Assembly: GCF_000186345.1 (NCBI RefSeq) | Contig: NC_014962.1 | Span: 4,430,450 to 4,494,449, forward strand | Direction: 5' to 3' | DNA: 64,000 bases | DNA from: Isosphaera pallida ATCC 43644 | GTDB taxonomy: Bacteria; Planctomycetota; Planctomycetia; Isosphaerales; Isosphaeraceae | In this document: one piece after another, positions 1 to 64,000 of the stretch | Position numbering within the stretch: the stretch's first letter is position 1 | How the letters are laid out: each line of letters starts with the position of its first letter | Position numbers and translations under genes: made by a program | Notes under the pieces: model-generated | Databases searched by the model: none | What the model was told of the DNA's origin: nothing | The model's input: only the letters and a program-made list of their open reading frames with translations

Positions 1-1
1 G

Positions 2-1435
2 GACTTGGACCTCGACGGGGATTTGGCCGTCGAGGATCTCGACGATATGTCCCGCCGGATCGACGACCCAGTGCGGATGTATCTGACCCAGATGGGCGAG
101 ATCCCCCTGCTGACCCGCGAGCAGGAAATCAGCCTGGCCGAACGGATCGAGTCCACCCGCAAACGATTCCGCCGCCGCGTGTTGGAATGCGACTATGCCC
201 TGCGGTTAGTGGTGGATGTCCTCAAAAAGGTGGACAGCGGCGAATTGCCGTTCGATCGCACCGTCAAGGTCTCAATGACCGAAAATCTGGAGAAGAACCA
301 GATTCTGGGCCGGATGCCTCACAACCTGGTCACGCTTGAACATTTGATGGATTGCAACGACCGGGATTTCCGCGACCTGTTGCGAGCCCGCGGCGACAAG
401 GAGAAACGGCGGCGATTGGCCAGGGCGTTGGCGATCCGCCGCCGTAAGGCGGTCAAGCTGGTCGAGGAATTGTCGATTCGCACCCAGAAGGTTCAGCCGC
501 TGATGAAGCGTCTGGAGCAAATTTCCGCCCGGATGCAGGAACTGCTCAACCAAATCCGCGAAGTCCGTGCCGGTCGGGGTCGGCTGGATGAACACGCCAA
601 CCTCGAAAAAGAGTTGCGCGACCTCATGCTCATGACCCTGGAGACCCCCGCTGGCCTGGCGCGACGGGTCCGGGAGATGAACGAGCGGTTCAAGGAGTAC
701 GAGAAGGCCAAACGCAAGCTCTCCGGCGGCAACCTGCGGCTGGTGGTCTCGATCGCCAAGAAATATCGCAACCGTGGCCTGTCGTTCCTGGACCTGATCC
801 AAGAGGGCAACACCGGCCTGATGCGGGCGGTAGACAAGTACGAATGGCGGCGGGGCTTCAAGTTCAGCACCTACGCAACTTGGTGGATCCGCCAGGCAAT
901 CACCCGCGCCATTGCCGATCAAGCCCGGACCATCCGCATTCCGGTGCATATGATCGAAACCATGTCCAAGCTCCGCAACGTCAACAAAAAACTGCTGCAG
1001 GAAAAAGGCCGCGAACCCACTATTGAGGAAACCGCGCGGGCGGCCAACATCTCAATCGAAGAAACCCGGCGCGTCATGAAAATCTCGCGTCATCCGATCT
1101 CGTTGGACCGTCCTGTAGGCGAGAGCGAGGACAGCTATTTCGGTGACTTCATCGAGGACACGACCGCCGAGAATCCGATCAACTCGGCAACTCAGGAAAT
1201 GCTCAAAGACAAGATCGATCAGGTTCTCAAAACCCTGACCTACCGTGAGCGGGAAATCATCAAGCTGCGTTATGGCCTAGGAGACGGCTACACCTACACG
1301 TTGGAGGAGGTAGGCCGCATTTTCAAGGTCACCCGCGAGCGGGTCCGCCAGATCGAAGCCAAGGCGGTCCGCAAGCTGCAACATCCAGTTCGCAGCCGCC
1401 AGTTGGAAGGCTTCTTAGAATCGACGGCGACCTAA
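2..1435 (+). CDS. rpoD: Primary RNA polymerase sigma factor (RpoD/SigA), 5' end outside window
   Basis: This is the housekeeping sigma-70 factor, which directs RNA polymerase to -35/-10 promoters. The frame is open to the window edge, so the N-terminus (region 1.1) is missing; the in-frame TTG at 5 need not be the true start. About 476 residues are visible. Region 1.2 ([12 protein letters not shown]) is near residue 20. A charged non-conserved insert follows. Region 2 spans about 231-305, with [27 protein letters not shown] and the [15 protein letters not shown] melting segment. Region 4 (about 410-460) carries the helix-turn-helix [17 protein letters not shown]. Presence of regions 1.2 to 4 with a long insert argues for a primary sigma rather than an alternative one. 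A strong GC hairpin lies 50 bases after the stop. Confidence 0.96.
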
Positions 1436-1485
1436 TTGGCCGTGTCTCTGCCCGCTCCGACGCGACGGTTGGGCGGAGAGTGGCC

Positions 1486-1511
1486 GCCCACCCCGATCGG
1501 TCGGGGTGGGC
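1486..1511 (+). terminator. GC-rich hairpin after the sigma factor gene
   Basis: An 11-bp perfect inverted repeat (GCCCACCCCGA, loop TCGG, TCGGGGTGGGC) lies 50 bases after the sigma factor stop and before the next start at 1568. There is no T tract, so it is at best an unconventional terminator or a processing/attenuation hairpin. The segment GGCCGCCCACCCC also occurs twice as a direct repeat across it. Confidence 0.5.
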
Positions 1512-1567
1512 CGCCCACCCCCGCCCGCACCTCATCCCCTTCCCCGTCGCGTATCGGAACCCTCGCT

Positions 1568-2395
1568 ATGAGCCTCGCCGCACCCTCGCCGGCTCCCCCA
1601 TCCGACCCGGTGATCTTCCCCCCCACCAACCTGGCCGAACTGCACGCCCTGCACCAACGCGCTCAGGCGGTACGCGACCAGCTGGAGTCGGGGCCCAAAC
1701 TCAAGACCGCCCGCCAAGCGCTCTTGGCCCGCGCCCAGGCCGACCTTGAAACGGCCAAGCAGAACCTTCAGCGCGAAAAACTGCAACAGATGCAGCACGA
1801 AACCCAACTCAAAACCCTCCAATCCCGATCCGATGACCTGCGGGTCAAGCTCAACACCGTCAAAAAGAACGACGAATACAACGCCATTCTCAAAGACCTG
1901 CACACCAACCAAACCGCGATCCGCCAGGAAGAGGAAGCCATCCTGGAACAAATGGCCAAGGTCGAAACCCTTACCGCCGAGGTGGCCCGCCTGGAGTCGG
2001 AACTTGCGGCCAAGACCCGCGACTACAACGAGTTCGTAGCCCAACTGGAAACCCGCCTCGCGTCCCAACGCACGCTTCTGAAACGGCTCGAGGCAGCGTT
2101 GACCCAGGGCGAGTCGATCGTTCCCGAATCAGGCCGTGAAACCTACCGTCGCGCCATCCAACGCCGCGGTGCCGACGCAATGGCGGCGGTGGATAACATG
2201 GTCTGCACCGGCTGCTACGTCCAGATCACCCAGCAATCGTTCAACGACCTGCATCTTCCCGACCTGCTCGTCACGTGTAAATCGTGCAGCCGCATCCTCT
2301 ATTTTCCCACGGCGTTGGAAAATCTGTTGAAACGCGACGAAGAGGTACGTCCCCGCAAGCGTCGCGGCAAGGCTGCCACCAACTCATCCGATTGA
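1568..2395 (+). CDS. Coiled-coil protein with C-terminal C4 zinc ribbon (CT398/COG1579-like)
   Basis: The protein has 275 residues. Residues 15-205 form a long alpha-helical hairpin, rich in Gln, Lys and Glu, including the VKKNDEYNAI turn typical of this family. It is followed by a zinc ribbon with Cys213-Thr-Gly-Cys216 and Cys237-Lys-Ser-Cys240, and a basic tail (RPRKRRGK). Relatives in other bacteria are usually annotated only as zinc-ribbon proteins; a nucleic-acid or protein scaffold role is inferred. The open frame reaches back to the sigma factor stop, but the upstream 44 codons are proline-rich and overlap the hairpin, so the ATG at 1568 is preferred. It is probably distal to the sigma factor gene in the same direction. 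Confidence 0.85.
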   Translation: MSLAAPSPAPPSDPVIFPPTNLAELHALHQRAQAVRDQLESGPKLKTARQALLARAQADLETAKQNLQREKLQQMQHETQLKTLQSRSDDLRVKLNTVKKNDEYNAILKDLHTNQTAIRQEEEAILEQMAKVETLTAEVARLESELAAKTRDYNEFVAQLETRLASQRTLLKRLEAALTQGESIVPESGRETYRRAIQRRGADAMAAVDNMVCTGCYVQITQQSFNDLHLPDLLVTCKSCSRILYFPTALENLLKRDEEVRPRKRRGKAATNSSD

Positions 2396-2590
2396 TTGCC
2401 AATTCCGCCTTCCATTCACCTGGTTCAATCTTCTTGTCTCATCTAAGACACCGCGCCGGTTTTCCAACCAAACCCAACGCCGATCCGCTCGTTTTAGTCC
2501 TCTTCTCAATCGCTTTTGGAGAACCCAGCAGAATTGAGTGAGGAAAAACCGAATTGGGTCGGTTGGTTGGGTGGGATTCCATGAAACGAC

Positions 2591-2619
2591 TTGACCGGCC
2601 CGCCGGTTTGGGACATACT
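2591..2619 (+). promoter_or_regulatory. Candidate sigma-70 promoter before the small ORF
   Basis: TTGACC at 2591-2596 and CATACT at 2614-2619 are separated by 17 bases. The -35 matches 5 of 6 consensus bases and the -10 matches 4 of 6. It lies 50 bases before a well-placed Shine-Dalgarno (AAGGA, 2656-2660) and an ATG at 2670. Assigned from pattern only. Confidence 0.4.
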
Positions 2620-2669
2620 CGGGGTGACGTCAGGGACGGCGTCACGGCCACTTCCAAGGACTGACAACG

Positions 2670-2813
2670 ATGGATCAACTTGTATCCCATCCGCCGCCCT
2701 CTCCTTCCTCCACGTCGCTTTCGACCCCTCTGGCCGATGCGATTGCGACGGCACTCACCGTGTCGGAGCTGTTGCTTGGTCACGCTTCCTCATCGACTTC
2801 GGGCGCCGCTTGA
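2670..2813 (+). CDS. Small protein of 47 residues, possibly the front part of an interrupted frame
   Basis: The start ATG follows AAGGA with 9 bases between, and a candidate promoter sits upstream. The 47-residue product has a Ser/Pro-rich N-terminus followed by an amphipathic LADAIATALTVSELLLG stretch; no family is recognised. The same reading frame stays open after the TGA at 2811-2813 up to a TGA at 3108-3110 that overlaps the ATG of the next gene (ATGA at 3107-3110). The region could therefore be a small gene plus leader, or a roughly 146-codon gene carrying one stop. In a GC-rich genome long open frames arise by chance, so the evidence is modest. Confidence 0.35.
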   Translation: MDQLVSHPPPSPSSTSLSTPLADAIATALTVSELLLGHASSSTSGAA

Positions 2814-3106
2814 TTGACGGCGACCTGGTCCCGGCTTCGGGTGACTTCAACTGACCTCCAAGCCGCGGCCCCAAAAGGGGGCGTGACTCGTGCGATGGAC
2901 ACCCAGGGTAGCTTCGCGGACATGCCGCTGGCCGTCGCACTCCAGACGATCGATTTCGGTCTCGATCGGGACGTCGGGATGGTCTCGACGAACTCCAGCG
3001 TTATTCCGACGCGACACGCGGACTCAAACGACGGTTCGGTCGGTTCAAGGACGTGGCGCGTGGCCCGTCCGAACCCATCCGATGAGGTCCGGGGGACGGC
3101 GGTTCC
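2814..3106 (+). other. Leader region of the GT4 gene, with an open frame of doubtful status
   Basis: About 290 bases separate the small ORF from the GT4 gene. An open frame with an ATG at 2895 runs through most of it and overlaps the GT4 start by four bases, which would allow translational coupling. The predicted 71-residue product shows no recognisable domain and the ATG has a poorly spaced ribosome binding site. No terminator or riboswitch was recognised. Confidence 0.3.
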
Positions 3107-5008
3107 ATGATCTCGCACATGTTCTTGCTGATTTTCACGGTGGCCTTCATGGGTTGCGTCCTGGCGACTCCGCTGGTGACCCAACTGGCCTCGCGGTTGG
3201 GGGCGATCGACCGCCCCGACCAATTCCGGCGGGTCCACAAGGGCCAGGTGCCGCGGATGGGCGGCCTCGCGGTTGCGGGCGGCGTTGCCCTGGCGTTGGC
3301 AGTGGCCAGTTACTACGACTCGCAAGGGGTCTGGTTGGGAGGGATGAGTTCGTTGACGCCTCCCGCAGGTGGCGCTTCGATCTCCCCGGCCTCCAACGCG
3401 ATGCCACTGCCAGTGGTCCTCTCCGCCGGTCTGCTCATTCTGGCGGTGGGCCTCATTGACGACAGCATCGGCATGAGTCCTCGGCTCAAGCTGGCCGGAC
3501 AAGCCCTGGCCGTCGTGGTCCTTTATCTGGGCGGTATCCGAATCGAACGGTTCGAAGCCCTCGGCGTGGCCATTGACTTGAGCGTCTTCAACGTCACCAT
3601 CCCCTGGGGAGACGCCACGCTGACGTTGGGACCGGCCGGATTCCTCGTCACCTTATTCTGGTTCCTTGGATGCATGAACATCTGGAACCTGATCGACGGC
3701 ATGGACGGTCTGGCCTCCGGCGTGGCGTTGTTAGTGACCGGCACCCTGATGCTGGTGGCGCTCCACTTGGACAACATCGGTCCAGCGCTGCTGGCCGCAG
3801 CCCTGGCGGGGAGTCTGGCGGGGTTCCTGCTTTACAACTGGCATCCGGCCTGCATCTTCCTGGGGGATTGCGGCAGCTTGCTGATCGGGCTGTTGATCGG
3901 GGTCATCGGCATCCAAGGTTCAATGAAAAGCTCAGCGACCGTGGCTCTGCTATTGCCTTTGCTGGCAATGGGCCTGCCGATCTCCGACACCGCGATGGCG
4001 ATCTTTCGCCGCTGGGTACGCAACCTGCCGCTCACCCTGGGCGACCGCAAGCATATTCACCACCTTCTGATTGGGCTGGGACTCGATCCTCGTCAGGCCG
4101 CGGCGCTGTTGTACTGCTTTTCGGCTTTCCTGTGCGGTTCGGTGCTGCTGGGCGTGGCGCTCAACAACGAATGGCTCGCGTTGACCCTGGCAATCATGGG
4201 AGCGTTAGCGTTCCTGGTCATCCTGACCAGCCGTCGGGACGAGTTGACCCTGTTGCGCTCCGACTTCACCGCGCGGATGACCCGCGGACGCCAGGAGCGA
4301 CTGGCCGCGCGGGTCGCCTTCGAGACTATCCAACGAATCGAATTGAGCGAGTCCCGAACCCGAGTTTGGGAATGGTTGAGCGACGCGGCCTCGCGGTTAG
4401 GTTGCCGGCGTCTGGAAGTGGAATGCTTCCCTCGTCACCCCTGGGAGACCGGTTCGGCATCCGCCGCCGTCAACACCTGCTCTCATCGTCCTCGATTTCA
4501 TGAAGATGCGCCCCTCGATCCCCATCGCGCGTTCGAGCGTCCAATCGACCCTTCCAATCCTTCCAACCAAACCAACCAACCTAGACGGACGCTCTCGGAA
4601 TCGGACGCCTCGTGGGAAAGTCCGTCGGCCCAGGTGATTGAATTGCGATCTCCTCTGGACGAGTGTTGGGTGTTGCGGGTGAAGCTGGCGGTCAATGCTA
4701 TCCATCCGCCAATTGCCCCGGACATCGTCGCCCGGTTCGCGCAGCGCGTGTGCGCGGCGGGCGCTCGAAGGTGGCTCGAACTGGGGTCGCTGGAACTCGA
4801 ATCGCAACCCGCGGCGGTAGCTTCGACAGTGCGCGAGGAGCGCACGGTCGAACCGGTCACCACACCTGCGACGGTTTCGCCTCTCACCACCAGCTCGACC
4901 GAGGGACGCGAATTGCTGGTACCGCCACGCACGGCCTTAGAGCCTATGATGATGGGAGGAATGGTGCATCATCTGGTTGATTCCGGAGCGGCGCGACGTT
5001 ACAACTAA
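3107..5008 (+). CDS. GT4 undecaprenyl-phosphate phosphosugar transferase (WecA/TagO-like) with long C-terminal extension
   Basis: This membrane enzyme likely starts polysaccharide synthesis by moving a sugar-1-phosphate from a UDP-sugar to undecaprenyl phosphate. It has 633 residues. The first ~370 are rich in membrane segments and carry the family motifs: the aspartate pair Asp118-Asp119 (LIDDS), NIWNLIDGMDG at 191-201, LGDCGSLLIG at 252-261, and the KHIHH histidine motif around 313-317. The remaining ~260 residues are soluble, with no membrane segments and an Asn/Pro-rich stretch, well beyond the usual ~350-residue length. GGGGGA lies about 10 bases before the ATG; an ATG at 3119 is an alternative. 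It is the first enzyme of the downstream exopolysaccharide block. The precise sugar is unknown. Confidence 0.88.
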   Translation: MISHMFLLIFTVAFMGCVLATPLVTQLASRLGAIDRPDQFRRVHKGQVPRMGGLAVAGGVALALAVASYYDSQGVWLGGMSSLTPPAGGASISPASNAMPLPVVLSAGLLILAVGLIDDSIGMSPRLKLAGQALAVVVLYLGGIRIERFEALGVAIDLSVFNVTIPWGDATLTLGPAGFLVTLFWFLGCMNIWNLIDGMDGLASGVALLVTGTLMLVALHLDNIGPALLAAALAGSLAGFLLYNWHPACIFLGDCGSLLIGLLIGVIGIQGSMKSSATVALLLPLLAMGLPISDTAMAIFRRWVRNLPLTLGDRKHIHHLLIGLGLDPRQAAALLYCFSAFLCGSVLLGVALNNEWLALTLAIMGALAFLVILTSRRDELTLLRSDFTARMTRGRQERLAARVAFETIQRIELSESRTRVWEWLSDAASRLGCRRLEVECFPRHPWETGSASAAVNTCSHRPRFHEDAPLDPHRAFERPIDPSNPSNQTNQPRRTLSESDASWESPSAQVIELRSPLDECWVLRVKLAVNAIHPPIAPDIVARFAQRVCAAGARRWLELGSLELESQPAAVASTVREERTVEPVTTPATVSPLTTSSTEGRELLVPPRTALEPMMMGGMVHHLVDSGAARRYN

Positions 5009-5269
5009 TTCAGGAAGTCCACTCACGGGTTTAACAACGATTTCTGGACGTGGGCAGGTACCAACCTATCGATTTTGGGCCGCGTCGGCTCGATCAGCTT
5101 CGACGCGAACGGATGGTCCTGATCCCCACCTCTCGCCAAGCCGGAACTTTCCCCACCTTCCCTCGTTCCAGCGTGTGTTTCCGTTGGTCGCGTTTTTTTC
5201 GCCTTCCTCCCACCCCTCCGCTCCGAGCCATCGTTTCGAGTTCACACCACGCCGAGGAGTCGCAGTCTC

Positions 5270-7750
5270 ATGGATCGAGAGTTGCTGCCCGCACGGACGC
5301 GGGGCGAGATGGGCGATTCCCCGTCCCCCCGGCCTCATCACCCCACCTCGCCCGCCCTGCCAGCCTGGGCGCTGGACTTTCACGACACGTCGTCCGTCAC
5401 CTCCGTCAACCCTAACGGCTCGTCCAAAACTTTGGCCGATTACCTGCGGGCCTTGAGGCAACGCTGGGGCGTCACCCTCGCGTTGGCGATCCTGTTGTTC
5501 GTCCCGGGCGCGGTGTACACGGTCCGCAAAGCCCCGGTCTATCGGGCCGAGGCGATCTTAGAAGTTCAGCCCAGCAGCAACGACCCCAACCTCAGCAGCA
5601 TCCTAGCGCACAAGGTGGGCGGCGAGCCGCAGCCGTTGGATGATCGGTTTTTGCCCAACGCGGTGGCCTATCTCAAGTCGCGGCCGATGGCCTCCCAGGT
5701 GGCCTCCATCCTAACGGCCGCTCGGGAGGTTCCCAACGGTGCCGACCCCTTCAAAGACTTGATCGACAACCTCTCGGTCAAAGCGATTCCCAACAGCAAC
5801 TACATCGCGCTGAGCCTCGACGGCACTGATCCTTCCTGGATCACCAAGATGCTCAACACCCTGATTGAATCTTATGCCGAACGGGTCGGTCGAGAGCAGG
5901 CCAACACTCTGGACGGTGCGTTGCTGGCCGGAACCAAGCTAGTGGAGGAACGCCGGGCAGCGATCCAAAAACTCGAAGAGGAAGCCTCCGCGGCGCTCCA
6001 GGCATCCGACTCGCTGGATCCCTCAGGCGAAAGTCTGTTGCGTTCGGAACTGACCATCGCCACCACCCTGCTGCTCTCCGAACAGAATCGGCTCACCAGC
6101 TTGGAGGATCAACTGGCCCTCCGGCGGATGTCGCCCACGCGTACCTTGGACGAACGCTCGATGATCGCCCGCAACCGGATCGAGCGTCTGGAGGATGAGA
6201 ACGAGAAAATCTCTCGGGCGATCCTTTCGATCCAGGGGCGGGCCAAGGATGTCTTGTTCGAGCCCAAGACCCGCGAACTCAAGCTCCGACTCGACCAGAA
6301 CCGTCAGGAAATCGAACGGTTAGAAGCCCGCATGAGGAAGGGTCTGCCCGAAGACGAAGAGACCGCGCTTGAGAAGCGCGGTGAGGCGATCCGTGCCGGG
6401 ATTGAAAAGCACATCGCCCAACTGCGTGAGGAGATCGCCCGCATCAACAAGCGGATGCAAGAGGAACGTCCCGCCCAGCAAGCCTACCTCAATAAGATCA
6501 AACAACGCGACTTGGAATCCAAGAATCTAATGGAGACTCAGCAAAAGCTCAACGAGCTGCGGGCGTTGGCCGGGGCGTTGAAGTCGAAGAACCCGGTCAA
6601 GATCGTGTCGCGGGCGATGGAGCCGGAGGAGCCGGTCAAGCCATCCAAGAAGCTCTACCTGGCACTGTTCGCTATGTTCGGCCTAGTGGGGGGGGTCGGC
6701 TTGGTCTGTCTGATGGAACACCTCGATCACACCATCCGCGCGCCCGAGCCGGTCATGGCCGGTCTGCGTTTGCCGGTGTTGGGAATGATTCCCCGAGTGG
6801 CGCGAACTCAAGAGACCACCCGAGGCGGTCACGTCTGGACAGCCAGCGCCCCGCTGTCGATCGCCGCCGACGCCTTCCGCAACCTGCGGGCCGGTCTGAT
6901 TGGCTCGGAGGAGGAGCGGCCCTTGACGAGTCTGCTGATCGCCAGCGCCGGGCCAGGCGAAGGCAAAAGCACGGTGGCCTTGAATTTGGCGACTGCCTGC
7001 GCCCGAGCCGGGGAACGAACCCTCTTGATCGACCTGGATTTCCGCCGTCCGAGCCTTGGGGCGGTCTTCGGCGTCGGTCCCGACGATCCAGGCATCATCG
7101 ACGTGTTGCGGGGCGATCGCCCCTGGCAAAAGGTGGTTGTTCGCACGGAGTTGCCTCAACTCGACTTCCTGCCCAGCGGCGACGTGGCCGGGGTACCGGT
7201 GGAGGTGTTGGGCACCCGCGAACTCAAGCAAGCTCTGGCTTCGGCCCGCGGTCATTACGACCGGATCATTCTGGATGGTCCGGCTCTGCTCGGTTTGGCC
7301 GATGGGCGGTTGCTGGGTCGGATGGTCGATGGAGCGTTGCTGGTCATCCGTTCGGGCACCCAAACGCTTCAGTCGCTGCGACGCGCTCGGATGATGTTAG
7401 ACCAGTCGCGGGTGCCAGTTCTGGGTGCGGCGCTCAACCAGATGCGGGCCGTCGAGCTGGACTGGACCCGCCCAGCCTCGCCGATCCTCACCGCCGTCGC
7501 GCTTCGGCCCAGCGACGCTGACCCGCTCGAGCCCTCCGACACCTTCGATGACGAGTTCACCGATGATGAACTCAACGGGGTCACTCCAGACGAAGACGAC
7601 GTGAACCAGGACCTCGACCCAACCACCGCCCGCGATGACTCGACTCCGGACTGTTCCTCTGAAACGATCCTTGATTCGCAAGCCAATCCGGTCGTATCCG
7701 CCGCCGGGTCCGGGAATCCGGGCGATTGCCACTCCGCCACCGTGATCTAA
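5270..7750 (+). CDS. Wzz chain-length determinant / BY-kinase-like ATPase fusion
   Basis: The 826-residue inner-membrane protein would control length and export of the polysaccharide. A Wzz-type domain begins with a membrane segment at about 66-84. A long periplasmic coiled coil (about 210-450) follows, then a PVKPSKK motif and a second membrane segment at about 463-485. The cytoplasmic part is a BY-kinase-type ATPase: Walker A SAGPGEGKST (559-568), Walker A' TLLIDLDFRRPS (about 583-595) and Walker B RIILDG (about 665-670). Oddly, the acidic C-terminal tail after the ATPase contains no tyrosine, while classical BY-kinases end in a tyrosine cluster, so autophosphorylation of the usual kind is doubtful. 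GAGGAG precedes the ATG by about 11 bases. Confidence 0.9.
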   Translation: MDRELLPARTRGEMGDSPSPRPHHPTSPALPAWALDFHDTSSVTSVNPNGSSKTLADYLRALRQRWGVTLALAILLFVPGAVYTVRKAPVYRAEAILEVQPSSNDPNLSSILAHKVGGEPQPLDDRFLPNAVAYLKSRPMASQVASILTAAREVPNGADPFKDLIDNLSVKAIPNSNYIALSLDGTDPSWITKMLNTLIESYAERVGREQANTLDGALLAGTKLVEERRAAIQKLEEEASAALQASDSLDPSGESLLRSELTIATTLLLSEQNRLTSLEDQLALRRMSPTRTLDERSMIARNRIERLEDENEKISRAILSIQGRAKDVLFEPKTRELKLRLDQNRQEIERLEARMRKGLPEDEETALEKRGEAIRAGIEKHIAQLREEIARINKRMQEERPAQQAYLNKIKQRDLESKNLMETQQKLNELRALAGALKSKNPVKIVSRAMEPEEPVKPSKKLYLALFAMFGLVGGVGLVCLMEHLDHTIRAPEPVMAGLRLPVLGMIPRVARTQETTRGGHVWTASAPLSIAADAFRNLRAGLIGSEEERPLTSLLIASAGPGEGKSTVALNLATACARAGERTLLIDLDFRRPSLGAVFGVGPDDPGIIDVLRGDRPWQKVVVRTELPQLDFLPSGDVAGVPVEVLGTRELKQALASARGHYDRIILDGPALLGLADGRLLGRMVDGALLVIRSGTQTLQSLRRARMMLDQSRVPVLGAALNQMRAVELDWTRPASPILTAVALRPSDADPLEPSDTFDDEFTDDELNGVTPDEDDVNQDLDPTTARDDSTPDCSSETILDSQANPVVSAAGSGNPGDCHSATVI

Positions 7751-7816
7751 CTAACCGCGAACGCGCCTCTCGATCCCGATCCCAACCCGAACGTCACGCG
7801 AGGAAGGAGCCTCAAC

Positions 7817-9538
7817 GTGCCCCCCACCCTACCGAACCCCTCGACCAAGGAGCCGCTCCGCCGTCCGTCCGGCGGTTCCCCCGCGCCACGTCCTCTCTCC
7901 CCCGCCAAGGTCCGAACCGTGCTCTGGTTGGATCGGGCTTTCGAGGTCAACCTAGTCGGCCTGATTGTTGGGTCGATTCTGGCGCTGGGGGGAACCCTCT
8001 GGTGGTCGGAACCGATCCTGGCGGGGGGGATCGTGTCCTTGGGGGTGATTCACGGCGTTCGTGGGGTGCTGAGAGGCACCCAGGGCTTTCTCAAAGGACC
8101 TTTGACCCTGTTGCTCGTTGGAGTAGCGGGACTCGGTCTCGCGCAATCGATTCCGTTGCCCGCTTCGTTGGCCGGCCTTCTAACCCCCGACTCGGCGGCT
8201 TTCGACCTAGGGTTTCCGCCCTCGGCGCTAGAACGCGACGACCCCGCGGCGGGGGAGTTGGCGGAGGGGAAGCTCGACACGACTCAAGCCGGACGGCGTC
8301 CGGCGACGTTGGATCGTCACGCGACCCTCAGAGCGACTCTGTTGACCTTGGGAACTGCATTGGTGGCGATGGTGGTGGGTCAAACCACTCAGGATCGCCG
8401 CCGTTTGACGCTCATCCTGGGCACATTGGCCGCGATGTTGGGTATCAACACCCTGCTGGCCTTGATCCAAACGGCTGGTCATGTGCCGGGCTGGATGGGA
8501 ATCATCACGCCGGGAACCAAAGCGCCGTGGTCGCCGTCATGGGCCGAGTTGGCGGCCGCTCCAGGGGCGACCCGAATCCACCCGTGGTCAGACGCGCCCC
8601 CCGCCTTGAACCTTTCAGGCACCGACGACGATCTCGTGCGGGTTGATCCGGGTCGCAACGGCCTCTGGCTGTTGACCACGCCCGACGCGACCAGCCGGTT
8701 CTTGATCGGCACGATGCCCGGCGGCGCGGCGGGCTACCTGGCGTTGGCGGCAGTGGGTCTCCCCCTCACCCTAGCTCTAACGATCCACACCCTCTCGGCG
8801 CGGGGATCGCGCGAACCCCTCATGGTCCGCTTGAGCGATTCGGGACGCTGGGGCGTCGCCCTGGCTCTCGGCATGGCGACCCTGGGAGCCTCGCTCATGT
8901 GCGCCACGCTGGGCGGCTTTGGGAAGGCCGGCCCCATCCTAGGCGTCACCCTGCTGGTGGGTTTGGCGTTGACCCGCACGCCGGGTTGCAAGGCTTCAGC
9001 CTGGGCGTTGAGTGGCTTGGTTCTGCTGTTTGCCAGCTTGGGTGGATTTTGGCGGGCCTCCGGCGATCCCCCTGCGGCTCTCATCGGCTTCGATCCCTCC
9101 GAGTCGGCCCAGTTCGCAACCCTGCGCCGCGACCTGAGCGACGCTTGGATCATCCTTCAAGCCAACCCCATTCTGGGCGTGGGTTTGGGAGCTTTCGGCG
9201 CGATCCACCCCTACGTCAAAACCGGTGGGAACAACCTGACCGCCGCCCCCAGCGGTTGGATCCACTTCGCGGCCGAGGCAGGCGTCATTGGTCTGACTTT
9301 GGCTGTGATCGGCCTGATCTGGATCGCGCGCCGTCTCCCAACCGCGCTGAGACGGGTCGGACCAGCCGAACAACCTCTGGCCTGGGCCCTGTTAGGGGCG
9401 GGTTTGGGTCTTGGGGTGTATTCCCTGGTGGGCTGGACAGTCCAAGCGCCCGCCCTGGCTCTGGTCGGGGCCGTCCTGCTGGGCGCGACTCATCGTTGGC
9501 TCTGCGGGGGACTCGATCAGTTCGTCGCCGTCACTTGA
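7817..9538 (+). CDS. O-antigen ligase / Wzy-like polysaccharide polymerase
   Basis: This 573-residue polytopic membrane protein starts at GTG, supported by AGGAAGGAG ending 7 bases upstream. Many hydrophobic segments are spread over the length, with a large periplasmic loop around residues 230-290. The part near 440-485 (ANPILGVGLGAFG, followed by WIHFAAEAGVIGL) matches the Wzy_C/O-antigen ligase signature, where N-P-x-x-G-x-G-x-G precedes the periplasmic loop. It would polymerise or ligate lipid-linked repeats made with the GT4 enzyme, under control of the Wzz-type protein just upstream. Gene order GT4, Wzz/kinase, Wzy-like is classical for EPS loci. Polymerase and ligase cannot be told apart from sequence alone. 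Confidence 0.8.
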   Translation: MPPTLPNPSTKEPLRRPSGGSPAPRPLSPAKVRTVLWLDRAFEVNLVGLIVGSILALGGTLWWSEPILAGGIVSLGVIHGVRGVLRGTQGFLKGPLTLLLVGVAGLGLAQSIPLPASLAGLLTPDSAAFDLGFPPSALERDDPAAGELAEGKLDTTQAGRRPATLDRHATLRATLLTLGTALVAMVVGQTTQDRRRLTLILGTLAAMLGINTLLALIQTAGHVPGWMGIITPGTKAPWSPSWAELAAAPGATRIHPWSDAPPALNLSGTDDDLVRVDPGRNGLWLLTTPDATSRFLIGTMPGGAAGYLALAAVGLPLTLALTIHTLSARGSREPLMVRLSDSGRWGVALALGMATLGASLMCATLGGFGKAGPILGVTLLVGLALTRTPGCKASAWALSGLVLLFASLGGFWRASGDPPAALIGFDPSESAQFATLRRDLSDAWIILQANPILGVGLGAFGAIHPYVKTGGNNLTAAPSGWIHFAAEAGVIGLTLAVIGLIWIARRLPTALRRVGPAEQPLAWALLGAGLGLGVYSLVGWTVQAPALALVGAVLLGATHRWLCGGLDQFVAVT

Positions 9539-9751
9539 CCGACTCGTCCATCCGACCACCGCGCCGACAGGTTGAAAACCACAGGTCCACACGGCGCAAC
9601 CCGTCACTAAAAACATCCGGCGTCCCATCATACGCATCATAAATGAAACGAGCAATCGATGAAACCCAGATGACGCGACCACGCTCCGAATCCGAGCGGA
9701 GTCCAAGGGCGCTTGCGATTGGGAATCAGTCACCGCGAAGGAGTCGCTTTC

Positions 9752-12700
9752 ATGTCGGACTCAACCTACCTGGTCATACAGGGACGCCAAGGACTGGCCG
9801 ACCGGGTTGTGGCATTGGATCGTCCCACGATTCGGATTGGCCGAAGCGCCGAATGCGAGGTTCGGCTGCGGGACTCGCCCTTGGCGGAGGTTCAGGTTCT
9901 GATTCGTCGTCGAGGCGTAGACTGGATCGCTCAGCCGGTTGGTCCATCGGGTCGAGTCTGGCTGGGGGGACGGCCCTTGGAACGCCAGGAGCGTTGGACG
10001 CCCAACCTTCCGCTCAAAGTCGGTTCCCATCAGCTAAGCCTGCGAGTTGAACGCGCCGCCAACACACCGGCGGGGTCGTTCGATCACCCTATTGACCTCA
10101 ACGTGGAATCGTCCTCTGAACCCACCCTCATCTTTCCTGCCGCCGATCGACCACGCTCGACCGCCTTGCGAGCAGGCGCGGGGATCTCGATCTCCAAAGG
10201 GTCCCTCTTCTCGTCGCGTGGCTCCGCCTCCACGGCAGAACGGACCACGATGCCCACTGGATGGGCCAACCGCTGGCGCGCGCTGGGTCGAATCGAACGC
10301 GACGCCGCGGACCGCCCCGAGCCAACGTCCACCATCAAAAACGAAGTCCCGGTCAGCCGCCCTCCCGTCGCGCCGCCGACACCTTGTCCGCCTTCCCCCT
10401 TCGCTTGCGGGTCCACTTCCGTTTCGGGTTCTGGTTCCAGACCACGCCCCACGGGTCCGTCCTTCGCCGCATCCGACTTGCCGGCGTCTTCAGTCGCTCC
10501 CAGCGTGGCCGTCGCGCCACCAACACCAACTTCAATTTCCTCTGCCAAAATCGCTCCGGCGTTGAGTCCAACCGCGATTCGTCCCCCTCATCTTAAAACG
10601 CTGGAGCGTCCCACTGCGACGCTGGACTCCCCCTCGCGGCGGCCCTCGCATTTGCACGAGCCTCTCAACACAGTTCCGGTCGTGGCCCCCCCCGCCCCCC
10701 CTGTTCCGCCCCACCCCAAGGCGGCGGTCGGCGGATCGTCGGCGGCTTCGTCACCCGATCGCGGCCGTTCGGTCACGCTCGAACGGACTCCCCCGATCCC
10801 ATCCCCCCCTCCCCTGCCGCCGACGCCCTCCCCCATCCCGGTCACCCGTCCAGCAACGCCGCCGCCCCACGGCAAACTCCAAGGGAATCGCGTTCCGGCG
10901 CATCCTATCTGGCCCTCGAATCCACCGATTTCCCGAACCGCGCGGATCCAACCCGAACCGCCCCCGATCGCTTCCCCCCCGATTCCCAGGCCGCCGATTC
11001 CAACCACACCGCGCGAAAAGAGCCGCGACCCAAAAGACACCGACTCGCTTCCTATCCCCCCCTCGACCCTCAACGGGAACGCAACCACCGCGGCCGTCTC
11101 GTCCACGGGTTCGGCTTTGGCTGATACGATCAACCCGCCGACTCAAGAGGGAGCCTCGCCTCGGCGCGAGACGCTCCCCGCCGACCCAACCACCGCGCTC
11201 GTTAATGCACTTCCTCCCCTTCCTGACGACCCCGCTAGCCCGGCCACAACGCCACCCGAGACGGCGATCGACTCAAACCCCGTCCAGACCCACGAACCAG
11301 ACTTCACCACGGAACCGGCGGTTCCGGCGGAACCAACCCGACTGCTAAAAGCCTTCGCCCGCCGCTGGCGCGACTTCGCTACCCGTTCGCGCGTTTGGTC
11401 GCGGCCAGCCGATGCCCAGACCCAAACCTTGGCGACAACAACGCGGTCAGCCGCCGTCCCCGCCGAACCTCCGGCTATCTCCCCCCCGGCGGTTACGCCA
11501 ACGAACACGGCTCCCGTCGCGCCCGACCTTGAGGAGCCGATCTCTAACCCCACGGCCGCTCGCACGGTTGAGCCATCCGTGGACGAGCAAACCAGACGCC
11601 CATCACGACGTCGGGTCGCTCCCGCTCCCTCCCGCGTTCCGCAACGGGATTCTCACCCGCGAACTCGCAGCACGGCGGAGCCCAAACCACGCCCCCGGAT
11701 CGGTACAGGAGCCGAGGCTGAACTGCCCAGCGCCCGCGAGATTCTGGCAGCGTGCGGTCTAGAACATGCCCCGCGACGTCCCCGGGCCCTCATTCACGAC
11801 CCCAGTGTGTCGGTGTCTCGAGTGAAAATGGTCGCACCGATCGAACCCACCCCCTCGGACGCCCCGGAATGCTGGACGCCGCCCCTATCTGGGGCAGTGA
11901 CCTGGGCCGGCTTGGTCACGACGGCGGTTCTGGGATTGGGCGCGGTTCTGCTGACCACCGCCCAAGCACTGGTCCAGCGCGACGCAAGAGTGATCGCCAA
12001 CGCGCTGAGCCGACCTGATGGTCCCCTTTTCGGTCCTGCCCTTCTGTTAGAGATGGAGGCATGCCAACCGCCTCGGGGCATCTGGTGGCTCGATCGAGCC
12101 GACTCGGTCTATCGTCACGCCGCCGCCCTGGTTTTGGCGCGTCCGGGTTCGCCGCCCCTGGAGCAGGTGGAGGCATTGCTGTTCCAAGCAGGCCGCATCG
12201 CTCCAACCCACCCCGGCGTAAGGTTGGCGAAGGTCAGCCGAATGAACTTCCCGGGCTCGGATTCCCCCACCCCCATGCCGATCCCCGACACCCTCTTGGA
12301 CACTTTGCCCATCCAACCACGCGACCCCTCAGCCCTCACCTGGGTGGCCCAACGTTTGTGGCGTCAAGGTCGGGAGCGGGAGGCCGCCCGCGCCTTCCGC
12401 GAGGCTCTGGAGTTGGTGGTTCGCTCCGATTTGACCGGTCGAGAGCGGGAGGACCTCCCCGAACGGGACGGACCTCGGTTTGACGAGGATCCGACGGTCC
12501 GACGCTTCGAGCTGCCTGGTGAAGGAGCCTGCCGCGCGATTGTCTCGCTGCTGCTAGACAGCCACAGCCCACCGGATCGGTCCGCCAACGCCAACGCCAA
12601 CGCCTCCAGCAGCTCGAACACCAGACGCGACGCCTCAGCGAGCCATTGGCGCGCAGCCATGCCTCGGCACGCGGTCGTCTGGCTGGCCGCCGGCAAGGAA

Positions 12701-13102
12701 CTGCGAGGACGAGGCGATCCCCAAGCCGCCGAGGTCTTTGAAGAAGCAGGACGGCTGGGACGCGACGAACCCCTCAGCGGCTCCTCCAAGGCGGTCCACC
12801 ACGCCGCCGCCGCCGAGGCTCTGGCAATGGTCCGACGCTTCGAGGAGGCCGAGACGCTGTATCGCCTGGCCCTCAAGGAAACCACCCACGACGCGATTCG
12901 ACGCTCCTGGTCCTACAACCTGGCCGACATCTACTCCCGACTCAATCAAGAGGACAACCGTATGCGGGCCCTGGCCGCAGCGCGGGGACGCAACCTCAAT
13001 GAGACAATCACCCGCCGCGCCATCGAAGCCGAGCGTCAAACCCTGCCAAGGGGCGGGCTGGGAATGGCCGATCCCCCCTTCCGAGGCACGCCGTCCCGAT
13101 GA
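9752..13102 (+). CDS. Large FHA-domain membrane protein with Pro-rich linker and TPR-like C-terminus
   Basis: The product has 1116 residues. Residues 1-95 form an N-terminal FHA-type fold (TIRIGRSAECEVRL). The serine/histidine positions that bind phosphothreonine are not kept: the segment after the GRS reads LAEVQVLI with no histidine. A proline/serine/threonine-rich region of about 600 residues follows, then one membrane segment near 714-740. The C-terminal ~350 residues contain helical repeats resembling TPRs (for example FEEAETLYRLALKET). The start at 9752 is chosen because an AAGGAG lies about 10 bases upstream; the frame itself opens 13 codons earlier. It sits inside the EPS block between the Wzy-like gene and exosortase. 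Function unknown; a scaffold for envelope assembly is inferred. Confidence 0.75.
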   Translation: MSDSTYLVIQGRQGLADRVVALDRPTIRIGRSAECEVRLRDSPLAEVQVLIRRRGVDWIAQPVGPSGRVWLGGRPLERQERWTPNLPLKVGSHQLSLRVERAANTPAGSFDHPIDLNVESSSEPTLIFPAADRPRSTALRAGAGISISKGSLFSSRGSASTAERTTMPTGWANRWRALGRIERDAADRPEPTSTIKNEVPVSRPPVAPPTPCPPSPFACGSTSVSGSGSRPRPTGPSFAASDLPASSVAPSVAVAPPTPTSISSAKIAPALSPTAIRPPHLKTLERPTATLDSPSRRPSHLHEPLNTVPVVAPPAPPVPPHPKAAVGGSSAASSPDRGRSVTLERTPPIPSPPPLPPTPSPIPVTRPATPPPHGKLQGNRVPAHPIWPSNPPISRTARIQPEPPPIASPPIPRPPIPTTPREKSRDPKDTDSLPIPPSTLNGNATTAAVSSTGSALADTINPPTQEGASPRRETLPADPTTALVNALPPLPDDPASPATTPPETAIDSNPVQTHEPDFTTEPAVPAEPTRLLKAFARRWRDFATRSRVWSRPADAQTQTLATTTRSAAVPAEPPAISPPAVTPTNTAPVAPDLEEPISNPTAARTVEPSVDEQTRRPSRRRVAPAPSRVPQRDSHPRTRSTAEPKPRPRIGTGAEAELPSAREILAACGLEHAPRRPRALIHDPSVSVSRVKMVAPIEPTPSDAPECWTPPLSGAVTWAGLVTTAVLGLGAVLLTTAQALVQRDARVIANALSRPDGPLFGPALLLEMEACQPPRGIWWLDRADSVYRHAAALVLARPGSPPLEQVEALLFQAGRIAPTHPGVRLAKVSRMNFPGSDSPTPMPIPDTLLDTLPIQPRDPSALTWVAQRLWRQGREREAARAFREALELVVRSDLTGREREDLPERDGPRFDEDPTVRRFELPGEGACRAIVSLLLDSHSPPDRSANANANASSSSNTRRDASASHWRAAMPRHAVVWLAAGKELRGRGDPQAAEVFEEAGRLGRDEPLSGSSKAVHHAAAAEALAMVRRFEEAETLYRLALKETTHDAIRRSWSYNLADIYSRLNQEDNRMRALAAARGRNLNETITRRAIEAERQTLPRGGLGMADPPFRGTPSR

Positions 13103-13265
13103 CCCCAAACCTCACCCTTCGTCAGGCATTGTTTTGATTACTCATGACTTTGCTCATCTCATTTTATGCTCTGTCCGACGGGTTCGATTTCTTCGACCCG
13201 ATTCCTCGGCGCTCTGCCGCCCACCGCTCCCCGCTCGTTCGCAGGCCACGGAGGAGGCTCGCCAC

Positions 13266-14474
13266 ATGACCCGTCCCATTTCGTCCTCGGAGTCCCCCCC
13301 GACCGCCGCGGCGTCGGCGTCGTCCTCGACTTCGATCGATTCGCGCGAGATTGCCCCGTCCCTTGCCCCGGGATTAGGCGTGTCGTTGTGGGGGCGGCTA
13401 CGTGAGACCGCTGCCACCGCGGAGGGTCGAAGCGAGTTGATTCTGGCGGCGCTGGGAAGCGTGCTGCTGGCAGGGTTGTTTTGGCCGACCCTGGTGAACT
13501 TTGTGTTCATCTGGTCCACCAACGAAAACTATAGCCACGGTTTCCTGGTGCCGTTGCTTTCGCTCTATTTCGCCAACGAAGCCTCCAAGAAAGCGCGGGG
13601 CCGTCTGAATCGAAGCGGAGGGGCGACGTTGGGTTTCGGGTTGGTGGCGACGGCGGTTTTGGGCCGCTGGGCTAATGTGTTGGTGCCGATCGGCTTGATT
13701 GGTGACCTCGCCTTCCTCGTGGGTCTCGCTGGGGTGGCGACCTTGTTCCTGGGTCGGGACGGCTTGAAGCGTTACGGGTTCGCCCTGGGCTTTCTCGTGT
13801 TTATGGTGCCCTTGCCGGTGGCGCTTTATTCGGCGATCGCTTCGCCGTTGCAGTTGGCCGTCTCCAAAATCGCCGCGGGTCTGCTCAACCTGTCGGGCAT
13901 CCCGGTGCTACGCGAAGGGAACCTCATGATTTTGCCGGGGGACATCCGCATGTTCGTAGCAGAGGCGTGCAGCGGGATGCGGCAATTGACCGGGTTCCTC
14001 GCGCTTTCGGCAGCGATCGCCCATTCAGTCCAACGCCCTTGGTGGTTCAAGGCGGTGGTGGTGGCCTCGTCAGTGCCGATCGCCATGACCGCCAACGTGC
14101 TGAGGGTGATGCTCACCGGCTTCATCATGTACAAGATTGACCCGGAATTCGCGCTTGGGGCTTGGCACACCGCCGAGGGTCTGGCGTTGATGGCGGTGGG
14201 TCTGGGGTTGCTGATGCTGGAGTTGTGGGCGTTGAACCAAGCGCTGGTGTTCGATGAGCCTCCAGACCCGAAGGGTCCGGGCGACGGCGGCGCGCTGGGC
14301 GGCGGTTCGGAGCATGGGATTCGGCCCGCGCGAGCGTCAGCGACCCACCCGATGGTTACGACGTTGGCGACACCCCGCCTGGAAGGCCCCGCCGCGCTGG
14401 TTCCGGTCGCGGGACGATCGACGGTTGCCTGCCCCACCTCCGGCTCCCTACCAACCAAAGGAGTCCCCGCATGA
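13266..14474 (+). CDS. Exosortase
   Basis: Exosortases are polytopic membrane transpeptidase-like enzymes that process C-terminally tagged exported proteins, typically beside EPS genes. The 402-residue product has about eight or more hydrophobic segments. It keeps the expected catalytic triad: Cys235 in EACSGMRQL, Arg280 in ANVLRV and His301 in GAWHTAEG. The in-frame region before 13266 overlaps the previous gene and is not protein-like, so the ATG at 13266 is preferred. The 3' end overlaps the EpsI gene by ATGA. The C-terminal ~70 residues are Pro/Ala-rich and beyond the catalytic core. No protein with a clear PEP-CTERM tail was found in this window, so the substrates lie elsewhere. Confidence 0.92.
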   Translation: MTRPISSSESPPTAAASASSSTSIDSREIAPSLAPGLGVSLWGRLRETAATAEGRSELILAALGSVLLAGLFWPTLVNFVFIWSTNENYSHGFLVPLLSLYFANEASKKARGRLNRSGGATLGFGLVATAVLGRWANVLVPIGLIGDLAFLVGLAGVATLFLGRDGLKRYGFALGFLVFMVPLPVALYSAIASPLQLAVSKIAAGLLNLSGIPVLREGNLMILPGDIRMFVAEACSGMRQLTGFLALSAAIAHSVQRPWWFKAVVVASSVPIAMTANVLRVMLTGFIMYKIDPEFALGAWHTAEGLALMAVGLGLLMLELWALNQALVFDEPPDPKGPGDGGALGGGSEHGIRPARASATHPMVTTLATPRLEGPAALVPVAGRSTVACPTSGSLPTKGVPA

Positions 14475-15256
14475 CAACGACCCACCTCGACTCCGCGTCC
14501 GTGTCCGCGTCGCCCTCGGATCCCAGGACGCGCCCGACCTCACCGCGAGGGTCCGAGTCCAGCCCTCCCTCGACGCTAGGAATCCGCCACCGGGCAATCC
14601 TGGGAATGGCGATGTTGGCGATCGGCCTGGGAGGCGAACAGGCGCTGGAGGCGATGGTCGCCACCGAACGCCCCCCCCTCAAGGCGTCGCTGAGCGAACT
14701 GCCGATGACCCTGGGAACCTGGGTAGGCCGCGACGCGCCAATGGCCCCGGAGGTGATTGAGCAGTCGCAGTGCACCGAATACGTCAGCCGCCGCTACGAG
14801 GACAGCCGTCGTCCGGGCCGAGTGGTGCAACTTTGGATCAATTACTCGGAATTCGGTCTGAACATGCGGCATTCGCCGGAGATTTGCCTGCCCTCCTCAG
14901 GATGGAGCCGGGACGACTCGCGTTGCCGAGTGGAACAGGTGCGCGACCCTGGTTCGCCGGAGGGTCGCCTGACGATTTCCCTGCTGGCCTACGCCAAGAA
15001 CGAGACCCGTCAGACAGTCGGATTTTGGTATTATATCTTCGGCGAAGGCTGGTGGGAGGAATATGTGCGCGGACTTCCGATCACCAGCCGAAGCTCCCAC
15101 GGCCGCACGACCCGAGGATCGGGGATGACCGTGGAGGTCTTCGCCGACCGCGACGCCGACTCCGACGGCACTGCCGTTCATGACTTCGCCGAGGCGCTCC
15201 TGCCCGAACTGGAACGGTTCCTGCCCGACTCCCGCGCCGCCTATTTCCGTCCCTAA
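14471..15256 (+). CDS. Exosortase-associated protein EpsI (DUF3485)
   Basis: EpsI proteins accompany exosortases either as a C-terminal domain or as a separate gene. This one is separate, with 261 residues and an N-terminal membrane segment at about 42-62. The signature HSPEICLPSSGW lies near residues 137-148, preceded by a WINYSE strand and followed by a YYIFGEGWW segment, as expected for the family. Translation is probably coupled to exosortase through the four-base ATGA overlap. A role in envelope export or in assisting exosortase is inferred from family association; the biochemical activity is not established. Confidence 0.88.
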   Translation: MTTTHLDSASVSASPSDPRTRPTSPRGSESSPPSTLGIRHRAILGMAMLAIGLGGEQALEAMVATERPPLKASLSELPMTLGTWVGRDAPMAPEVIEQSQCTEYVSRRYEDSRRPGRVVQLWINYSEFGLNMRHSPEICLPSSGWSRDDSRCRVEQVRDPGSPEGRLTISLLAYAKNETRQTVGFWYYIFGEGWWEEYVRGLPITSRSSHGRTTRGSGMTVEVFADRDADSDGTAVHDFAEALLPELERFLPDSRAAYFRP

Positions 15257-15345
15257 CCCCAATCCCGATGTATCCTCGCATGTCGCCGCCGCGCCGCCCG
15301 GCCGCGACCCCGGATGGGCTTTGACGCGCCCCGGACCCCCCCGCT

Positions 15346-16374
15346 ATGAAACACGCCTTGATCACGGGCATCACCGGCCAGGATGGCTCCTACCTGGCCG
15401 AACTGCTGCTCCAACGTCCTGAGCACGACTACGTGGTCCACGGGTTGGTCCGCCGCAGCAGCAGTATCAACCGTAACCGAATCGATCACCTCACCGCCGA
15501 TCCCGCCCTCAAGGAACGGTTCAAACTCCACTACGCCGACTTGTCCGACGCCTCCAGCCTCACCCGGCTGATCCACGAGATTCAACCAGACGAGGTGTAC
15601 AACCTCGGAGCGCAAAGCCATGTTCGGGTGTCGTTCGACCAACCGATCTACACGGTGGACGTGGTGGCAGTGGGGACCCTGCGGCTGCTGGAGGCGGTGC
15701 GGGAACTTCACGCTCAGGGAATCAAGCCGGTCAAGTTCTATCAAGCGTCCAGTTCGGAGATGTACGGCTCGGCCCCGCCGCCTCAGGGACCACACACCCC
15801 GTTCCACCCCCGCAGCCCCTACGCCTGCGCCAAGCTCTACGCCCATTATCAAACGATCAACTACCGTGAAGCCTACGGGATGTTCGCCTGCTCGGGGATT
15901 TTGTTCAACCACGAGTCCCCGCGGCGAGGCGAGAACTTTGTAACCCGCAAAATCACCCTGGGAGCGGCCCGCATCAAGGAAGGTCTGCAACGCAAACTGG
16001 CGCTAGGCAACCTCGAGGCCAAACGCGATTGGGGCTTCGCGGGGGACTACGCCCGGGCGATGTGGATGATGCTCCAGCGCGACACCCCGCGCGACTTCGT
16101 GGTGGCTACCGGCGAGACCCACTCGGTCCGTGAGTTCCTCGACCTGACCTTCGGCATGCTCGGTCTGGACCCCGACGACTTCGTCGAGTTCGACCCCCGA
16201 CACACCCGACCCTCCGAAGTGGACGTGCTTCAAGGAGACCCGAGCGAGGCCCGCGAGATCCTGGGCTGGACCCCTAAGGTCGATTTCCGTGGCCTGGTCG
16301 CCATGATGGTCGAACATGACCTCGAACTGGCCCGACGCGAAAAGTACGCGCGCTCGTATATTCCGATGTCCTAA
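15346..16374 (+). CDS. gmd: GDP-mannose 4,6-dehydratase
   Basis: This cytoplasmic SDR enzyme converts GDP-D-mannose to GDP-4-keto-6-deoxy-D-mannose, the branch point to GDP-fucose, rhamnose and related deoxysugars. The 342-residue length fits the family. Visible features are the glycine-rich NADP site GITGQDGSY (8-16), the [14 protein letters not shown] loop, SSSEMYG (135-141) with the active-site Ser and Glu, the catalytic Tyr159-x-x-x-Lys163, and [15 protein letters not shown]. The gene lies 89 bases after EpsI in the EPS block and probably supplies a deoxyhexose precursor for the polysaccharide. No fucose synthase or reductase gene is seen nearby, so the final sugar is unknown. The ribosome binding site is weak. 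Confidence 0.95.
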
Positions 16375-16479
16375 CACCCAGGCGAGGCGGGCCGTCGGCC
16401 CGGTCGCCCCCTAGCGTTCCGCGAATTTGATTCGAGACGCGATTCCTCTGGTTGAATCTCGAGATAGGGAGTCGTCACC

Positions 16480-17067
16480 ATGAGTCCCGCCGCCGTTTCA
16501 CCCCCGTTCGTCGTGGTGGTCTCGGGTCTGCCTCGGTCGGGCACCTCCATGATGATGAAGATGATGGAGGCCGGCGGCCTCGGGGTGATCGCCGACGGTC
16601 TCCGCGCCGCCGACATCGACAACCCCAACGGGTATTACGAATTCGAGCCGGCCAAAAAAATCAAGGAGGACGCCTCTTGGCTCAACGAGGCGACCGGCAA
16701 GGCAGTCAAAATGGTTTATCAACTGCTGTATGACCTGCCAACCGACCGAACTTACCGGGTTCTGTTCATGCGTAGAGCAATGCCCGAGATTCTGGCCTCG
16801 CAGCGCAAGATGCTCGAACGCCTGGGTCGGACTAACCCTGTCCCCGACGAGGACATGGCCCGGTTGTTTGAAAAACAGCTGGCCAAATTCTTCAACTGGG
16901 CCGCCGCGCAGCGTCACCTGACCCTGATGGAAGTGGACTACAACCGGATGATTGCCGACCCCCCCACGCTAATTGCCTCAATCAACCAATTTTTGGGCGG
17001 TGGGCTGGACGAGGCAGCGATGGCCGCCGTGGTGGACCCCAGCCTACACCGCAACCGCGCCTCCTGA
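16480..17067 (+). CDS. Sulfotransferase-family protein
   Basis: A compact 195-residue P-loop protein. The N-terminal GLPRSGTSMMMKMM (about 15-28) matches the 5'-phosphosulfate-binding loop of PAPS-dependent sulfotransferases. A strand and helix around FMRRAMPEILASQRKML (about 94-110) fits the 3'-phosphate-binding region. NPNGYYEFEP resembles the matching segment of bacterial homologues. A GGAG precedes the ATG. Its place right after GDP-mannose dehydratase suggests sulfation of the exopolysaccharide, which is an inference. The acceptor cannot be read from sequence, and the short length leaves a generic P-loop role possible. Confidence 0.75.
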   Translation: MSPAAVSPPFVVVVSGLPRSGTSMMMKMMEAGGLGVIADGLRAADIDNPNGYYEFEPAKKIKEDASWLNEATGKAVKMVYQLLYDLPTDRTYRVLFMRRAMPEILASQRKMLERLGRTNPVPDEDMARLFEKQLAKFFNWAAAQRHLTLMEVDYNRMIADPPTLIASINQFLGGGLDEAAMAAVVDPSLHRNRAS

Positions 17068-17233
17068 CCTCAACGCCGCCACGCCGCCCCTCCACCCAGT
17101 TGACATCCGCGCTTTGGAGTTCACCTTGCCAGTCGCGTTGGTTTCAACTTCGCCTCCTGGCGCGATCATGTCACCGCAGCGCGGGCTTGGTTCAACACGC
17201 TCCCTCAACATCCAAGCCTGATGGACCCAACGC

Positions 17234-17551
17234 ATGAACGGTTGGCTAATGCTCGCGGTAGCGATCGGCCTGGAAGTCACCGGCACCATCGGGATGAAGC
17301 TCTCCGAAGGGCCAACCCGACCCGGACCCACCATGCTCATGGTCCTTTCCTACCTGGGTGGCTTCGCGGCGCTCTCCATCGCGCTCAAAACTCTGGAATG
17401 AAGCGTGGCCTACGCCGTCTGGTCCGGCCTGGGATTGGCGTTGGTCACCCTTGTGGGCGTCGCAATGTTTCAGGAATCGCTCTCCCTTTGGAAAACAGGA
17501 TCGATTCTGCTGATTATCCTGGGGGTCATCGGTCTCAAGTGTCACCGCTGA
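17234..17551 (+). pseudogene. SMR-family (EmrE/SugE-like) transporter gene interrupted by one in-frame TGA
   Basis: Read through a single TGA at 17399-17401, this frame encodes 105 residues matching the small multidrug resistance family along its full length. The start MNGWLMLAV is followed by the essential membrane-embedded Glu14 (GLEVTGT), then MKLSEG, a second hydrophobic segment ending ALKTLE, the stop at codon 56, then SVAYAVWSGLG and a final hydrophobic helix. Total length fits SMR proteins (about 105-110). Family members carry an ordinary residue at the stop position. Shifting one A within the run (GGAATGAAGC versus GGAAATGAGC) would restore LEMSVAYAVW, so compensating indels or a sequence error could explain it. 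No clear ribosome binding site precedes 17234. Confidence 0.75.
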
Positions 17552-17791
17552 GGTCCACTCCATTTCCCCGCGTAAAAGTCCATCAAGAGCTCTTTCGTCC
17601 CTTTCTTTGGTCATTTTGTGGATTTCTCAAATCAAACCAAAAGGACCACTCCGATAGGTTAGAAGGGATCGGCACGATTCAGGGTTTGGCCCGGTTGCAC
17701 CATTGGGCCGCTTCGCCTGAACGGCGATCCCGCCTGGACATGTCCGCACACTTATCATTTGATGCACATCGAACCATCTCGGAGTTGACCA

Positions 17792-19480
17792 ATGAACCCA
17801 CCCCAAATCCGCGGTGAAACTAAAGGGTGTAGTGCCCAAGTCCGCGGTGGTCTCCTTATGATCCTCGCCGCGCTGGGAAGCCATCAGGGGTTCTCCCAAG
17901 TTTGGGCTCAGCAATCACCGTTTCTGTTGCCTCCCTCGATTCAAGCCAGGGAGGCCCAAGCAGGATACGTCGCCCCGGCTCATCCAGCGAGTTCATCCCG
18001 GTTGCTGCCAATTGGGAATCCGCCATCAGTCCTGATTCCACCGGATTTCCAAGTCTGGCCACCGACCGGGACGTCTCAGGGTGGTTTCGGGTCCGCTTCG
18101 GTCCCCACGCCCCATGTGATCCCGCCCACAACCGGTTTGAGCGAAACCGCCTCACCTGGTGGTCCGATGCCTTCCCAAACCCCGCCGGTCTCTTCCGAAC
18201 CCACTGAACCCAGCCAGACCACCACCCCCGACAACCTCCAAGACGATGAAGGACTTGCCCGCATCTTTGGGAATGCCGGAGCCGACGCGGCCACCAACGC
18301 CAATAACAATTTCGGAGCCGACGCGGCCGCGAACGCCAACGCCGGTACCGGCGCGGGGGCCAATCTCGGACGCGCGGAAGCCTCGATCCCCCTAATCGGC
18401 GACCAAAGCCCATTCTACGCCGCCCGACTCTTCGCTCGCTCCCCTCAATTCGTCAACGGGCGCAGCCAACTCGGGCCCGCGGCTCTGCGAGCCAACCCCA
18501 ACACCCGCGCCGCTCAACGGTTCCCTGGCCTTCCCAGTCCTCTCCCCTTTCCCAATCGTCCCACGCCGCCAGAACCACCCACACCGCTCAACTTAGACCA
18601 AGCTCAGACCACCGCAGCGCTTCTGGTCCGGCAAACCGCGCTCAAGATTGCTGACAACCAGACGCCCAAGCCGACCGATCGGATTTATTTCTCCTACAAC
18701 GTCTTCAACAACTTCAACGACCAGTTCAATCGGGCCAACCGGGTTCCAGCGTTCAACCTGGATGTGCATCACTATTTGTTTGGTCTTGAGAAAACGTTCT
18801 TAGACGAGTTTGCGTCGCTGGGTTTGCGGTTGCCCTACAACGCGATCACCTACCGGGACAACGTTGGCAATCGTCAAAGTTTTCAGGGTCTGGGCAATCT
18901 GGCGGTCTACGGTAAGCTGCTGATCGTCGAGGATTTGGCGACCGACAACGCCTTGACCCTGGGGTTGGTGATCAACACGCCGAGCGGTCCAACCCGATTC
19001 GCTGGTTCACGGCTGTTCACTGCGCCCAACGCGACCAGTCTGCAACCGTTCGCGGCGGTCTTGTACAACTTCGGCACCAGTGGGCTGTTCTACCAGGGAA
19101 TCACGGCGATCGACGTTCCGCTCGACAATAGCGACCTGCCGATCATGCTGTTCCAGGACAGCACGTTTGGCTATCGGCTCTTCAGCGGCGGCGAGGGCCT
19201 TTTGACCGCGGTGACGCCGGTGTTCGAAACGCACGTGAACATCCCCTTGAACAACCGAGGGTTCGCCTTCGACAACTTGTTAGCGACGCCCGACGTCGTC
19301 AACCTGACCTTCGGGGTTCACGTTGAGTTGGCCAGGCGTCTGACTATCTCGACCGCCTACATTCAACCCGTGACCGGACCTCGCATCTTCGACTACGAAG
19401 TGGCGGTGCTGGCGAGCCTGGACTTCGGTGGTCGGCGGGCTCCGGCTCCCCAGCCGAGCTTTGGAGGGTTGGGACGCTAA
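17792..19480 (+). CDS. Predicted outer-membrane beta-barrel protein
   Basis: A 562-residue exported protein. A hydrophobic N-terminal segment (about 21-38) ends near WAQQ, a likely signal peptide cleavage region. Residues 45-260 are Pro/Thr/Asn-rich and of low complexity, including an imperfect repeat in which GADAA is followed by Asn-rich residues (positions 18279-18350). From about 290 onward, alternating aromatic and hydrophobic strands (FSYNVFNNF, LGLRLPYN, LVINTPSG, VLASLDFGG) suggest a beta-barrel of the phenol-degradation MetA-like or porin-like type. GGAG precedes the ATG by 7 bases. A transport role is inferred; no substrate can be given. It stands alone between the broken SMR gene and an MFS transporter. 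Confidence 0.65.
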   Translation: MNPPQIRGETKGCSAQVRGGLLMILAALGSHQGFSQVWAQQSPFLLPPSIQAREAQAGYVAPAHPASSSRLLPIGNPPSVLIPPDFQVWPPTGTSQGGFGSASVPTPHVIPPTTGLSETASPGGPMPSQTPPVSSEPTEPSQTTTPDNLQDDEGLARIFGNAGADAATNANNNFGADAAANANAGTGAGANLGRAEASIPLIGDQSPFYAARLFARSPQFVNGRSQLGPAALRANPNTRAAQRFPGLPSPLPFPNRPTPPEPPTPLNLDQAQTTAALLVRQTALKIADNQTPKPTDRIYFSYNVFNNFNDQFNRANRVPAFNLDVHHYLFGLEKTFLDEFASLGLRLPYNAITYRDNVGNRQSFQGLGNLAVYGKLLIVEDLATDNALTLGLVINTPSGPTRFAGSRLFTAPNATSLQPFAAVLYNFGTSGLFYQGITAIDVPLDNSDLPIMLFQDSTFGYRLFSGGEGLLTAVTPVFETHVNIPLNNRGFAFDNLLATPDVVNLTFGVHVELARRLTISTAYIQPVTGPRIFDYEVAVLASLDFGGRRAPAPQPSFGGLGR

Positions 19481-19620
19481 GCGCGGCGGGGATGGCTGGG
19501 GGTTTGCCACCCCTCGTCGCGGGTTCGTCCGGGCTATGATTGCCTCGATAACCTCCCCCCGCCTCATCGATGATCAGCTTTCCTTCCCTCTTCACCTTGT
19601 CCATCCAAGGTTTTGACAAA

Positions 19621-21099
19621 ATGGATGCACAGCCCCACCGCGACCCCCCTGAGACAAACCCCGACCCACCGTCTCCCTCGGTTGACCCCAGTGTGTCAAA
19701 CGACGACCTAACAGGTCAACTGATGTCTCGACGAGTCGCCTGGTGGAGCTTCACCATTTTGTTCGGCATGACGTTGCTGGACTACATGGACCGCAACGTG
19801 CTGTCGGCAGTGTTGCTCAACCTCACAGCCGACGTGGAATCCGGCGGCCTCGGGCTGACCAACGAGCAGGGTGGCTCGCTGGTGGCGGTCTTCCTCGTCA
19901 GCTACTCGGTCATATCTCCATTGATGAGTTGGGCCGGCGATCGCTACCGCCGTAGCCGCCTGCTATTCATCGGCGTAGCCACCTGGAGCCTGGCCACAGT
20001 CGCCTGCGGATTTGCCCAAAGTTATGAGCAACTGATTGTCGCCCGCTGCTTCCTGGGCTTCGGCGAGGCGACTTACGGATGCATCGCCCCGACCCTGCTG
20101 ATCGACTTGTTCCCCCGGACGTTCCGCTCCCGGCTGATGTCGCTTTTCTATCTGGCAATGCCGCTGGGCGGCGCGTTGGGCATCACCATCGGTGGGGCAG
20201 TCGCCTCGCGCTACGGCTGGTCGTGGGCCTTCCTGGTTGTCGGTGCGCCGGGGCTGGCGATCGCGTTCCTGGCGTTGCTGTTGCCCGACCCGCCCCGAGG
20301 AGCCGGCGACGGTCTCAGCGCCGAGAACCTGGCCCGCGCCGCCCTACGCCGCGCAGGTTGGTCTGACTACCTGGCGTTGTTCACCAACCGCAGCTATGTC
20401 AAGTCAGTGTTGGGCATGGCCTTCTACACCTTCGCCATTGGCGGCTTATTGGTCTGGATGCCCAAGTTCCTCACCGCCACGCGGGGTCTCGATCAGGGTC
20501 GGGCCACCCTGATGCTCGGCGCGATCACCTGCGTGGCGGCGATCCTAGGCATGGCTTTGGGTGGCTGGCTGTCGGACAAGCTGGCCCTGACCCGTCCCGG
20601 CGCGCTGTTCGTGGTGCCGGGGGTGGCGATGCTGCTGGCGATCCCATTCGTGATCCTCGGCCTGTTCGCCCAGAGCCTCCCGCTGATGACCCTGGGAATC
20701 TTTGCGGCGGAGGTGTTGATGTTCGTCAACACCGGCCCTTGCAACGCAGCGATCGCCAATGTGGTTATGCCTCACCTCCGCGCGGTGTCGTTCGGGGTGT
20801 CTGTCTTCTTTATTCATTTTCTGGGCGACATCTGGTCCCCCGTGCTGATGGGCCGCCTCGCCGACCATTTCGGCACCGCCGAGGCGATGGCCACCCCTAC
20901 CGGACGTTGGCTGAGCTGGATCGGAGCGACTCCCACCCTCAAATTCGGCTCAACCACCGGAGCGGCCGAAAACCTGCTGGCCGGCCTGCTCATCGTGCTG
21001 CCCGCCCTGCTCGTCTCCGGCCTGGTGCTCCTTTCCGGCGCTCGGGATTTGAAGCGGGATACCCAGAAGGTCCAAGACAGACTCCGCTCGGCCGGATAG
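19621..21099 (+). CDS. MFS transporter, Spinster-like
   Basis: A 492-residue inner-membrane transporter with about twelve hydrophobic segments. The first helix region contains LLDYMDRNVLSAVL, which resembles the D-x-x-D-R-x motif typical of Spinster-like MFS proteins. The loop after helix 2 (WAGDRYRRSRLL) fits the MFS D-R-x-x-R/K motif, and FLGFGEATYG resembles helix 4 of the same group. A hydrophilic 40-residue N-terminus and a short charged C-terminus are cytoplasmic. The start at 19621 is preferred over an ATG 17 codons upstream, which would add an unlikely hydrophobic leader. The substrate is unknown; lipid or organic acid export is known for relatives but not shown here. Confidence 0.85.
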   Translation: MDAQPHRDPPETNPDPPSPSVDPSVSNDDLTGQLMSRRVAWWSFTILFGMTLLDYMDRNVLSAVLLNLTADVESGGLGLTNEQGGSLVAVFLVSYSVISPLMSWAGDRYRRSRLLFIGVATWSLATVACGFAQSYEQLIVARCFLGFGEATYGCIAPTLLIDLFPRTFRSRLMSLFYLAMPLGGALGITIGGAVASRYGWSWAFLVVGAPGLAIAFLALLLPDPPRGAGDGLSAENLARAALRRAGWSDYLALFTNRSYVKSVLGMAFYTFAIGGLLVWMPKFLTATRGLDQGRATLMLGAITCVAAILGMALGGWLSDKLALTRPGALFVVPGVAMLLAIPFVILGLFAQSLPLMTLGIFAAEVLMFVNTGPCNAAIANVVMPHLRAVSFGVSVFFIHFLGDIWSPVLMGRLADHFGTAEAMATPTGRWLSWIGATPTLKFGSTTGAAENLLAGLLIVLPALLVSGLVLLSGARDLKRDTQKVQDRLRSAG

Positions 21100-21338
21100 A
21101 ATGCGTGGTCGATGCGACGACCACGGGACGCTCCGCCAACGCGGCGGCTTCTAGCGCAACGATCAGGTTCGGCGCGGTCCTTCCAACGTATGGCCCGACG
21201 GGTTAGATGAGCTGGGTGTGCCCCGCGCGTTTAAGTCCTCCACCGGTTTTCCCAGTTTACCTTGCGACGTCTCCACACTTCTCTAATCATCCCACACCAC
21301 GACCTTTCCATCGTGTTGTGCCTCCTTGAGGTTGAACC

Positions 21339-22340
21339 ATGAGCGTATCCCCCATCAAAGTGGCGATCACCGGCGCGGCTGGTCAAATCGGTTACGCGAT
21401 GCTGTTTCGAATCGCCTCTGGTGAAGTGTTTGGACCGAATCAACCGGTCGCCTTATCGCTGCTGGAGATTCCAGCGGCGCTGCCGTCGCTCCAAGGGACG
21501 TTGATGGAACTGGAGGACTGCGCCTTTCCTCTACTGGCCGAGGTCCACGCCTACGACGACGCAGAAGCGGCCTTCGCCGGAGCCAACTGGGTGATTCTCG
21601 TCGGCGGGATGCCCCGCAAGGACGGGATGAGTCGGGCCGATCTAATCCGAGCCAACGGGCCAATTTTCACCACCCAAGGCAAGGCACTCAACGCGGCGGC
21701 CGCGGCCGATGTGCGGGTGCTGGTGGTGGCCAATCCCTGCAACACCAACTGCCTGATTGCCAAAAGCCACGCTCCGACCATCCCAAGCGACCGTTGGTTC
21801 GCCATGACCCGTCTGGACCAAAACCGAGCCATCGCCCAACTGGCCCGCAAGGCCGGGGTCGGCGTCGGTCAAGTCAAAAAGGTGGCGGTCTGGGGCAACC
21901 ACTCCGACACCCAGTACCCCGACTATGGCCACGCCGTGATCAACGGCCAACCCGCCACCAGCGTCATCACCGACCACGATTGGTTCCTCAACGACTTCGT
22001 GCCGACCGTCGCCAAGCGGGGCGGGGCGGTCATCAAGGCCCGCGGGGCCTCCTCGGCCGCCTCGGCCGCCAACGCCGCGCTCGACACGATCAAGTCGTGC
22101 ATTACCCCTACCCCCGCCGACGACTGGTTCAGCGCGGGAGTTTTCTCCAACGGCAACCCCTACGGCATCCCCGAAGGTCTCATCTACTCAATGCCCCTAA
22201 CCACCGCCGACGGTCGAACCTGGAACGTCGTGCCCGGTTTGGAATTGGACGGCGAAGCCCGCCGACGCATTGAGGTGTCGGCTCAAGAACTGTTGTCCGA
22301 GCGCGACACCGTTCACGACCTGCTCGGCCCGGCGATCTGA
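21339..22340 (+). CDS. mdh: Malate dehydrogenase (NAD-dependent, cytosolic-type)
   Basis: Catalyses interconversion of malate and oxaloacetate in the TCA cycle. The 333-residue length matches the cytosolic-type branch. The Rossmann motif GAAGQIG is at 12-18. The substrate-binding arginines are Arg93 (MPRKDG), Arg99 and Arg163 (TRLDQNRA). The catalytic pair is Asp160 and His188 ([11 protein letters not shown]). GAGG lies 7 bases before the ATG. The gene stands alone, with about 240 bases upstream in which no convincing promoter was seen. Confidence 0.96.
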
Positions 22341-22494
22341 CCCCACCCCCCAAACGCCACCGGTCGATCGATTCCCCCAAACCCTCTGGCGACGCGCCGC
22401 CATGAGATCATCACCGTCAACCTTGGACCAGTTGTTTCCAAGATGGTCGGTCGCCAGCCCGTTTTTTCGATCACATCACGAAGGATTTGAATCG

Positions 22495-23508
22495 GTGACA
22501 AACATCGACTGGCAACCGCTTGAACAGTTCCTTCAGGGTGCGAACCGGTTTGTGGTCGCCTCGCATGTGCGACCCGACGGCGACGCTCTGGGCTCCAGCG
22601 TCGGCCTGGCCGAATGGCTCGACGGCCGCGGCCAAACTAGCTTGGTCGTGAGCCCCTCGCCAGTTCCACCCCGATACGATTTCCTGGCCACGCCCGGGCG
22701 AATCGGCCACTTCGGTATTGATATTACATCCGAACATCTCAACACTTATGATGCCTTAATTATTCTGGATCTTTCCAGTTGGAGTCAACTTGGGGCTTTG
22801 TCCGAGTGGGTTCACAGCTTCGCTGGTCCGCGTTTGGTGATTGATCACCACGTCAGCCAGGACGAGATGAATGCGGTCGTCCTCAAGGACACCCGGGCTG
22901 AATCGACCGGAACGCTGGTGTTGGACGCGATTCGCCGTCTTGACGGTCTGGAGGCGATTAACCCAGTTGTCGCCCGGGCCTTGGCCACCGCGATCCTGAT
23001 GGATACCGGCTGGCTCGCCCATCCCAACATGACTGCGTCGACTCTCACCGATCTGGCCGATCTCGTCAAACGCGGTGCCGACCTCGCGGAAATCCACCGC
23101 TTGCTGTTCCAGCGCGGCACTGTCGGACGGGTCCGCCTGCTGGGCGAGGCGATGGCCCGCGTCCGCCTGGAAGCCGAGGGACGACTGGCCTGGAGCGCTG
23201 TCTCCTTCGCCGACTTCGCCCGCCTGGAAGCCTTGCCCGCCGACACGGAGGATCTGATCAACCATCTGATGAGCATCGACTCGGTTCAACTCGCGTTGCT
23301 GTTCGTCGAACAACGCGATGGTTCGGTGAAATGCAGCTTTCGCAGCCGCAAGCTGAATTGCGCGAAGCTTGCCGGCGACTTCGGCGGCGGGGGTCATCGC
23401 GCCGCGGCTGGCGCGACCCTGGAGGGACCCATGGCCGTGGCGATTCAACAGGTCCGGGCGGCCGCGTTGGAGTTGCTCGACCACGCCCTGAAAGCTGACC
23501 CAACCTGA
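22495..23508 (+). CDS. DHH-family phosphoesterase (NrnA-like nanoRNase / pAp phosphatase)
   Basis: NrnA-like enzymes degrade 2-5-nt RNAs and 3'-phosphoadenosine 5'-phosphate in the cytoplasm, using two metal ions. The 337-residue product has the DHH domain with His24, Asp28 and Asp30 (SHVRPDGDALGS), Asp92 (ILDLSSWSQLG) and the DHH triad at 117-119 (VIDHH). The DHHA1 domain ends with GGGGH at 297-301. A GTG start at 22495, 9 bases after AAGGA, gives the normal family length and a usual N-terminus (NIDWQPLEQFL). An in-frame ATG at 22402 would add 31 poorly conserved-looking residues. A link to sulfotransferase chemistry through pAp recycling is possible but unproven. Confidence 0.9.
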   Translation: MTNIDWQPLEQFLQGANRFVVASHVRPDGDALGSSVGLAEWLDGRGQTSLVVSPSPVPPRYDFLATPGRIGHFGIDITSEHLNTYDALIILDLSSWSQLGALSEWVHSFAGPRLVIDHHVSQDEMNAVVLKDTRAESTGTLVLDAIRRLDGLEAINPVVARALATAILMDTGWLAHPNMTASTLTDLADLVKRGADLAEIHRLLFQRGTVGRVRLLGEAMARVRLEAEGRLAWSAVSFADFARLEALPADTEDLINHLMSIDSVQLALLFVEQRDGSVKCSFRSRKLNCAKLAGDFGGGGHRAAAGATLEGPMAVAIQQVRAAALELLDHALKADPT

Positions 23509-23657
23509 ATCAACGCTTGGGTCTCAAACGCATCCCAACTTATCCTCAACCCTGACTCGTCACCGCCAGAGATAGAGTTCGGTTTTCGGTTCTGCTCATC
23601 CGAGCGTCTTTCTCCCCGATGGATTCGATGGTTCCCACTGCAACAAGGGACGACGCC

Positions 23658-24176
23658 ATGAGTGACGCCGCTGCGCCTTCAACCTCGTCGCTGGTCTCCA
23701 CCCGCTGGGTCGCTGGGTTGGGTCTGGTCGTCTCGCTGCTTCTGGCCTTCAGCGCCGCGACAATCGGCGGTCTGGCGACCGCGCAGGGAGTTTCGGAATG
23801 GTACCCAACCTTGACCAAACCCAGCTGGACCCCACCCTCCTGGGTCTTCGGCCCAGTCTGGACCACGCTTTACACCCTGATGGGCATCTCATCCTGGCTG
23901 ATTTGGATGCGTCGCGGCGTCGCGCCGGGAGTGCCGGTCGCCCTTGGGGTGTACGGGATCCATTTAGTCGTCAACGCGCTTTGGTCGGTCTCCTTTTTCG
24001 CGTTACGCGACCCGGGCCTGGCCTTGCTCAACATCCTCGCCTTAGATGGTTTGGTGATCGCCACCATCGTCCTGTTCGCGCGGATTCGTCCTTTGGCTGC
24101 CGGGTTGCTGGTCCCCTACCTACTCTGGGCACTGTTCGCCACCGGTCTCAACCTGACCATTTGGCGGCTGAATTGA
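23658..24176 (+). CDS. tspO: TspO/MBR family tryptophan-rich sensory protein
   Basis: A 172-residue membrane protein with five hydrophobic helices. The conserved block WYPTLTKPSWTPPSWVFGPVW and the following WLIWM are diagnostic of TspO, which binds porphyrins and other hydrophobic ligands. A second conserved segment (ALWSVSFFALRDPG) is in helix 3. AAGGGA lies 7 bases before the ATG at 23658; an ATG 13 codons upstream is less well supported. In bacteria TspO has been linked to stress and tetrapyrrole control. No tetrapyrrole gene is adjacent here, so its role in this organism is open. Confidence 0.93.
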   Translation: MSDAAAPSTSSLVSTRWVAGLGLVVSLLLAFSAATIGGLATAQGVSEWYPTLTKPSWTPPSWVFGPVWTTLYTLMGISSWLIWMRRGVAPGVPVALGVYGIHLVVNALWSVSFFALRDPGLALLNILALDGLVIATIVLFARIRPLAAGLLVPYLLWALFATGLNLTIWRLN

Positions 24177-24255
24177 CCCAAACCAAGCGGAGTGGATCTA
24201 TCTCTGTCCATGCCCACGGACACCGGCCGAATTCTCCCTAGGTGGTTGCGGTCGC

Positions 24256-25236
<981 letters not shown>

Positions 25237-25530
25237 CAAAGGGGAATCCCAAGTGCAAAGAGAATGTGCGGGAAATCACGGAGACGGGAGTGGTTGGGAA
25301 ACCAATCGCGTCTTCCTAAATTGCCAGACGGTCTCAACGAAGGCAAGTCACCGCGTCATTCATGCTTCGCATTCGAACCGCGCCTTGAGTTCGGGCCGCC
25401 GATCGCTCACAATTCCATGCCATTCTACCCATGAGTAACTCAGGGAGCGATCAACGCATCCCGGGAGCGTCGATCAAACCCTTTGAACGATTTCGACCTG
25501 ATTTGCTCTCGATCTTGCACGGATTCACTC

Positions 25531-27138
25531 ATGCTCGGTCCTCGTCTTCCCTGGATCGCGGCGGGTCTGGCGTTGGTGTTGACCACCATTCGTCTAGACT
25601 TCGGCGAACCGCCCCGGTTCGATGGGACGGGCTACGCGATTCTGGCGGTCTCGCTCCTGGAGGGCCGGGGCTACCGCGAGATCAATCAACCCGGCGCACC
25701 GGTCCACGATCATTTCCCGCCTGGCTATCCCTTGGCGCTGGCTGGTCTCTGGTCGCTCACCGGCGTCTCGACCGCCTGGGCGCGGCTGGGTTCAGCGCTG
25801 GCGACCGTCGCGGCAGTCTGGCTTTGGACGCGTTGGTTGAGCCGTCGCTACCCCGGCCCGCTCGTCGGGCCCCTGGCTTTGGGAGTGGCCGCCAACTGGA
25901 CCTGGGTGGCCAACGGCGGCGCGATTCGATCGGAACCGCTGTTTCTCGCTTGGACCATGTTGGCCCTGATCCTGCACGATCGCATCGACCACGCTGCCTC
26001 GACCAAAACCATGCTGGGTTGGAGCGTGGCCTTGGGAGCCTGTCTGGGCGCCGCCACCTTGACCCGCCATGTCGGGGCCGCCACGCTTTTGGCGCTGGCG
26101 GTGTCGCCGTTGGTTCCCCTGGCTTTCCCCACGACCCGGTCCGAGACAGGCTGGTCCCTGCGTCTTCGCCTGGCGCGATCCAGCTTGATTTTGACCACCG
26201 CCGGACTCCTTCTGTTGCCCTGGATTCTCTGGTTTCTTCGCACCCGACGCGCCCCCCAAGCGGCCCGCTTGGGCGGCGGCGACCAGGGCCTCTTCGACCT
26301 TTTCTGGAATCAGGCATTGTTCTATGCGGTGCGGATCCCCGACACGCTGACGGCCCCGGTGTTGGAAGTCGCCACCGTCTTTTCAGGACGACCCTCGCTG
26401 GTAATGGCCGCGACCCTTCTGGGGGTCGCGCTCACGTCGGTGACGCTTCTCGGGATATTCGACCTCATCCGACGACCCGCCACCCGCCCAGCGGGGATGG
26501 TCTTAGTCCTGACGCTCGCGGTGTTGTTGATTTGGCCATACACCGAAGCTGGGCGGTTCCTGGTGCCGTTGGTCCCTGCGCTGGGGCTGGCCACCTGGCG
26601 AGGCAGCCTGGTCCTGGGATCGCGGATTGGGCGACGACTTCCTCTCGCCACCCATCGTCGCCGCCTCCTGCGCCGCGTCGGTCTGGCTCTGGCGGCGGTT
26701 GTGGGGCTTGCTACGCTCCCCTACACGCTTCACACCCTGATCGCCAACCGCTCCGCCGCGTTGCGAGCAACCCAGGCCCCCTTCGAAGCCGCCTGCGCCT
26801 GGCTGAAGGAGCATGTCGATCCCCGCGAGGGTCCCATTCTGGCGCGTCACGGCGGGGATGTATACTGGCGAACCGGAATTCCCTGCGTCGAGCCAGACCC
26901 GGATCACTTCGACGAGCAAGTTGACGCGCATCGAATCACTTGGATTTTGATCGAATCAAGCCAATTCGCCCGCCAGGAGACCCATCCCCTGCTCGCCTTG
27001 ATCCAGGCCGATCCCGAGCGTTTCGAGGAGGTAGAACGTTGGCCTCGGGAGGGTCGGCAAGCCGCTCCGCTGGTGCGGGTGGTTCGGATTAACTCCTCCA
27101 AGCCATCCACCATCGACGTTAAAGGACCCCCACCATGA
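25531..27138 (+). CDS. GT-C (GT39/ArnT-like) membrane glycosyltransferase
   Basis: A 535-residue polytopic membrane protein. The first periplasmic loop has the features of polyprenol-dependent mannosyl/arabinosyltransferases: an acidic DGTGYAI motif, then HDHFPPGYPLALA, similar to the PPLYP pattern of the family. About ten hydrophobic segments follow, and a ~110-residue soluble C-terminal domain begins after the last one (from about residue 420). It would move a sugar from a lipid carrier to a periplasmic acceptor. The ATG at 25531 is taken because the 16 upstream in-frame codons are not hydrophobic. The stop overlaps the next start by ATGA, an unexpected pairing with a C1 cofactor gene. Confidence 0.78.
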   Translation: MLGPRLPWIAAGLALVLTTIRLDFGEPPRFDGTGYAILAVSLLEGRGYREINQPGAPVHDHFPPGYPLALAGLWSLTGVSTAWARLGSALATVAAVWLWTRWLSRRYPGPLVGPLALGVAANWTWVANGGAIRSEPLFLAWTMLALILHDRIDHAASTKTMLGWSVALGACLGAATLTRHVGAATLLALAVSPLVPLAFPTTRSETGWSLRLRLARSSLILTTAGLLLLPWILWFLRTRRAPQAARLGGGDQGLFDLFWNQALFYAVRIPDTLTAPVLEVATVFSGRPSLVMAATLLGVALTSVTLLGIFDLIRRPATRPAGMVLVLTLAVLLIWPYTEAGRFLVPLVPALGLATWRGSLVLGSRIGRRLPLATHRRRLLRRVGLALAAVVGLATLPYTLHTLIANRSAALRATQAPFEAACAWLKEHVDPREGPILARHGGDVYWRTGIPCVEPDPDHFDEQVDAHRITWILIESSQFARQETHPLLALIQADPERFEEVERWPREGRQAAPLVRVVRINSSKPSTIDVKGPPP

Positions 27139-28274
27139 ACCCGTCCCCTCGCCGGGTTCGGATCGAGACCGGCGCTCGGCTTCATTTCGGCCTGCTGGCG
27201 CGGGGGCCGACGGCCCCTCGACATCATGGCGGGCTCGGCATGATGATCGACCAACCAGGCTTGGTTCTCACCGCCGAGACAATCGCCTCACCCCCCCCCA
27301 CCCCTACCCCACCCCACGCTCGAACCCACGCTGAGGCCGCCCCTTTTCATGTGATCGTCGAGGCCTTGGCCTCCGCGGCGTTGCCACAGCCCTCTGGGTT
27401 TGGCTCATGCGCCCCCGACGACTTGAACGTCTGGGCTGCCCGACTGGACGCCACGGCACGGCGAGTCGTCCGCACGGCGGGATTGCCCTTGGCGGGTGTG
27501 CGACTTCGGTTGGAGCGCGCGCCGATTCCCCACATTGGTCTGGGATCCGGCACGCAACTGGGATTGGCGGTCGCGTGCGCTTTGGCCACACTGAGCGGGT
27601 TGGATCCCAGCGGAATCGGGGTTGCGACGCTGGCCCGCTGGTCCGGACGGGGATTACGGTCGGGTGTGGGCGCGCATGGGTTTGAACATGGTGGCTTGAT
27701 CGTAGACGGTGGACATCCCAACCTACGCGACGGCGATCGTCCCGAAACGGACCGGTTCCCAACAATCGCTCCCCTTTTGAGTCGTCTGGTTCCATCGAAC
27801 AACTGGCGGGTGATTCTAGCGCGTCCCGAGCGGCTCGCGTCGGGCCGTCACGGCCAGGACGAAGCCGACACCTTCGCACGTCTCCCTCCCATCCCACGGT
27901 CACAAACCGACGCTTGGTGTGGTCTCGTATTGCTGGAGTTGTTGCCCGCGATCGTCGAAGGCGATCTGCCCCGCTTCGGCGCAGCGCTAAGCCGCCTTCA
28001 ACGCGAGGTGGGAGACAGCTTCGCCACCGAACAGGCCGGAGGAGCATGGGCGGGAGTCGAGTCGCACCGCCTGGCGAAGCGGCTGGAGGCTCTGGGGTTA
28101 GTGGGCGTTGGACAAAGCTCCTGGGGACCAACCCTGTACGGGTTCACTACCGCCGATTCATCGATCGCTCAGTTAGACGACTCCGCCCTGGCCGACGCCC
28201 TTGGTCTTCCGACCGGCTGGGCGATGCGGACGCGGCCCCTCAACCAAGGTGCGCGGGTGATAATCGAAGCGTGA
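27135..28274 (+). CDS. Beta-ribofuranosylaminobenzene 5'-phosphate synthase (MptG-like)
   Basis: This GHMP-fold enzyme condenses PRPP with 4-hydroxybenzoate or 4-aminobenzoate in the first committed step of methanopterin-type cofactor synthesis. Methanopterin-linked C1 enzymes are known in methanogens, methylotrophs and planctomycetes. The 379-residue product starts with IETGARLHFGLL and GGLGMMID, typical of the family. The GHMP loop PHIGLGSGTQLGLA is at about 131-145. AAAGGA lies 8 bases before the ATG. A Pro/His-rich insert (PTPTPPHARTH) is encoded by a run including nine C (27291-27299), an in-frame but slippage-prone tract. No other C1 pathway gene is in the window. Confidence 0.8.
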   Translation: MNPSPRRVRIETGARLHFGLLARGPTAPRHHGGLGMMIDQPGLVLTAETIASPPPTPTPPHARTHAEAAPFHVIVEALASAALPQPSGFGSCAPDDLNVWAARLDATARRVVRTAGLPLAGVRLRLERAPIPHIGLGSGTQLGLAVACALATLSGLDPSGIGVATLARWSGRGLRSGVGAHGFEHGGLIVDGGHPNLRDGDRPETDRFPTIAPLLSRLVPSNNWRVILARPERLASGRHGQDEADTFARLPPIPRSQTDAWCGLVLLELLPAIVEGDLPRFGAALSRLQREVGDSFATEQAGGAWAGVESHRLAKRLEALGLVGVGQSSWGPTLYGFTTADSSIAQLDDSALADALGLPTGWAMRTRPLNQGARVIIEA

Positions 28275-28346
28275 ACACGCCGGACATCGGAACAACGGGC
28301 GGGGTTGGATGGAGTGGAGCGCCCGCCATAGCGTCCCGGTTCAGGG

Positions 28347-29789
28347 TCAGCGAATCCGCGTGTCGTCCCAGGATGCGTCCGATTCAGGGCGGGCCAGACG
28401 ATCGCGCTGCCGTTGCTCCAGCTTGCGTATTAACTCGGTCTCCAACCGCCGTCCCAGGGTTTTGAGGGCGTCGGGATCGCATTCAATCCGCGGCTGATCG
28501 TAACGACCCACAATGCGCGCCGCGGGCAAAGCGTCGGGTTCCAGGCGGATCGACTTGAGCCATTCGGAGGCGGCCGGGTTCAAACGTCCTAACCGGGTCG
28601 AGCCAGGGAGAGCGACCACGAAGTCGATCGCGCCATCGAACTGGGTGACTCCGGTCATTTCGAGTGGAAGCGGTCCCAGCGTGAGTTCCAGACGATCGCT
28701 TCGGACGGCGCGACGTTCCACCTCGAAACATCCCAGCAAGGAGGCAATTCGCCCCTTTTTGGAACTGATTCCCAACTCGTCGGCGAGTTGGGCGAGGGGA
28801 CCGACCGCCTCCCATTCGATCGGGTCCAGTCGGAAGCGACCCTGGCCCCTCAAGCTGTCTAGCAATTCTCGGCGGTCGCGTCCGCGGGTCTCCAGGTAAA
28901 GTTCGCCCTGAAGCCGTCCGAAGAGCCGGGCCGACTCGATCGGATCCAATGACTTGGGCACCGAGTGAGCTTGGGGGGCAGGGCCGGAGATCGCGGGAAC
29001 CTCTCCCGACACGGTCACCACCGGCGCGACCCGACCGAGCAGTTTGATTAAAGAGGGGGTGGGATTGACCCGGCGGAGTTGGAGTTGCCCCTCTAGCGTC
29101 CAGCCTTGATCCCGCTTCGGCGCGTGAACCTGGACCGCGAAGCGGGCCTGACCATCCGCGAGGCGTCCCTGAGCTTCCTGCACCACCACCGTGGACGATG
29201 AACCCAACCAAAACGCCACGCCCTCGACCTCTTCGACCCGCACATCGAGTTGAACGTCGGGGTCACGCCACTCCACCACGCCATGACGAATCTCCAGATA
29301 CACATCGTCAAGTGGGTTGGGCGGGGTCCGACCAACCTCGAAAGACACAACCGACGAGCCGTCGACCGCGGCACGCGGCGAAGCAGACGGAGCGCGACGT
29401 TGATGCGACTGCGCCAAAGCGTCGGTGGGGTCGTAGCAACCATCGGGTCGGCGATGGAAACGCATGGTGGGGTGATTCAACGTGAGCTTGACTTGGGAAC
29501 CAAAGCCCAGTGTTGGTCGCTCGAACCGGATCGAGTCGGCCACGAACCAGGGGGTATCGGTTCGTGGCGCGGTGACGGCCGCCCCTTGAACCCAAAAGGT
29601 GCCCAATCCCCACGGAATCACACGCCCGAGTTCGACCCGATGGCCGGTCTGGTCTTCTAATTGCCGGGCAATGCGGTCACGCGCGACCGTGGCGATCCAG
29701 ACCAACGCGCCATAACCCACCCCGAAGATGAGCAGTCCAGCCACTCCGGCGCGTCCCGCCCATTTGACGACACGGTCTCGCCCGCACAT
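28347..29789 (-). CDS. AsmA-like envelope protein, single N-terminal membrane segment
   Basis: A 480-residue protein with an N-terminal membrane segment (WAGRAGVAGLLIFGVGYGALVWIA, about 10-32). A beta-rich periplasmic part follows, of the kind seen in AsmA/DUF748 proteins: VELGRVIPWGLGTFWVQGAAV near the start, repeated LEGQLQLR and GRLQGELYLETRG strands, and a near-terminal segment with GVTQFDGAIDF. Such proteins are thought to act in lipid or envelope homeostasis. The ATG at 29789 follows GGGAGG by 7 bases, better than the ATG 15 codons upstream. It converges on the beta-RFAP synthase gene with 72 bases between. The family assignment is by pattern, not by clear catalytic residues. Confidence 0.6.
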   Translation of the reverse strand: MCGRDRVVKWAGRAGVAGLLIFGVGYGALVWIATVARDRIARQLEDQTGHRVELGRVIPWGLGTFWVQGAAVTAPRTDTPWFVADSIRFERPTLGFGSQVKLTLNHPTMRFHRRPDGCYDPTDALAQSHQRRAPSASPRAAVDGSSVVSFEVGRTPPNPLDDVYLEIRHGVVEWRDPDVQLDVRVEEVEGVAFWLGSSSTVVVQEAQGRLADGQARFAVQVHAPKRDQGWTLEGQLQLRRVNPTPSLIKLLGRVAPVVTVSGEVPAISGPAPQAHSVPKSLDPIESARLFGRLQGELYLETRGRDRRELLDSLRGQGRFRLDPIEWEAVGPLAQLADELGISSKKGRIASLLGCFEVERRAVRSDRLELTLGPLPLEMTGVTQFDGAIDFVVALPGSTRLGRLNPAASEWLKSIRLEPDALPAARIVGRYDQPRIECDPDALKTLGRRLETELIRKLEQRQRDRLARPESDASWDDTRIR

Positions 29790-29942
29790 GACGTCGCCTC
29801 CCGGCTTTGAGTTGTCGCGGCGTGGCGATCCCAAACAATCAAACGATCTCGATCACGGCGTGACGGGTGCCCCCCAACTTACCCGCTCACCGCGTTCGCT
29901 TCGACGGCTGGATTCCGCCACGCGACGACGCCGATCCCTCAG

Positions 29943-29971
29943 CGGGGGGACGGTATCCGATTGTCCCCCCG
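29943..29971 (-). terminator. GC-rich hairpin downstream of the deformylase operon
   Basis: A 9-bp perfect stem (CGGGGGGAC with GTCCCCCCG, 11-base loop) lies about 108 bases beyond the end of the gene at 30079, on its downstream side. No T tract follows on either strand, so a terminator role is inferred from position. The rest of the 29790-30078 spacer holds no gene that I can support. Confidence 0.45.
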
Positions 29972-30078
29972 ACGGCAAGTCGAAATCCGGCTTCCCGAAC
30001 CGACGAGCGCGTTCCCAAAGCGGCCTCGCGGTGCTTTGGAACGATTTCCCCCAACCTCTCGGGACGGTGAAGTTGGAG

Positions 30079-30819
30079 TCAGACGGCGGAGGACTCCAAA
30101 CCGAGAGTGGACTCCAGCAAAACGGTCAATTCGATGCGCTGGATCGCCCGTAACAGGTCGATGTCGGCGGGAGTTCGCGCCTGGGAGCAGGCTTCGATCA
30201 TGAGGAAGGGATTCCAAGGTGGCACCGCCCAACTCTCGAAGGGGGTTCCAACGACCACCGGGGCCAAACGAGGCGGCAAGGCGGCCAGAACCGTCTCGGA
30301 ATCAGCCCGCCGGAACCAATAGCGGGCATTGAACCAATCCGGTTCGCGACGATGGGCCACGCCGTGCCAGAGAGCCGCCCATCGGCGTTCGCCGAGGTCG
30401 TCGGCGGTCTGGGCGGCCTGGTGCGATTGGTCCCAGAAGTCGAGCAGCTGGGCCAGCCCAGCCACCACGCTCAAACGCCTCGGACGATCGAGTTGGGGCC
30501 AAAGTCGGGTCCATCCCTCCTCGCTCACCGCCGAACGCAGATGGGGCCGGCTCGGAGCATGGCGCGTCAAGGGTGGACCGATCTCCCGGGGGTCGGCGTA
30601 CAACCCTTGCCACGCCAGTGCCGCGGCCACCTCCAACGGATTCAATCCCGAGTCGGACGGAGATTCGCCCTGTTCCCAAGCGGCGATCCAATCGGCCACC
30701 CTTCGCCCACCCACGTGCGGATCGACAAGAGGGACGGGATTGGACGCGGGGTCGGGAACCGACTCGAAACTCAGGCGAGAAAACAGAGGCGCGGCGACTT
30801 CGATCACAACGGTGTTCAT
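30079..30819 (-). CDS. Hypothetical protein coupled to peptide deformylase
   Basis: A 246-residue soluble protein with no recognised family. It has an N-terminal VVIEVAAPLFSRLSF segment, a Trp-rich middle (WTRLWPQLDRP, WAALWHGVAHRREPDWFNARYWFRR) and a C-terminal PWNPFLMIEACSQ. No signal peptide, membrane segment or metal motif was seen. Its ATG at 30819 overlaps the stop of the deformylase gene by ATGA, so the two are probably co-translated. The frame is open for another 46 codons upstream inside the deformylase gene, which I discount. The aromatic composition and good codon structure argue for a real protein. A role with N-terminal processing is only guilt by association. Confidence 0.65.
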   Translation of the reverse strand: MNTVVIEVAAPLFSRLSFESVPDPASNPVPLVDPHVGGRRVADWIAAWEQGESPSDSGLNPLEVAAALAWQGLYADPREIGPPLTRHAPSRPHLRSAVSEEGWTRLWPQLDRPRRLSVVAGLAQLLDFWDQSHQAAQTADDLGERRWAALWHGVAHRREPDWFNARYWFRRADSETVLAALPPRLAPVVVGTPFESWAVPPWNPFLMIEACSQARTPADIDLLRAIQRIELTVLLESTLGLESSAV

Positions 30820-31508
30820 GGCGACATCGCTCGCGTCGCGGCGGAGGAAGAGGCGGATGAAGAAGAAACCCCGTGTTCGGAGGAAACCGTCGTGGTCTCG
30901 GTGGACAAGGAGGACTCGCCGCCGGACGTCGCGCCCCGCATCTGACTCAACACCCAATCCAGCGAGACGATTTCACCAAACGAGCGGGCGTGATCCACAA
31001 TCAGCACGCCGTCAAGATGGTCGATCTCGTGTTGCAACACCCGCGCCAGGAACCCCTCGGCCCGAAGACGCCGAGGCATCGCGTTTAGGTCAAGGTATTC
31101 AATTTCTACCGCATGGGGTCGAACCACCCGCGCCAAGATGCCTGGGATACTCAAGCAGCCCTCGTAGGCCGCCCCGACCTGGGAGGATCGTGCCACGATC
31201 ACCGGATTGATGAAGGCCCGCACCGGATGGTTGGGCCGCGATGGATCGCGTTCGCTGGGAAACGCGCCCGCCAGGATAACCCGCTGATCTACGCCGATCT
31301 GAGGCCCCGCCAATCCCACCCCGCCCTCGTCCTCCAATGTCTGCGCCATGTCGCCGATCAAGCGCCGAAAAGCGTCGGTCTTCAACTGAGACGGCTCCAC
31401 CACCCGCGCCGTCTGACGAAGAGCCGGATGCCCCAGCCAAAGTATCGGACGGCGACGGCGGCCCTCCACAAGCAACGAAGGGTCAAACCGCATCGCCTCT
31501 CGACTCAT
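30816..31508 (-). CDS. def: Peptide deformylase
   Basis: Removes the N-formyl group from nascent proteins in the cytoplasm, using a bound metal. All three motifs are present in the 230-residue product: motif 1 GVGLAGPQIG (63-72), motif 2 EGCLS (116-120) with the metal ligand Cys118, and motif 3 QHEIDHLDG (159-167) with ligands His160 and His164. Motif 1 has Gly in place of the usual second Ala of GLAAPQ, a known mild variation. The C-terminal ~45 residues are Ser/Thr-rich and extend past the enzyme core. GAAGGA lies 6 bases before the ATG. The gene is followed, with overlap, by an unknown gene. Confidence 0.96.
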   Translation of the reverse strand: MSREAMRFDPSLLVEGRRRRPILWLGHPALRQTARVVEPSQLKTDAFRRLIGDMAQTLEDEGGVGLAGPQIGVDQRVILAGAFPSERDPSRPNHPVRAFINPVIVARSSQVGAAYEGCLSIPGILARVVRPHAVEIEYLDLNAMPRRLRAEGFLARVLQHEIDHLDGVLIVDHARSFGEIVSLDWVLSQMRGATSGGESSLSTETTTVSSEHGVSSSSASSSAATRAMSP

Positions 31509-31774
31509 GATGAATCCTTCGCCTCGTTTCCGATTTGGAAAATGGGAATGAGGGAGTTTGGAATCGCTCTTGGTCCAACCGTCCTCATACCGTTAATGGG
31601 TCCAAAATCATGAAACCGAAATAATCCCGGCGGAATCGCAGGCGATCCAACAAGGTTGCTCCTGGGGACGACGCGGCACGACGTGTGAACAAGCGGGGCT
31701 TTCCCTGCGGCCAGACGGTCCCGACGACGAAGCAATTGCGCTTCGTTCTCGTTTCGAGCGTGGCGAGGCGATGG

Positions 31775-32923
31775 TCACTCACGACCGATTGAATGAGACA
31801 TGGGAGGGGGAGGATTGCCTAGAATCGGAGGGCGGGGAGGGGCGTAGGGCCCTTCGACGAAGAACTCGACCACGTTCCGCATTTCAGGCAGGAGGTAGGC
31901 GGCGGCGGAGTAGTGACCGCAATCCAACCAGCGGATGGGGGGGCGGCCGGCGGCGTCCCAAAGGCGTTGGGCGCTCTCAGCGGGCACGACCTCATCGACG
32001 TTGCCGGCGATCATGAGGAGGCGTTTGCCTTTGAGGCGGGACGCATAAGTGAGCGGATCATAAGAGGAGGTCAATTGGGTCAGGTCGGCTTTGGTGCGGC
32101 CCAACTCCAGCCATTTGCGTTTGTAGAGGCGAGCTTCGCGTTCGGGCATGTCCCAAAGAATGTCGTCCAGGCCCCCCCCGGCTAGCAGAAAGGCCCCTTC
32201 GCGCACGTGGGGGTCGTTGGCGGCCACCAACGAGGAGATGATCCCTCCCAAGCTGATTCCCGCGACCCCCAGACGCTCGGGATCGACCTCAGGACGTTGA
32301 GCCAACCAAGCCACGGCATAGCGGACATCGCAGACCCCCTGCCTCATGGCTGCCACCGAACGCTCGATGTCGGCCGATAGGAACCGCTGATCGCCCCCGG
32401 GAGGACGCCGATCCCCGTAGTAGGGCAGTTGCAGAAAAGCCGCCGCGACCCCTCGCTGAGCCAACCGGGCGCAAAGATAGCGGGATAACGCGAAATCCGC
32501 CCCTAGAATGTGCAACACCACCACCGCCGGACGCCGATCCGCTCCCCCTGGCGCGGGAACCTTGGGGGCGAAGTAATCCAGCGGCACCACGTTGTTTTCC
32601 GGCAGCGGCGACGGCAACGGCGAGGGAAACGTGACCCGCCAAACGGTCAAGTCGGCAGTCTCGCGGGTTTTCTTCATGGTGTAGTCGAACTCGGCGGGCC
32701 CTAAGCGGAACAGCTCCCCAACCTCGGTAGTCTCGCGGTCGGACGGGATGAACCGCGCCCGACCTCGAATCAACGCGGCTCCTGGCTCGCTCGCGTTTGT
32801 TGAAGAATCAGCGGCTTCGGCGACTGAACCACCGTTGGGTTCCAAAGCGACTGCCGCTTTCTTGGGGCCGTCCACCGTCAACACAAACGCCACGCTCAAC
32901 AATCCCCAGACCACTCCCGGCAT
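31775..32923 (-). CDS. Secreted alpha/beta hydrolase (esterase / dienelactone hydrolase-like)
   Basis: A 382-residue protein with a hydrophobic N-terminus (VVWGLLSVAFVLTVDG), likely an export signal. The alpha/beta-hydrolase core starts near residue 130 with RPAVVVLHILGAD. The catalytic triad is readable: Ser224 in the nucleophile elbow GISLGG, Asp310 in AGNVDEVVP, and His337 in DCGHYSA. An LQLPYYGDRRPPGG loop resembles dienelactone hydrolase or acetyl-xylan-esterase-like members. GGGGAGG precedes the ATG. The substrate is unknown. The gene is divergent from the GT9 gene across a 389-base spacer. Confidence 0.8.
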   Translation of the reverse strand: MPGVVWGLLSVAFVLTVDGPKKAAVALEPNGGSVAEAADSSTNASEPGAALIRGRARFIPSDRETTEVGELFRLGPAEFDYTMKKTRETADLTVWRVTFPSPLPSPLPENNVVPLDYFAPKVPAPGGADRRPAVVVLHILGADFALSRYLCARLAQRGVAAAFLQLPYYGDRRPPGGDQRFLSADIERSVAAMRQGVCDVRYAVAWLAQRPEVDPERLGVAGISLGGIISSLVAANDPHVREGAFLLAGGGLDDILWDMPEREARLYKRKWLELGRTKADLTQLTSSYDPLTYASRLKGKRLLMIAGNVDEVVPAESAQRLWDAAGRPPIRWLDCGHYSAAAYLLPEMRNVVEFFVEGPYAPPRPPILGNPPPPMSHSIGRE

Positions 32924-33312
32924 GATCGCTTCCTCCCCAACGAGATATCGGCCCCGATCAATTCAATCGATTGGCGACGTCGCTGACGCAAGGCCACGCC
33001 CTCGGAACTTGCTTGCTCCGCATGACGGATTCGAGGAGGGCTCGGCTCGGCAAGAGGCGCGGCAGGAAGCCAGATGTGATCAAGGCGGGTTGTGGGTATG
33101 AGCCGCGTCTTTGGAATTGACCGTCTGGCGTGCTGGAAGCATACTCCCCCCGCCCAGCTTCGTCGAGACGGTTCGGTGGAAACCCGCGACAGGCTGCGGT
33201 GGATGGAGTCCAGCAGGACGACAATTCCGGCGATTCAATCGAGCAGTAAGAGTTAATCGTTACATCACTTGTCACTTTCAAACCCGTAAACCGACAAGGA
33301 AAATTTCGTTCG
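32924..33312. other. Divergent intergenic region between hydrolase and GT9 genes
   Basis: This 389-base stretch separates two divergently read genes and must hold at least one promoter. The 33240-33300 part is clearly AT-richer than its surroundings, and an AAGGA at 33296-33300 serves the GT9 start. I could not find a -35/-10 pair with good spacing on either strand, and no gene or strong hairpin was seen. Confidence 0.4.
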
Positions 33313-34527
33313 ATGGTGGCGTTCCCTTTGCTTGAGGCCGCGCCGAAGCGAAAGCGATCCCGAAGCGTTGAAACCGGTCTGGCTTTCGGTCGGGTCGCCC
33401 CCCTGATCACACTCAAACCGCGGCGGGTGGTCCTGATCAAGCCAAGCTCGCTGGGCGACGTGGTTCACGCCCTGCCTGTCCTGGGCGCGTTGAAGCGTCT
33501 TTGGCCTGAGGCCGCCTTCGACTGGGTCGTGGCCCGTGGTCTACGCGGTCTGGTCGACGGCCATCCCGACCTCGACGGGGTCATTCCGTTCGATCGTCCC
33601 CGCTTCAAGCTCAACCGCGCAGGCTGGACAGAACTTCGCCAACTGGCTTGCGAACTCCGATCGCGTCGCTTTGATGTGACGATCGACCTCCAGGGTCTCC
33701 TTCGTTCCGGCCTCATGGCCTGGGCCACAGGCGCTCCGGTGCGGATCGGTCTGCAAGACGCCCGCGAAGGTTCGCGCTGGAGCCACACACACACCGTGGC
33801 GATCCCTCCCGACGTGACCCACGCGGTCGATCGCTTGATGCTGGTTCCGCGTCTGCTAGCGCGCCTTCAAGGAAGCCCGCCCCCCGGTCCACCGCGGTTC
33901 CATCCTCCCATCGGCCCGGAACAGGCTGCGTGGGCCGACCACCTGTTGGCCAACTGCCCCCGACCGATCCTGGCCTACAACCCCGGCGCTCGCTGGCAAA
34001 CCAAACGCTGGCCCCCCGAGCGTTTCGCCGAAACCGCGCGGCTGCTCCACCAGGAATTCGGCGGCACCATCCTACTGATCGGCGCGAACGACGACCGGCC
34101 CCTCGTCGATCGTTTACTCGCTCACCTCGCCACCCCGCCCAACGACTCCCACCGTCTGCTCGCAAGCGTGGTCAATGTCGTAGGACAAACCACCCTGAAC
34201 CAGCTAGCCGCACTGTTGGCACGCTGCGACCTGGTCGTGTCCAACGACACCGGCCCGCTTCACCTGGCGGTCGCCTGCGGCGCTCCGGTCGTAGGGGTCT
34301 TCACCTGCACCGACCCCGAACGAACCGGCCCCTACGGACCTCGGGCCATCACCGTCCTAACGCGGGTCTCCTGCGCCAAGAGTCTTTTGAAGACCTGTCC
34401 CACCACGCATTGCTTTCATGAGTTGACCGCCCAACGAGTGGCCGCCGCCGCCCGCCGGATGCTCACGACTCCGGTCCTTCCCCAAGCCGCTTCTCTCGGT
34501 GGTGATCCAACCGCGTCGATCCCCTGA
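33313..34527 (+). CDS. Glycosyltransferase family 9 (heptosyltransferase-like)
   Basis: A 404-residue cytoplasmic GT-B enzyme. The N-terminal domain begins at about 36 with RRVVLIKPSSLGDVVHALPVL, the typical GT9 start, and DVTIDLQGLLRSG follows. The C-terminal nucleotide-sugar domain has YNPGARWQTKRWP, then SNDTGPLHLAVACGAPVVGVF and PYGP, the family's donor-binding block. GT9 enzymes add heptose or related sugars to the lipopolysaccharide core. The acceptor in this organism cannot be told. The first 35 residues are basic and not part of the fold; AAGGA lies 12 bases before the ATG. The gene is monocistronic by context. Confidence 0.9.
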   Translation: MVAFPLLEAAPKRKRSRSVETGLAFGRVAPLITLKPRRVVLIKPSSLGDVVHALPVLGALKRLWPEAAFDWVVARGLRGLVDGHPDLDGVIPFDRPRFKLNRAGWTELRQLACELRSRRFDVTIDLQGLLRSGLMAWATGAPVRIGLQDAREGSRWSHTHTVAIPPDVTHAVDRLMLVPRLLARLQGSPPPGPPRFHPPIGPEQAAWADHLLANCPRPILAYNPGARWQTKRWPPERFAETARLLHQEFGGTILLIGANDDRPLVDRLLAHLATPPNDSHRLLASVVNVVGQTTLNQLAALLARCDLVVSNDTGPLHLAVACGAPVVGVFTCTDPERTGPYGPRAITVLTRVSCAKSLLKTCPTTHCFHELTAQRVAAAARRMLTTPVLPQAASLGGDPTASIP

Positions 34528-34568
34528 GTCACGCCATTTGATTTACGCCACGACTGCCCATGCGCGTG

Positions 34569-34598
34569 TTGACAATCTTCTTGCCCCGCTCGCATAAT
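34569..34598 (+). promoter_or_regulatory. Near-consensus sigma-70 promoter
   Basis: A perfect -35 (TTGACA, 34569-34574) and a 5-of-6 -10 (CATAAT, 34593-34598) are separated by 18 bases. It is the best match to the sigma-70 consensus that I found in the window. Transcription would start near 34605, about 50 bases before the ORF at 34658. Confidence 0.6.
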
Positions 34599-34657
34599 GA
34601 ACATGCCCATCTCACGCCACCGGATCATTTCCGGTCATTCGGGGAGCTGTTACGACG

Positions 34658-35134
34658 ATGCGTTGGACTCGACCTCGCGACCACCGCGGCGCGATCGGTC
34701 TGGCACCTTCGGGCTTTTTGGCCCGCAGGGTCGGGTTCGTCGTCCTGCTCCTGATCCTGCCGCCGGTCTCCGTCAAAGCGGCCGGCTGTCACGTGGCTCA
34801 GCGTCCCCAGCAACACCTCGAATTCGCCGTGCCCGGCTGGGGATCCAATCCATCGGCTGACCCCACTTCTCACTCGTCGGGATTCCTCCAAGTCGTTGAC
34901 CTGTCGCTCATCACCGTCCAACGCGAGCCGCTCCGTCTCGATCGGACCCCTTGCGACTCTCAACCACCGCAATCGTCAGGAACCGCCGACCCCGGCGCGG
35001 CCTCCTGCGCCGCCATGACCGACGAGATCCCCCCTCCCTCACCACGCTCCGGCGGGATGGTTCCCGTTCTCTCCACAACCGCATCCCCCTCCCATCGGGG
35101 TTTTCCACCCGATCGCCCACCCCGTGCCCAATGA
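34658..35134 (+). CDS. Small exported hypothetical protein
   Basis: A 158-residue ORF behind a near-consensus promoter, with GGGGAG about 11 bases before the ATG. Arginines are followed by a hydrophobic core (VGFVVLLLILPPVSVKA, about 25-41) and a likely cleavage before AGCHVAQRP. The mature part holds three cysteines and becomes Pro/Ser-rich with no recognisable domain. A Cys-His pair right after a signal peptide could bind metal or be lipidated, but neither is shown. Promoter plus signal peptide support a real gene; the low-complexity tail keeps confidence moderate. Confidence 0.55.
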   Translation: MRWTRPRDHRGAIGLAPSGFLARRVGFVVLLLILPPVSVKAAGCHVAQRPQQHLEFAVPGWGSNPSADPTSHSSGFLQVVDLSLITVQREPLRLDRTPCDSQPPQSSGTADPGAASCAAMTDEIPPPSPRSGGMVPVLSTTASPSHRGFPPDRPPRAQ

Positions 35135-35464
35135 TGTGACTCACCGTTGCGAACCTCCCCTTTTCCCGAGGACCGCTCGTCCGGCCAAAGCCAACGATTC
35201 GAGCGTCGAGCGACGGGTTTCCGCACATCCCCACAGCCTAGCGCCCGGCTGAAGTCCATCCGGGCACGGATCCATGACATACCACGAATCGCGTGACGAC
35301 GAGACGGGGACCGCCTCGCGCGCTGCCCCTACTGCGACGCATAGGCCGGGTCCGTCGTGACCGCGGCTTCGACAGCGGCTTGGTAAACCCGCCCTAGAAC
35401 CGTCGCGCGAACCGTCGAAACCCGTTTTCTGCTAGACCACCCGATCGGTGTGGAGAAGAAGTTG
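35135..35464 (+). other. Intergenic, nothing recognised
   Basis: This 330-base spacer lies between two small exported-protein genes. No convincing promoter, hairpin or small gene was found on either strand. Confidence 0.4.
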
Positions 35465-36037
35465 ATGGGTCATCGGAATTCCATTTTTTTGATTGCGCTG
35501 CTCGTGCTGCCGGGAGGCTGCCACCAATCCGACCCATTGGCGCGTTGCGGGATCGAACTGCGACTCCCGCCGACCTGGAGTCCGGTGGAGCCAGATCGGT
35601 TCGTGGTGCCGGGCGATCCTCTGGCCGCCTGGGTGGGTCCGGAGGGAGCTTCACTGAGCCTCTTCACCACCTTGCGCGATCCCGGCGCGACTGCCGAAAC
35701 AATACTGGAGGGAACCGCCAACCTCTGGGCCAACAACCCCGGCTGGTCATTCGAGCGCCAGGTGGTGGACCACGAAACGATCCCTGGCGTCAGCGCTGCC
35801 CGGTTGGAACTCGTCGCGCCGGGAACCGGCGACCAACTCGCTCCCATCGGCCGAGGACGGGCCCTGCCCCGCACCGGCGACAACCGGCCCTTGGTTCCAA
35901 CCCGTCGAGTCGCGTTCATCGTGCCCCGCGACGACTTCACGCTTTACCTGTTCTGGCATCTTCCCGAGACGGCCCGCGAGACGCTGAACGCCGACATCCA
36001 AGCGACGCTCGCGACGCTCTCGCTGGCCCATCGGTAA
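35465..36037 (+). CDS. Hypothetical exported protein, possible lipoprotein
   Basis: A 190-residue protein. The N-terminal FLIALLVLPGGC is a short hydrophobic signal followed by Cys, similar to a lipobox although the -3 position is Pro. The mature part resembles small extracytoplasmic proteins of planctomycetes: LRLPPTWSPVEPDRFVVPGDPLAAW, then GASLSLFTTLRDPG, and a C-terminal strand YLFWHLPE. No catalytic motif was seen. The ATG at 35465 has a GGAG upstream; GTG codons at 35448 and 35450 are less likely starts. It precedes the multiheme cytochrome gene by 75 bases, with a tandem repeat between, so co-transcription is possible. Confidence 0.65.
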   Translation: MGHRNSIFLIALLVLPGGCHQSDPLARCGIELRLPPTWSPVEPDRFVVPGDPLAAWVGPEGASLSLFTTLRDPGATAETILEGTANLWANNPGWSFERQVVDHETIPGVSAARLELVAPGTGDQLAPIGRGRALPRTGDNRPLVPTRRVAFIVPRDDFTLYLFWHLPETARETLNADIQATLATLSLAHR

Positions 36038-36042
36038 ACCTT

Positions 36043-36068
36043 CTACGCATACGCACTACGCATACGCA
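36043..36068 (+). repeat. Perfect 13-bp tandem repeat before the multiheme cytochrome gene
   Basis: CTACGCATACGCA occurs twice with no gap (36043-36055 and 36056-36068), giving four copies of TACGCA spaced 6, 7 and 6 bases apart. It ends 44 bases before the ATG at 36113, in the position of an operator or activator site. No regulator is identified. Confidence 0.8.
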
Positions 36069-36112
36069 TTGAATATCACGATCCTCATCATCTTTCATCC
36101 GAGGTTTCAGCC

Positions 36113-39100
36113 ATGTCGTTTTCCTCAACCGAGCCGCCTCCGGGCGATTCGATCCCGACGTTCCGCGTCGAACCTCATCCCCCCTTGGTCCGTGCGTCGG
36201 CTTCTGCTCGCGTCAAGCGTCCCTATGTCCCGGCGATTGGTCCCAAACTGCGCGTGTTGCTGCTTGTGGTTCTGGCCGGTGTGGCACTGCTGGGAGCGAA
36301 TAGTGTTTATCTAGTTAGCGTCACGATCCTGAATGCTGTTGTGGGAAGTGGTCATGAAACCTTCTTCTATTACATGATGTTCGCGGCCCACCTGGCCCTG
36401 GGCAGCCTACTCTTCCTACCGTTCGCCGCATTCGCGGGTATTCACCTGGTGACCGCCTGGCGACGCTCCAACAAAGCGGCCGTGCGGTACGGTCTGGCCC
36501 TGTTGGCCGCCTCGCTCGTCATCATCGTCACCGGCTTCATTCTTTGGCGCAACGAACTCTACGAGGTGCGTGATCCCCACACCCGTGAAGTGGCCTACTG
36601 GCTGCATGTGCTGGCCCCTCTGGCGGCGGTAGGTCTCTACGTGGCGCACCGCATGGCGGGACCCCGCATCCAATGGCGCTATGTTCGTCTCTGGGCAGGT
36701 ACGGTGGCCGCCTTTGTGGTGGCCATGAGCTTCCTCCACACTTTAGACCCGCGTCAGTACCGTGTGGTTCAACCCAAGGAGGGACTGGCTTATTTTCACC
36801 CTTCCTCAGCACGCACTGCCACCGGCAACTTCATCCCCGCCGAAACCCTCATGATGGACCACTACTGTCTGGAGTGTCACAAAGACTCCTATGACGGCTG
36901 GTTCCACTCCGCCCACCACTTCAGTTCTTTCAACAACAAGGCCTACCTCTTCAGCGTCCGCGAAACCCGCCAGGTCGCGTTGGAACGCGACGGCAACACC
37001 AAAGCCGCCCGCTTCTGCGCCGGGTGTCACGACCCAGTGCCGTTCTTCTCTGGCGAATTCGATGACCCCAACTACGACGATGTGAACACCAAAAGCAGCC
37101 AGGCAGGGATCACCTGCACCTCCTGCCACGCGATCACCCAGGTTCACTCCACCCGGGGCAACGCCGACTACACTATCGAGGAACCTCAACACTATCCCTT
37201 CGCCTTCAGCGACAACCCGTTCCTCAAGTGGGTCAATCACACCCTGGTCAAAGCCAAGCCAGAAATGCACAAACGCACGTTTCTTAAAGACATCCACAAA
37301 GACTCGAACTTTTGCTCGACTTGCCATAAAGTCCACCTTCCCTTCGCGCTCAACGAATACAAGGACTTCCTTCGAGGACAAAACCACCACGACTCCCACC
37401 TGCTTTCCGGGGTCTCGGGACATGGAGCCCGCAGCTTCTACTACCCCGACAAGGCGATGGGCAAGTGTGCTGATTGTCATATGAATCGCGTCGTTTCCAA
37501 CGATTTCGGAGCACGCGACTACGACGGCGACGGTCAGCGCGAGATCCACAACCACCTGTTTCTCGGGGCCAATACCGGCCTGGCCACCATCCGCGGGCGC
37601 AAGGACATCGCCCGCATTCATGAAAACTACCTCAAAGAGAAGAAAGTCCGCATTGACATTTTCGGACTTCGCGCTGGAGGGGACATCGAGGGCGAACTGC
37701 TCGCTCCGCTTCGCCCAAACATTCCCACCATTGAGCCGGGTGCCTCCTACCTGGTCGAGGTCGTGGTGCGAACCCTAGCGATCGGCCACCACTTCTCCCA
37801 AGGAACCACCGACTCCAACGAAATCTGGGTGGAATTGGTCGCCCGCACCCCCGATGGCCGCGTCATCGGTCATTCCGGCGGCCTGGACGACGCCGGACGG
37901 GTCGATCCCCTGGCGCACTTTATTAATGTTTACATGCTTGACAACCAAGGCAATCGCATCGACCGCCGCAACGCCGGCGATATTTTCACTCCGCTTTACA
38001 ACAAGCAGATTCCACCGGGAGCCAGTCAGGTCGTTCACTTCGCGTTGGACGTGCCTCCCGACCTGAATCAGCCGATCGAACTCGAGGCCAAGGTGCATTA
38101 TCGCAAGTTCGACCGGACGTATCTAGATTACATTTTCGGTCCCGGCAACGGTCCCACACTGCCGATCGTTGAAATGGCCCGCGACCGCGTGGTTCTGACA
38201 GTTCGGGGTGGCCCCGAAGCGGTCAACGAACCGTGTCCGATTCCCGAAGCCAACCACTGGCAGCGCTGGAACGACTACGGAATTGGCTTGTTCCTCTCCG
38301 GAAACGATATGGGCGGCCAAAAAGGCCAACTCAAACAGGCCGAGGAGGCGTTCCAACAGGTCGCCGCCCTAGGCAAAGTCGATGGATACGTCAACCTCGC
38401 GCGAGTGTACATCCGCGAAGGACGTATTCCCGACGCCCGCGCTGCTCTAGCGGCTGCGACCAACCACCCGCAGAAGCCGTATCCCTGGGTCATCACCTGG
38501 CTCAACGCTCAGATCAACGAACGCAACGGCTATCTCGACGAGGCCATCCGCGACTACGAGGCAGTCCTCAACACCCGCGACGAGTCCCGCGGCTTCGACT
38601 TCAGCTGGGATTATGAAGTGAACAACGCATTGGCCACCGCCTTGTACAACCGGGCCCGCCAGGAACCACTCACCGGTGGCCGTCGTCTGGAGTTCCTGGA
38701 GCGTTCGATCGCCCGCTCGCGACACACGCTCAGCCTCGATTCAGAGAATGTCGCGGCCCACTACAACCTCGGCCTAGCCTACTCCGAATGGGTCCGCGCG
38801 ACCGAGCGGGAGTCAGGAAGCGCGCTGTCCACAACGACCCGTTCCGTTCGAGGCGGCTCCAACGAAGCGATCGATACCCAGACGCTTGAAGATCTGATTG
38901 TAGTGGTCAACGACGACAAGGCGACGCTTGAAACCCGTGGCGCGGCCGCGCGGCGGCTGTCCGAAGCGATCCCGGTCTGGCTCAACGGCCCAAGGCCCGA
39001 AGTGGGAAGTCGGATGTCCATCCTTCTGGAAGCTCAAGCGGCCCTCGAAAAAGCCAATGCCCTCGAACCGCTTAGGCTGGAGACCGCGCGGGCACTGGCC

Positions 39101-39307
39101 TCGGTCCACAAAGCGCAACATCACATCTACAAGCCCGATGAAACCGCCGAAGGTCGCGCCATTGCCCGAGCGCGGGCCCGCGACAAGGCGGGCGATCAAA
39201 ACGCTCAATCCATTGTAATCCATCCGCTTCATCATAACTGGGGCCTCCCCACAACTGCTCCAGTTTCCCCCCAACCCGAACCCCCTCTTGTGGGAGACGA
39301 TGAATGA
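36113..39307 (+). CDS. Five-heme cytochrome c with N-terminal membrane domain and C-terminal TPR-like region
   Basis: A 1064-residue protein with three parts. Residues 45-210 contain five membrane helices. The periplasmic core carries five CxxCH heme sites: CLECH (252-256), CAGCH (302-306), CTSCH (335-339), CSTCH (401-405) and CADCH (452-456). After about residue 720 there are helical repeats of TPR type (LKQAEEAFQQVAALGK, VAAHYNLGLAYSEW). It is likely an electron-transfer or redox-sensing protein exchanging electrons at the membrane; the partner is unknown. Its stop overlaps the next gene by ATGA. A 13-bp tandem repeat lies just upstream. Heme attachment would need a cytochrome c maturation system, which is not in the window. 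Confidence 0.9.
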   Translation: MSFSSTEPPPGDSIPTFRVEPHPPLVRASASARVKRPYVPAIGPKLRVLLLVVLAGVALLGANSVYLVSVTILNAVVGSGHETFFYYMMFAAHLALGSLLFLPFAAFAGIHLVTAWRRSNKAAVRYGLALLAASLVIIVTGFILWRNELYEVRDPHTREVAYWLHVLAPLAAVGLYVAHRMAGPRIQWRYVRLWAGTVAAFVVAMSFLHTLDPRQYRVVQPKEGLAYFHPSSARTATGNFIPAETLMMDHYCLECHKDSYDGWFHSAHHFSSFNNKAYLFSVRETRQVALERDGNTKAARFCAGCHDPVPFFSGEFDDPNYDDVNTKSSQAGITCTSCHAITQVHSTRGNADYTIEEPQHYPFAFSDNPFLKWVNHTLVKAKPEMHKRTFLKDIHKDSNFCSTCHKVHLPFALNEYKDFLRGQNHHDSHLLSGVSGHGARSFYYPDKAMGKCADCHMNRVVSNDFGARDYDGDGQREIHNHLFLGANTGLATIRGRKDIARIHENYLKEKKVRIDIFGLRAGGDIEGELLAPLRPNIPTIEPGASYLVEVVVRTLAIGHHFSQGTTDSNEIWVELVARTPDGRVIGHSGGLDDAGRVDPLAHFINVYMLDNQGNRIDRRNAGDIFTPLYNKQIPPGASQVVHFALDVPPDLNQPIELEAKVHYRKFDRTYLDYIFGPGNGPTLPIVEMARDRVVLTVRGGPEAVNEPCPIPEANHWQRWNDYGIGLFLSGNDMGGQKGQLKQAEEAFQQVAALGKVDGYVNLARVYIREGRIPDARAALAAATNHPQKPYPWVITWLNAQINERNGYLDEAIRDYEAVLNTRDESRGFDFSWDYEVNNALATALYNRARQEPLTGGRRLEFLERSIARSRHTLSLDSENVAAHYNLGLAYSEWVRATERESGSALSTTTRSVRGGSNEAIDTQTLEDLIVVVNDDKATLETRGAAARRLSEAIPVWLNGPRPEVGSRMSILLEAQAALEKANALEPLRLETARALASVHKAQHHIYKPDETAEGRAIARARARDKAGDQNAQSIVIHPLHHNWGLPTTAPVSPQPEPPLVGDDE

Positions 39308-41193
39308 CCTCTGCCCTCCCCCGCCTCGGCCGCCTCCACGCCTCCGTGACGGTCTCCGCAGCGTGCGTGGAGCCGGTGTTTCCATTGCGCGGCTGGTTTG
39401 TCTCGACCGCCTTGGCGCTGGGCATGGTCGCGTTGGGCTGCTCGGAACCAACCGCCCCGCCCATCCTCCCCGAGGTAATCGTCCCTACCGCGCCTGAACA
39501 AGTCGCCACCGAGACCCTCCCCAAGGTCAAATTTACCGAGATCACCACCGAATCGGGCGTCACCTTTGTTCACACCAGCGCGATGACCGGCCGCAAGCTG
39601 CTGCCCGAAACGATGGGGTCGGGCGTGGCCGTGTTCGACTTCGACAACGACGGCGACCAAGATCTTCTGTTCATCAATCAAACCTTCTGGCCGGAGGATC
39701 GCCATCCCGACCAGCCCCTTCCCACCCAATGTCTGTACGCCAACGACGGAACGGGACGGTTCACCGACGTCACCGAGTCGGCCGGTCTGGCAGTCTCGGT
39801 CTTCGGTCAAGGGGTCGCGGTGGGTGACTACGACAACGACGGTTACCTTGATGTTTACATCACTACCCTCGAAGGCGGTTTGTTGTTCCGCAACCAAGGC
39901 AACGGCACGTTCGTCAATGTCACGGGAACCGCCGGGGTTGGTTCGGAGGGCTGGATGTCGAGCGCGGCCTTCTTCGACTTTAATAACGATGGGCTGCTTG
40001 ATCTATTTGTGTGTCGTTATCTCGACTGGAATCCGCGTGACGACCTCGAGCAGAATTTCCAACTTGCCGGCACGGGCAAAGGTCGGGCTTATGGCCCTCC
40101 CACCGCGTTCAAGGGGACGCTGTGTCTGCTCTTCCGCAATAATGGGGACGGGACATTTACGGATGTCTCAGAGGCCGCCGGGGTGCAGATCAAAACCCTC
40201 GACGCGCAGGTTCCCTTTGGCAAGGCGCTTGGGGTCGCGCCTTATGACATCGACGGAGATGGCTTCGTTGATTTGGCGGTGGCGAACGACACGGTGCCGA
40301 ATTTCCTGCTGCACAACCGAGGGGACGGCACCTTCGAGGAAATCGGCACCTTGGCGGGGGTGGCTTTCGACCAGCAAGGACGGGCACGCGGGGCGATGGG
40401 GATTGACTGGGCCGACTTCCGCAACGACGGCACCCTGGGTCTGGCGATCGGCAACTTCGCCAACGAGATGACCGCGCTATACGTGTCGGACGACCCGTCC
40501 ACCCTGCAATTCGCCGACCTCGCCAATATTTTCGGCTTGGGCGCTCCGACTCAGCCGCCACTCAAATTCGGTCTCTTCTTCTTTGACTACGATTTGGATG
40601 GGCGTCAAGACCTCTTGATGACGAATGGTCATCTTGAAAACGAGATCTCCAAAGTTCAAGCGAGCGAGACCTATGCTCAATCGGCTCAACTTTACTGGAA
40701 CAGCGGCAAGCCAGGTCGAACGCTGTTCACTCTCGTGAGTTCCGACGTGATTGGTCCGGACCTCTACGAGCCGATTGTCGGGCGGGGCAGCGCCTACGGC
40801 GACTTCGACGGCGACGGCGACCTCGACGTGGTTTTCACCGCCAGCGGCGGCCCGGCTAAGCTCTACCGCAACGAGGGCGGCAACGCCAACCGCTTCCTTC
40901 GGCTTCGGCTGATCGGCGGTCCGGGTTCCAACCGCGACGCCATCGGGGCGCGTCTGGAACTGACCACGACCGACGGCGTCACCCAGCGCCGCCAGCACTT
41001 CCCGGCCAAGGGCTATCTTTCCTCCGTCGAGTTCCCGATCACATTCGGCCTAGGACCCGAAGCCTCGGTTGAGCGTCTGGTCATCCGTTGGCCTTCCGGC
41101 AAAGTCACGTCCTACGACGGCTCAGTTCTGGAGGCCAATCGGGTTCACACGCTCAAGGAGGCCGACGTTTCTCCGAGCACCTCGACCGAATGA
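39304..41193 (+). CDS. CRTAC1-type FG-GAP/VCBS protein with ASPIC/UnbV C-terminus
   Basis: A 629-residue exported protein, coupled by ATGA overlap to the multiheme cytochrome gene. A hydrophobic N-terminal stretch ends in VALGCSEP, a lipoprotein-like signal. Several calcium-binding loops of the FG-GAP/VCBS type follow (FDFDNDGDQDLL, GDYDNDGYLDVY, FDFNNDGLLDLF, YDIDGDGFVDLA, GDFDGDGDLDVV), predicting a seven-bladed propeller. The last ~110 residues match the ASPIC/UnbV module (RNEGGNANRFLRLRLIGG, then AIGARLELTT). This family often sits beside TPR or cytochrome genes in planctomycetes and verrucomicrobia. Its biochemical role is unknown; a periplasmic scaffold or binding protein is inferred. 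Confidence 0.9.
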   Translation: MTSALPRLGRLHASVTVSAACVEPVFPLRGWFVSTALALGMVALGCSEPTAPPILPEVIVPTAPEQVATETLPKVKFTEITTESGVTFVHTSAMTGRKLLPETMGSGVAVFDFDNDGDQDLLFINQTFWPEDRHPDQPLPTQCLYANDGTGRFTDVTESAGLAVSVFGQGVAVGDYDNDGYLDVYITTLEGGLLFRNQGNGTFVNVTGTAGVGSEGWMSSAAFFDFNNDGLLDLFVCRYLDWNPRDDLEQNFQLAGTGKGRAYGPPTAFKGTLCLLFRNNGDGTFTDVSEAAGVQIKTLDAQVPFGKALGVAPYDIDGDGFVDLAVANDTVPNFLLHNRGDGTFEEIGTLAGVAFDQQGRARGAMGIDWADFRNDGTLGLAIGNFANEMTALYVSDDPSTLQFADLANIFGLGAPTQPPLKFGLFFFDYDLDGRQDLLMTNGHLENEISKVQASETYAQSAQLYWNSGKPGRTLFTLVSSDVIGPDLYEPIVGRGSAYGDFDGDGDLDVVFTASGGPAKLYRNEGGNANRFLRLRLIGGPGSNRDAIGARLELTTTDGVTQRRQHFPAKGYLSSVEFPITFGLGPEASVERLVIRWPSGKVTSYDGSVLEANRVHTLKEADVSPSTSTE

Positions 41194-41553
41194 CTGCAGC
41201 TGCCTTTTGCTCTTGCCGGCCAGGAACGCGATGCTTTTCTCGAGGGTTGCCGATTCGCGTTCCAGGCCGGTTTGTTCGCTCCATCGCCCCCGGTGATGAC
41301 ATGGAGTTAAGCTGAATTGCGCTATGGAGTCAGCTTGGCGATGAAACGAGGGGTTGCCTTCTGCTCCCGTTTCCAATTTCCAAACATACGACTATGACAC
41401 TGGCCTGTGAATGAAATGAAAGGCCGGACCAACGCCTCCAACGCCAAGGCGACCTGAGCTATTGCCCCACGAACGTCGAACCCGCGCACTCGTTGCAAGG
41501 CGGGCAGGTTGGGTCTGGAAAGAAAAACTGAGGGTGACAAAGTCATGAGGGAT
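41194..41553. other. Convergent spacer with a weak hairpin
   Basis: This 360-base region lies between two convergent genes. AAGCTGA at 41309-41315 pairs with TCAGCTT at 41330-41336 (7-bp stem, 14-base loop) without a T tract. It is the only termination-like element seen, and no gene was recognised. Confidence 0.35.
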
Positions 41554-43005
41554 TCAGGCGATCACGCCTTGAATTGGTTGACCCTTGCCGTCCTCGGTGA
41601 CGTACACCGGGCGGTCTTCGATGACGAAGCCGTAGTAGGGAGGCAGTCCCATCAGGCTGTAGATGGTGGCGTGCAGGTCGATCATCGAGACCGGATCACG
41701 GACGGTGGTAAAGGGCCGTTCGTCGGCGGTTTCGCCGTAGACGAAGCCTCGCTTGACCCCGCCGCCGAACATGACCACCGAACAGGCCCCGGCGAAGTGG
41801 CGATGCGCTCCGTAGTGCTTGGGTTCGGTGAGGCGGTCGGGTACGACGACTTGATCCTTGACTTGTTCGCCTGGCTTGCCTTCGATGAGCATGTCCCGGG
41901 AGAATTCGGTGGCGATAACCACCAGGGTGCGGTCGAGCAGCTTGCGTTCCTCCAGGTCGCCGATCAGACGGGCAATCGGCCGATCGATCAGGGCCATCAT
42001 TTCGGCGGTGCGGGCGTGTCCGTCCTCGTGGGTATCCCACCCTTGGAACGGCATATACTCGGTCGTCACCTCGATGAACCGGGAACCCGCCTCGATCAAC
42101 CTCCGCGCTAGCAGGCAACCCAGGCCGAAACGCCCAGTGTTGTAGGCTTCATAAGATTCACGTGGTTCGAGCGATAAGTCGAACGCCTTGGCCGCGGGTG
42201 AATCCATCAGGGCATAAGCGGCGTCGATCCGTTTGAGATAATCCTCGCCGACCTGGGCGGCGTCGGCCCCGGCCGCGCGAGCGCGGAGGGCTTGAAGCCG
42301 ATGCAATCGTTCCAGACGTTCGCGGAACCGCCGCCGCGAGACTCCAGGCGGTGGTTGAACCGCCGAAACCGCCTCGGCTGGTTGGGGTACAAAGAACGGG
42401 CCAAAGTCGTCGCCCAGGAAGCCGGCGGTGTGGAACGCCTTGACCTCAAAATCCTCAGCGGAGATGTTAAACCGTTGCCCAATGTCCACAAATGCAGGCG
42501 TTCCCTGCTGGACTGGTCCCCGCGCGCGGGCAATCCAGGCACCCAGGTGGGGGTTGTGAATCGTTTGAGGCGGCACGTAGCCGGTGTGGAAGTGAAATTG
42601 GTGCCGCGAGTGCAGAATATGGCCGAGGTTGGCTGGCTGGAACGTCTTGATCAGGGTTCCCAAGTGCATCACCCGAGCGCACTCAGGAAGCCCTTCGGAG
42701 ATGCTCACGCCGTCGAGACTGGTGGGAATGGAGCGGAAGGTCGAACCGACCGCCTGGGGTTCCATACCCGGCTCGAACGGGGTGTAGACCTTGGGATCCC
42801 AGGTTTCGGTATGGCACTGGCCGCCCGCCATCCAAAGCAAAATCATCTGATCGGCCTTGGCCGGGATCAGCGTCCCGGTCGGCTCGGCGGAGGCCGACCG
42901 CAAACCCCATCCCAAAGGAGGCGTCACGCCCAGCGCAGCGGTGGCCGCGGCGGTCTTGAGGAACCGACGGCGATCGATCCCGTCACCTTCGAGGAAATTG
43001 GTCAT
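41554..43005 (-). CDS. DUF1501 protein with Tat signal
   Basis: A 483-residue exported protein. The N-terminal DRRRFLKTAAATAALGVTPP (about 11-30) is a twin-arginine signal, expected for this family of alkaline-phosphatase-superfamily-like proteins in planctomycetes. The body contains ILLWMAGGQCHTETWDPK, a QFHFHTGYVPP block, FQGWDTHEDGHARTAEMM and a C-terminal MIDLHATIYSLMGLPP. DUF1501 genes are nearly always paired with a DUF1549/DUF1553 gene, as here; the partner ends 59 bases upstream. The reaction is unknown. GGAG lies 9 bases before the ATG. Confidence 0.93.
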   Translation of the reverse strand: MTNFLEGDGIDRRRFLKTAAATAALGVTPPLGWGLRSASAEPTGTLIPAKADQMILLWMAGGQCHTETWDPKVYTPFEPGMEPQAVGSTFRSIPTSLDGVSISEGLPECARVMHLGTLIKTFQPANLGHILHSRHQFHFHTGYVPPQTIHNPHLGAWIARARGPVQQGTPAFVDIGQRFNISAEDFEVKAFHTAGFLGDDFGPFFVPQPAEAVSAVQPPPGVSRRRFRERLERLHRLQALRARAAGADAAQVGEDYLKRIDAAYALMDSPAAKAFDLSLEPRESYEAYNTGRFGLGCLLARRLIEAGSRFIEVTTEYMPFQGWDTHEDGHARTAEMMALIDRPIARLIGDLEERKLLDRTLVVIATEFSRDMLIEGKPGEQVKDQVVVPDRLTEPKHYGAHRHFAGACSVVMFGGGVKRGFVYGETADERPFTTVRDPVSMIDLHATIYSLMGLPPYYGFVIEDRPVYVTEDGKGQPIQGVIA

Positions 43006-43064
43006 CTGTGGGGTCTCCGTTGCGATCCGTCACTCAATTCGGTCAATTCGGTGATGTTGTTCCG

Positions 43065-44735
43065 TCACGGGAGATATTGGAACTCGGGATGGTTGACGAT
43101 CAACCAAAGCAGATCCTCCAACCCTTCGCGGCGCTGGTCGGCCTCGCCCGCGCCTGGCGGCACAAGCAAGTCGGCGAGTTCGGCGGTTTCCTCAGCGGTG
43201 GGCATGCGGGCGAAGCCGCGAAGGAATAGGGTCTCGACCACCTTGGCCGAGTCGGACTCGCGGCCCAGGTCGGAGTCCAGCAAGGTTTTGGCCCCTTGGG
43301 AGATCAGGTCGGCGAGTTCCCGACCATTGACCGCCTCCAGGGCTTGCAACAAGGTGGCCTCCTCTTGGCGACGGCTGACGACCTGTTCACGGTTGGGTCG
43401 TCCGAAAGTCTCGGCAAACAGGCCAGGTTTGCGAATCCGCCACGCCCGAATTGGGTCCCCCTCCAAGGTCAGTCGGAATGTCTCGGCAATCCGGGGCCAG
43501 TATCCGGTCAAGCTGGCCAGAGCGTCGAGGAATTGTTCAACGGTCAAACGCCTTGGGGCGGGATCGACCCGCTCGCCAGCCTCGTCGCGCGACTGAGGAG
43601 TCACGGCGCGACGGTATTCGGTGGAGGTCACGATCAGACGGGTCGTTCGAAGCAGATCATAGTCGTGACGGATCAAGTCGTCGGCCAACCAGGCGTGGAG
43701 CTCGTCGTAAAACGACTCCCCCATCTCATCCAGGGAGAAGGCCAAAGGGCGTCCCAGGTAGCGTTCCCACAACCGGTTGACGATCACCCGCGCGAAACGC
43801 TGGTTGCGGGGCCGCGTTACCATGTCGGCCACGGCGCGGCGACGGGTAGCGAGATCGGCATCGGCGGCGACTTCGCCCAGACCTTCGTATAAAAAGCGTG
43901 GAGCCACCACGATGCCGGTAGGCTGTTCGCAGCGGGCCATTTCCAAGGGCCCCTCGGAGAAAAAAGCGGCCAGACCGTAGGCATCCTTGAGTTTCCAGTC
44001 GGTGGTGAATCCATCATGACACGAGGCGCATTTAATCGAGGTGGCCAGAAAAATCTGGGCCACGTTCTGAGCCGCTTGAACTTCGGGACGTTGACTCAGG
44101 TTCACCCGCCCTCGCCAGTTGACGCCCTTGAGAAAGCCGATCGGTCCCTGTTGGCCCGGATTGAGTAGCTCATGCACCATCTGGTCATATGGCTTGTTTT
44201 CAAGCAGTGCCTGGTAGAGCCAGGGAGTGATCGGAGCGCGCAAACCATCGATGGCGGTTTGTTCGTCGTTGCGGAGCAGGTCGCTCCAAAAGGTCATGTT
44301 GTGTTCGGCGTACCCTCGACGGTTGGCCAACAGACGCTCGACGGCGCGGGCCACCTTATCGTCTAGGGGAGCCGGGTCGTTCTCGAAGTCGGCGATCTCC
44401 TCAGGGGTTGGTGGCAAGCCGATCAAGTCCAAACTCAAACGTCGGAGCAACCGCCCATCGGTCAACGGGGGACCGGGCGGCGGGGTCAGCCCACTTCCTT
44501 GGGCGCGTCCAGCCCGCAACGCTGCGTCGATGGGATGTTCACCGGGGAGTGTTTCGGGGGCGGGCACGACCGGCAGCGTTGCCGCCTCCGCCCGTTGACG
44601 AGCCCGAAAGTCATCGGCTGCCGCGCCAGAAGTCTGCTCCTGGGCGCGAACCTCCCAACCCACTGCCCCTCCCGTCAAGGTCGACCAGCCAATCAGTACC
44701 GACAGCGCCCACGTCGCTTCGGAACGAATCATCAT
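43065..44735 (-). CDS. DUF1549/DUF1553 protein with one CxxCH motif
   Basis: A 556-residue exported protein. An N-terminal hydrophobic segment (WALSVLIGWSTLTGGAVGW) ends near RAQ. DUF1549 is marked by LLRRLSLDLIGLPPTPEEIADF and YAEHNMTFWSDLLRN. DUF1553 follows (RVIVNRLWERYLGRPL, then TRLIVTSTEYR) up to the end. A single CASCH motif near the centre (KCASCHDG) suggests heme or metal binding. GAGGGAG precedes the ATG pair at 44735/44732; in-frame codons upstream to 44879 are discounted. It forms an operon with the DUF1501 gene downstream. The family is abundant in planctomycetes, and its activity is not known. Confidence 0.92.
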   Translation of the reverse strand: MMIRSEATWALSVLIGWSTLTGGAVGWEVRAQEQTSGAAADDFRARQRAEAATLPVVPAPETLPGEHPIDAALRAGRAQGSGLTPPPGPPLTDGRLLRRLSLDLIGLPPTPEEIADFENDPAPLDDKVARAVERLLANRRGYAEHNMTFWSDLLRNDEQTAIDGLRAPITPWLYQALLENKPYDQMVHELLNPGQQGPIGFLKGVNWRGRVNLSQRPEVQAAQNVAQIFLATSIKCASCHDGFTTDWKLKDAYGLAAFFSEGPLEMARCEQPTGIVVAPRFLYEGLGEVAADADLATRRRAVADMVTRPRNQRFARVIVNRLWERYLGRPLAFSLDEMGESFYDELHAWLADDLIRHDYDLLRTTRLIVTSTEYRRAVTPQSRDEAGERVDPAPRRLTVEQFLDALASLTGYWPRIAETFRLTLEGDPIRAWRIRKPGLFAETFGRPNREQVVSRRQEEATLLQALEAVNGRELADLISQGAKTLLDSDLGRESDSAKVVETLFLRGFARMPTAEETAELADLLVPPGAGEADQRREGLEDLLWLIVNHPEFQYLP

Positions 44736-45897
44736 GCGGACTCCCTCACCACGTCGTTTGAACACGGCACCGCCCTGGCGCGAGTCGGTTGAGTTCGCCA
44801 ACCGATTCTCCAGGACGGCACGAGTCGGGGTCGTTCCAGACAACGCGACTCTCTTCAGTAAGTAAAGTACGTTTAACAATTTAACAAGAATCGCACATGG
44901 CGCTCACGAACGCCAGGGGTGGCAACCCGTTGCGGAGTGAAAAGATGGCGACGAGATTGAATTGACCAGATGCGGGATTCCGTCCAATGTTTGGATTCGT
45001 CCCGTGGCAAGCGTGGACCAGCGGTGGACGGGTTGGAAGAGACTTTTGCGGCAAAATGGGAATTTTTTCCTTCGATCACCCTGATTCTCTGGGTACAATA
45101 GGCTTCGGAGTCAACGAGTGTCGAATTCGCCTTGCTCGTCGAGGCGGGTGACCGACTCGTGGCGTTTGTGTTTTTGAATTTCGTTTTTTGCCGGAGTCTG
45201 GTCCGACTGGTTTCTCATCGCGTGGAGTGATTTGTCGAGTCGATTGTTCGGTTGACAGAAGGAATAAGGATGTCCAACTCGTTTCCCCGCACTCGCGTCG
45301 CCTTGGCTCCCCCGGAGGAACGGCCAAGCGGGACCGCGTGGAAATTCAGACTTCCTCTCTTGCCAAGCGAGTTGGCAGGGAAATCGCCAGGAAGGGCGGT
45401 CAGTGCCGGATTGCTTGCGACCCGACGGGCTTTCTTCGTGATGGGCGCGTGTCCATCCTTGCGGGATGACATGGCGTCGCAACCGGTTGGCGAGGATCGC
45501 CAAGGGTTGAGCGCCGCCGCCACGAAGCGACTTCGTGTCGCTCGAGGGGTCGGCTATGGGTTTTGCGGCTCGTTGCGACCTCGTCTCGCCCCGTGATCGA
45601 CCGCCTAGTTTGGTCTCCGGCCTGCACCGTTGTTGTCCTTTAGTCCCCGCCGTTCCGTCCGCGACGGTCCAAGCGGTTCCGGCTTCGTTCGATTGAGCGA
45701 ACTGTCCGGCTGCGTCTTGAGCGTCCCAAGCCCGAGACCCGTGGTTCCACCGGTTGTGCCTCCTCCGCCCGATCCTATTGATCAAAGCGCGACGGATGGC
45801 TCGCTTGCCTGATCCAAGCCGGTTGGTCGCCGCTGAATTGGGCCCGCCTGGAACGTCGAATGGATGACGAGACGGCGATGGGAAAGGAAACCCCACG
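44736..45897. other. 1.16 kb spacer with a possible promoter and several small hairpins
   Basis: This divergent region is far larger than its neighbours. On the plus strand, TTCGAT and TACAAT (45094-45099), 17 bases apart, form a weak promoter. Perfect short hairpins occur at 45361-45377 (TGCCAA/TTGGCA), 45489-45501 (GGCGA/TCGCC) and 45521-45537 (CACGAAG/CTTCGTG); CCGTC/GACGG and GTTCG/CGAAC pairs lie further on. On the minus strand, an AT-rich TTGTTA at 44887-44882 may help drive the DUF1549 gene. A doubtful 108-codon frame (45270-45596) has a fair ribosome binding site but an unconvincing composition. I recognise no known RNA; RNase P, tmRNA and 6S signatures were not seen. Confidence 0.4.
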
Positions 45898-46407
45898 ATG
45901 AGCTCTTCCCCCGATTCCACTGCCGCCCAAGATTGGCGGGCGTTGGCCCAACTCGCTCCTCAAGGCGAGCGGTTGCTTTGTGTCGGAGCCAGTGCCGCTC
46001 AAGTCCGCGCCGCATACGCCAGCGCCTGGGGCGAGGTGATCCGCGACGAGGACCGTCCGGCGGTCAAGGCGATTTCCTTGCAGCGCTGGGTTGGACAGTT
46101 CTGGGCCGGTCGTTGGGAACACCAAGCCTACTTGACTGTTCCCACCACCAAGGCCGGCAAGTTGCCCGAAGGCGAGGAGATCGAATCCGACGCCGAGGTC
46201 GAAGCGGCCCTGGCGGCGGCCCTGGCGGGCAAGCCGGTCGATCTGCCAACCGACGCTGAGTCTGAGGCTCCGGCCGTCTCCAGTGTCGAAGACTCCCGAG
46301 CCACCTCCGAAACCAAGTCCGCCTCTGCCACTCCCAAGACCACCAAGTCGCGGGCCAAAAGCAAGGCCAAGGCCGCTCCCTCCCAACCCACCCCTGCCTC
46401 GGCCTAA
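45898..46407 (+). CDS. Hypothetical protein with Ala/Lys-rich C-terminus
   Basis: A 169-residue cytoplasmic protein with no recognised family. Residues 1-85 look structured (WRALAQLAPQGERLLCVGASAAQVRAAYASAWGEVI, QRWVGQFWAGRWEHQAYLTVP). The second half is acidic and then Ala/Ser/Lys-rich (KTTKSRAKSKAKAAPS), like disordered tails of DNA- or RNA-associated proteins. The ATG has an AAAGGA about 10 bases upstream. It stands alone after the long structured spacer and faces the next gene tail to tail across a hairpin. Probably a lineage-specific protein; function unknown. Confidence 0.65.
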   Translation: MSSSPDSTAAQDWRALAQLAPQGERLLCVGASAAQVRAAYASAWGEVIRDEDRPAVKAISLQRWVGQFWAGRWEHQAYLTVPTTKAGKLPEGEEIESDAEVEAALAAALAGKPVDLPTDAESEAPAVSSVEDSRATSETKSASATPKTTKSRAKSKAKAAPSQPTPASA

Positions 46408-46577
46408 ACAGGCGGAAGGTTCGCTCCTTGGCCCCGACGAAGGCGGCTTCATGCCGTTTCCGGCAATTTCTGGCGTCCTCTTGGATCGGAATCGATTGAC
46501 AGGGAAGTCGAGGTCCACGTGCCCACGCTGACTTGAAATCGAGATCGAATCGGACGCACACCCGATGACACTGTCCC

Positions 46578-46606
46578 CGAGGCGGGGATTTCCCCACCCC
46601 GCCTCG
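46578..46606. terminator. Strong hairpin between convergent genes
   Basis: A 10-bp perfect stem (CGAGGCGGGG with CCCCGCCTCG, 9-base loop) lies between the ends of the genes at 46407 and 46651, where it could end transcription from both sides. No T tract is present on either strand. Confidence 0.55.
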
Positions 46607-46650
46607 TACTCGGAGACGCTTTGTGATTGAATGAGATTTGGTTCAGTCGT

Positions 46651-48216
46651 TCAGACTTCAGTGCTTTCACGGGCAGCGCGCGGGTCAAGCCCGCGTTTGA
46701 GATCGTCCTGGGCCGCCTCCAAGCTGCGTCGAATCCATCGTGCGACGTAAGGATGGGTGGGTCGATGATTTTGGGGATCACCTAGGTCATACGCCAACCC
46801 CAAGGCTGCCTCCACTAAATCGGGGGCATCCCCGGCGTTCCAGAACGACGCCATCCACCCTAACATCGCCCGATGCCGTTCCAACTGGTCGGCCAACCGC
46901 TTCTTGAAGAGATAGCGGAAAAGCGCTGCGTCGCGGCGCGGTTGCGGCCGGGGATCACGCTCGCGCAGGATCAACTCCTCCGCCAATTCAAACGTGATCT
47001 CTGATTGGTCGCACCAGTGGGGACAAGCTCTCCAAATCCGCTCGGCCCAACGACTTAACGTACGTGGATTGACGGCGTCCGGCTCCACCACCCAAGTGAC
47101 GATGCCGTGGTTCGGCAGGGCGACGGCGTTGGGGTGCCGGTCGTGGAATCGCGGCCAGCCCAGACACTCCAACCATGCCCCGGCGCGGTCGCGTCCGGTG
47201 CGAAGATCCAGACCAAGCGCCCGGACCATCCAATCATGGGCCAATCCAGGAACGTCGGTCAGCAGGTCGCAGCGGGTGCGGCTGAGCAACTCCGCGCGAA
47301 TCGCCGCGGTTTCCGCCCCGCCTCGACGCCCCGCGGCGGTCAAGACACCCTCACGCACGTCGATCACGAACACGCCGGTCACCACGTGACCGGCTTGGCC
47401 CCGAGCCGTCAATGCGACCACCCCGCGCCCTAGGCGATCTAACGCGGTCACCACCCCATCAACGAGCCGCATTCCGGATTCGAATTCGAATGAGTCGGAA
47501 CGCCCTTCGGTCAAGGTTCCCTGATCGGCCCAGGATCGCGCTTCGGTGGACCAGTCCAACGCGGGTGCGGGACGGGAGACGGCTTGAATCGGATTCGCCT
47601 CCAGACGGGGCGATTGGTTGAGGGGGAGCAACGTGGGGGGGTGGGACAACGCGCACAGGACCTCGGGAGTGATTCGTTCCCGCAGATCGTTCAAAATCGC
47701 CTGCCGCAGATCCTCCTCGAACCCAGCCAGCGCTTCCGCGACCGCCACGATCGCCTCGTCCCCTCCCTCGGTCAGGGCGTCGGCGAGTTCCGCGGCCAAC
47801 TCCAACGCCAGCCCTCCTTCCTCTCCCTGATCCTCGGCCAAACAGTCGAGATCGTCGAAAAGGGCGCGGAGCTCGGCGTGATGGTCCAATGCCCCCACGT
47901 CGCGCAACAACGTCAAAGCCTCCCAGGCCCGCTCGGGAGAGAGTTCGGGCTGGCTGCGAATTGCACACGCGAGAGCCTCGAACGAGGAGGCATCCCCCAC
48001 CACCTCCAGCAACCTCAAAGCCAATTCGCCGTCGGGATGATCCAACCGGTGCAGCCGCCCCTCGGCCGCCCTGCGCAGATCCTCTGGGGCGAATCCCAAA
48101 ATCAGATCGTCCAGACAGGAGGCACGACGGGCTTCAGTCCATTCGACATGGCGAGCCACGTCATCCAACATCGCCTCGGGGGTGGCGGCTAGGGAGGATT
48201 CGTTGGAGCCGGTCAT
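46651..48216 (-). CDS. Hypothetical protein with helical N-terminal half
   Basis: A 521-residue soluble protein of unknown function. The N-terminal ~190 residues are rich in Leu, Ala and acidic residues (for example LALELAAELADALTEGGDEAIVAVAEALAGF), suggesting HEAT-like or other helical repeats. The C-terminal half is mixed alpha/beta (RGVVALTARGQAGHVVTGVFVIDVREG, then WLECLGWPRFHDRHPN). No signal peptide, membrane segment or catalytic motif was seen. The ATG at 48216 follows a GAGGAA; the frame is open for 71 more codons but those are not protein-like. It is divergent from the DUF1571 gene. Confidence 0.65.
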   Translation of the reverse strand: MTGSNESSLAATPEAMLDDVARHVEWTEARRASCLDDLILGFAPEDLRRAAEGRLHRLDHPDGELALRLLEVVGDASSFEALACAIRSQPELSPERAWEALTLLRDVGALDHHAELRALFDDLDCLAEDQGEEGGLALELAAELADALTEGGDEAIVAVAEALAGFEEDLRQAILNDLRERITPEVLCALSHPPTLLPLNQSPRLEANPIQAVSRPAPALDWSTEARSWADQGTLTEGRSDSFEFESGMRLVDGVVTALDRLGRGVVALTARGQAGHVVTGVFVIDVREGVLTAAGRRGGAETAAIRAELLSRTRCDLLTDVPGLAHDWMVRALGLDLRTGRDRAGAWLECLGWPRFHDRHPNAVALPNHGIVTWVVEPDAVNPRTLSRWAERIWRACPHWCDQSEITFELAEELILRERDPRPQPRRDAALFRYLFKKRLADQLERHRAMLGWMASFWNAGDAPDLVEAALGLAYDLGDPQNHRPTHPYVARWIRRSLEAAQDDLKRGLDPRAARESTEV

Positions 48217-48445
48217 GGAAAGCGTTCCTCGACGGTGGCGCGTCTCTTTTTGAGACTGCCCGAATCGACTCAATTGGGCAAGACGAATCGTCCCGACATC
48301 CGCGCGGTTCGCATTCTGAACCAAACTCGATTGACGAAGAGGGGACTCGCCCCCACACTGGATCCTGAACTCGAACCCGTTCGATTCGAGGCGTCGCTGC
48401 CCCCTGCAATCCCAGGACTCCACACTCACTCGGGAGCCATTTGCG

Positions 48446-49474
48446 ATGTCGGATTCCCAGTCCGTCCCTCGTCCTCCCCGCGCTGCGTTGCGCCGATTTT
48501 CCTACCCCCTGGCGTGGAGTTCAGCGGGACTGGTCGGAGGCCTTGGTCTCGTGGCGTTCGCCTCCTGGGCCTTCACGCCCAACCTCGAAGATTCCAACGG
48601 TTCCAATTCCTTCGCCACCACCCTCCCGCCCAACCCATCCTCCTCAACCCCGACCAACGACTCAACACCGGCTGCCGTCCCCCTTGTCTGGCCCGAGACC
48701 ATCCAACAAGGCGACCACGCCAAACGCCTCCTGTTGGCCATTCTTGAAGAAGTCGAACGCCGTCTCCAATCCTACCCGGGCCATCGCGCGCAGTTCAAAC
48801 GCCTGGAGCGCATTCATGGTCAGCTGGGTCCGTGGCAAACCATCGAACTCAAAGTGCTTCACAATCCTCTCTCGGTTTATATGAAGTTTCTTGAGCCGGA
48901 TGACGGCAAAGAAGTGCTCTACTCCCAAGGACGGTTCGACAACCACTTGATCGCCCACCCCGGCGGTATGGCCCGCCTTTTGACACCTCGCCTCAAACTC
49001 GACCCAAACGGCCCCCTGGCCATGGCCGAGAACCGTCACCCCATCACCTCGGCTGGTCTACTCAACCTGGTCCGACGCCTGATCCACTTTCGCCGGCTCG
49101 ACCTCAACCACCCCACGTCACATCTCCGGCTCGACCGTATCGAAACCCCTGACGGACAGATGGTGTTTCGTTCATGCCACCGTCATCTCAAGAGAACCGA
49201 TCAACATCCTTACTCCCGCAGTGAAATCTGGTACGACTCTGCGACCTGCCTCCCCATCCGGGTCGAGAATCACGACTGGCCCGCGGGGATCATTCTGGGC
49301 CACACCATTTCATCGCCCGCCGATCTTGGCGACCCGTTCGCCATCTTCGACGCCCCCGACAACGGCGAAACGCTGGTCGAAATCTACGAGTACGCGCATC
49401 TCGATTTTGAGACCCCGCTCACCCCTCTTGACTTCGACCCCGCCAACCCTGCTTATGGGTTTCGCCGATTCTGA
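48446..49474 (+). CDS. DUF1571 protein, exported
   Basis: A 342-residue protein with an N-terminal membrane segment or signal (SSAGLVGGLGLVAFASWAF, about 25-43), a Ser/Pro-rich linker, then the DUF1571 domain. Diagnostic stretches are VYMKFLEPDDGKEVLYSQG, AHPGGMARLLTPRLKLDPNGPLAMAENRHPI and SEIWYDSATCLPIRVE. GGGAG precedes the ATG by 9 bases. The family is typical of planctomycetes; its fold is related to outer-membrane lipoprotein-sorting-type proteins (recalled, not tested). Function unknown. Confidence 0.88.
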   Translation: MSDSQSVPRPPRAALRRFSYPLAWSSAGLVGGLGLVAFASWAFTPNLEDSNGSNSFATTLPPNPSSSTPTNDSTPAAVPLVWPETIQQGDHAKRLLLAILEEVERRLQSYPGHRAQFKRLERIHGQLGPWQTIELKVLHNPLSVYMKFLEPDDGKEVLYSQGRFDNHLIAHPGGMARLLTPRLKLDPNGPLAMAENRHPITSAGLLNLVRRLIHFRRLDLNHPTSHLRLDRIETPDGQMVFRSCHRHLKRTDQHPYSRSEIWYDSATCLPIRVENHDWPAGIILGHTISSPADLGDPFAIFDAPDNGETLVEIYEYAHLDFETPLTPLDFDPANPAYGFRRF

Positions 49475-49539
49475 TCCGGCCTGGAAATCGCGTCGATTCC
49501 GGGGGAAGTGGCGACTCCACGCGCCCATCCTTGCCACGG

Positions 49540-50175
49540 TCAGGCTAATTCCAACACGGGTCGCGCGTGCAGTCGAGTGGGGTCCAACCAAGCGGCGAAG
49601 CCAGCCATCTCGGGATGACCAACGGGATCGAGCCCGCGAGCCAGCAGGTCGCGGGCAATCCGCGCTGAAAGGCAAGCCGCCGCCGGCGACTGACTGTCGG
49701 CCAGCTCCAACAACCGAGCCGGTGGCACCACGCGAATGGATCTACCCCAGGGAGCTTGAATCTCCCGCACGGCGATCGGTTCGAGGAAGAGATCGACCGT
49801 CACCTTGTAGTACCGATCGTCCCGAAGCGCGTCCTTGACGTGACGTGAAAACGGACGGGGAGACGAGCCAACGGAGGGGGTCAACGCCGAGGAATCAAAC
49901 CGGGTCCAGGATTGGATGTACCCCATGCGCCTCAAGGTGTTCATCGCGTCGTCGCGGAACCGCGGGTCGAGAAACAGGTCAAGATCACGGTGATCGTGAG
50001 CGTGACGATATTCAACATGACCAGCCGGAGTCATCAGGTGCCAAGCCCACCCGCCCGAGACCACTACCGGCAACGCCTCGGACAAATCCCGCAATTCCTG
50101 CTCAAATACGGCCAACCGTGACGCATCCCATCTGTCCGGCTCGACGTAGTGAGGAATCGGAAGAGGAGCGCTCAT
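49540..50175 (-). CDS. Nucleotidyltransferase-like protein
   Basis: A 211-residue cytoplasmic protein. Residues 36-75 hold the pattern of a minimal nucleotidyltransferase fold: VVVSGGWAWHLM (the GG/GS loop) followed by HRDLDLFLDP (the paired acidic residues on the next strand). A later TVDLFLEPIAVRE supplies a possible third acidic strand. Such domains occur in aminoglycoside nucleotidyltransferases and in toxin/antitoxin and abortive-infection proteins. No partner HEPN or antitoxin gene is adjacent, so a defence role is not supported. The ATG at 50175 is preferred to one 17 codons upstream. Confidence 0.65.
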   Translation of the reverse strand: MSAPLPIPHYVEPDRWDASRLAVFEQELRDLSEALPVVVSGGWAWHLMTPAGHVEYRHAHDHRDLDLFLDPRFRDDAMNTLRRMGYIQSWTRFDSSALTPSVGSSPRPFSRHVKDALRDDRYYKVTVDLFLEPIAVREIQAPWGRSIRVVPPARLLELADSQSPAAACLSARIARDLLARGLDPVGHPEMAGFAAWLDPTRLHARPVLELA

Positions 50176-50598
50176 TGATCCACGCCCTTTTCTCAAAGGG
50201 TCAAAAACTCGGGAGGATTCCACCACGCCGGACGACCGGAGATTCGAGCCGTGCCCGCTGACTCTTGGGTAACCAGCGAACGCGGGCGACTTGGCAAAAG
50301 ACCAATCGGACGAATCACAAGGTCAAGTCCATCCCTCGGGTCGGCCCACCGAAATCCCGTTGTGGATTCCGTCGCGTTTGGTCGCGCACTTCTCACACCT
50401 CGAACCATCGCTCTTGGGTGAGTCGCTATCATTATTCCTAGCGGATGGAGCCACTCGGTCAAGATCGAAAACGATGAAGAGTTGACGAAAATCAAACGAG
50501 GTCAAGCTAGATCGAATTGGATTCGCTGATCCGATCGGGAAACCCAAACGCCGGGTGGGTGTGGATGGGGTTCATGATTTGGTGGATCTACGTGATGA
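50176..50598. other. Spacer without a recognised gene
   Basis: This 423-base stretch lies between two minus-strand genes and is fairly AT-rich at 50430-50500. A minus-strand TTGACC (50462-50457) lies 20 bases from AATAAT (50436-50431), too far apart for a convincing promoter. No gene or strong hairpin was found. Confidence 0.35.
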
Positions 50599-51171
50599 TC
50601 AACGACCCAGAATGCGGAGCATCCGCGCGGAGACAAGCCATTTGAGCTGCGCGGGACCGTGAGATGGGCGACGGACCAGGTAGGCGGCCGACGCCTTGCC
50701 CAACATCGCCAGAGGAGTTGTGGCGGCGGGTTCAGCCTCCGGTTGGGTCAGGAATCGCAGGCAGAGCGAGAGGTTGGGGTTGTGGCCCACCGCCAGCAAC
50801 GTCTCGACCTCCTGAGCGTTCAAAGCCCCCGCCAAGTCACGAGGCTCGACCTGGGGTTTGAGCCATTCGACCACCGCGACTCGATCTCGACGACCGAGCA
50901 CTTGGGCGATCAACTCGGCGGTCTGACGACTACGAATCAGGGGACTGGTTAGGATGAGCCGAGGCTTGACCTTGAGTCGAGCCAAACCGTGAGCCGCTTC
51001 GATCACTCGACGCGCGCCTCGGTCGGTCAAAGCTCGATAGTCATCGTCGAGGTCGGGACGCTCGCGTTCCTGAGCAATCCCGTGTCGCACTAAGACCAGA
51101 CGCGACCAACTGGAGCCGGGTGAAAGGGCCGAGCTGTCGTGGGGCGGGTTGGCGTCGTGGGGTTGGGTCAT
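50599..51171 (-). CDS. sixA: SixA-type phosphohistidine phosphatase
   Basis: A 190-residue member of the histidine phosphatase superfamily. The catalytic Arg-His-Gly is at 29-31 (LVLVRHGIA). The second signature is SPLIRSRQTAE and the second catalytic His is in AVGHNPNLS, as in SixA proteins that dephosphorylate phosphohistidine. Its ATG at 51171 overlaps the stop of the arginine dihydrolase-like gene by ATGA, so it is translated downstream in the same operon. The N-terminal ~22 residues are low-complexity. The true substrate in this organism is unknown, as SixA-like proteins can act on other phosphates. Confidence 0.85.
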   Translation of the reverse strand: MTQPHDANPPHDSSALSPGSSWSRLVLVRHGIAQERERPDLDDDYRALTDRGARRVIEAAHGLARLKVKPRLILTSPLIRSRQTAELIAQVLGRRDRVAVVEWLKPQVEPRDLAGALNAQEVETLLAVGHNPNLSLCLRFLTQPEAEPAATTPLAMLGKASAAYLVRRPSHGPAQLKWLVSARMLRILGR

Positions 51172-52073
51172 CGGGTTGCTCCCCGCGCCGCAGCGAAGGT
51201 CCGGCCGAGTTGAGGGGGATGGGTTCGCCAGGAAGCGGCGTCCTCGCCGTCCACCCGGATGGTGAGACATTTGGCGCTGCCGCCGGATTTGAGGAATTCG
51301 CCGAGGGGTGTCGCGTGAGGTGTAAAGCCGGCTCGCCGTAGCGCCTGCTCAACCTTGGGCGCGCCGACGTTGAGGACCACGTCGCGGCCCACTACCACCG
51401 CGTTGCAGCAAAACGAGGCGGCCTCCTCGGGGGGAGCCTCGATCAAGCGGGGCACATGCGAAGTGATCACTTTGCGACCGTATTCATCGAACGCGCCGGG
51501 ATGGTAAAGCGCGGTTTCGGGATCAAGCGGACAAAAGCAGGTGTCGAGATGATAAAATCGAGGATCAACCAGTTCCATGGGAAGAACATGAACACCCAGA
51601 AGCTCGCCAACTTTCTGGTGCGAGCGCGAGTCGCTGCGATGGCGATAGCCGGCGAACAGGGTCTCACCGCAGAAGAGAGCATCGCCGGCCCCCTCGAAGT
51701 AGAGTCCTTCGGGAAGGGTGACCACCGTGAAGCCATGAGCAGCAAACCAGGCGTCGAAGTAGGGGGTTTCCCTCTGACGAACCGCGTGGCGGAACCGTGA
51801 GGAGAGGAAAAGGTCGCCGTAGACCAAGCCCGCGTTGGCGGTGAAGACCAGGTCGGGCAATCCTCGAACCGGCTCCAGAAGCTCGATCTCGGCCCCCAGG
51901 TCGGTCAAGAGGCGATGTAACCCCCGCCACTGTTCCGCAGCGCGGGTGGAGTCGCTACCCACCCGGCGGTTCATCCACGGGTTGATCTCATACTCGATCC
52001 CAAAAAAGTCCGGCGGACACATCAGGATGCGGGCTTTGTGGCGCGAGTCTACGGGCGGAATCGGCTCGACCAT
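51168..52073 (-). CDS. Amidinotransferase-fold enzyme, arginine dihydrolase (ArgZ/AgrE N-domain)-like
   Basis: A 301-residue guanidino-group-modifying enzyme. The N-terminus MCPPDFFGIEYEINPWM is close to that of cyanobacterial ArgZ/AgrE, which turns L-arginine into ornithine, CO2 and two NH3. Likely active-site features are PDLVFTAN (74-80, with Asn80 at the position that in ArgZ favours release of two ammonia), FEGAGD (126-131), His175 (HLDTCF) and Cys269 (GGSAKCLT). In cyanobacteria this domain is fused to a second domain; here it stands alone. A dimethylargininase is the alternative. The ATG at 52073 follows AGAGGAG by 11 bases. It overlaps SixA by ATGA. Confidence 0.8.
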   Translation of the reverse strand: MVEPIPPVDSRHKARILMCPPDFFGIEYEINPWMNRRVGSDSTRAAEQWRGLHRLLTDLGAEIELLEPVRGLPDLVFTANAGLVYGDLFLSSRFRHAVRQRETPYFDAWFAAHGFTVVTLPEGLYFEGAGDALFCGETLFAGYRHRSDSRSHQKVGELLGVHVLPMELVDPRFYHLDTCFCPLDPETALYHPGAFDEYGRKVITSHVPRLIEAPPEEAASFCCNAVVVGRDVVLNVGAPKVEQALRRAGFTPHATPLGEFLKSGGSAKCLTIRVDGEDAASWRTHPPQLGRTFAAARGATR

Positions 52074-52543
52074 GATGAAGACGGCTCCTCTCGCCAAACA
52101 ACGGAAATCGCGGTGGCCCCGCGAACCTCAACGTCAACGACTCGTCTGGTCGAGCCGGGACGTGATGAGTCCCCAATCCTTCCGTCGGCTTATTGGTTCA
52201 GTGTGGTCGATCCCGTGGTGGGGGACAAGATGCGCTTCATTCTCCCAGTCAGTGGGACCGCCCCCCGATCGAGAACCCCGCCCGGCCCGTTGGGTCCGAA
52301 AAGGGGAGGGGGATTTCGCCTTCGGAATTGGCCAGCCAAACCGGATCCATCGCGTTTGTTAATCCCGATGCGGCGGTCGGGGAAAATCCTCCAAGGTGAA
52401 CCGTCGCCGCTTCAACCCGACGCGATGATTGGCTACAATAACGCGCTGAGCGTCCTCACCCGTTCGGCTTGTCGGACTCGACCGATCGTGCGGTCGAATG
52501 TCGGACGGGAATGGTTTCCCGAAGATCGGCGAGGCGAGTGGTC
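52074..52543. other. Divergent region with a possible TACAAT promoter
   Basis: This 470-base spacer lies between divergently read genes. On the plus strand TTCAAC (52411-52416) and TACAAT (52434-52439) are 17 bases apart, ending about 105 bases before the ATG at 52544, a modest promoter candidate. No gene was found in the region. Confidence 0.4.
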
Positions 52544-53680
52544 ATGAGCATGGCGCGTCGCGCGGGGGCGCGGAGACCCTCGGACGATCCGGCCGTCGCC
52601 GGAGGCGATCCCGACATGGTGCGGACCGAGGCCGCCGCGTCGCAAGACCCCAGCCGCGACCGGATGGGAAAACTCGCCTTCTGGAAACCGAACCGCTCCA
52701 CGGACAAGGCAAGCGGTTCCCCAACGGCGTCCACCAGCAAGGAACCGGCCGGGGATCCCAACCGGACAGTCGGGGAGGAGCCCCTGGTGCGCCTTGTGGG
52801 CGAGACCGACTACGACCGGGTGACCTCGGGGATGATGGCGGCGATTTTCGCGGCAATGCTTGTGGTTGGCTGGCTGGCGGTGGTGTTTCTGACCGCTCCG
52901 AGTTTCCGTCCCCGCGCTTTGGCCGACATCACCATCATCGACGTAGCCGGTGGCGGCGGAGGGGTGCCTGACGGCGAACTCAACTCGGTCGAGTCGATCG
53001 ACGTGCCCAACGCCGAGGCCGCCGATCAAGCCTCCAACTCTGAACTCGACGCGGCGTTCTTTGAGGAACCTTCCCTCCAGATGATCCCCGAAGTCACCTT
53101 GGACGCGATCATCGACACCGCCGCCCAATCCACTGACCTGGCACCCGCTCAACGCACCGGCGGTACCGTCGCCACCGGCCCCCGCGCCAGTCGAATCGGT
53201 ACCGGGCGACCCGGCCTGGGCGATGGCACCGGCGATGGTAGCATTCCTTCCCACCTGCGTTGGAGCATCTTTTACCCCCCCGGCCAGTCTCCCGAGGAGT
53301 ACGCCCGCACCCTCGACCTTCTAGGGATCGAACTCGCGGTGATCCAGTCTGGCATCATCAACTACGCCTCCCAACTCTCCACCCCCACCCCTATCCGACG
53401 GGTCGGCAACGGTCTGGGGGAAACCCGGATGTATTTCCTCTGGCAAGGACAGGGGCGAAAACAGAACGATGTGGAATTACTCACCCGCGCCGGGATCAAC
53501 GTGGGGACCGGCAATATTCTCCAATTCATCCCCCCTGAGTTGGAACAACGCCTACTGCGGCTCGAACGCGACTATCGCGGCCTCAACCCCAACGAGATTC
53601 GCAAAACCCGGTTCAGCGTGACGATCGAAAACGGTCAGGTCCAGATCGCAGTCACCTCGCAGCTGCCTCTTCGCGGCTGA
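52544..53680 (+). CDS. Single-pass membrane protein, first of a four-gene envelope run
   Basis: A 378-residue protein of unknown family. Residues 1-90 are cytoplasmic and basic/acidic mixed. One membrane segment lies at 96-117 (MMAAIFAAMLVVGWLAVVFLTA). A short ITIIDVAGGGGG stretch, an acidic linker and a C-terminal alpha/beta domain follow (from about residue 265: HLRWSIFYPPGQSPEEYARTLDLLGIELAVI, then TRMYFLWQGQ). The layout (short cytoplasmic part, one helix, Gly-rich stretch, compact periplasmic domain) resembles TolA/TonB-like energy couplers only in outline; no sequence match is claimed. The start at 52544 is chosen over an in-frame codon 75 bases upstream. Confidence 0.65.
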   Translation: MSMARRAGARRPSDDPAVAGGDPDMVRTEAAASQDPSRDRMGKLAFWKPNRSTDKASGSPTASTSKEPAGDPNRTVGEEPLVRLVGETDYDRVTSGMMAAIFAAMLVVGWLAVVFLTAPSFRPRALADITIIDVAGGGGGVPDGELNSVESIDVPNAEAADQASNSELDAAFFEEPSLQMIPEVTLDAIIDTAAQSTDLAPAQRTGGTVATGPRASRIGTGRPGLGDGTGDGSIPSHLRWSIFYPPGQSPEEYARTLDLLGIELAVIQSGIINYASQLSTPTPIRRVGNGLGETRMYFLWQGQGRKQNDVELLTRAGINVGTGNILQFIPPELEQRLLRLERDYRGLNPNEIRKTRFSVTIENGQVQIAVTSQLPLRG

Positions 53681-53950
53681 ACGTCCGGCCAAACCGCCCG
53701 CCCCGGTCCCTTACCCCTCTCCACCCTCGACCTGGATCCTCCCTTCGGTTCGAGGAATTGGCCGTCGTCATCGCGGGCGTTCCCGCCGCGGCTGACGACT
53801 CGGCGGGTCTATTGGCTTCGCTTTCGCTAAGCCTCCCTCGTTCGCTTCTCCCCCGCGTCTCCTCGGCAACGGCAATTCGACGCCGCCCGGCGGCCTTCGA
53901 GCTCGCCTCACCCTTTGACCTGTTCTTCCGTGAGTGGGAACCCGCGACGC

Positions 53951-56900
53951 ATGGCGACCATTGAGATTCACGACAGCCGAGGAAGTGTCCAACGTTTGGA
54001 ACTCACCCCGGACCAAGTGATCTGGTTCGGCTCGGACCCCGGTTGCGACGTGAAACTACTCGGCCCGGGAGTGGCCCCCTACCACTTCCGGGTCCGTTCC
54101 AAAGCAGGCCGTTATCGAGTCGAGGTTGCTCCCGAAGCGCCTGAGGTCGAAGTCAACGGCCGCAAGACTCGCAAAGAGAAGCTTGACCGCGGCGACGAGA
54201 TCGCCTACGCCGGGACGCGGGTGTTCCTAGTGCAGGTGGACACAGCCCCGGTCCTCGCCCTCGATGACGACCCCGGATTCGCCGACGCGCCGCCCGCGTC
54301 GCCGTCACCGTCGGCGTCCCCCGTGGTGGCTCGAACCGCTTCGGCACCCGCTCAACCCCAGGCCACCCCGACCCAACCCACGCCTCCCACCAACCGCCGT
54401 CCTAAGAACCGGGACGAAGAGTCCGAAGAGGATGGTTGGGGATCTCTTGGCGGCCTCAGCGCTCAAGAAGCGGTCCCGGTCGCTCGGGCTAAAGCGGCAA
54501 CCTCCTTGTCGCCTCTGGGGCGGCTCAAACTCGGCGAGGAACGTCCGCCCGGTCAGGAACGCCTTCTGACCTCCCCCCTGGCTATTGGTCTGGCGGCGAC
54601 CCTAGCGCTTTTGGGAGCGGTCGGCTACGGCCTGAAAGTCCTCAACGACAAGAACACCCGCGACAACCTGTTCCTCCAGGCCGAAGAGGCGTACAAAACC
54701 AATGACTTCGCCGCCGCGATTGACTTCTATGACCAATTCCTAGCCTTCGCCCCCGAGGATGAGCGGGTGGGACGTGCCCGGGTGCAACGCGGCATGGCGA
54801 CCGTTCAAAAATTGACCTCCTCGGGTTCGGCCTCCTGGCTCGAAGCGCTGGAGACAATCCAAACCGTCCATCCCCAAATCAAGGCGATCCCCGAATTCGA
54901 AGACGCCCGAATCCTATTGGCGGAATTGACCTTGCGCACCGCGTCGGCCCTGGCCGAGCGGACCACCCGCTCCGGTAAGGCCGAGGATCTCGCCGTGGTC
55001 GAACGGGCCGTCGAACTGCACCGCGAGATCGCCCGCGAGGCGACCGCCCAGCAGATCGATCGCCTGCGGTTCCAACCCAAGTTGGAAGAGGCCAAAGCCG
55101 CCGTCGAGAAAGCCGGGATCAAGGCCCAACGTCTGGCGGCCATCGAACGCGCCCTCAAAGACGGCGACCCCGTGGCTGCTTACTCCCAGCGGGACGATCT
55201 GGTGCGACGCTACCCGGACCTCGCCTCCGACAAGGCGATCATGGCCCTTTTGGTCGAGGCCAACGACCTACTCAAGACCCGTACCAAGCTCGACACCCGC
55301 CGCGTTCCCGCCCAAACCGAGGAGCAGGCCCACCCACTCAACCCGCCTCTGAGCCTGGTGCTGCGCGACAATGCCGAGGACACCAAGTCCGACACCACCA
55401 ACCCCGGCCGGGTCGTCTTCGCAGTGGCCGAGGGAATCGCTTACGGCCTGGATGACGCCACCGGCCAGCCGCTTTGGCAACGGGTCGTGGGTCGAGACAC
55501 CCCGTTCCCCCCGGTCGCCCTGCCCGGCTCCCCTGCCTCCGCCATCCTGTTCGAGACGCAATCCAACCAGTTGGTCCGTGTCCATGCGCGGGACGGCGCG
55601 CTGATCTGGCGGCAGCCCCTAGGCGCGGAAATCGCCGCTCCACCTCTGGTGGCGGGCAACACCCTGATTCAACCCACCCGCTCGGGTGACCTCGTGCGCC
55701 TCAGTCTGGCTAACGGACACATCGTCGGTCGTCTCACCCTAGGACGTCCGCTGGACGTGACCCCCGCCACCGACGAAACAGGCCGCTATCTGTACGCGCC
55801 CGCCAACCAGGCCAATCTGTTCATCGTCGATCTCGACGGGTTCACCTGCGCTGAAGTCCTCTACCTGGGACACGGTCCCGGCGCGCTCAAAACCGCCCCG
55901 GTTCGAGCTGGCCCTTATCTGATCCTGCCCGAAAACCATCGTGAGGACCGCGGACGCTGGCGAGTTCTCCGCATCGAGTCCGACGGAGCGCGGCTCACCG
56001 AAATCCAAACAGTCGATCTGGGCGGCTGGACTTGGTACCCCCCCGCTTGGTCCGGCGCAGTGATCTGGTCCACCGACGACAAAGGCGGCGTGACCGCCTT
56101 CGCCCTCGGCGCGGCCGACCAGCCCAATCCGATCCGTAAAATCGCCGAACTGCCCCCCGAACAACGGGCCCCCGGCGCGGCGTTGGCGGTGACCCGCTCC
56201 GAAAAAGAGGTGTTTGTGGCAGCGAGTCGCTCTGGTCAATTCACGGTGGCGGCCGAACTCGGCCGGCTAGAACGAGGCTGGACGCTGGAGACCGCCACCC
56301 CGCCGGCGGCTCCCGTTCAACTCGGTGGCGGTTTGACCGACCCCATCGTCGTCTTCACCCTGGAATCGACCGTAGGCACCGGTGTAGATGTTCTAGGGGT
56401 CTCCTCCAAAACCGGGAAACCCCTTTGGAAGACCATCCTGGGAGCCGCTTGGCCGACTCCCTTGCGCGCAGGTCCCGATGGACGCCCCAGCACCGTGGAT
56501 CCCTCGGGACGCATCATCCCCTTCGAGGCAACCGACCTGGTGCAAGGCGGCTTCCGCATCCAACCGCCACCGCCCCCTCGCCCACCAGGTTCCAATCCTG
56601 AGAACGACGATCCCACCCAACCGCTTTGGAGCGTCGAGCCCCGAGGCACGGTCTGGATCGGTCGGCGTCGAGGCGACGATCGCCGTTACGCCCTCCTGAC
56701 CGATCAGGGACCAGCTCAATTCCTTACCCCCCCCGCCGCCCCCACTCAACCCCCCCTCCCCTGGCACGACGGCGAACTCGTGCCCGCGGCCGAAGGACGA
56801 GTCTTCTTTCACCCGGCCAACAGCGACGAATTCCGAGCCTGCACGTTGGTCGAACGTTACGACAAGGCGCAACCCGTGGTCTGGACCCGCCCGGTGCCTT

Positions 56901-57490
56901 TGCCCGGCCCTGGCGAGGCGGTCCTGTTCGCCGAACAGGCCGGGCTGCTGCGTCGAGTCGTCGCCGGCGAGGACGGCCTGCCCGTCGTGGAGGTGGCAGT
57001 CAACCTCAACCGCCCCCTGGCCAGCGACTGCGCTGCGATTGGCCAAGTGGTTTTGGCCATCACCAACGACCAAACCCTCCATGTTCGCAACGCGGCCGAC
57101 CTCGAACCGATCGCCAAGACCCCCCTGGAAGCCCCGCTCGCGGTCGGCCCCGCGGCCATCACCCCCGACCTGGCGATTGTGGCCGACGCCGCCGGCAATT
57201 TGCTGGCCTACGGCGGCGACGGCCAACGCCTCTGGACCACCAAGCTTCGCTCCGAACCGCCGGTTGGTCCCCCCGTTCGACTGGGCGGCGACACCGCCGA
57301 GTCCTCCGGCCTCTTGGTGGTTCTCGGACGCGACGGCGTTCTGCAGCGTCTCGACCCCGTCAACGGTGCGGTCGTCGATCGAATCGAACTCCAACTCCGA
57401 CCCGCCGGCAACCTCGTTCCCTCGTCCGACCCTGCCGGACTGGTCATTCCCATCGCCCCTGGATCGCTTCGGCTGCTGCCCCAACCCTAA
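53951..57490 (+). CDS. FHA-TM-TPR-PQQ-propeller protein
   Basis: A 1179-residue membrane protein. An FHA-like domain lies at 1-97 (WFGSDPGCDVKLLG, then APYHFRV), a Pro/Ser-rich linker to about 200, and one membrane helix at about 207-229. A TPR-like region begins at about 236 (LFLQAEEAYKTNDFAAAIDFYDQFLAFAPED). From about 490 to the end there are repeated propeller blades of the PQQ/BamB type (DDATGQPLWQRVVG, RDGALIWRQPLG, DPVNGAVVDRI). It likely senses a phosphoprotein inside and binds a large surface outside (inferred). The FHA phospho-binding arginine is replaced by Ser (GSDPG). The ATG at 53951 is chosen over a non-ATG codon 12 codons upstream. It follows the 52544 gene by 270 bases. Confidence 0.75.
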   Translation: MATIEIHDSRGSVQRLELTPDQVIWFGSDPGCDVKLLGPGVAPYHFRVRSKAGRYRVEVAPEAPEVEVNGRKTRKEKLDRGDEIAYAGTRVFLVQVDTAPVLALDDDPGFADAPPASPSPSASPVVARTASAPAQPQATPTQPTPPTNRRPKNRDEESEEDGWGSLGGLSAQEAVPVARAKAATSLSPLGRLKLGEERPPGQERLLTSPLAIGLAATLALLGAVGYGLKVLNDKNTRDNLFLQAEEAYKTNDFAAAIDFYDQFLAFAPEDERVGRARVQRGMATVQKLTSSGSASWLEALETIQTVHPQIKAIPEFEDARILLAELTLRTASALAERTTRSGKAEDLAVVERAVELHREIAREATAQQIDRLRFQPKLEEAKAAVEKAGIKAQRLAAIERALKDGDPVAAYSQRDDLVRRYPDLASDKAIMALLVEANDLLKTRTKLDTRRVPAQTEEQAHPLNPPLSLVLRDNAEDTKSDTTNPGRVVFAVAEGIAYGLDDATGQPLWQRVVGRDTPFPPVALPGSPASAILFETQSNQLVRVHARDGALIWRQPLGAEIAAPPLVAGNTLIQPTRSGDLVRLSLANGHIVGRLTLGRPLDVTPATDETGRYLYAPANQANLFIVDLDGFTCAEVLYLGHGPGALKTAPVRAGPYLILPENHREDRGRWRVLRIESDGARLTEIQTVDLGGWTWYPPAWSGAVIWSTDDKGGVTAFALGAADQPNPIRKIAELPPEQRAPGAALAVTRSEKEVFVAASRSGQFTVAAELGRLERGWTLETATPPAAPVQLGGGLTDPIVVFTLESTVGTGVDVLGVSSKTGKPLWKTILGAAWPTPLRAGPDGRPSTVDPSGRIIPFEATDLVQGGFRIQPPPPPRPPGSNPENDDPTQPLWSVEPRGTVWIGRRRGDDRRYALLTDQGPAQFLTPPAAPTQPPLPWHDGELVPAAEGRVFFHPANSDEFRACTLVERYDKAQPVVWTRPVPLPGPGEAVLFAEQAGLLRRVVAGEDGLPVVEVAVNLNRPLASDCAAIGQVVLAITNDQTLHVRNAADLEPIAKTPLEAPLAVGPAAITPDLAIVADAAGNLLAYGGDGQRLWTTKLRSEPPVGPPVRLGGDTAESSGLLVVLGRDGVLQRLDPVNGAVVDRIELQLRPAGNLVPSSDPAGLVIPIAPGSLRLLPQP

Positions 57491-57641
57491 ACTAAACAAT
57501 CCCCCGGCGAATCGTCGCCCCGTCCCCTCGCCCAGCGACGGCGATCCCTCGCTCGCCAACCACCACCAACCCAACGCCGGCCTTCTCCAACCCCACTCCA
57601 ACGTCGAATGGCGTTCGTTCCACTTCGGGGAGACCGCGACC

Positions 57642-60101
57642 ATGCCCGTTTGCTTGCCTCCCAGACCCCCGCGGGACTCAAGCCCTTGCCCGATCATCCC
57701 GGCCCTGACGGCCCTGCTCGCCCTCGTCGCAATCGCGGTCGGACCCGGCCTTGACCCGCTGGCCTCCAACGCTCAAGCACAAACCGCCTCGGCCGCCTCC
57801 GGTCCCCTCGATCTGATCACCGCTGAACCCTTCGACGAGTTGACACTGATTGACAACGTCACCGTTCGAATTGAACCGGTCTATCCCCGCCCCCTTCCCC
57901 CCTTCGACCTCGAGGAATACCGCCGCCTCCAACGCCGCAACCAAAACCTACCCGAAGCCCAACGCGTTCCCCTGCCCGACGTGAAACTCATCATCAGCCT
58001 CAAGGAAGGCGAGGTCCGCGATTTCGAGACCGACCGCACCAAGATCAAGCAACTGATCTACTTTGAAGACCGCATCCTCGACGAAGCGCGGAGTCGCCTT
58101 CGAGCCCGCGACTTTGCCCGTGCCTTTGAACTCTTGATGAGATTAAAACGGCTCGCGCCCAACTGGGAAGGCTTGGATCAGGTTTACAACCAACTGCTGT
58201 TCGAGGAAGGGGTGCAATGCGCCCGCACCAACCAACTTGACCGGGGAGTGCGGCTCCTGTTCGAGCTGCGGTCCCGCCAGCCGGATTACCCCGGTCTGCG
58301 CGACGAACTCGCCAACGCCTACCGAGTGCGGATCAGCCGCTTGTTGGAGGCGGAGGACTACGCCGAAAGCCGTCGCCTGCTGGAGTTCGCCCGCTCGATC
58401 GACCCCCAGGCCCCTCAGATCGCCGAAACCGAACAACGGTTTCTCAAACGCGCCCAGGAACTCGCCGCCAAAGCGCGGGGACTCACCGGCTTGGCCAAGC
58501 TGGACACCATCTCGCAAGCCCTAGAGCTGTGGCCCGACCTGGAGGGAGGACCAGAGCTGTTCCGGGAGGCTTTCGAGGTCGCGCCACTGTTGGACGTGCT
58601 GGTGATCGACCACCCCCGAATCATTACCCCGTTTCCGACCTCGCCGCCCGGTCAGCGGGTCGCTGACCTCCTCTATCGGCCTTTGCTGGCCGAAGCCAGC
58701 GAGGAAGCCGCCCGCGGCCAACGCGGCGACCAACTCGCCGAACTCGTCGAGAAGCAAGAAATCGGCCGCAAACTGCTCATCACGCTTCGATCCGGCCTGG
58801 AATGGTCCGACGGCCGGCGTCCCGTCAGTGCCGACGACGTGGCGATGGCGTTGGCCGATCTTGCTGATCCCACCCTCGGCGGTCCAGGCAATGCCCGCTG
58901 GGCGCGGATCTTCGAGCGCGCGGTGATCCTCAACCCCCGTCAGGTCGAACTCCGGTTGGCCCGGACTACCTTCAAGCCGGAATGGTGGCTCACCACCCGG
59001 ATTGGTCCGGCGCACTCCGACCGTTCCATCAAGGACGAGTCCCGTGTGGCCCTGTCGCGCCGCCCGCCGCCCATCACCAACGGCGTCTTCAAGCAAACCG
59101 CCCGCGACCTGGGGCTGCTCACCGCCGACGCCGCCACGCCGCCGCCGGGCACCCCAGCCCCCAAAATCGCCCGGGTGCGGGAAACCGTTGCTACCGACCC
59201 CGCCGAAGCCCTTGCCGCCTTGCAAACCGGCCGCGCCGTGCTGCTGGAACACCTCCCTCCCGACCTCACCACCGAAGTGGCCCAACATCCTCGACTTCGC
59301 CTGGGCACCTACGAGATTCCGGTGGTCCACCTGATCGCTCTGGACGGTCGCAACCCGGTGCTGCGCAACCGGACCCTGCGGCGCGGCATGTCCCTGGCGT
59401 TGGATCGAGCCAACCTCATGGAGGAAACGATCCTCCGGCGTCCCCGCGCCAACCGAGAACAACCAGCCGACGGGCCGTTCCCGACCGTCAGCTACGCCAA
59501 CGCCCCTCCAGATCAGGTCGATCCCCTCGAATACGACCCACTGCTGGCCAAGATGCTGGTGGCCGCGGGCAAACGGGAACTCGCCGGGCAAACTGTGCGG
59601 CTCACCCTGGAATATCCCGCCCTTCCCGAGGTCCGGGTGGTGATCCCCCGGATCGTGGAAGCCTGGGCTAAGACTGGGGTGCAGGTCACGCCCCTGGAAA
59701 AACCGTGGTCCGACCTCGAGGAACGCCTGGCTCGCGGCGAACGCTTCGACCTGGCCTACCGCGTAACCACCTGCCGCGACGCGATGTTCGACGCCGGCCC
59801 GATCCTCTGCCCCGGCTTCGACGCCCCCGATTCGACCGACGCCCTCCAGTCGGTCGTCAGTCCCCGGATCCTCCAGCTCCTCCTCACGCTAGAACAAGCT
59901 GGTGACTTGCCCACCGCCACCCAACTGGCCCAACGTCTCGACATCGAATGCCGCGACGAACTCGCGGTCCTTCCATTGTGGCAACTCAACCGCCACTATG
60001 CCTGGCATCAACGTCTGCTAGGGCCCCAACCCACCATGACCAGCCTCTACCAGGGTATCGCCACCTGGGAGGTCCAACCCTGGAACCCCCGCGAACGTTG
60101 A
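57642..60101 (+). CDS. Exported TPR protein fused to a family-5 solute-binding domain (OppA/DppA-like)
   Basis: An 819-residue protein with a signal peptide or anchor at about 18-47 (ending SNAQAQTASA). Residues 55-310 form an N-terminal helical part with TPR-like repeats (FARAFELLMRLKRLAPNW, DRGVRLLFELRSRQPDYPG). From about 325 the SBP_bac_5 domain can be recognised: LLITLRSGLEWSDGRRPVSADDVAMAL, then NPVLRNRTLRRGMSLALDRANLMEETIL. No ABC permease or ATPase lies nearby, so it may have left transport for a binding or scaffold role (inference). GGGGAG lies 9 bases before the ATG; the long upstream open frame overlaps the previous gene and is rejected. Confidence 0.78.
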   Translation: MPVCLPPRPPRDSSPCPIIPALTALLALVAIAVGPGLDPLASNAQAQTASAASGPLDLITAEPFDELTLIDNVTVRIEPVYPRPLPPFDLEEYRRLQRRNQNLPEAQRVPLPDVKLIISLKEGEVRDFETDRTKIKQLIYFEDRILDEARSRLRARDFARAFELLMRLKRLAPNWEGLDQVYNQLLFEEGVQCARTNQLDRGVRLLFELRSRQPDYPGLRDELANAYRVRISRLLEAEDYAESRRLLEFARSIDPQAPQIAETEQRFLKRAQELAAKARGLTGLAKLDTISQALELWPDLEGGPELFREAFEVAPLLDVLVIDHPRIITPFPTSPPGQRVADLLYRPLLAEASEEAARGQRGDQLAELVEKQEIGRKLLITLRSGLEWSDGRRPVSADDVAMALADLADPTLGGPGNARWARIFERAVILNPRQVELRLARTTFKPEWWLTTRIGPAHSDRSIKDESRVALSRRPPPITNGVFKQTARDLGLLTADAATPPPGTPAPKIARVRETVATDPAEALAALQTGRAVLLEHLPPDLTTEVAQHPRLRLGTYEIPVVHLIALDGRNPVLRNRTLRRGMSLALDRANLMEETILRRPRANREQPADGPFPTVSYANAPPDQVDPLEYDPLLAKMLVAAGKRELAGQTVRLTLEYPALPEVRVVIPRIVEAWAKTGVQVTPLEKPWSDLEERLARGERFDLAYRVTTCRDAMFDAGPILCPGFDAPDSTDALQSVVSPRILQLLLTLEQAGDLPTATQLAQRLDIECRDELAVLPLWQLNRHYAWHQRLLGPQPTMTSLYQGIATWEVQPWNPRER

Positions 60102-60190
60102 CCGCGCCCCGCTCCGTCCGCCAACCGGACAATCCCTGTCGCCCCCCCGCCGGCCCGTGTCCTGTGAGATCGAGATCGAGACCGCCCACC

Positions 60191-61954
60191 ATGCCCGCCG
60201 CCTTCCGCCCCCACATCGCCAACCCCTCGCGGCACCCCGCCTGGATCATCCCCCGCGCCCTGCGGCGTTGTTGGGCGATTGGCCCGGTCGTCCTGGCTGG
60301 AGCGCTGATGATGTGGAGTGTGGCCGCCCCCGTCCTTGCCACGCCGTCGAATCGGGCCATCCCTCCTCAGATAACCAGCCCCGCGCTCCAACCACCGGAG
60401 TCGGCCTCGGCGGACTCCTCCAGCGAGATGCCGATCAACCTCCGACCGTACCGTATCCGCGCCTGGATCAGCTTCGACCCGGCCCTGCGGTTCGGCCTGG
60501 CCCAACGTCGCCGCCTGCTTGACGACTGGATGAGCCAAATCGATCGCTTCATCGGATCCCCCTGGCAAGTCGTGGTCGATCCCGACCCCGGACCGCTCGC
60601 TGGTTACGACGATCTGGCCACCCTCGACCCCGCCCGGCTCGTTTGGTTCGCCCATCCTGCCTCCCCGGAATCCGACGTCGCGGCCAAAGCCGCTTCCGCC
60701 GATGGCCCCCCCCCAGTCGAACCCCAACCCACCCCCCCCCTCTGGTCGCAAGCGGCCGTTTGGGCCTCGGCGGACTCGGCCCAACGCCATGACCGCTTCG
60801 ATAAAATCTGGGTCATGCGAGCCGCGCCTCTCGGAGCGGGTCTGGGAATTGAAGCGCGGGAACTTGATTTGGCCACGGGACGCTTCGGTCCTGTTTTCCG
60901 GCGCTCCTGTCTTCAAATGCCCGATGCCGCCCGCGCTCTGATGAACGCCTCGGTGGCCATCTTCGCCCCCTTCGCTCAGGTCAAACGCCAACGTGGCGGC
61001 TCTGCGCTACTGACCATTCAAGCCGCTGGCATCACCCCAGCCAGCCCTTTGGGACGGTTCGTCACCCGCGGCACCCCGTTTCAACCCTTCCGCGTCTTCC
61101 TCAACCCCGACAAGTCGATCAAACAGATTCAAGAAATCCCCTATTCGTATCTGAATGTCGAACAGGTCGATTTCACCGGGGCGACCGCGAAGTCAGTCAG
61201 CGCCTTCGTCGATCCTCTCTCGGGCCGTTCGCGGACTCGCTTGAGCTTCGTGGGGCTGGGAGTCAAAGCCAATGACCAACCGACCCCAATCCAGTTCGTC
61301 GATCGCCAAAGCGGTCAACCCTTGGCCGGTTACAAGCTGCAAGCCCTCGACATCCAACGCGGCATCACCCAGCCAGTCGGCCAATCCCGACGCGACGGCA
61401 TCGTTCCGATCTCGCCCCGTCTCTTTCCCGGCCTCTGGCGGTTTCAGCTCGTCGCCGGCGAGGTCGAACCGTTGGCCGAATTCGTCCTCATCCCCGGCGA
61501 AACCCAAAATCTCCGCACCCTCAAAGTCGATCCCAAACTCGAAGCGATGGAAGTCCACGCGCGACTCAATCGAATGACCGACCGCATCGTCGATCTCGTC
61601 GCCCAACGCAACCGTCTCAAAACGCTGATGGACCTTCGTTTGGCCGAAGATCGCTACGACGAAACCCAAGCGCTGCTGGAGGAACTGGCCCAACTCCCCT
61701 CCCCCAAAACCTTCCGCGACGAACTCGCCCAACTCAAAGCCGAATGCCTCGAGCGTCAAAACCAGGAAAACAAGAAGCCGCCCACCCAGCGCCGAACGAT
61801 CCTCACCCGCATGGTTCAAAAACGGTTCATCGACGTGCAGGGTCTCATCGACTCCCACCTGAGCGACGCGCCCTTCGAGGAGTTGGCCGAACAACTCCAA
61901 GACCAACGCCGCGAAGCCCAACGCAAAGCCGACGTCAAAAAACGACGCGGTTGA
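60191..61954 (+). CDS. Exported hypothetical protein, last of the four-gene run
   Basis: A 587-residue protein of unknown family. A hydrophobic segment at about 30-52 (IGPVVLAGALMMWSVAAPVLA) is a likely signal peptide. The middle contains RIRAWISFDPALRFGLAQRRRLLDDWMSQIDRFIGSPW and a beta-rich block with SYLNVEQVDFTGATAKSVSAFVDPLSGRSRTR. The C-terminal ~120 residues are charged and helical, rich in Gln, Lys and Glu (LEELAQLPSPKTF, EELAEQLQDQRREAQRKA). Two runs of nine C (60706-60714 and 60732-60740) encode a proline-rich linker and are prone to slippage. The ATG at 60191 has only a weak ribosome binding site and lies 89 bases after the previous gene. Confidence 0.65.
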   Translation: MPAAFRPHIANPSRHPAWIIPRALRRCWAIGPVVLAGALMMWSVAAPVLATPSNRAIPPQITSPALQPPESASADSSSEMPINLRPYRIRAWISFDPALRFGLAQRRRLLDDWMSQIDRFIGSPWQVVVDPDPGPLAGYDDLATLDPARLVWFAHPASPESDVAAKAASADGPPPVEPQPTPPLWSQAAVWASADSAQRHDRFDKIWVMRAAPLGAGLGIEARELDLATGRFGPVFRRSCLQMPDAARALMNASVAIFAPFAQVKRQRGGSALLTIQAAGITPASPLGRFVTRGTPFQPFRVFLNPDKSIKQIQEIPYSYLNVEQVDFTGATAKSVSAFVDPLSGRSRTRLSFVGLGVKANDQPTPIQFVDRQSGQPLAGYKLQALDIQRGITQPVGQSRRDGIVPISPRLFPGLWRFQLVAGEVEPLAEFVLIPGETQNLRTLKVDPKLEAMEVHARLNRMTDRIVDLVAQRNRLKTLMDLRLAEDRYDETQALLEELAQLPSPKTFRDELAQLKAECLERQNQENKKPPTQRRTILTRMVQKRFIDVQGLIDSHLSDAPFEELAEQLQDQRREAQRKADVKKRRG

Positions 61955-62160
61955 ACCCAGGCGCGACACCACGCAGTGAAGGTCGCCGCCAGAACCACCA
62001 TGCCTTGGATTCGTCGATGGGATAGGTCCGATCGGATTCAACCACCGTCCGCCACCGACCCACGCCCTTGCAACCTCGCCCTGGGTCGTCCTGTCCCGGT
62101 TTGTTTGGCCTTGTCTTGTCCATCGCCTTCGATTCCGTCCCTCTGTCGAGACATCCACTC

Positions 62161-63576
62161 ATGGCCTGCTCCCACTCCATCCACGACCTCCTCGCGGGTC
62201 GCGTTCCGTTCGAGAGTTCCGTTACAGTGCAGGGTTGGATCCGAACCCGCCGGGACTCCAAGGCCGGTCTCTCGTTCCTTCATGTGTCCGACGGCTCCTG
62301 CTTTGCGCCAATTCAAGTGGTCGCCCCGGCCAACCTCCCAAACTACACCACCGAAGTCGTCCGTCTCACCACTGGCTGCGCCGTGATCGCCCACGGCAAA
62401 CTCGTCCCCTCCCAAGGCAAGGGACAAACCCACGAAATCCAGGCCGATCGGATCGAGGTCGTCGGTTGGGTCGAAGATCCCGACACCTACCCTGTTTCAG
62501 CCAAACATCATACGTTTGAATACTTGCGCACCGTCGCCCACCTCCGACCCCGCACCAACACCTTCGGCGCAGTGGCGCGGGTACGTCATTGCCTTTCGAT
62601 GGCGGTCCACCGCTTCTTCCACGAACGCGGCTTTTTCTGGGTCCACACCCCCATCATCACCTCGTCGGACTGCGAGGGAGCCGGCGAGATGTTCAAAGTC
62701 TCGACGCTCGATCTGAACAATCCGCCACGCGACGCCCAAGGCCAGATCGACCACTCCCAGGACTTCTTCGGCAAACCGGCTCATTTGACCGTCTCGGGTC
62801 AACTCAACGTTGAAGCCTACTGCCTGGCGCTGTCCAAAGTTTACACATTTGGCCCCACCTTCCGAGCCGAAAACTCCAACACCACCAGACACCTCGCGGA
62901 GTTCTGGATGATCGAGCCGGAAGTCGCCTTCGCCGACCTCGCCACCAACGCGGACCTCGCCGAGGAGTTTCTCAAGTACCTCTTCCGCGCGGTGCTGGAG
63001 GAACGTGCCGACGACCTGGCCTTCTTCGCCGATCGCATCGACAAGCAATGTGTCAACCGTCTGGAGACACTGACCAACGCCCAATTCGAACGCATGGACT
63101 ACGCCGAAGCGATTCGCATCCTCGAAGACGCTCAAACTCGCAAGTCGGCCTCCTTCGAATTTCCCATTCACTGGGGAGCCGACCTCCAGTCCGAACATGA
63201 ACGCTACCTCACCGAGACCCATGTGGGCCGACCCGTGGTGGTCATGAACTACCCCAAACAGATCAAAGCGTTCTACATGCGCCTCAATGACGACGGCCGC
63301 ACCGTCGCTGCGATGGACGTGTTGGCCCCCGGCATCGGCGAAATCATCGGCGGCTCCCAACGCGAGGAACGGCTCGACGTGCTGGACACGCGACTCGAAG
63401 AATTGAACCTCCCCAAGGACGAGTATTGGTGGTACCGCGACCTGAGACGCTACGGTACCGTGCCTCACGCCGGTTTCGGCCTCGGCTTTGAACGAACCAT
63501 CCTCTACGCCACCGGCATGTCCAACATCCGCGACGTCATCCCCTTCCCCCGCACTCCTGGTCATGCCGAATTTTGA
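62161..63576 (+). CDS. asnS: Asparaginyl-tRNA synthetase
   Basis: Class II synthetase that charges tRNA-Asn in the cytoplasm. The 471-residue product has an N-terminal OB-fold anticodon domain ([26 protein letters not shown]). The catalytic domain has motif 1 around [18 protein letters not shown], motif 2 [22 protein letters not shown] and motif 3 [42 protein letters not shown] and the [10 protein letters not shown] segment separate it from AspS. The start at 62161 gives the normal family length; the 31 in-frame codons upstream are discounted. It follows the four-gene envelope run by 206 bases and is probably independent. Confidence 0.97.
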
Positions 63577-63954
63577 TCATTCGCTGTCAACGTTGTTCCT
63601 GGAAGTCTAACTCCGTCAGTCGAGACCCTCTCATTCTCATCATGTCGCCAACCGCTTGATTCGTTCGCCCCGCGGTTTGCGACACGCTTCCGCCCGGGTG
63701 TCGAAGACGGGAGGCAACTCAACAACCTCGAACCCACGATCGGCCTCGGGTTCGCCGCATCTTGATTCTTCCACCAATCAACGAGACAAATCGACCTTGT
63801 GTTGCCAAGTTTCACTCTTGAGTTCACTCTTGATTGGGGTTCGAAAACCGTTACAATCCCAACAGCCTTGACCAAACCGAAGCGGACTCAAGGGATTGGT
63901 TCGAAGCGATCGGCCTGGCCGGACGAATGCTCATCAACGCGAAGGATCGCGTCC
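63577..63954. other. Spacer with a candidate promoter for the last gene
   Basis: This 378-base gap carries TTGATT (63830-63835) and TACAAT (63852-63857) separated by 16 bases on the plus strand, about 100 bases before the ATG at 63955. No gene was found inside the spacer. Confidence 0.45.
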
Positions 63955-64000
63955 ATGTCACGCATGGTTTTCCACCCAGGATGGATGGGGCTGAGTCCCA
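63955..64000 (+). CDS. Start of an unidentified gene, cut by window end
   Basis: Only 15 codons are visible (MSRMVFHPGWMGLSP). GAAGGA lies 8 bases before the ATG and a candidate promoter is about 100 bases upstream, so a real gene start is likely. No family can be assigned. Confidence 0.5.
   Translation, partial: MSRMVFHPGWMGLSP

Follow-up and report, generated by a model that had tools for sequence, protein, structure and literature searches.

Two adjacent genes lie in the window, which is the whole stretch of 64,000 nucleotides analysed here. The upstream gene encodes a multiheme cytochrome with a membrane domain. The downstream gene encodes a CRTAC1-type propeller, which we call the partner. 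Coordinates are listed in Table 1. An ATGA overlap between the cytochrome stop codon and the start codon of the ASPIC/UnbV gene, reported in the original prediction, was confirmed. Among 22 rows from Isosphaeraceae, where some genomes are present twice via two collections, 16 have the cytochrome stop and partner start overlapping by 1–4 bases, as ATG(A) or TAATG. A 4-base overlap occurs in 8 of 29 more distant loci, and gaps of 5–152 bases separate the genes in most others; the 29 include one locus with a broken frame (L010) and two with no adjoining partner (L021, L023). The overlap is not universal. The putative lipoprotein gene upstream of the pair recurs in 13 of the 22 Isosphaeraceae rows and is only a possible member of the cytochrome/propeller unit. 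Among the matches listed, the nearest named homologues in our trees are from Isosphaeraceae, for example Singulisphaera acidiphila and Paludisphaera soli.

Table 1. Gene pair, its component features and the upstream neighbour (window positions)
Feature	Position	Strand	Description	Basis
Putative lipoprotein, upstream of pair	35450–36037	+	195 aa; lineage-limited neighbour	
Predicted b/c cytochrome with TPR tail	36113–39307	+	1064 aa	ORF, Pfam, model
Five-helix membrane domain (putative two-heme b part)	36242–36742	+	Residues 44–210; H93/H111 in helix 2, G127/G141 in helix 3, H165/H179 in helix 4	
Pentaheme c-type module and beta-sandwich	36842–38197	+	Residues 244–695; five CxxCH; H559 in GHxxxxGT	
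TPR tail	38243–39190	+	Residues 711–1026	
ATGA stop/start overlap	39304–39307	+		ORF coordinates and sequence
CRTAC1-type FG-GAP/ASPIC propeller	39304–41193	+	629 aa; N-terminal lipoprotein-like signal ending VALGC	

Cytochrome matches were found in 97 of 294 genomes of the phylum sample and 39 of 45 of the family sample. A scan of named sequences gave at least 80 loci, by title mostly metagenome bins of Planctomycetota and Verrucomicrobiota, plus a few isolates; some of these titles look misassigned. The three samples share organisms. Hence, their counts must not be summed. No relatives were found in viral contigs. The cytochromes fall into four tiers. Tier I proteins have about 930–1080 aa and are 45–65% identical, and tier II proteins have about 900 aa and are 33–40% identical. 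Tier III proteins are shorter (about 700 aa, about 30% identical) and lack the TPR tail. Tier IV proteins are soluble, with about 490 aa and five CxxCH motifs.

The five CxxCH sites first noted in the window protein are CLECH, CAGCH, CTSCH, CSTCH and CADCH, with histidines H256, H306, H339, H405 and H456. All five motifs occur in 26 of the 29 tier II rows fetched; the three rows without the full set are mis-extracted fragments. In the seven tier III rows inspected the first motif is CX4CH. The Pfam family Cytochrome_C554 matches the window protein above its cut-off (E 5.4e-6). By profile search, the best structure was Thermochromatium tepidum cytochrome c552 (PDB 5ze8, E 2.4e-14), ahead of 1bvb (cytochrome c554) and further multiheme proteins. 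Residues 244–695 of our model superpose on 5ze8 with Z 14.2 and rmsd 4.3 over 346 of 385 residues. This match emerged on realignment, since a plain Foldseek search of the whole cytochrome was dominated by TPR proteins. The model is heme-free and of middling confidence (pLDDT 74.2), with residues 381–444, inside the heme module, below 50. The TPR-like repeats were also borne out. Pfam TPR families match 20/20 aligned close homologues, and TPR structures match residues ~711–1014. Isosphaeraceae share an insertion in this tail (residues ~893–1000).

In an excerpt of one published account, c552, ExtKL and Gsu2801 are related pentaheme cytochromes with an Ig-like domain (PMC11976967). The window protein resembles them in having five c-heme motifs, with a c554-like start, followed by a beta-sandwich within a shared fold. 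Given that grouping, the beta-sandwich is probably the Ig-like domain. The NCBIfam model for ExtKL, NF040886, matches 24 of 28 aligned members at E <= 0.01 (best 8.6e-20). The window protein scores 15.5 bits against an equivalog cut-off of 250 bits. Hence, it is a relative within the wider c552/ExtKL fold family and no ExtKL equivalog. The GHxxxxGT motif (H559–T565) aligns with GHSIPDG plus selenocysteine in MccSep and with PHAMPTGA in c552. H559 is common to both. ExtKL contains selenocysteine, according to the part of PMC5877670 available, and the selenocysteine site of the related MccSep is a threonine here. Cytochrome 5ze8 (435 aa) has neither an N-terminal two-heme b domain nor a TPR tail; the window cytochrome has a TPR tail and a putative two-heme b domain.

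These features bear on whether the cytochrome is a terminal reductase. Quinol electrons would then reach a substrate-binding c heme that reduces a small oxyanion or similar, and the propeller would bind or deliver the substrate. Only four non-motif histidines (268, 386, 481 and 559) are conserved across tiers I–III for five c hemes, which leaves perhaps one open site, and ExtKL is linked to selenite reduction in the available part of PMC5877670. However, histidines 395, 437, 425 and 408, which are invariant or near-invariant in tier I, could fill all sites. Furthermore, no catalytic residue pattern was found, and threonine replaces the selenocysteine of the selenoprotein relative. We consider a terminal reductase unlikely.

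Five membrane helices were originally proposed, and our model places them at residues 44–77, 84–115, 121–144, 155–181 and 188–210. Helices 2 and 4 each carry two histidines, a feature that had gone unremarked. All four (H93, H111, H165 and H179) are kept in 20/20 close homologues in the alignment. We also aligned 25 membrane domains, comprising that of the window protein and 24 others that are 14–30% identical to it. Only seven columns are invariant: H93, G97, H111, G127, G141, H165 and H179. Among fetched remote rows, 39/47 retain the four histidines; the remaining 8/47 are three mis-extracted fragments, one ORF without the region and four soluble forms. Alignments and model helices thus place two pairs of transmembrane histidines at matching depth. 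Judged from sequence, this is the pattern that marks a b-type, quinone-reactive cytochrome with two hemes, the hemes here being presumed. The odd helix count and a periplasmic c part would put the N-terminus inside. In this orientation, helices 2 and 4 carry H93 and H165 at 9–10 residues from their outer ends, with H111 and H179 close to the inner ones.

The 14-residue spacing of H165 and H179, shared by the helix 3 glycines, resembles what we take to be the arrangement in bc1 cytochrome b. DUF4405, presumably a member of the two-heme cytochrome clan, matches 11/25 relatives (best 1.4e-5) and Ni_hydr_CYTB matches 8/25 (best 1.7e-4). For the window protein's own membrane domain, Pfam and family profile searches returned no cytochrome b family over its cut-off. 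The weak Pfam names CD20 and EBP are also below their cut-offs and were set aside; the four-histidine pattern accounts for the conservation. A profile search of the PDB gave no solved template for the domain, just 8zeh (E 0.0014) and 4yqy (E 0.42), which have other descriptions. We predict that the domain binds heme b, and quinone would be the substrate of the cytochrome. Membrane electron flow, part of the original prediction, is strengthened by the two-heme b-type signature and is better supported than previously thought.

The partner was described as a calcium-propeller ASPIC/UnbV protein, and both Pfam families exceed their cut-offs (FG-GAP_3, E 1.1e-40; UnbV_ASPIC, E 4e-18). Its model (pLDDT 84.1, pTM 0.85) matches CRTAC1 with Foldseek E 4.1e-31 and Z 40.1 over 464 aligned residues. 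The partner therefore has the FG-GAP repeats, the C-terminal UnbV_ASPIC domain and the fold of the CRTAC1/ASPIC-UnbV proteins. In Isosphaeraceae, the N-terminal segment closes with a lipobox-like cysteine. Elsewhere there is one N-terminal helix, mostly behind an acidic D-D-x-I-I/V-G motif. With either anchor, the propeller would sit on the periplasmic face. It may serve as a scaffold, as first suggested, or instead as a subunit that binds substrate or has a regulatory role. ASPIC matches number up to 20 rows per genome, with several rows per gene. Beside the four other ASPIC matches in the window's own genome, every ORF listed nearby has 0 CxxCH motifs. Unlike other CRTAC1/ASPIC proteins, the partners form separate clades tied to the cytochrome, with a lipoprotein or one-helix anchor.

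Linkage between the two genes was assessed tier by tier. In 43/46 tier I genomes (27/29 and 15/16 in two sets, plus the window), the partner follows the cytochrome gene on the same strand. G150 and G190 count as paired: the 3' part of their cytochrome gene sits on a different contig (L105, L106) and is followed by a partner. Two of the tier I exceptions (G024 and G087) have a partner orthologue elsewhere in the genome, 50 and 48% identical, and in the third (G251) an ASPIC gene lies at a distance of about 3.7 kb. From the phylum sample, 29 tier II and 14 tier III loci were fetched, a subset of the matches. A same-strand downstream partner is present at 18/29 of the tier II loci, 14/14 of the tier III loci and 0/4 fetched tier IV loci. 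The tier II shortfall is mostly due to one family, f61, with no adjoining partner at 10/10 fetched loci, some at contig ends; outside f61 the count is 18/19. No replacement partner was recognised among the downstream ORFs of f61. Of the 80 loci listed from the named set, 65 have the partner within 1200 bases. Five others lack room for one, and ten are unpaired; at three of these ten an ASPIC match, in one case weak, lies elsewhere in the locus. The combined figure of 76/91 mixes these 80 with 11 family loci, all of them paired. The gene pair is conserved as a unit, and the partner is not obligatory for the cytochrome. The TPR tail was considered as the tie between the proteins and rejected, since tier III cytochromes of ~700 aa have a partner and no TPR.

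The gene trees agree with this linkage. In a tree of 65 ASPIC proteins, a single branch sets off the tier I partners (support 100) and another the tier III partners (support 99). Tier II partners group together (support 97), separate from paralogues of the window's own and other genomes. The unlinked partner genes of G024 and G087 place within tier I. One protein (L058) carries a non-partner label in this tree, as its match begins further inside the end of the cytochrome gene than the limit set for partners allowed; its position and placement are those of a partner. The cytochrome tree recovers these three groups, and f61, which lacks the partner, is nested within the membrane forms. Partner loss is the simplest reading of this nesting and f61 probably lost the gene. 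Both trees were built quickly and rooted at the midpoint, and long branches that join tiers III and IV drew a warning from the program. The original prediction would have fallen had homologues of the two proteins been mostly apart. They are not, since the pair is a conserved unit in close (43/46) and remote (14/14) neighbourhoods and has agreeing trees.

The most likely interpretation of our data is that the first gene encodes a b/c cytochrome of the membrane that oxidises quinol, and the second a CRTAC1-type subunit that is dedicated to it and anchored to the membrane. We give this a probability of about 0.6. Briefly, the cytochrome would be a quinone-linked electron carrier of the inner membrane. 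Two b hemes would stack across the membrane, held by H93–H165 on the periplasmic side and H111–H179 on the cytoplasmic side. Quinol oxidation at the five-helix domain would send electrons to the periplasmic pentaheme module of c552/ExtKL type, which would pass them to a periplasmic acceptor. The propeller, anchored on the same membrane face, would be the dedicated partner and would most likely dock the acceptor or shape the complex. We infer both the direction of electron flow and the physical contact between the two proteins.

Electrons could instead come from a donor in the periplasm, which the propeller might bind, and run via the c hemes and b hemes to the quinone pool. Direction is not given by sequence, which leaves room for such reverse flow. 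However, a survey of 21 neighbourhoods, in several of which the ORF picker missed the partner, showed no dehydrogenase or other further gene kept next to the pair across lineages. We regard reverse flow as quite improbable.

The distribution of oxidase genes is compatible with the quinol-oxidising reading. A heme-copper oxidase subunit occurs in 82/83 genomes with the membrane form versus 144/211 others (Fisher p 2.9e-10, kinship ignored), an association that is confounded by descent. The 83 leave out G003, G211 and G268, with weak or fragmentary matches, and eleven soluble-tier genomes, assigned by match range and family code, with loci read for four. The association suits an aerobic setting and names no acceptor. 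Against this reading, the window's own genome already carries a cytochrome b of bc1 type and four matches to COX1. Hence, the pair is not needed merely to link quinol to oxygen, and a specialised rather than basic role is likely. Substitution for a missing complex III, a further candidate, is excluded for this genome by the bc1-type cytochrome b. The presence of other quinol- and oxygen-handling genes would also suit a redox sensor or assembly factor in place of a respiratory enzyme, with the TPR tail and propeller, both protein-binding folds, making protein contacts. Conversely, the TPR tail is dispensable and strict conservation holds at the seven presumed heme sites. We think a sensor or assembly role very improbable.

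The quinol-oxidising cytochrome can be compared with known single-chain systems. Like CbcL, MtrH and MtoC, it would combine multiheme c and two-heme b membrane parts in one chain that exchanges electrons with quinone. In CbcL, as described in the accessible part of PMC6295460, the c part forms the N-terminal half and six HydC/FdnI-like helices form the C-terminal half. In contrast, the window cytochrome has its putative b part first, with five helices, and a c module of pentaheme c552 type. The order that defines CbcL, MtrH and MtoC (N-terminal c, C-terminal six-helix b) is thus reversed. A CRTAC1 family gene also flanks genes for a putative multi-subunit redox complex in HZS-like alpha/beta-gamma clusters of non-anammox bacteria, as reported in an excerpt of PMC12758564. 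The cytochromes of those clusters, according to the same excerpt, are hydrazine-synthase homologues, unlike the pair here (PMC12758564). Judged by titles and opening abstracts, none of the open-licence papers listed describes the cytochrome/CRTAC1 pair. The open-licence literature searched also gave no assigned function for bacterial CRTAC1/ASPIC proteins.

Tentatively, we propose that in Planctomycetota and Verrucomicrobiota the pair may form a respiratory complex of two subunits that has not been described before. This would comprise a quinol-oxidising b2c5 cytochrome with a pentaheme head, capped by a calcium-propeller that selects the periplasmic acceptor. If so, one clade of CRTAC1-type propellers would be respiratory subunits in these two phyla. 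The strictly co-inherited cytochrome would give one set of bacterial CRTAC1/ASPIC proteins a concrete, testable role. With the b domain first and a pentaheme c552-type head second, the cytochrome would add an architecture to the single-chain carriers that take electrons from quinone to the periplasm.

The cytochrome gene is preceded by one for a putative lipoprotein, for which the Pfam and NCBIfam search returned no match. Among the 22 Isosphaeraceae rows, which include several genomes twice, 13 show this gene again on the upstream side of the cytochrome. The opposite strand carries DUF1501 and PSCyt2/PSD1 genes; of 21 neighbourhoods, 6 have DUF1501 and 5 have PSCyt2/PSD1 genes near the pair.

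In an alignment with the multiheme selenoprotein MccSep, the cytochrome's GHxxxxGT motif falls at the MccSep Sec site; Thr occupies the Sec position in the window protein. Most ASPIC partners from outside the Isosphaeraceae share an acidic D-D-x-I-I/V-G-x-A motif, conserved on the N-terminal side of the membrane helix.

Locations of features discussed
Feature	Location	Strand	Details
GHxxxxGT motif of cytochrome	window 37787-37822	+	residues 559-570
Putative lipoprotein	window 35450-36037	+	195 aa; 75 nt upstream of cytochrome gene
DUF1501 and PSCyt2/PSD1 genes	window 41554-44879	-	strand opposite to pair
ASPIC partners, examples for acidic motif	L036:11024-12868; L188:8834-10681	+	N-terminal motif
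Soluble pentaheme relatives	L089-L092		~490 aa; families f45/f76

The soluble pentaheme relatives have neither a membrane domain nor an ASPIC partner. An adjoining ASPIC gene was likewise not found in any of the ten f61 loci (L059, L063, L065, L066, L107, L110, L111, L112, L114 and L115), some of which lie at contig ends. These cytochromes retain the four membrane histidines in rows covering those positions. The f61 family offers a natural test case for cytochrome function without the ASPIC partner.

Follow-up and report, generated by a model that had tools for sequence, protein, structure and literature searches.

Four adjacent genes on the plus strand occupy positions 52544-61954 of the 64,000-nucleotide stretch of DNA from the hot-spring bacterium Isosphaera pallida analysed here (the window), at the place where the original prediction had put them. 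All four are real open reading frames with high third-position GC: g1 (52544-53680, 378 aa), g2 (53951-57490, 1179 aa), g3 (57642-60101, 819 aa) and g4 (60191-61954, 587 aa), separated by gaps of 270, 151 and 89 bases. Long reading frames antisense to coding genes, at 56393-57769, 58521-59591 and 62497-63564 on the minus strand, are probably a by-product of high-GC codon use and not genes. The run is followed by an asparaginyl-tRNA synthetase-like (asnS-like) gene starting at 62161, named from our own reading of its sequence, and a gene for a DUF1571 protein lies upstream on the plus strand (48446-49474; Pfam E 5.8e-75). The flanks of the run in I. pallida, DDAH-like and asnS-like, are not common to the loci of its relatives. 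Elsewhere in the window, a second long plus-strand reading frame (9713-13102) carries a weak FHA match at about 9830-9991 (22.4 bits); the genome has 21 FHA matches in all, this one included.

The product of g1 had been described as a single-pass protein, and one transmembrane stretch, at residues 98-116, is indeed found. Its predicted layout comprises a transmembrane helix at about residues 89-117, a disordered Gly/Ala-rich linker at about 118-230 and an alpha/beta domain at about 236-378, which AlphaFold models with a pLDDT mostly above 90 and a single dip to about 77. This is the arrangement of single-pass transducers, with an N-terminal transmembrane helix, a flexible linker and a periplasmic C-terminal domain, and invariant residues are present in an alignment of 47 homologues. 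On the basis of the model, g1 is a candidate force transducer of the inner membrane. The protein has no match to TonB_C (PF03544), its aligned transmembrane region contains any His in just 2 of the 47 sequences, the conserved SHLS-type His of TonB and TolA being absent, and neither a Pfam match nor a clear fold match to vWA was obtained. Foldseek and VIA returned weak matches only for the C-terminal domain; TonB and vWA are missing from those lists, which we do not count against them. Neither g1 nor g4 has a family name in Pfam or NCBIfam.

The second protein, g2, combines a cytoplasmic FHA-like domain, a transmembrane segment at about 210-228, a periplasmic helical, TPR-like region and a BamB-like PQQ propeller (PQQ_2/BamB, E 5.9e-20). 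Thus, the FHA and propeller assignments of the original prediction stand, while its TPR region appears in Pfam only as a YfiO-like stretch below the cut-off. The FHA match is itself weak (22.4 bits against a cut-off of 20.7), and the protein also matches the YscD cytoplasmic domain at 23.3 bits, below the cut-off of that family. FHA domains contact phosphothreonine through the Arg of a GR motif and the Ser of an SxxH motif. Among 74 alignable FHA-type g2 sequences, the Arg is present in five, none of them among the Isosphaeraceae sequences aligned, and the Ser in none. Because both residues are missing, the proposal that this domain is a phospho-sensor is unsupported, and we have set it aside.

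Among loci, the periplasmic part of g2 is constant and the cytoplasmic head is variable. The FHA head occurs in the Isosphaeraceae and in many other loci; elsewhere g2 bears a small STPK-like helical head, the same domain that precedes the kinase in kinase-bearing versions, and in L199, L200, L213, L215 and L218 there is an acidic N-terminus only. Three orthologues (L109:10110-14600, L166:8287-12903 and L178:12517-17010) are Ser/Thr kinase-TM-TPR-PQQ fusions with a complete kinase (E about 1e-48), and the gene at L107:11511-16115 resembles a decayed form of such a kinase fusion. Since these three carry a complete kinase in the place of the FHA domain, a signalling role for g2 is plausible. One could extend this to the whole group of genes and regard it as a sensor, in which g2 reads the periplasm through its propeller, signals through its head and is supplied by the other proteins with ligands or stress signals. 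The fused kinases and the STPK-like N-terminal domains of other g2 proteins favour such a sensor, but the head is replaced or reduced elsewhere, the FHA domain is without its phosphothreonine-binding residues, and both g1 and the motor described below would be left unexplained, which makes this reading improbable.

The solute-binding domain attributed to g3 is confirmed as SBP_bac_5 (Pfam, E 3.6e-28) in an exported protein with a signal-like N-terminus, with matches in the PDB to family-5 binding proteins down to E 2.8e-20. The TPRs said to be fused to it have no Pfam match, although the N-terminal half appears helical-repeat-like in our own reading of the sequence. The relatives of g3 are peptide-, nickel- and opine-binding proteins; across the class, the motifs of its binding domain are poorly kept. 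The last protein, g4, is exported, as had been proposed. Its predicted structure consists of a two-domain region resembling FlgT and the N-terminal fold of TolB (residues 84-360), a transthyretin/CnaB-like domain (361-450; Z 9.7) and C-terminal helices (450-587). Foldseek matches the first region to FlgT, the Vibrio flagellar H/T-ring protein, at E 7.6e-8 and 2.5e-7, and part of it to TolB at E 4.5e-5, whereas VIA gives Z 9.1 over 197 residues for FlgT but with an rmsd of 8.5. We take the likeness to FlgT as a lead only, because the match spans two domains with a high rmsd. In contrast to the predicted fold, the sequence gives no match to FlgT: Pfam FlgT is found in 0 of the 32 sequences of the g4 alignment, and g4 matches no solved structure at the sequence level. 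Moreover, g4 has extra C-terminal domains, and I. pallida, which moves by gliding, has no flagella (PMC3072084).

Gene order in relatives had been named beforehand as a check that could overturn the grouping of these genes. A search with g3 gave matches in 42 of 45 Isosphaerales genomes, and of the 34 Isosphaeraceae loci read around these matches, 28 show g1, g2, g3 and g4 in that order, so the proposed refutation fails. The other six have g3-g4 alone at the g3 site, and in four of them (L132-L135) g1 and g2 lie elsewhere in a block with a further gene, g0, at about 25 kb from g3-g4 in two of these four genomes. In most Isosphaeraceae loci g0 is upstream of g1, and downstream of g1 one finds g2 in 19/19 and exbB in 0/19. 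Four-base stop/start overlaps, as in translationally coupled operons, are common at g0/g1, g2/g3 and g3/g4 in Isosphaeraceae loci, with starts picked automatically. Dozens of genera show the block families in this same order, far more than chance would give, and the genes do belong together. That separate genes, perhaps with general housekeeping roles, merely happened to stay adjacent would agree with the gaps in I. pallida and with terminator and promoter scans that were uninformative; however, the order is kept in other families as well as in about 20 genera of the Isosphaeraceae, while the flanking genes are not, which refutes this explanation and leaves it hardly any probability.

The comparison also brought out what the original prediction had missed, namely that the block is incomplete in I. 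pallida: its class-wide form also holds ExbB-ExbD-ExbD and a toroid-like protein. Outside the Isosphaeraceae, the typical arrangement in most of the class Planctomycetia, Gemmataceae excepted, is g0-g1-exbB-exbD-exbD-g2-g3-g4. Among non-Isosphaeraceae loci, 34 extend 7.5 kb or more beyond g1, and in 25 of these exbB follows g1; 32 extend 9.8 kb beyond g1, and 25 of them go on to show g2, g3 and g4 in that order. The ExbB and the two ExbD proteins encoded between g1 and g2 carry the usual TPM(I/V)D transmembrane motif. In Rhodopirellula baltica, the exbB and exbD genes RB12053 and RB12055, which may belong to this block, are reported to be induced by high salinity (PMC2754498).

The g1 profile matches 140 of 158 Planctomycetia genomes, and in a phylum-wide sample of 246 genomes all 16 of its matches fall inside the class. 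The g4 profile has the same range, with one weak match outside, and judged by these profile searches both families are essentially confined to the class Planctomycetia. The family f88, which we take to be the Gemmataceae (family names of the numbered genomes being inferred from named relatives and general knowledge), has g4 in 0 of 11 genomes and weak g1-like genes only, without the block; the system is therefore not indispensable to the class. Such weak g1-like genes without the block occur in L097-L100, L111, L112 and other f88 and f91 loci. In L101 one of them stands beside divergent exbB/exbD genes, which suggests that proteins of the g1 type form a broader family of partners for ExbB motors. 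In a few loci (L199:5743-7617, L115) g1-type genes form a tandem pair.

The components absent from the I. pallida block are present elsewhere in its genome. An exbB-exbD-exbD trio about 100 kb from g1-g4 (C2:4584127-4586396), with the candidate exbB at C2:4585773-4586396 adjoined by two exbD genes, is the best match to the ExbB, ExbD and ExbD models of the block (182, 102 and 100 bits), whereas other I. pallida ExbB proteins score at most 79 bits; the genome has seven exbD genes. With a profile of the block ExbB, 39 of 45 Isosphaerales genomes give a single outstanding match of 176-205 bits, all others scoring at most 116, and for this reason we consider the motor to be unlinked and not lost. 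In a phylogenetic tree the I. pallida candidate and two paralogues are separated (100/99), but the branch of the candidate is too long for the tree to serve as proof of orthology, and we used the bit-score separation in the 45 genomes instead. The exported protein g0 has an I. pallida orthologue with squalene-cyclase-like and HEAT repeats (C2:1040839-1042329, E 1e-129), likewise unlinked to g1-g4. Since the blocks of relatives include exbB-exbD-exbD and g0, the four genes of I. pallida are, from this genomic comparison, the detached half of an eight-gene, probably proton-driven trans-envelope apparatus. Because the motor lies outside the I. pallida block, the case for motor coupling in this species rests on its relatives.

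Several known envelope systems resemble the block in kind, and none is the same in composition. Like Tol-Pal (TolQRAB-Pal-CpoB), it has an ExbB/TolQ-type channel with ExbD/TolR-type partners, a single-pass linker protein, a beta-propeller protein and a helical-repeat protein, and g4 recalls the N-terminal fold of TolB. In contrast to Tol-Pal, TolB_N, TolA and Pal genes are not recognised in the block, the propeller is membrane-anchored and BamB-like, and there are a second ExbD and solute-binding and toroid-like proteins. TolB_N (PF04052) was found in 0 of 59 class genomes, and no OmpA/Pal gene is among the four window genes scanned with Pfam. The Ton system (ExbB-ExbD-TonB) shares the ExbB/ExbD motor with the block, and the topology of g1 is TonB-like; however, g1 is without TonB_C and the transmembrane His, and no TonB-dependent receptor is recognised in the block. 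TonB_C (PF03544) occurs in 12 of 59 class genomes, none of them among the 15 Isosphaeraceae, and has no match in the I. pallida genome; an earlier survey had likewise recorded neither TonB nor TonB-dependent receptors in this species (PMC3422733).

These comparisons bear on a role in uptake, in which the motor and g1 would power the passage of peptides or polymers through the outer membrane into the periplasm. There g3 would accept them by its solute-binding domain, with no ABC transporter dedicated to the task. The kinship of the SBP_bac_5 domain of g3 and the presence of ExbB/ExbD neighbours, which are typical of Ton uptake, are what one would expect in that case. On the other hand, the block lacks TonB_C as well as ABC genes, in line with the earlier remark that g3 has no ABC transporter (there are no permease or ATPase genes among g0-g4 and exbBDD), the survey just cited recorded neither of the Ton components in I. 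pallida, the binding-domain motifs of g3 are poorly kept, and the propeller and the FlgT-like protein would have no explanation. We therefore regard uptake as unlikely.

A parallel in the make-up of the motor is offered by Myxococcus, where AglR-AglQ-AglS consists of one TolQ/ExbB and two TolR/ExbD proteins and GltG, a cytosolic FHA and transmembrane protein, binds AglR in two-hybrid tests (PMC3169522). Both AglRQS-Glt (gliding) and AglRQS-Nfs (spore coat) share with the block one ExbB, two ExbD, an FHA-TM protein and helical-repeat partners. It is tempting to speculate that the block is a surface machine of this kind, its motor driving the FHA-TM-periplasmic protein and so moving surface polymers or the cell; gliding of I. 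pallida without flagella and a weak NCBIfam GltG match on g2 (E 0.0076, far below the cut-off) point in that direction. However, g2 ends in a PQQ propeller and not in the TonB-like domain of GltG, no relatives of GltD/E/C or GltH were identified and other components are not common to both, part of the class has other domains in place of FHA, the block is class-wide and includes many species not known to glide, and I. pallida also bears numerous pili, all of which makes such a machine quite doubtful. Finally, force transducers with a vWA fold and an SHLS/His motif have been proposed in the PVC group, planctomycetes included, where a single-pass transducer gene and a TPR gene adjoin a TolQ-like and two unlike TolR genes (PMC12204202). 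The block likewise combines a TolQ-like and two TolR-like proteins with a single-pass candidate transducer and a TPR-like protein, but g1 has no recognised vWA match and no such His. ExbB/TolQ and ExbD/TolR genes are linked to the block in most non-Isosphaeraceae loci, and unlinked but retained in I. pallida. We found no published description of the block or of its gene combination, as the original prediction had anticipated, and the main text of the P. limnophila essential-gene paper makes no mention of Exb, Tol, PQQ or FHA.

We favour the reading, with a probability of roughly 0.6, that g1-g4 encode the inner-membrane and periplasmic components of a trans-envelope apparatus of the class Planctomycetia driven by an ExbB-ExbD-ExbD motor, which fits the earlier view that these proteins act in the envelope. 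In this apparatus, the TolQ-TolR-like proton channel would be the power source, and proton flow through it would move g1, whose transmembrane helix would sit beside the motor. The long flexible linker would carry the C-terminal domain of g1 across the periplasm, where it would pull on or remodel a periplasmic or outer-membrane assembly of g2, g3, g4 and g0. Within such a complex, g2 would contribute an inner-membrane-anchored propeller and, on the cytoplasmic side, a regulatory head; g3 would serve as a substrate- or peptide-binding scaffold and g4 as a FlgT/TolB-N-like adaptor. The most likely output would be mechanical coupling of the inner and outer membranes, either as Tol-Pal-like upkeep or as transport of envelope material. 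The stronger version, that this is a new class-ancestral proton-driven machine replacing Tol-Pal and Ton, with g1 as a new transducer family and g2 as a propeller receptor with a kinase- or FHA-swapped head, we hold at slightly under even odds.

The periplasm of planctomycetes is enlarged, and budding in these bacteria proceeds without FtsZ. The conserved, motor-linked block suggests that a bridge between their membranes exists and is made of different parts. Moreover, g1 adds a candidate transducer family to those of the ExbBD, TolQR and AglRQS systems, and the block supplies eight named knock-out targets in tractable planctomycetes.
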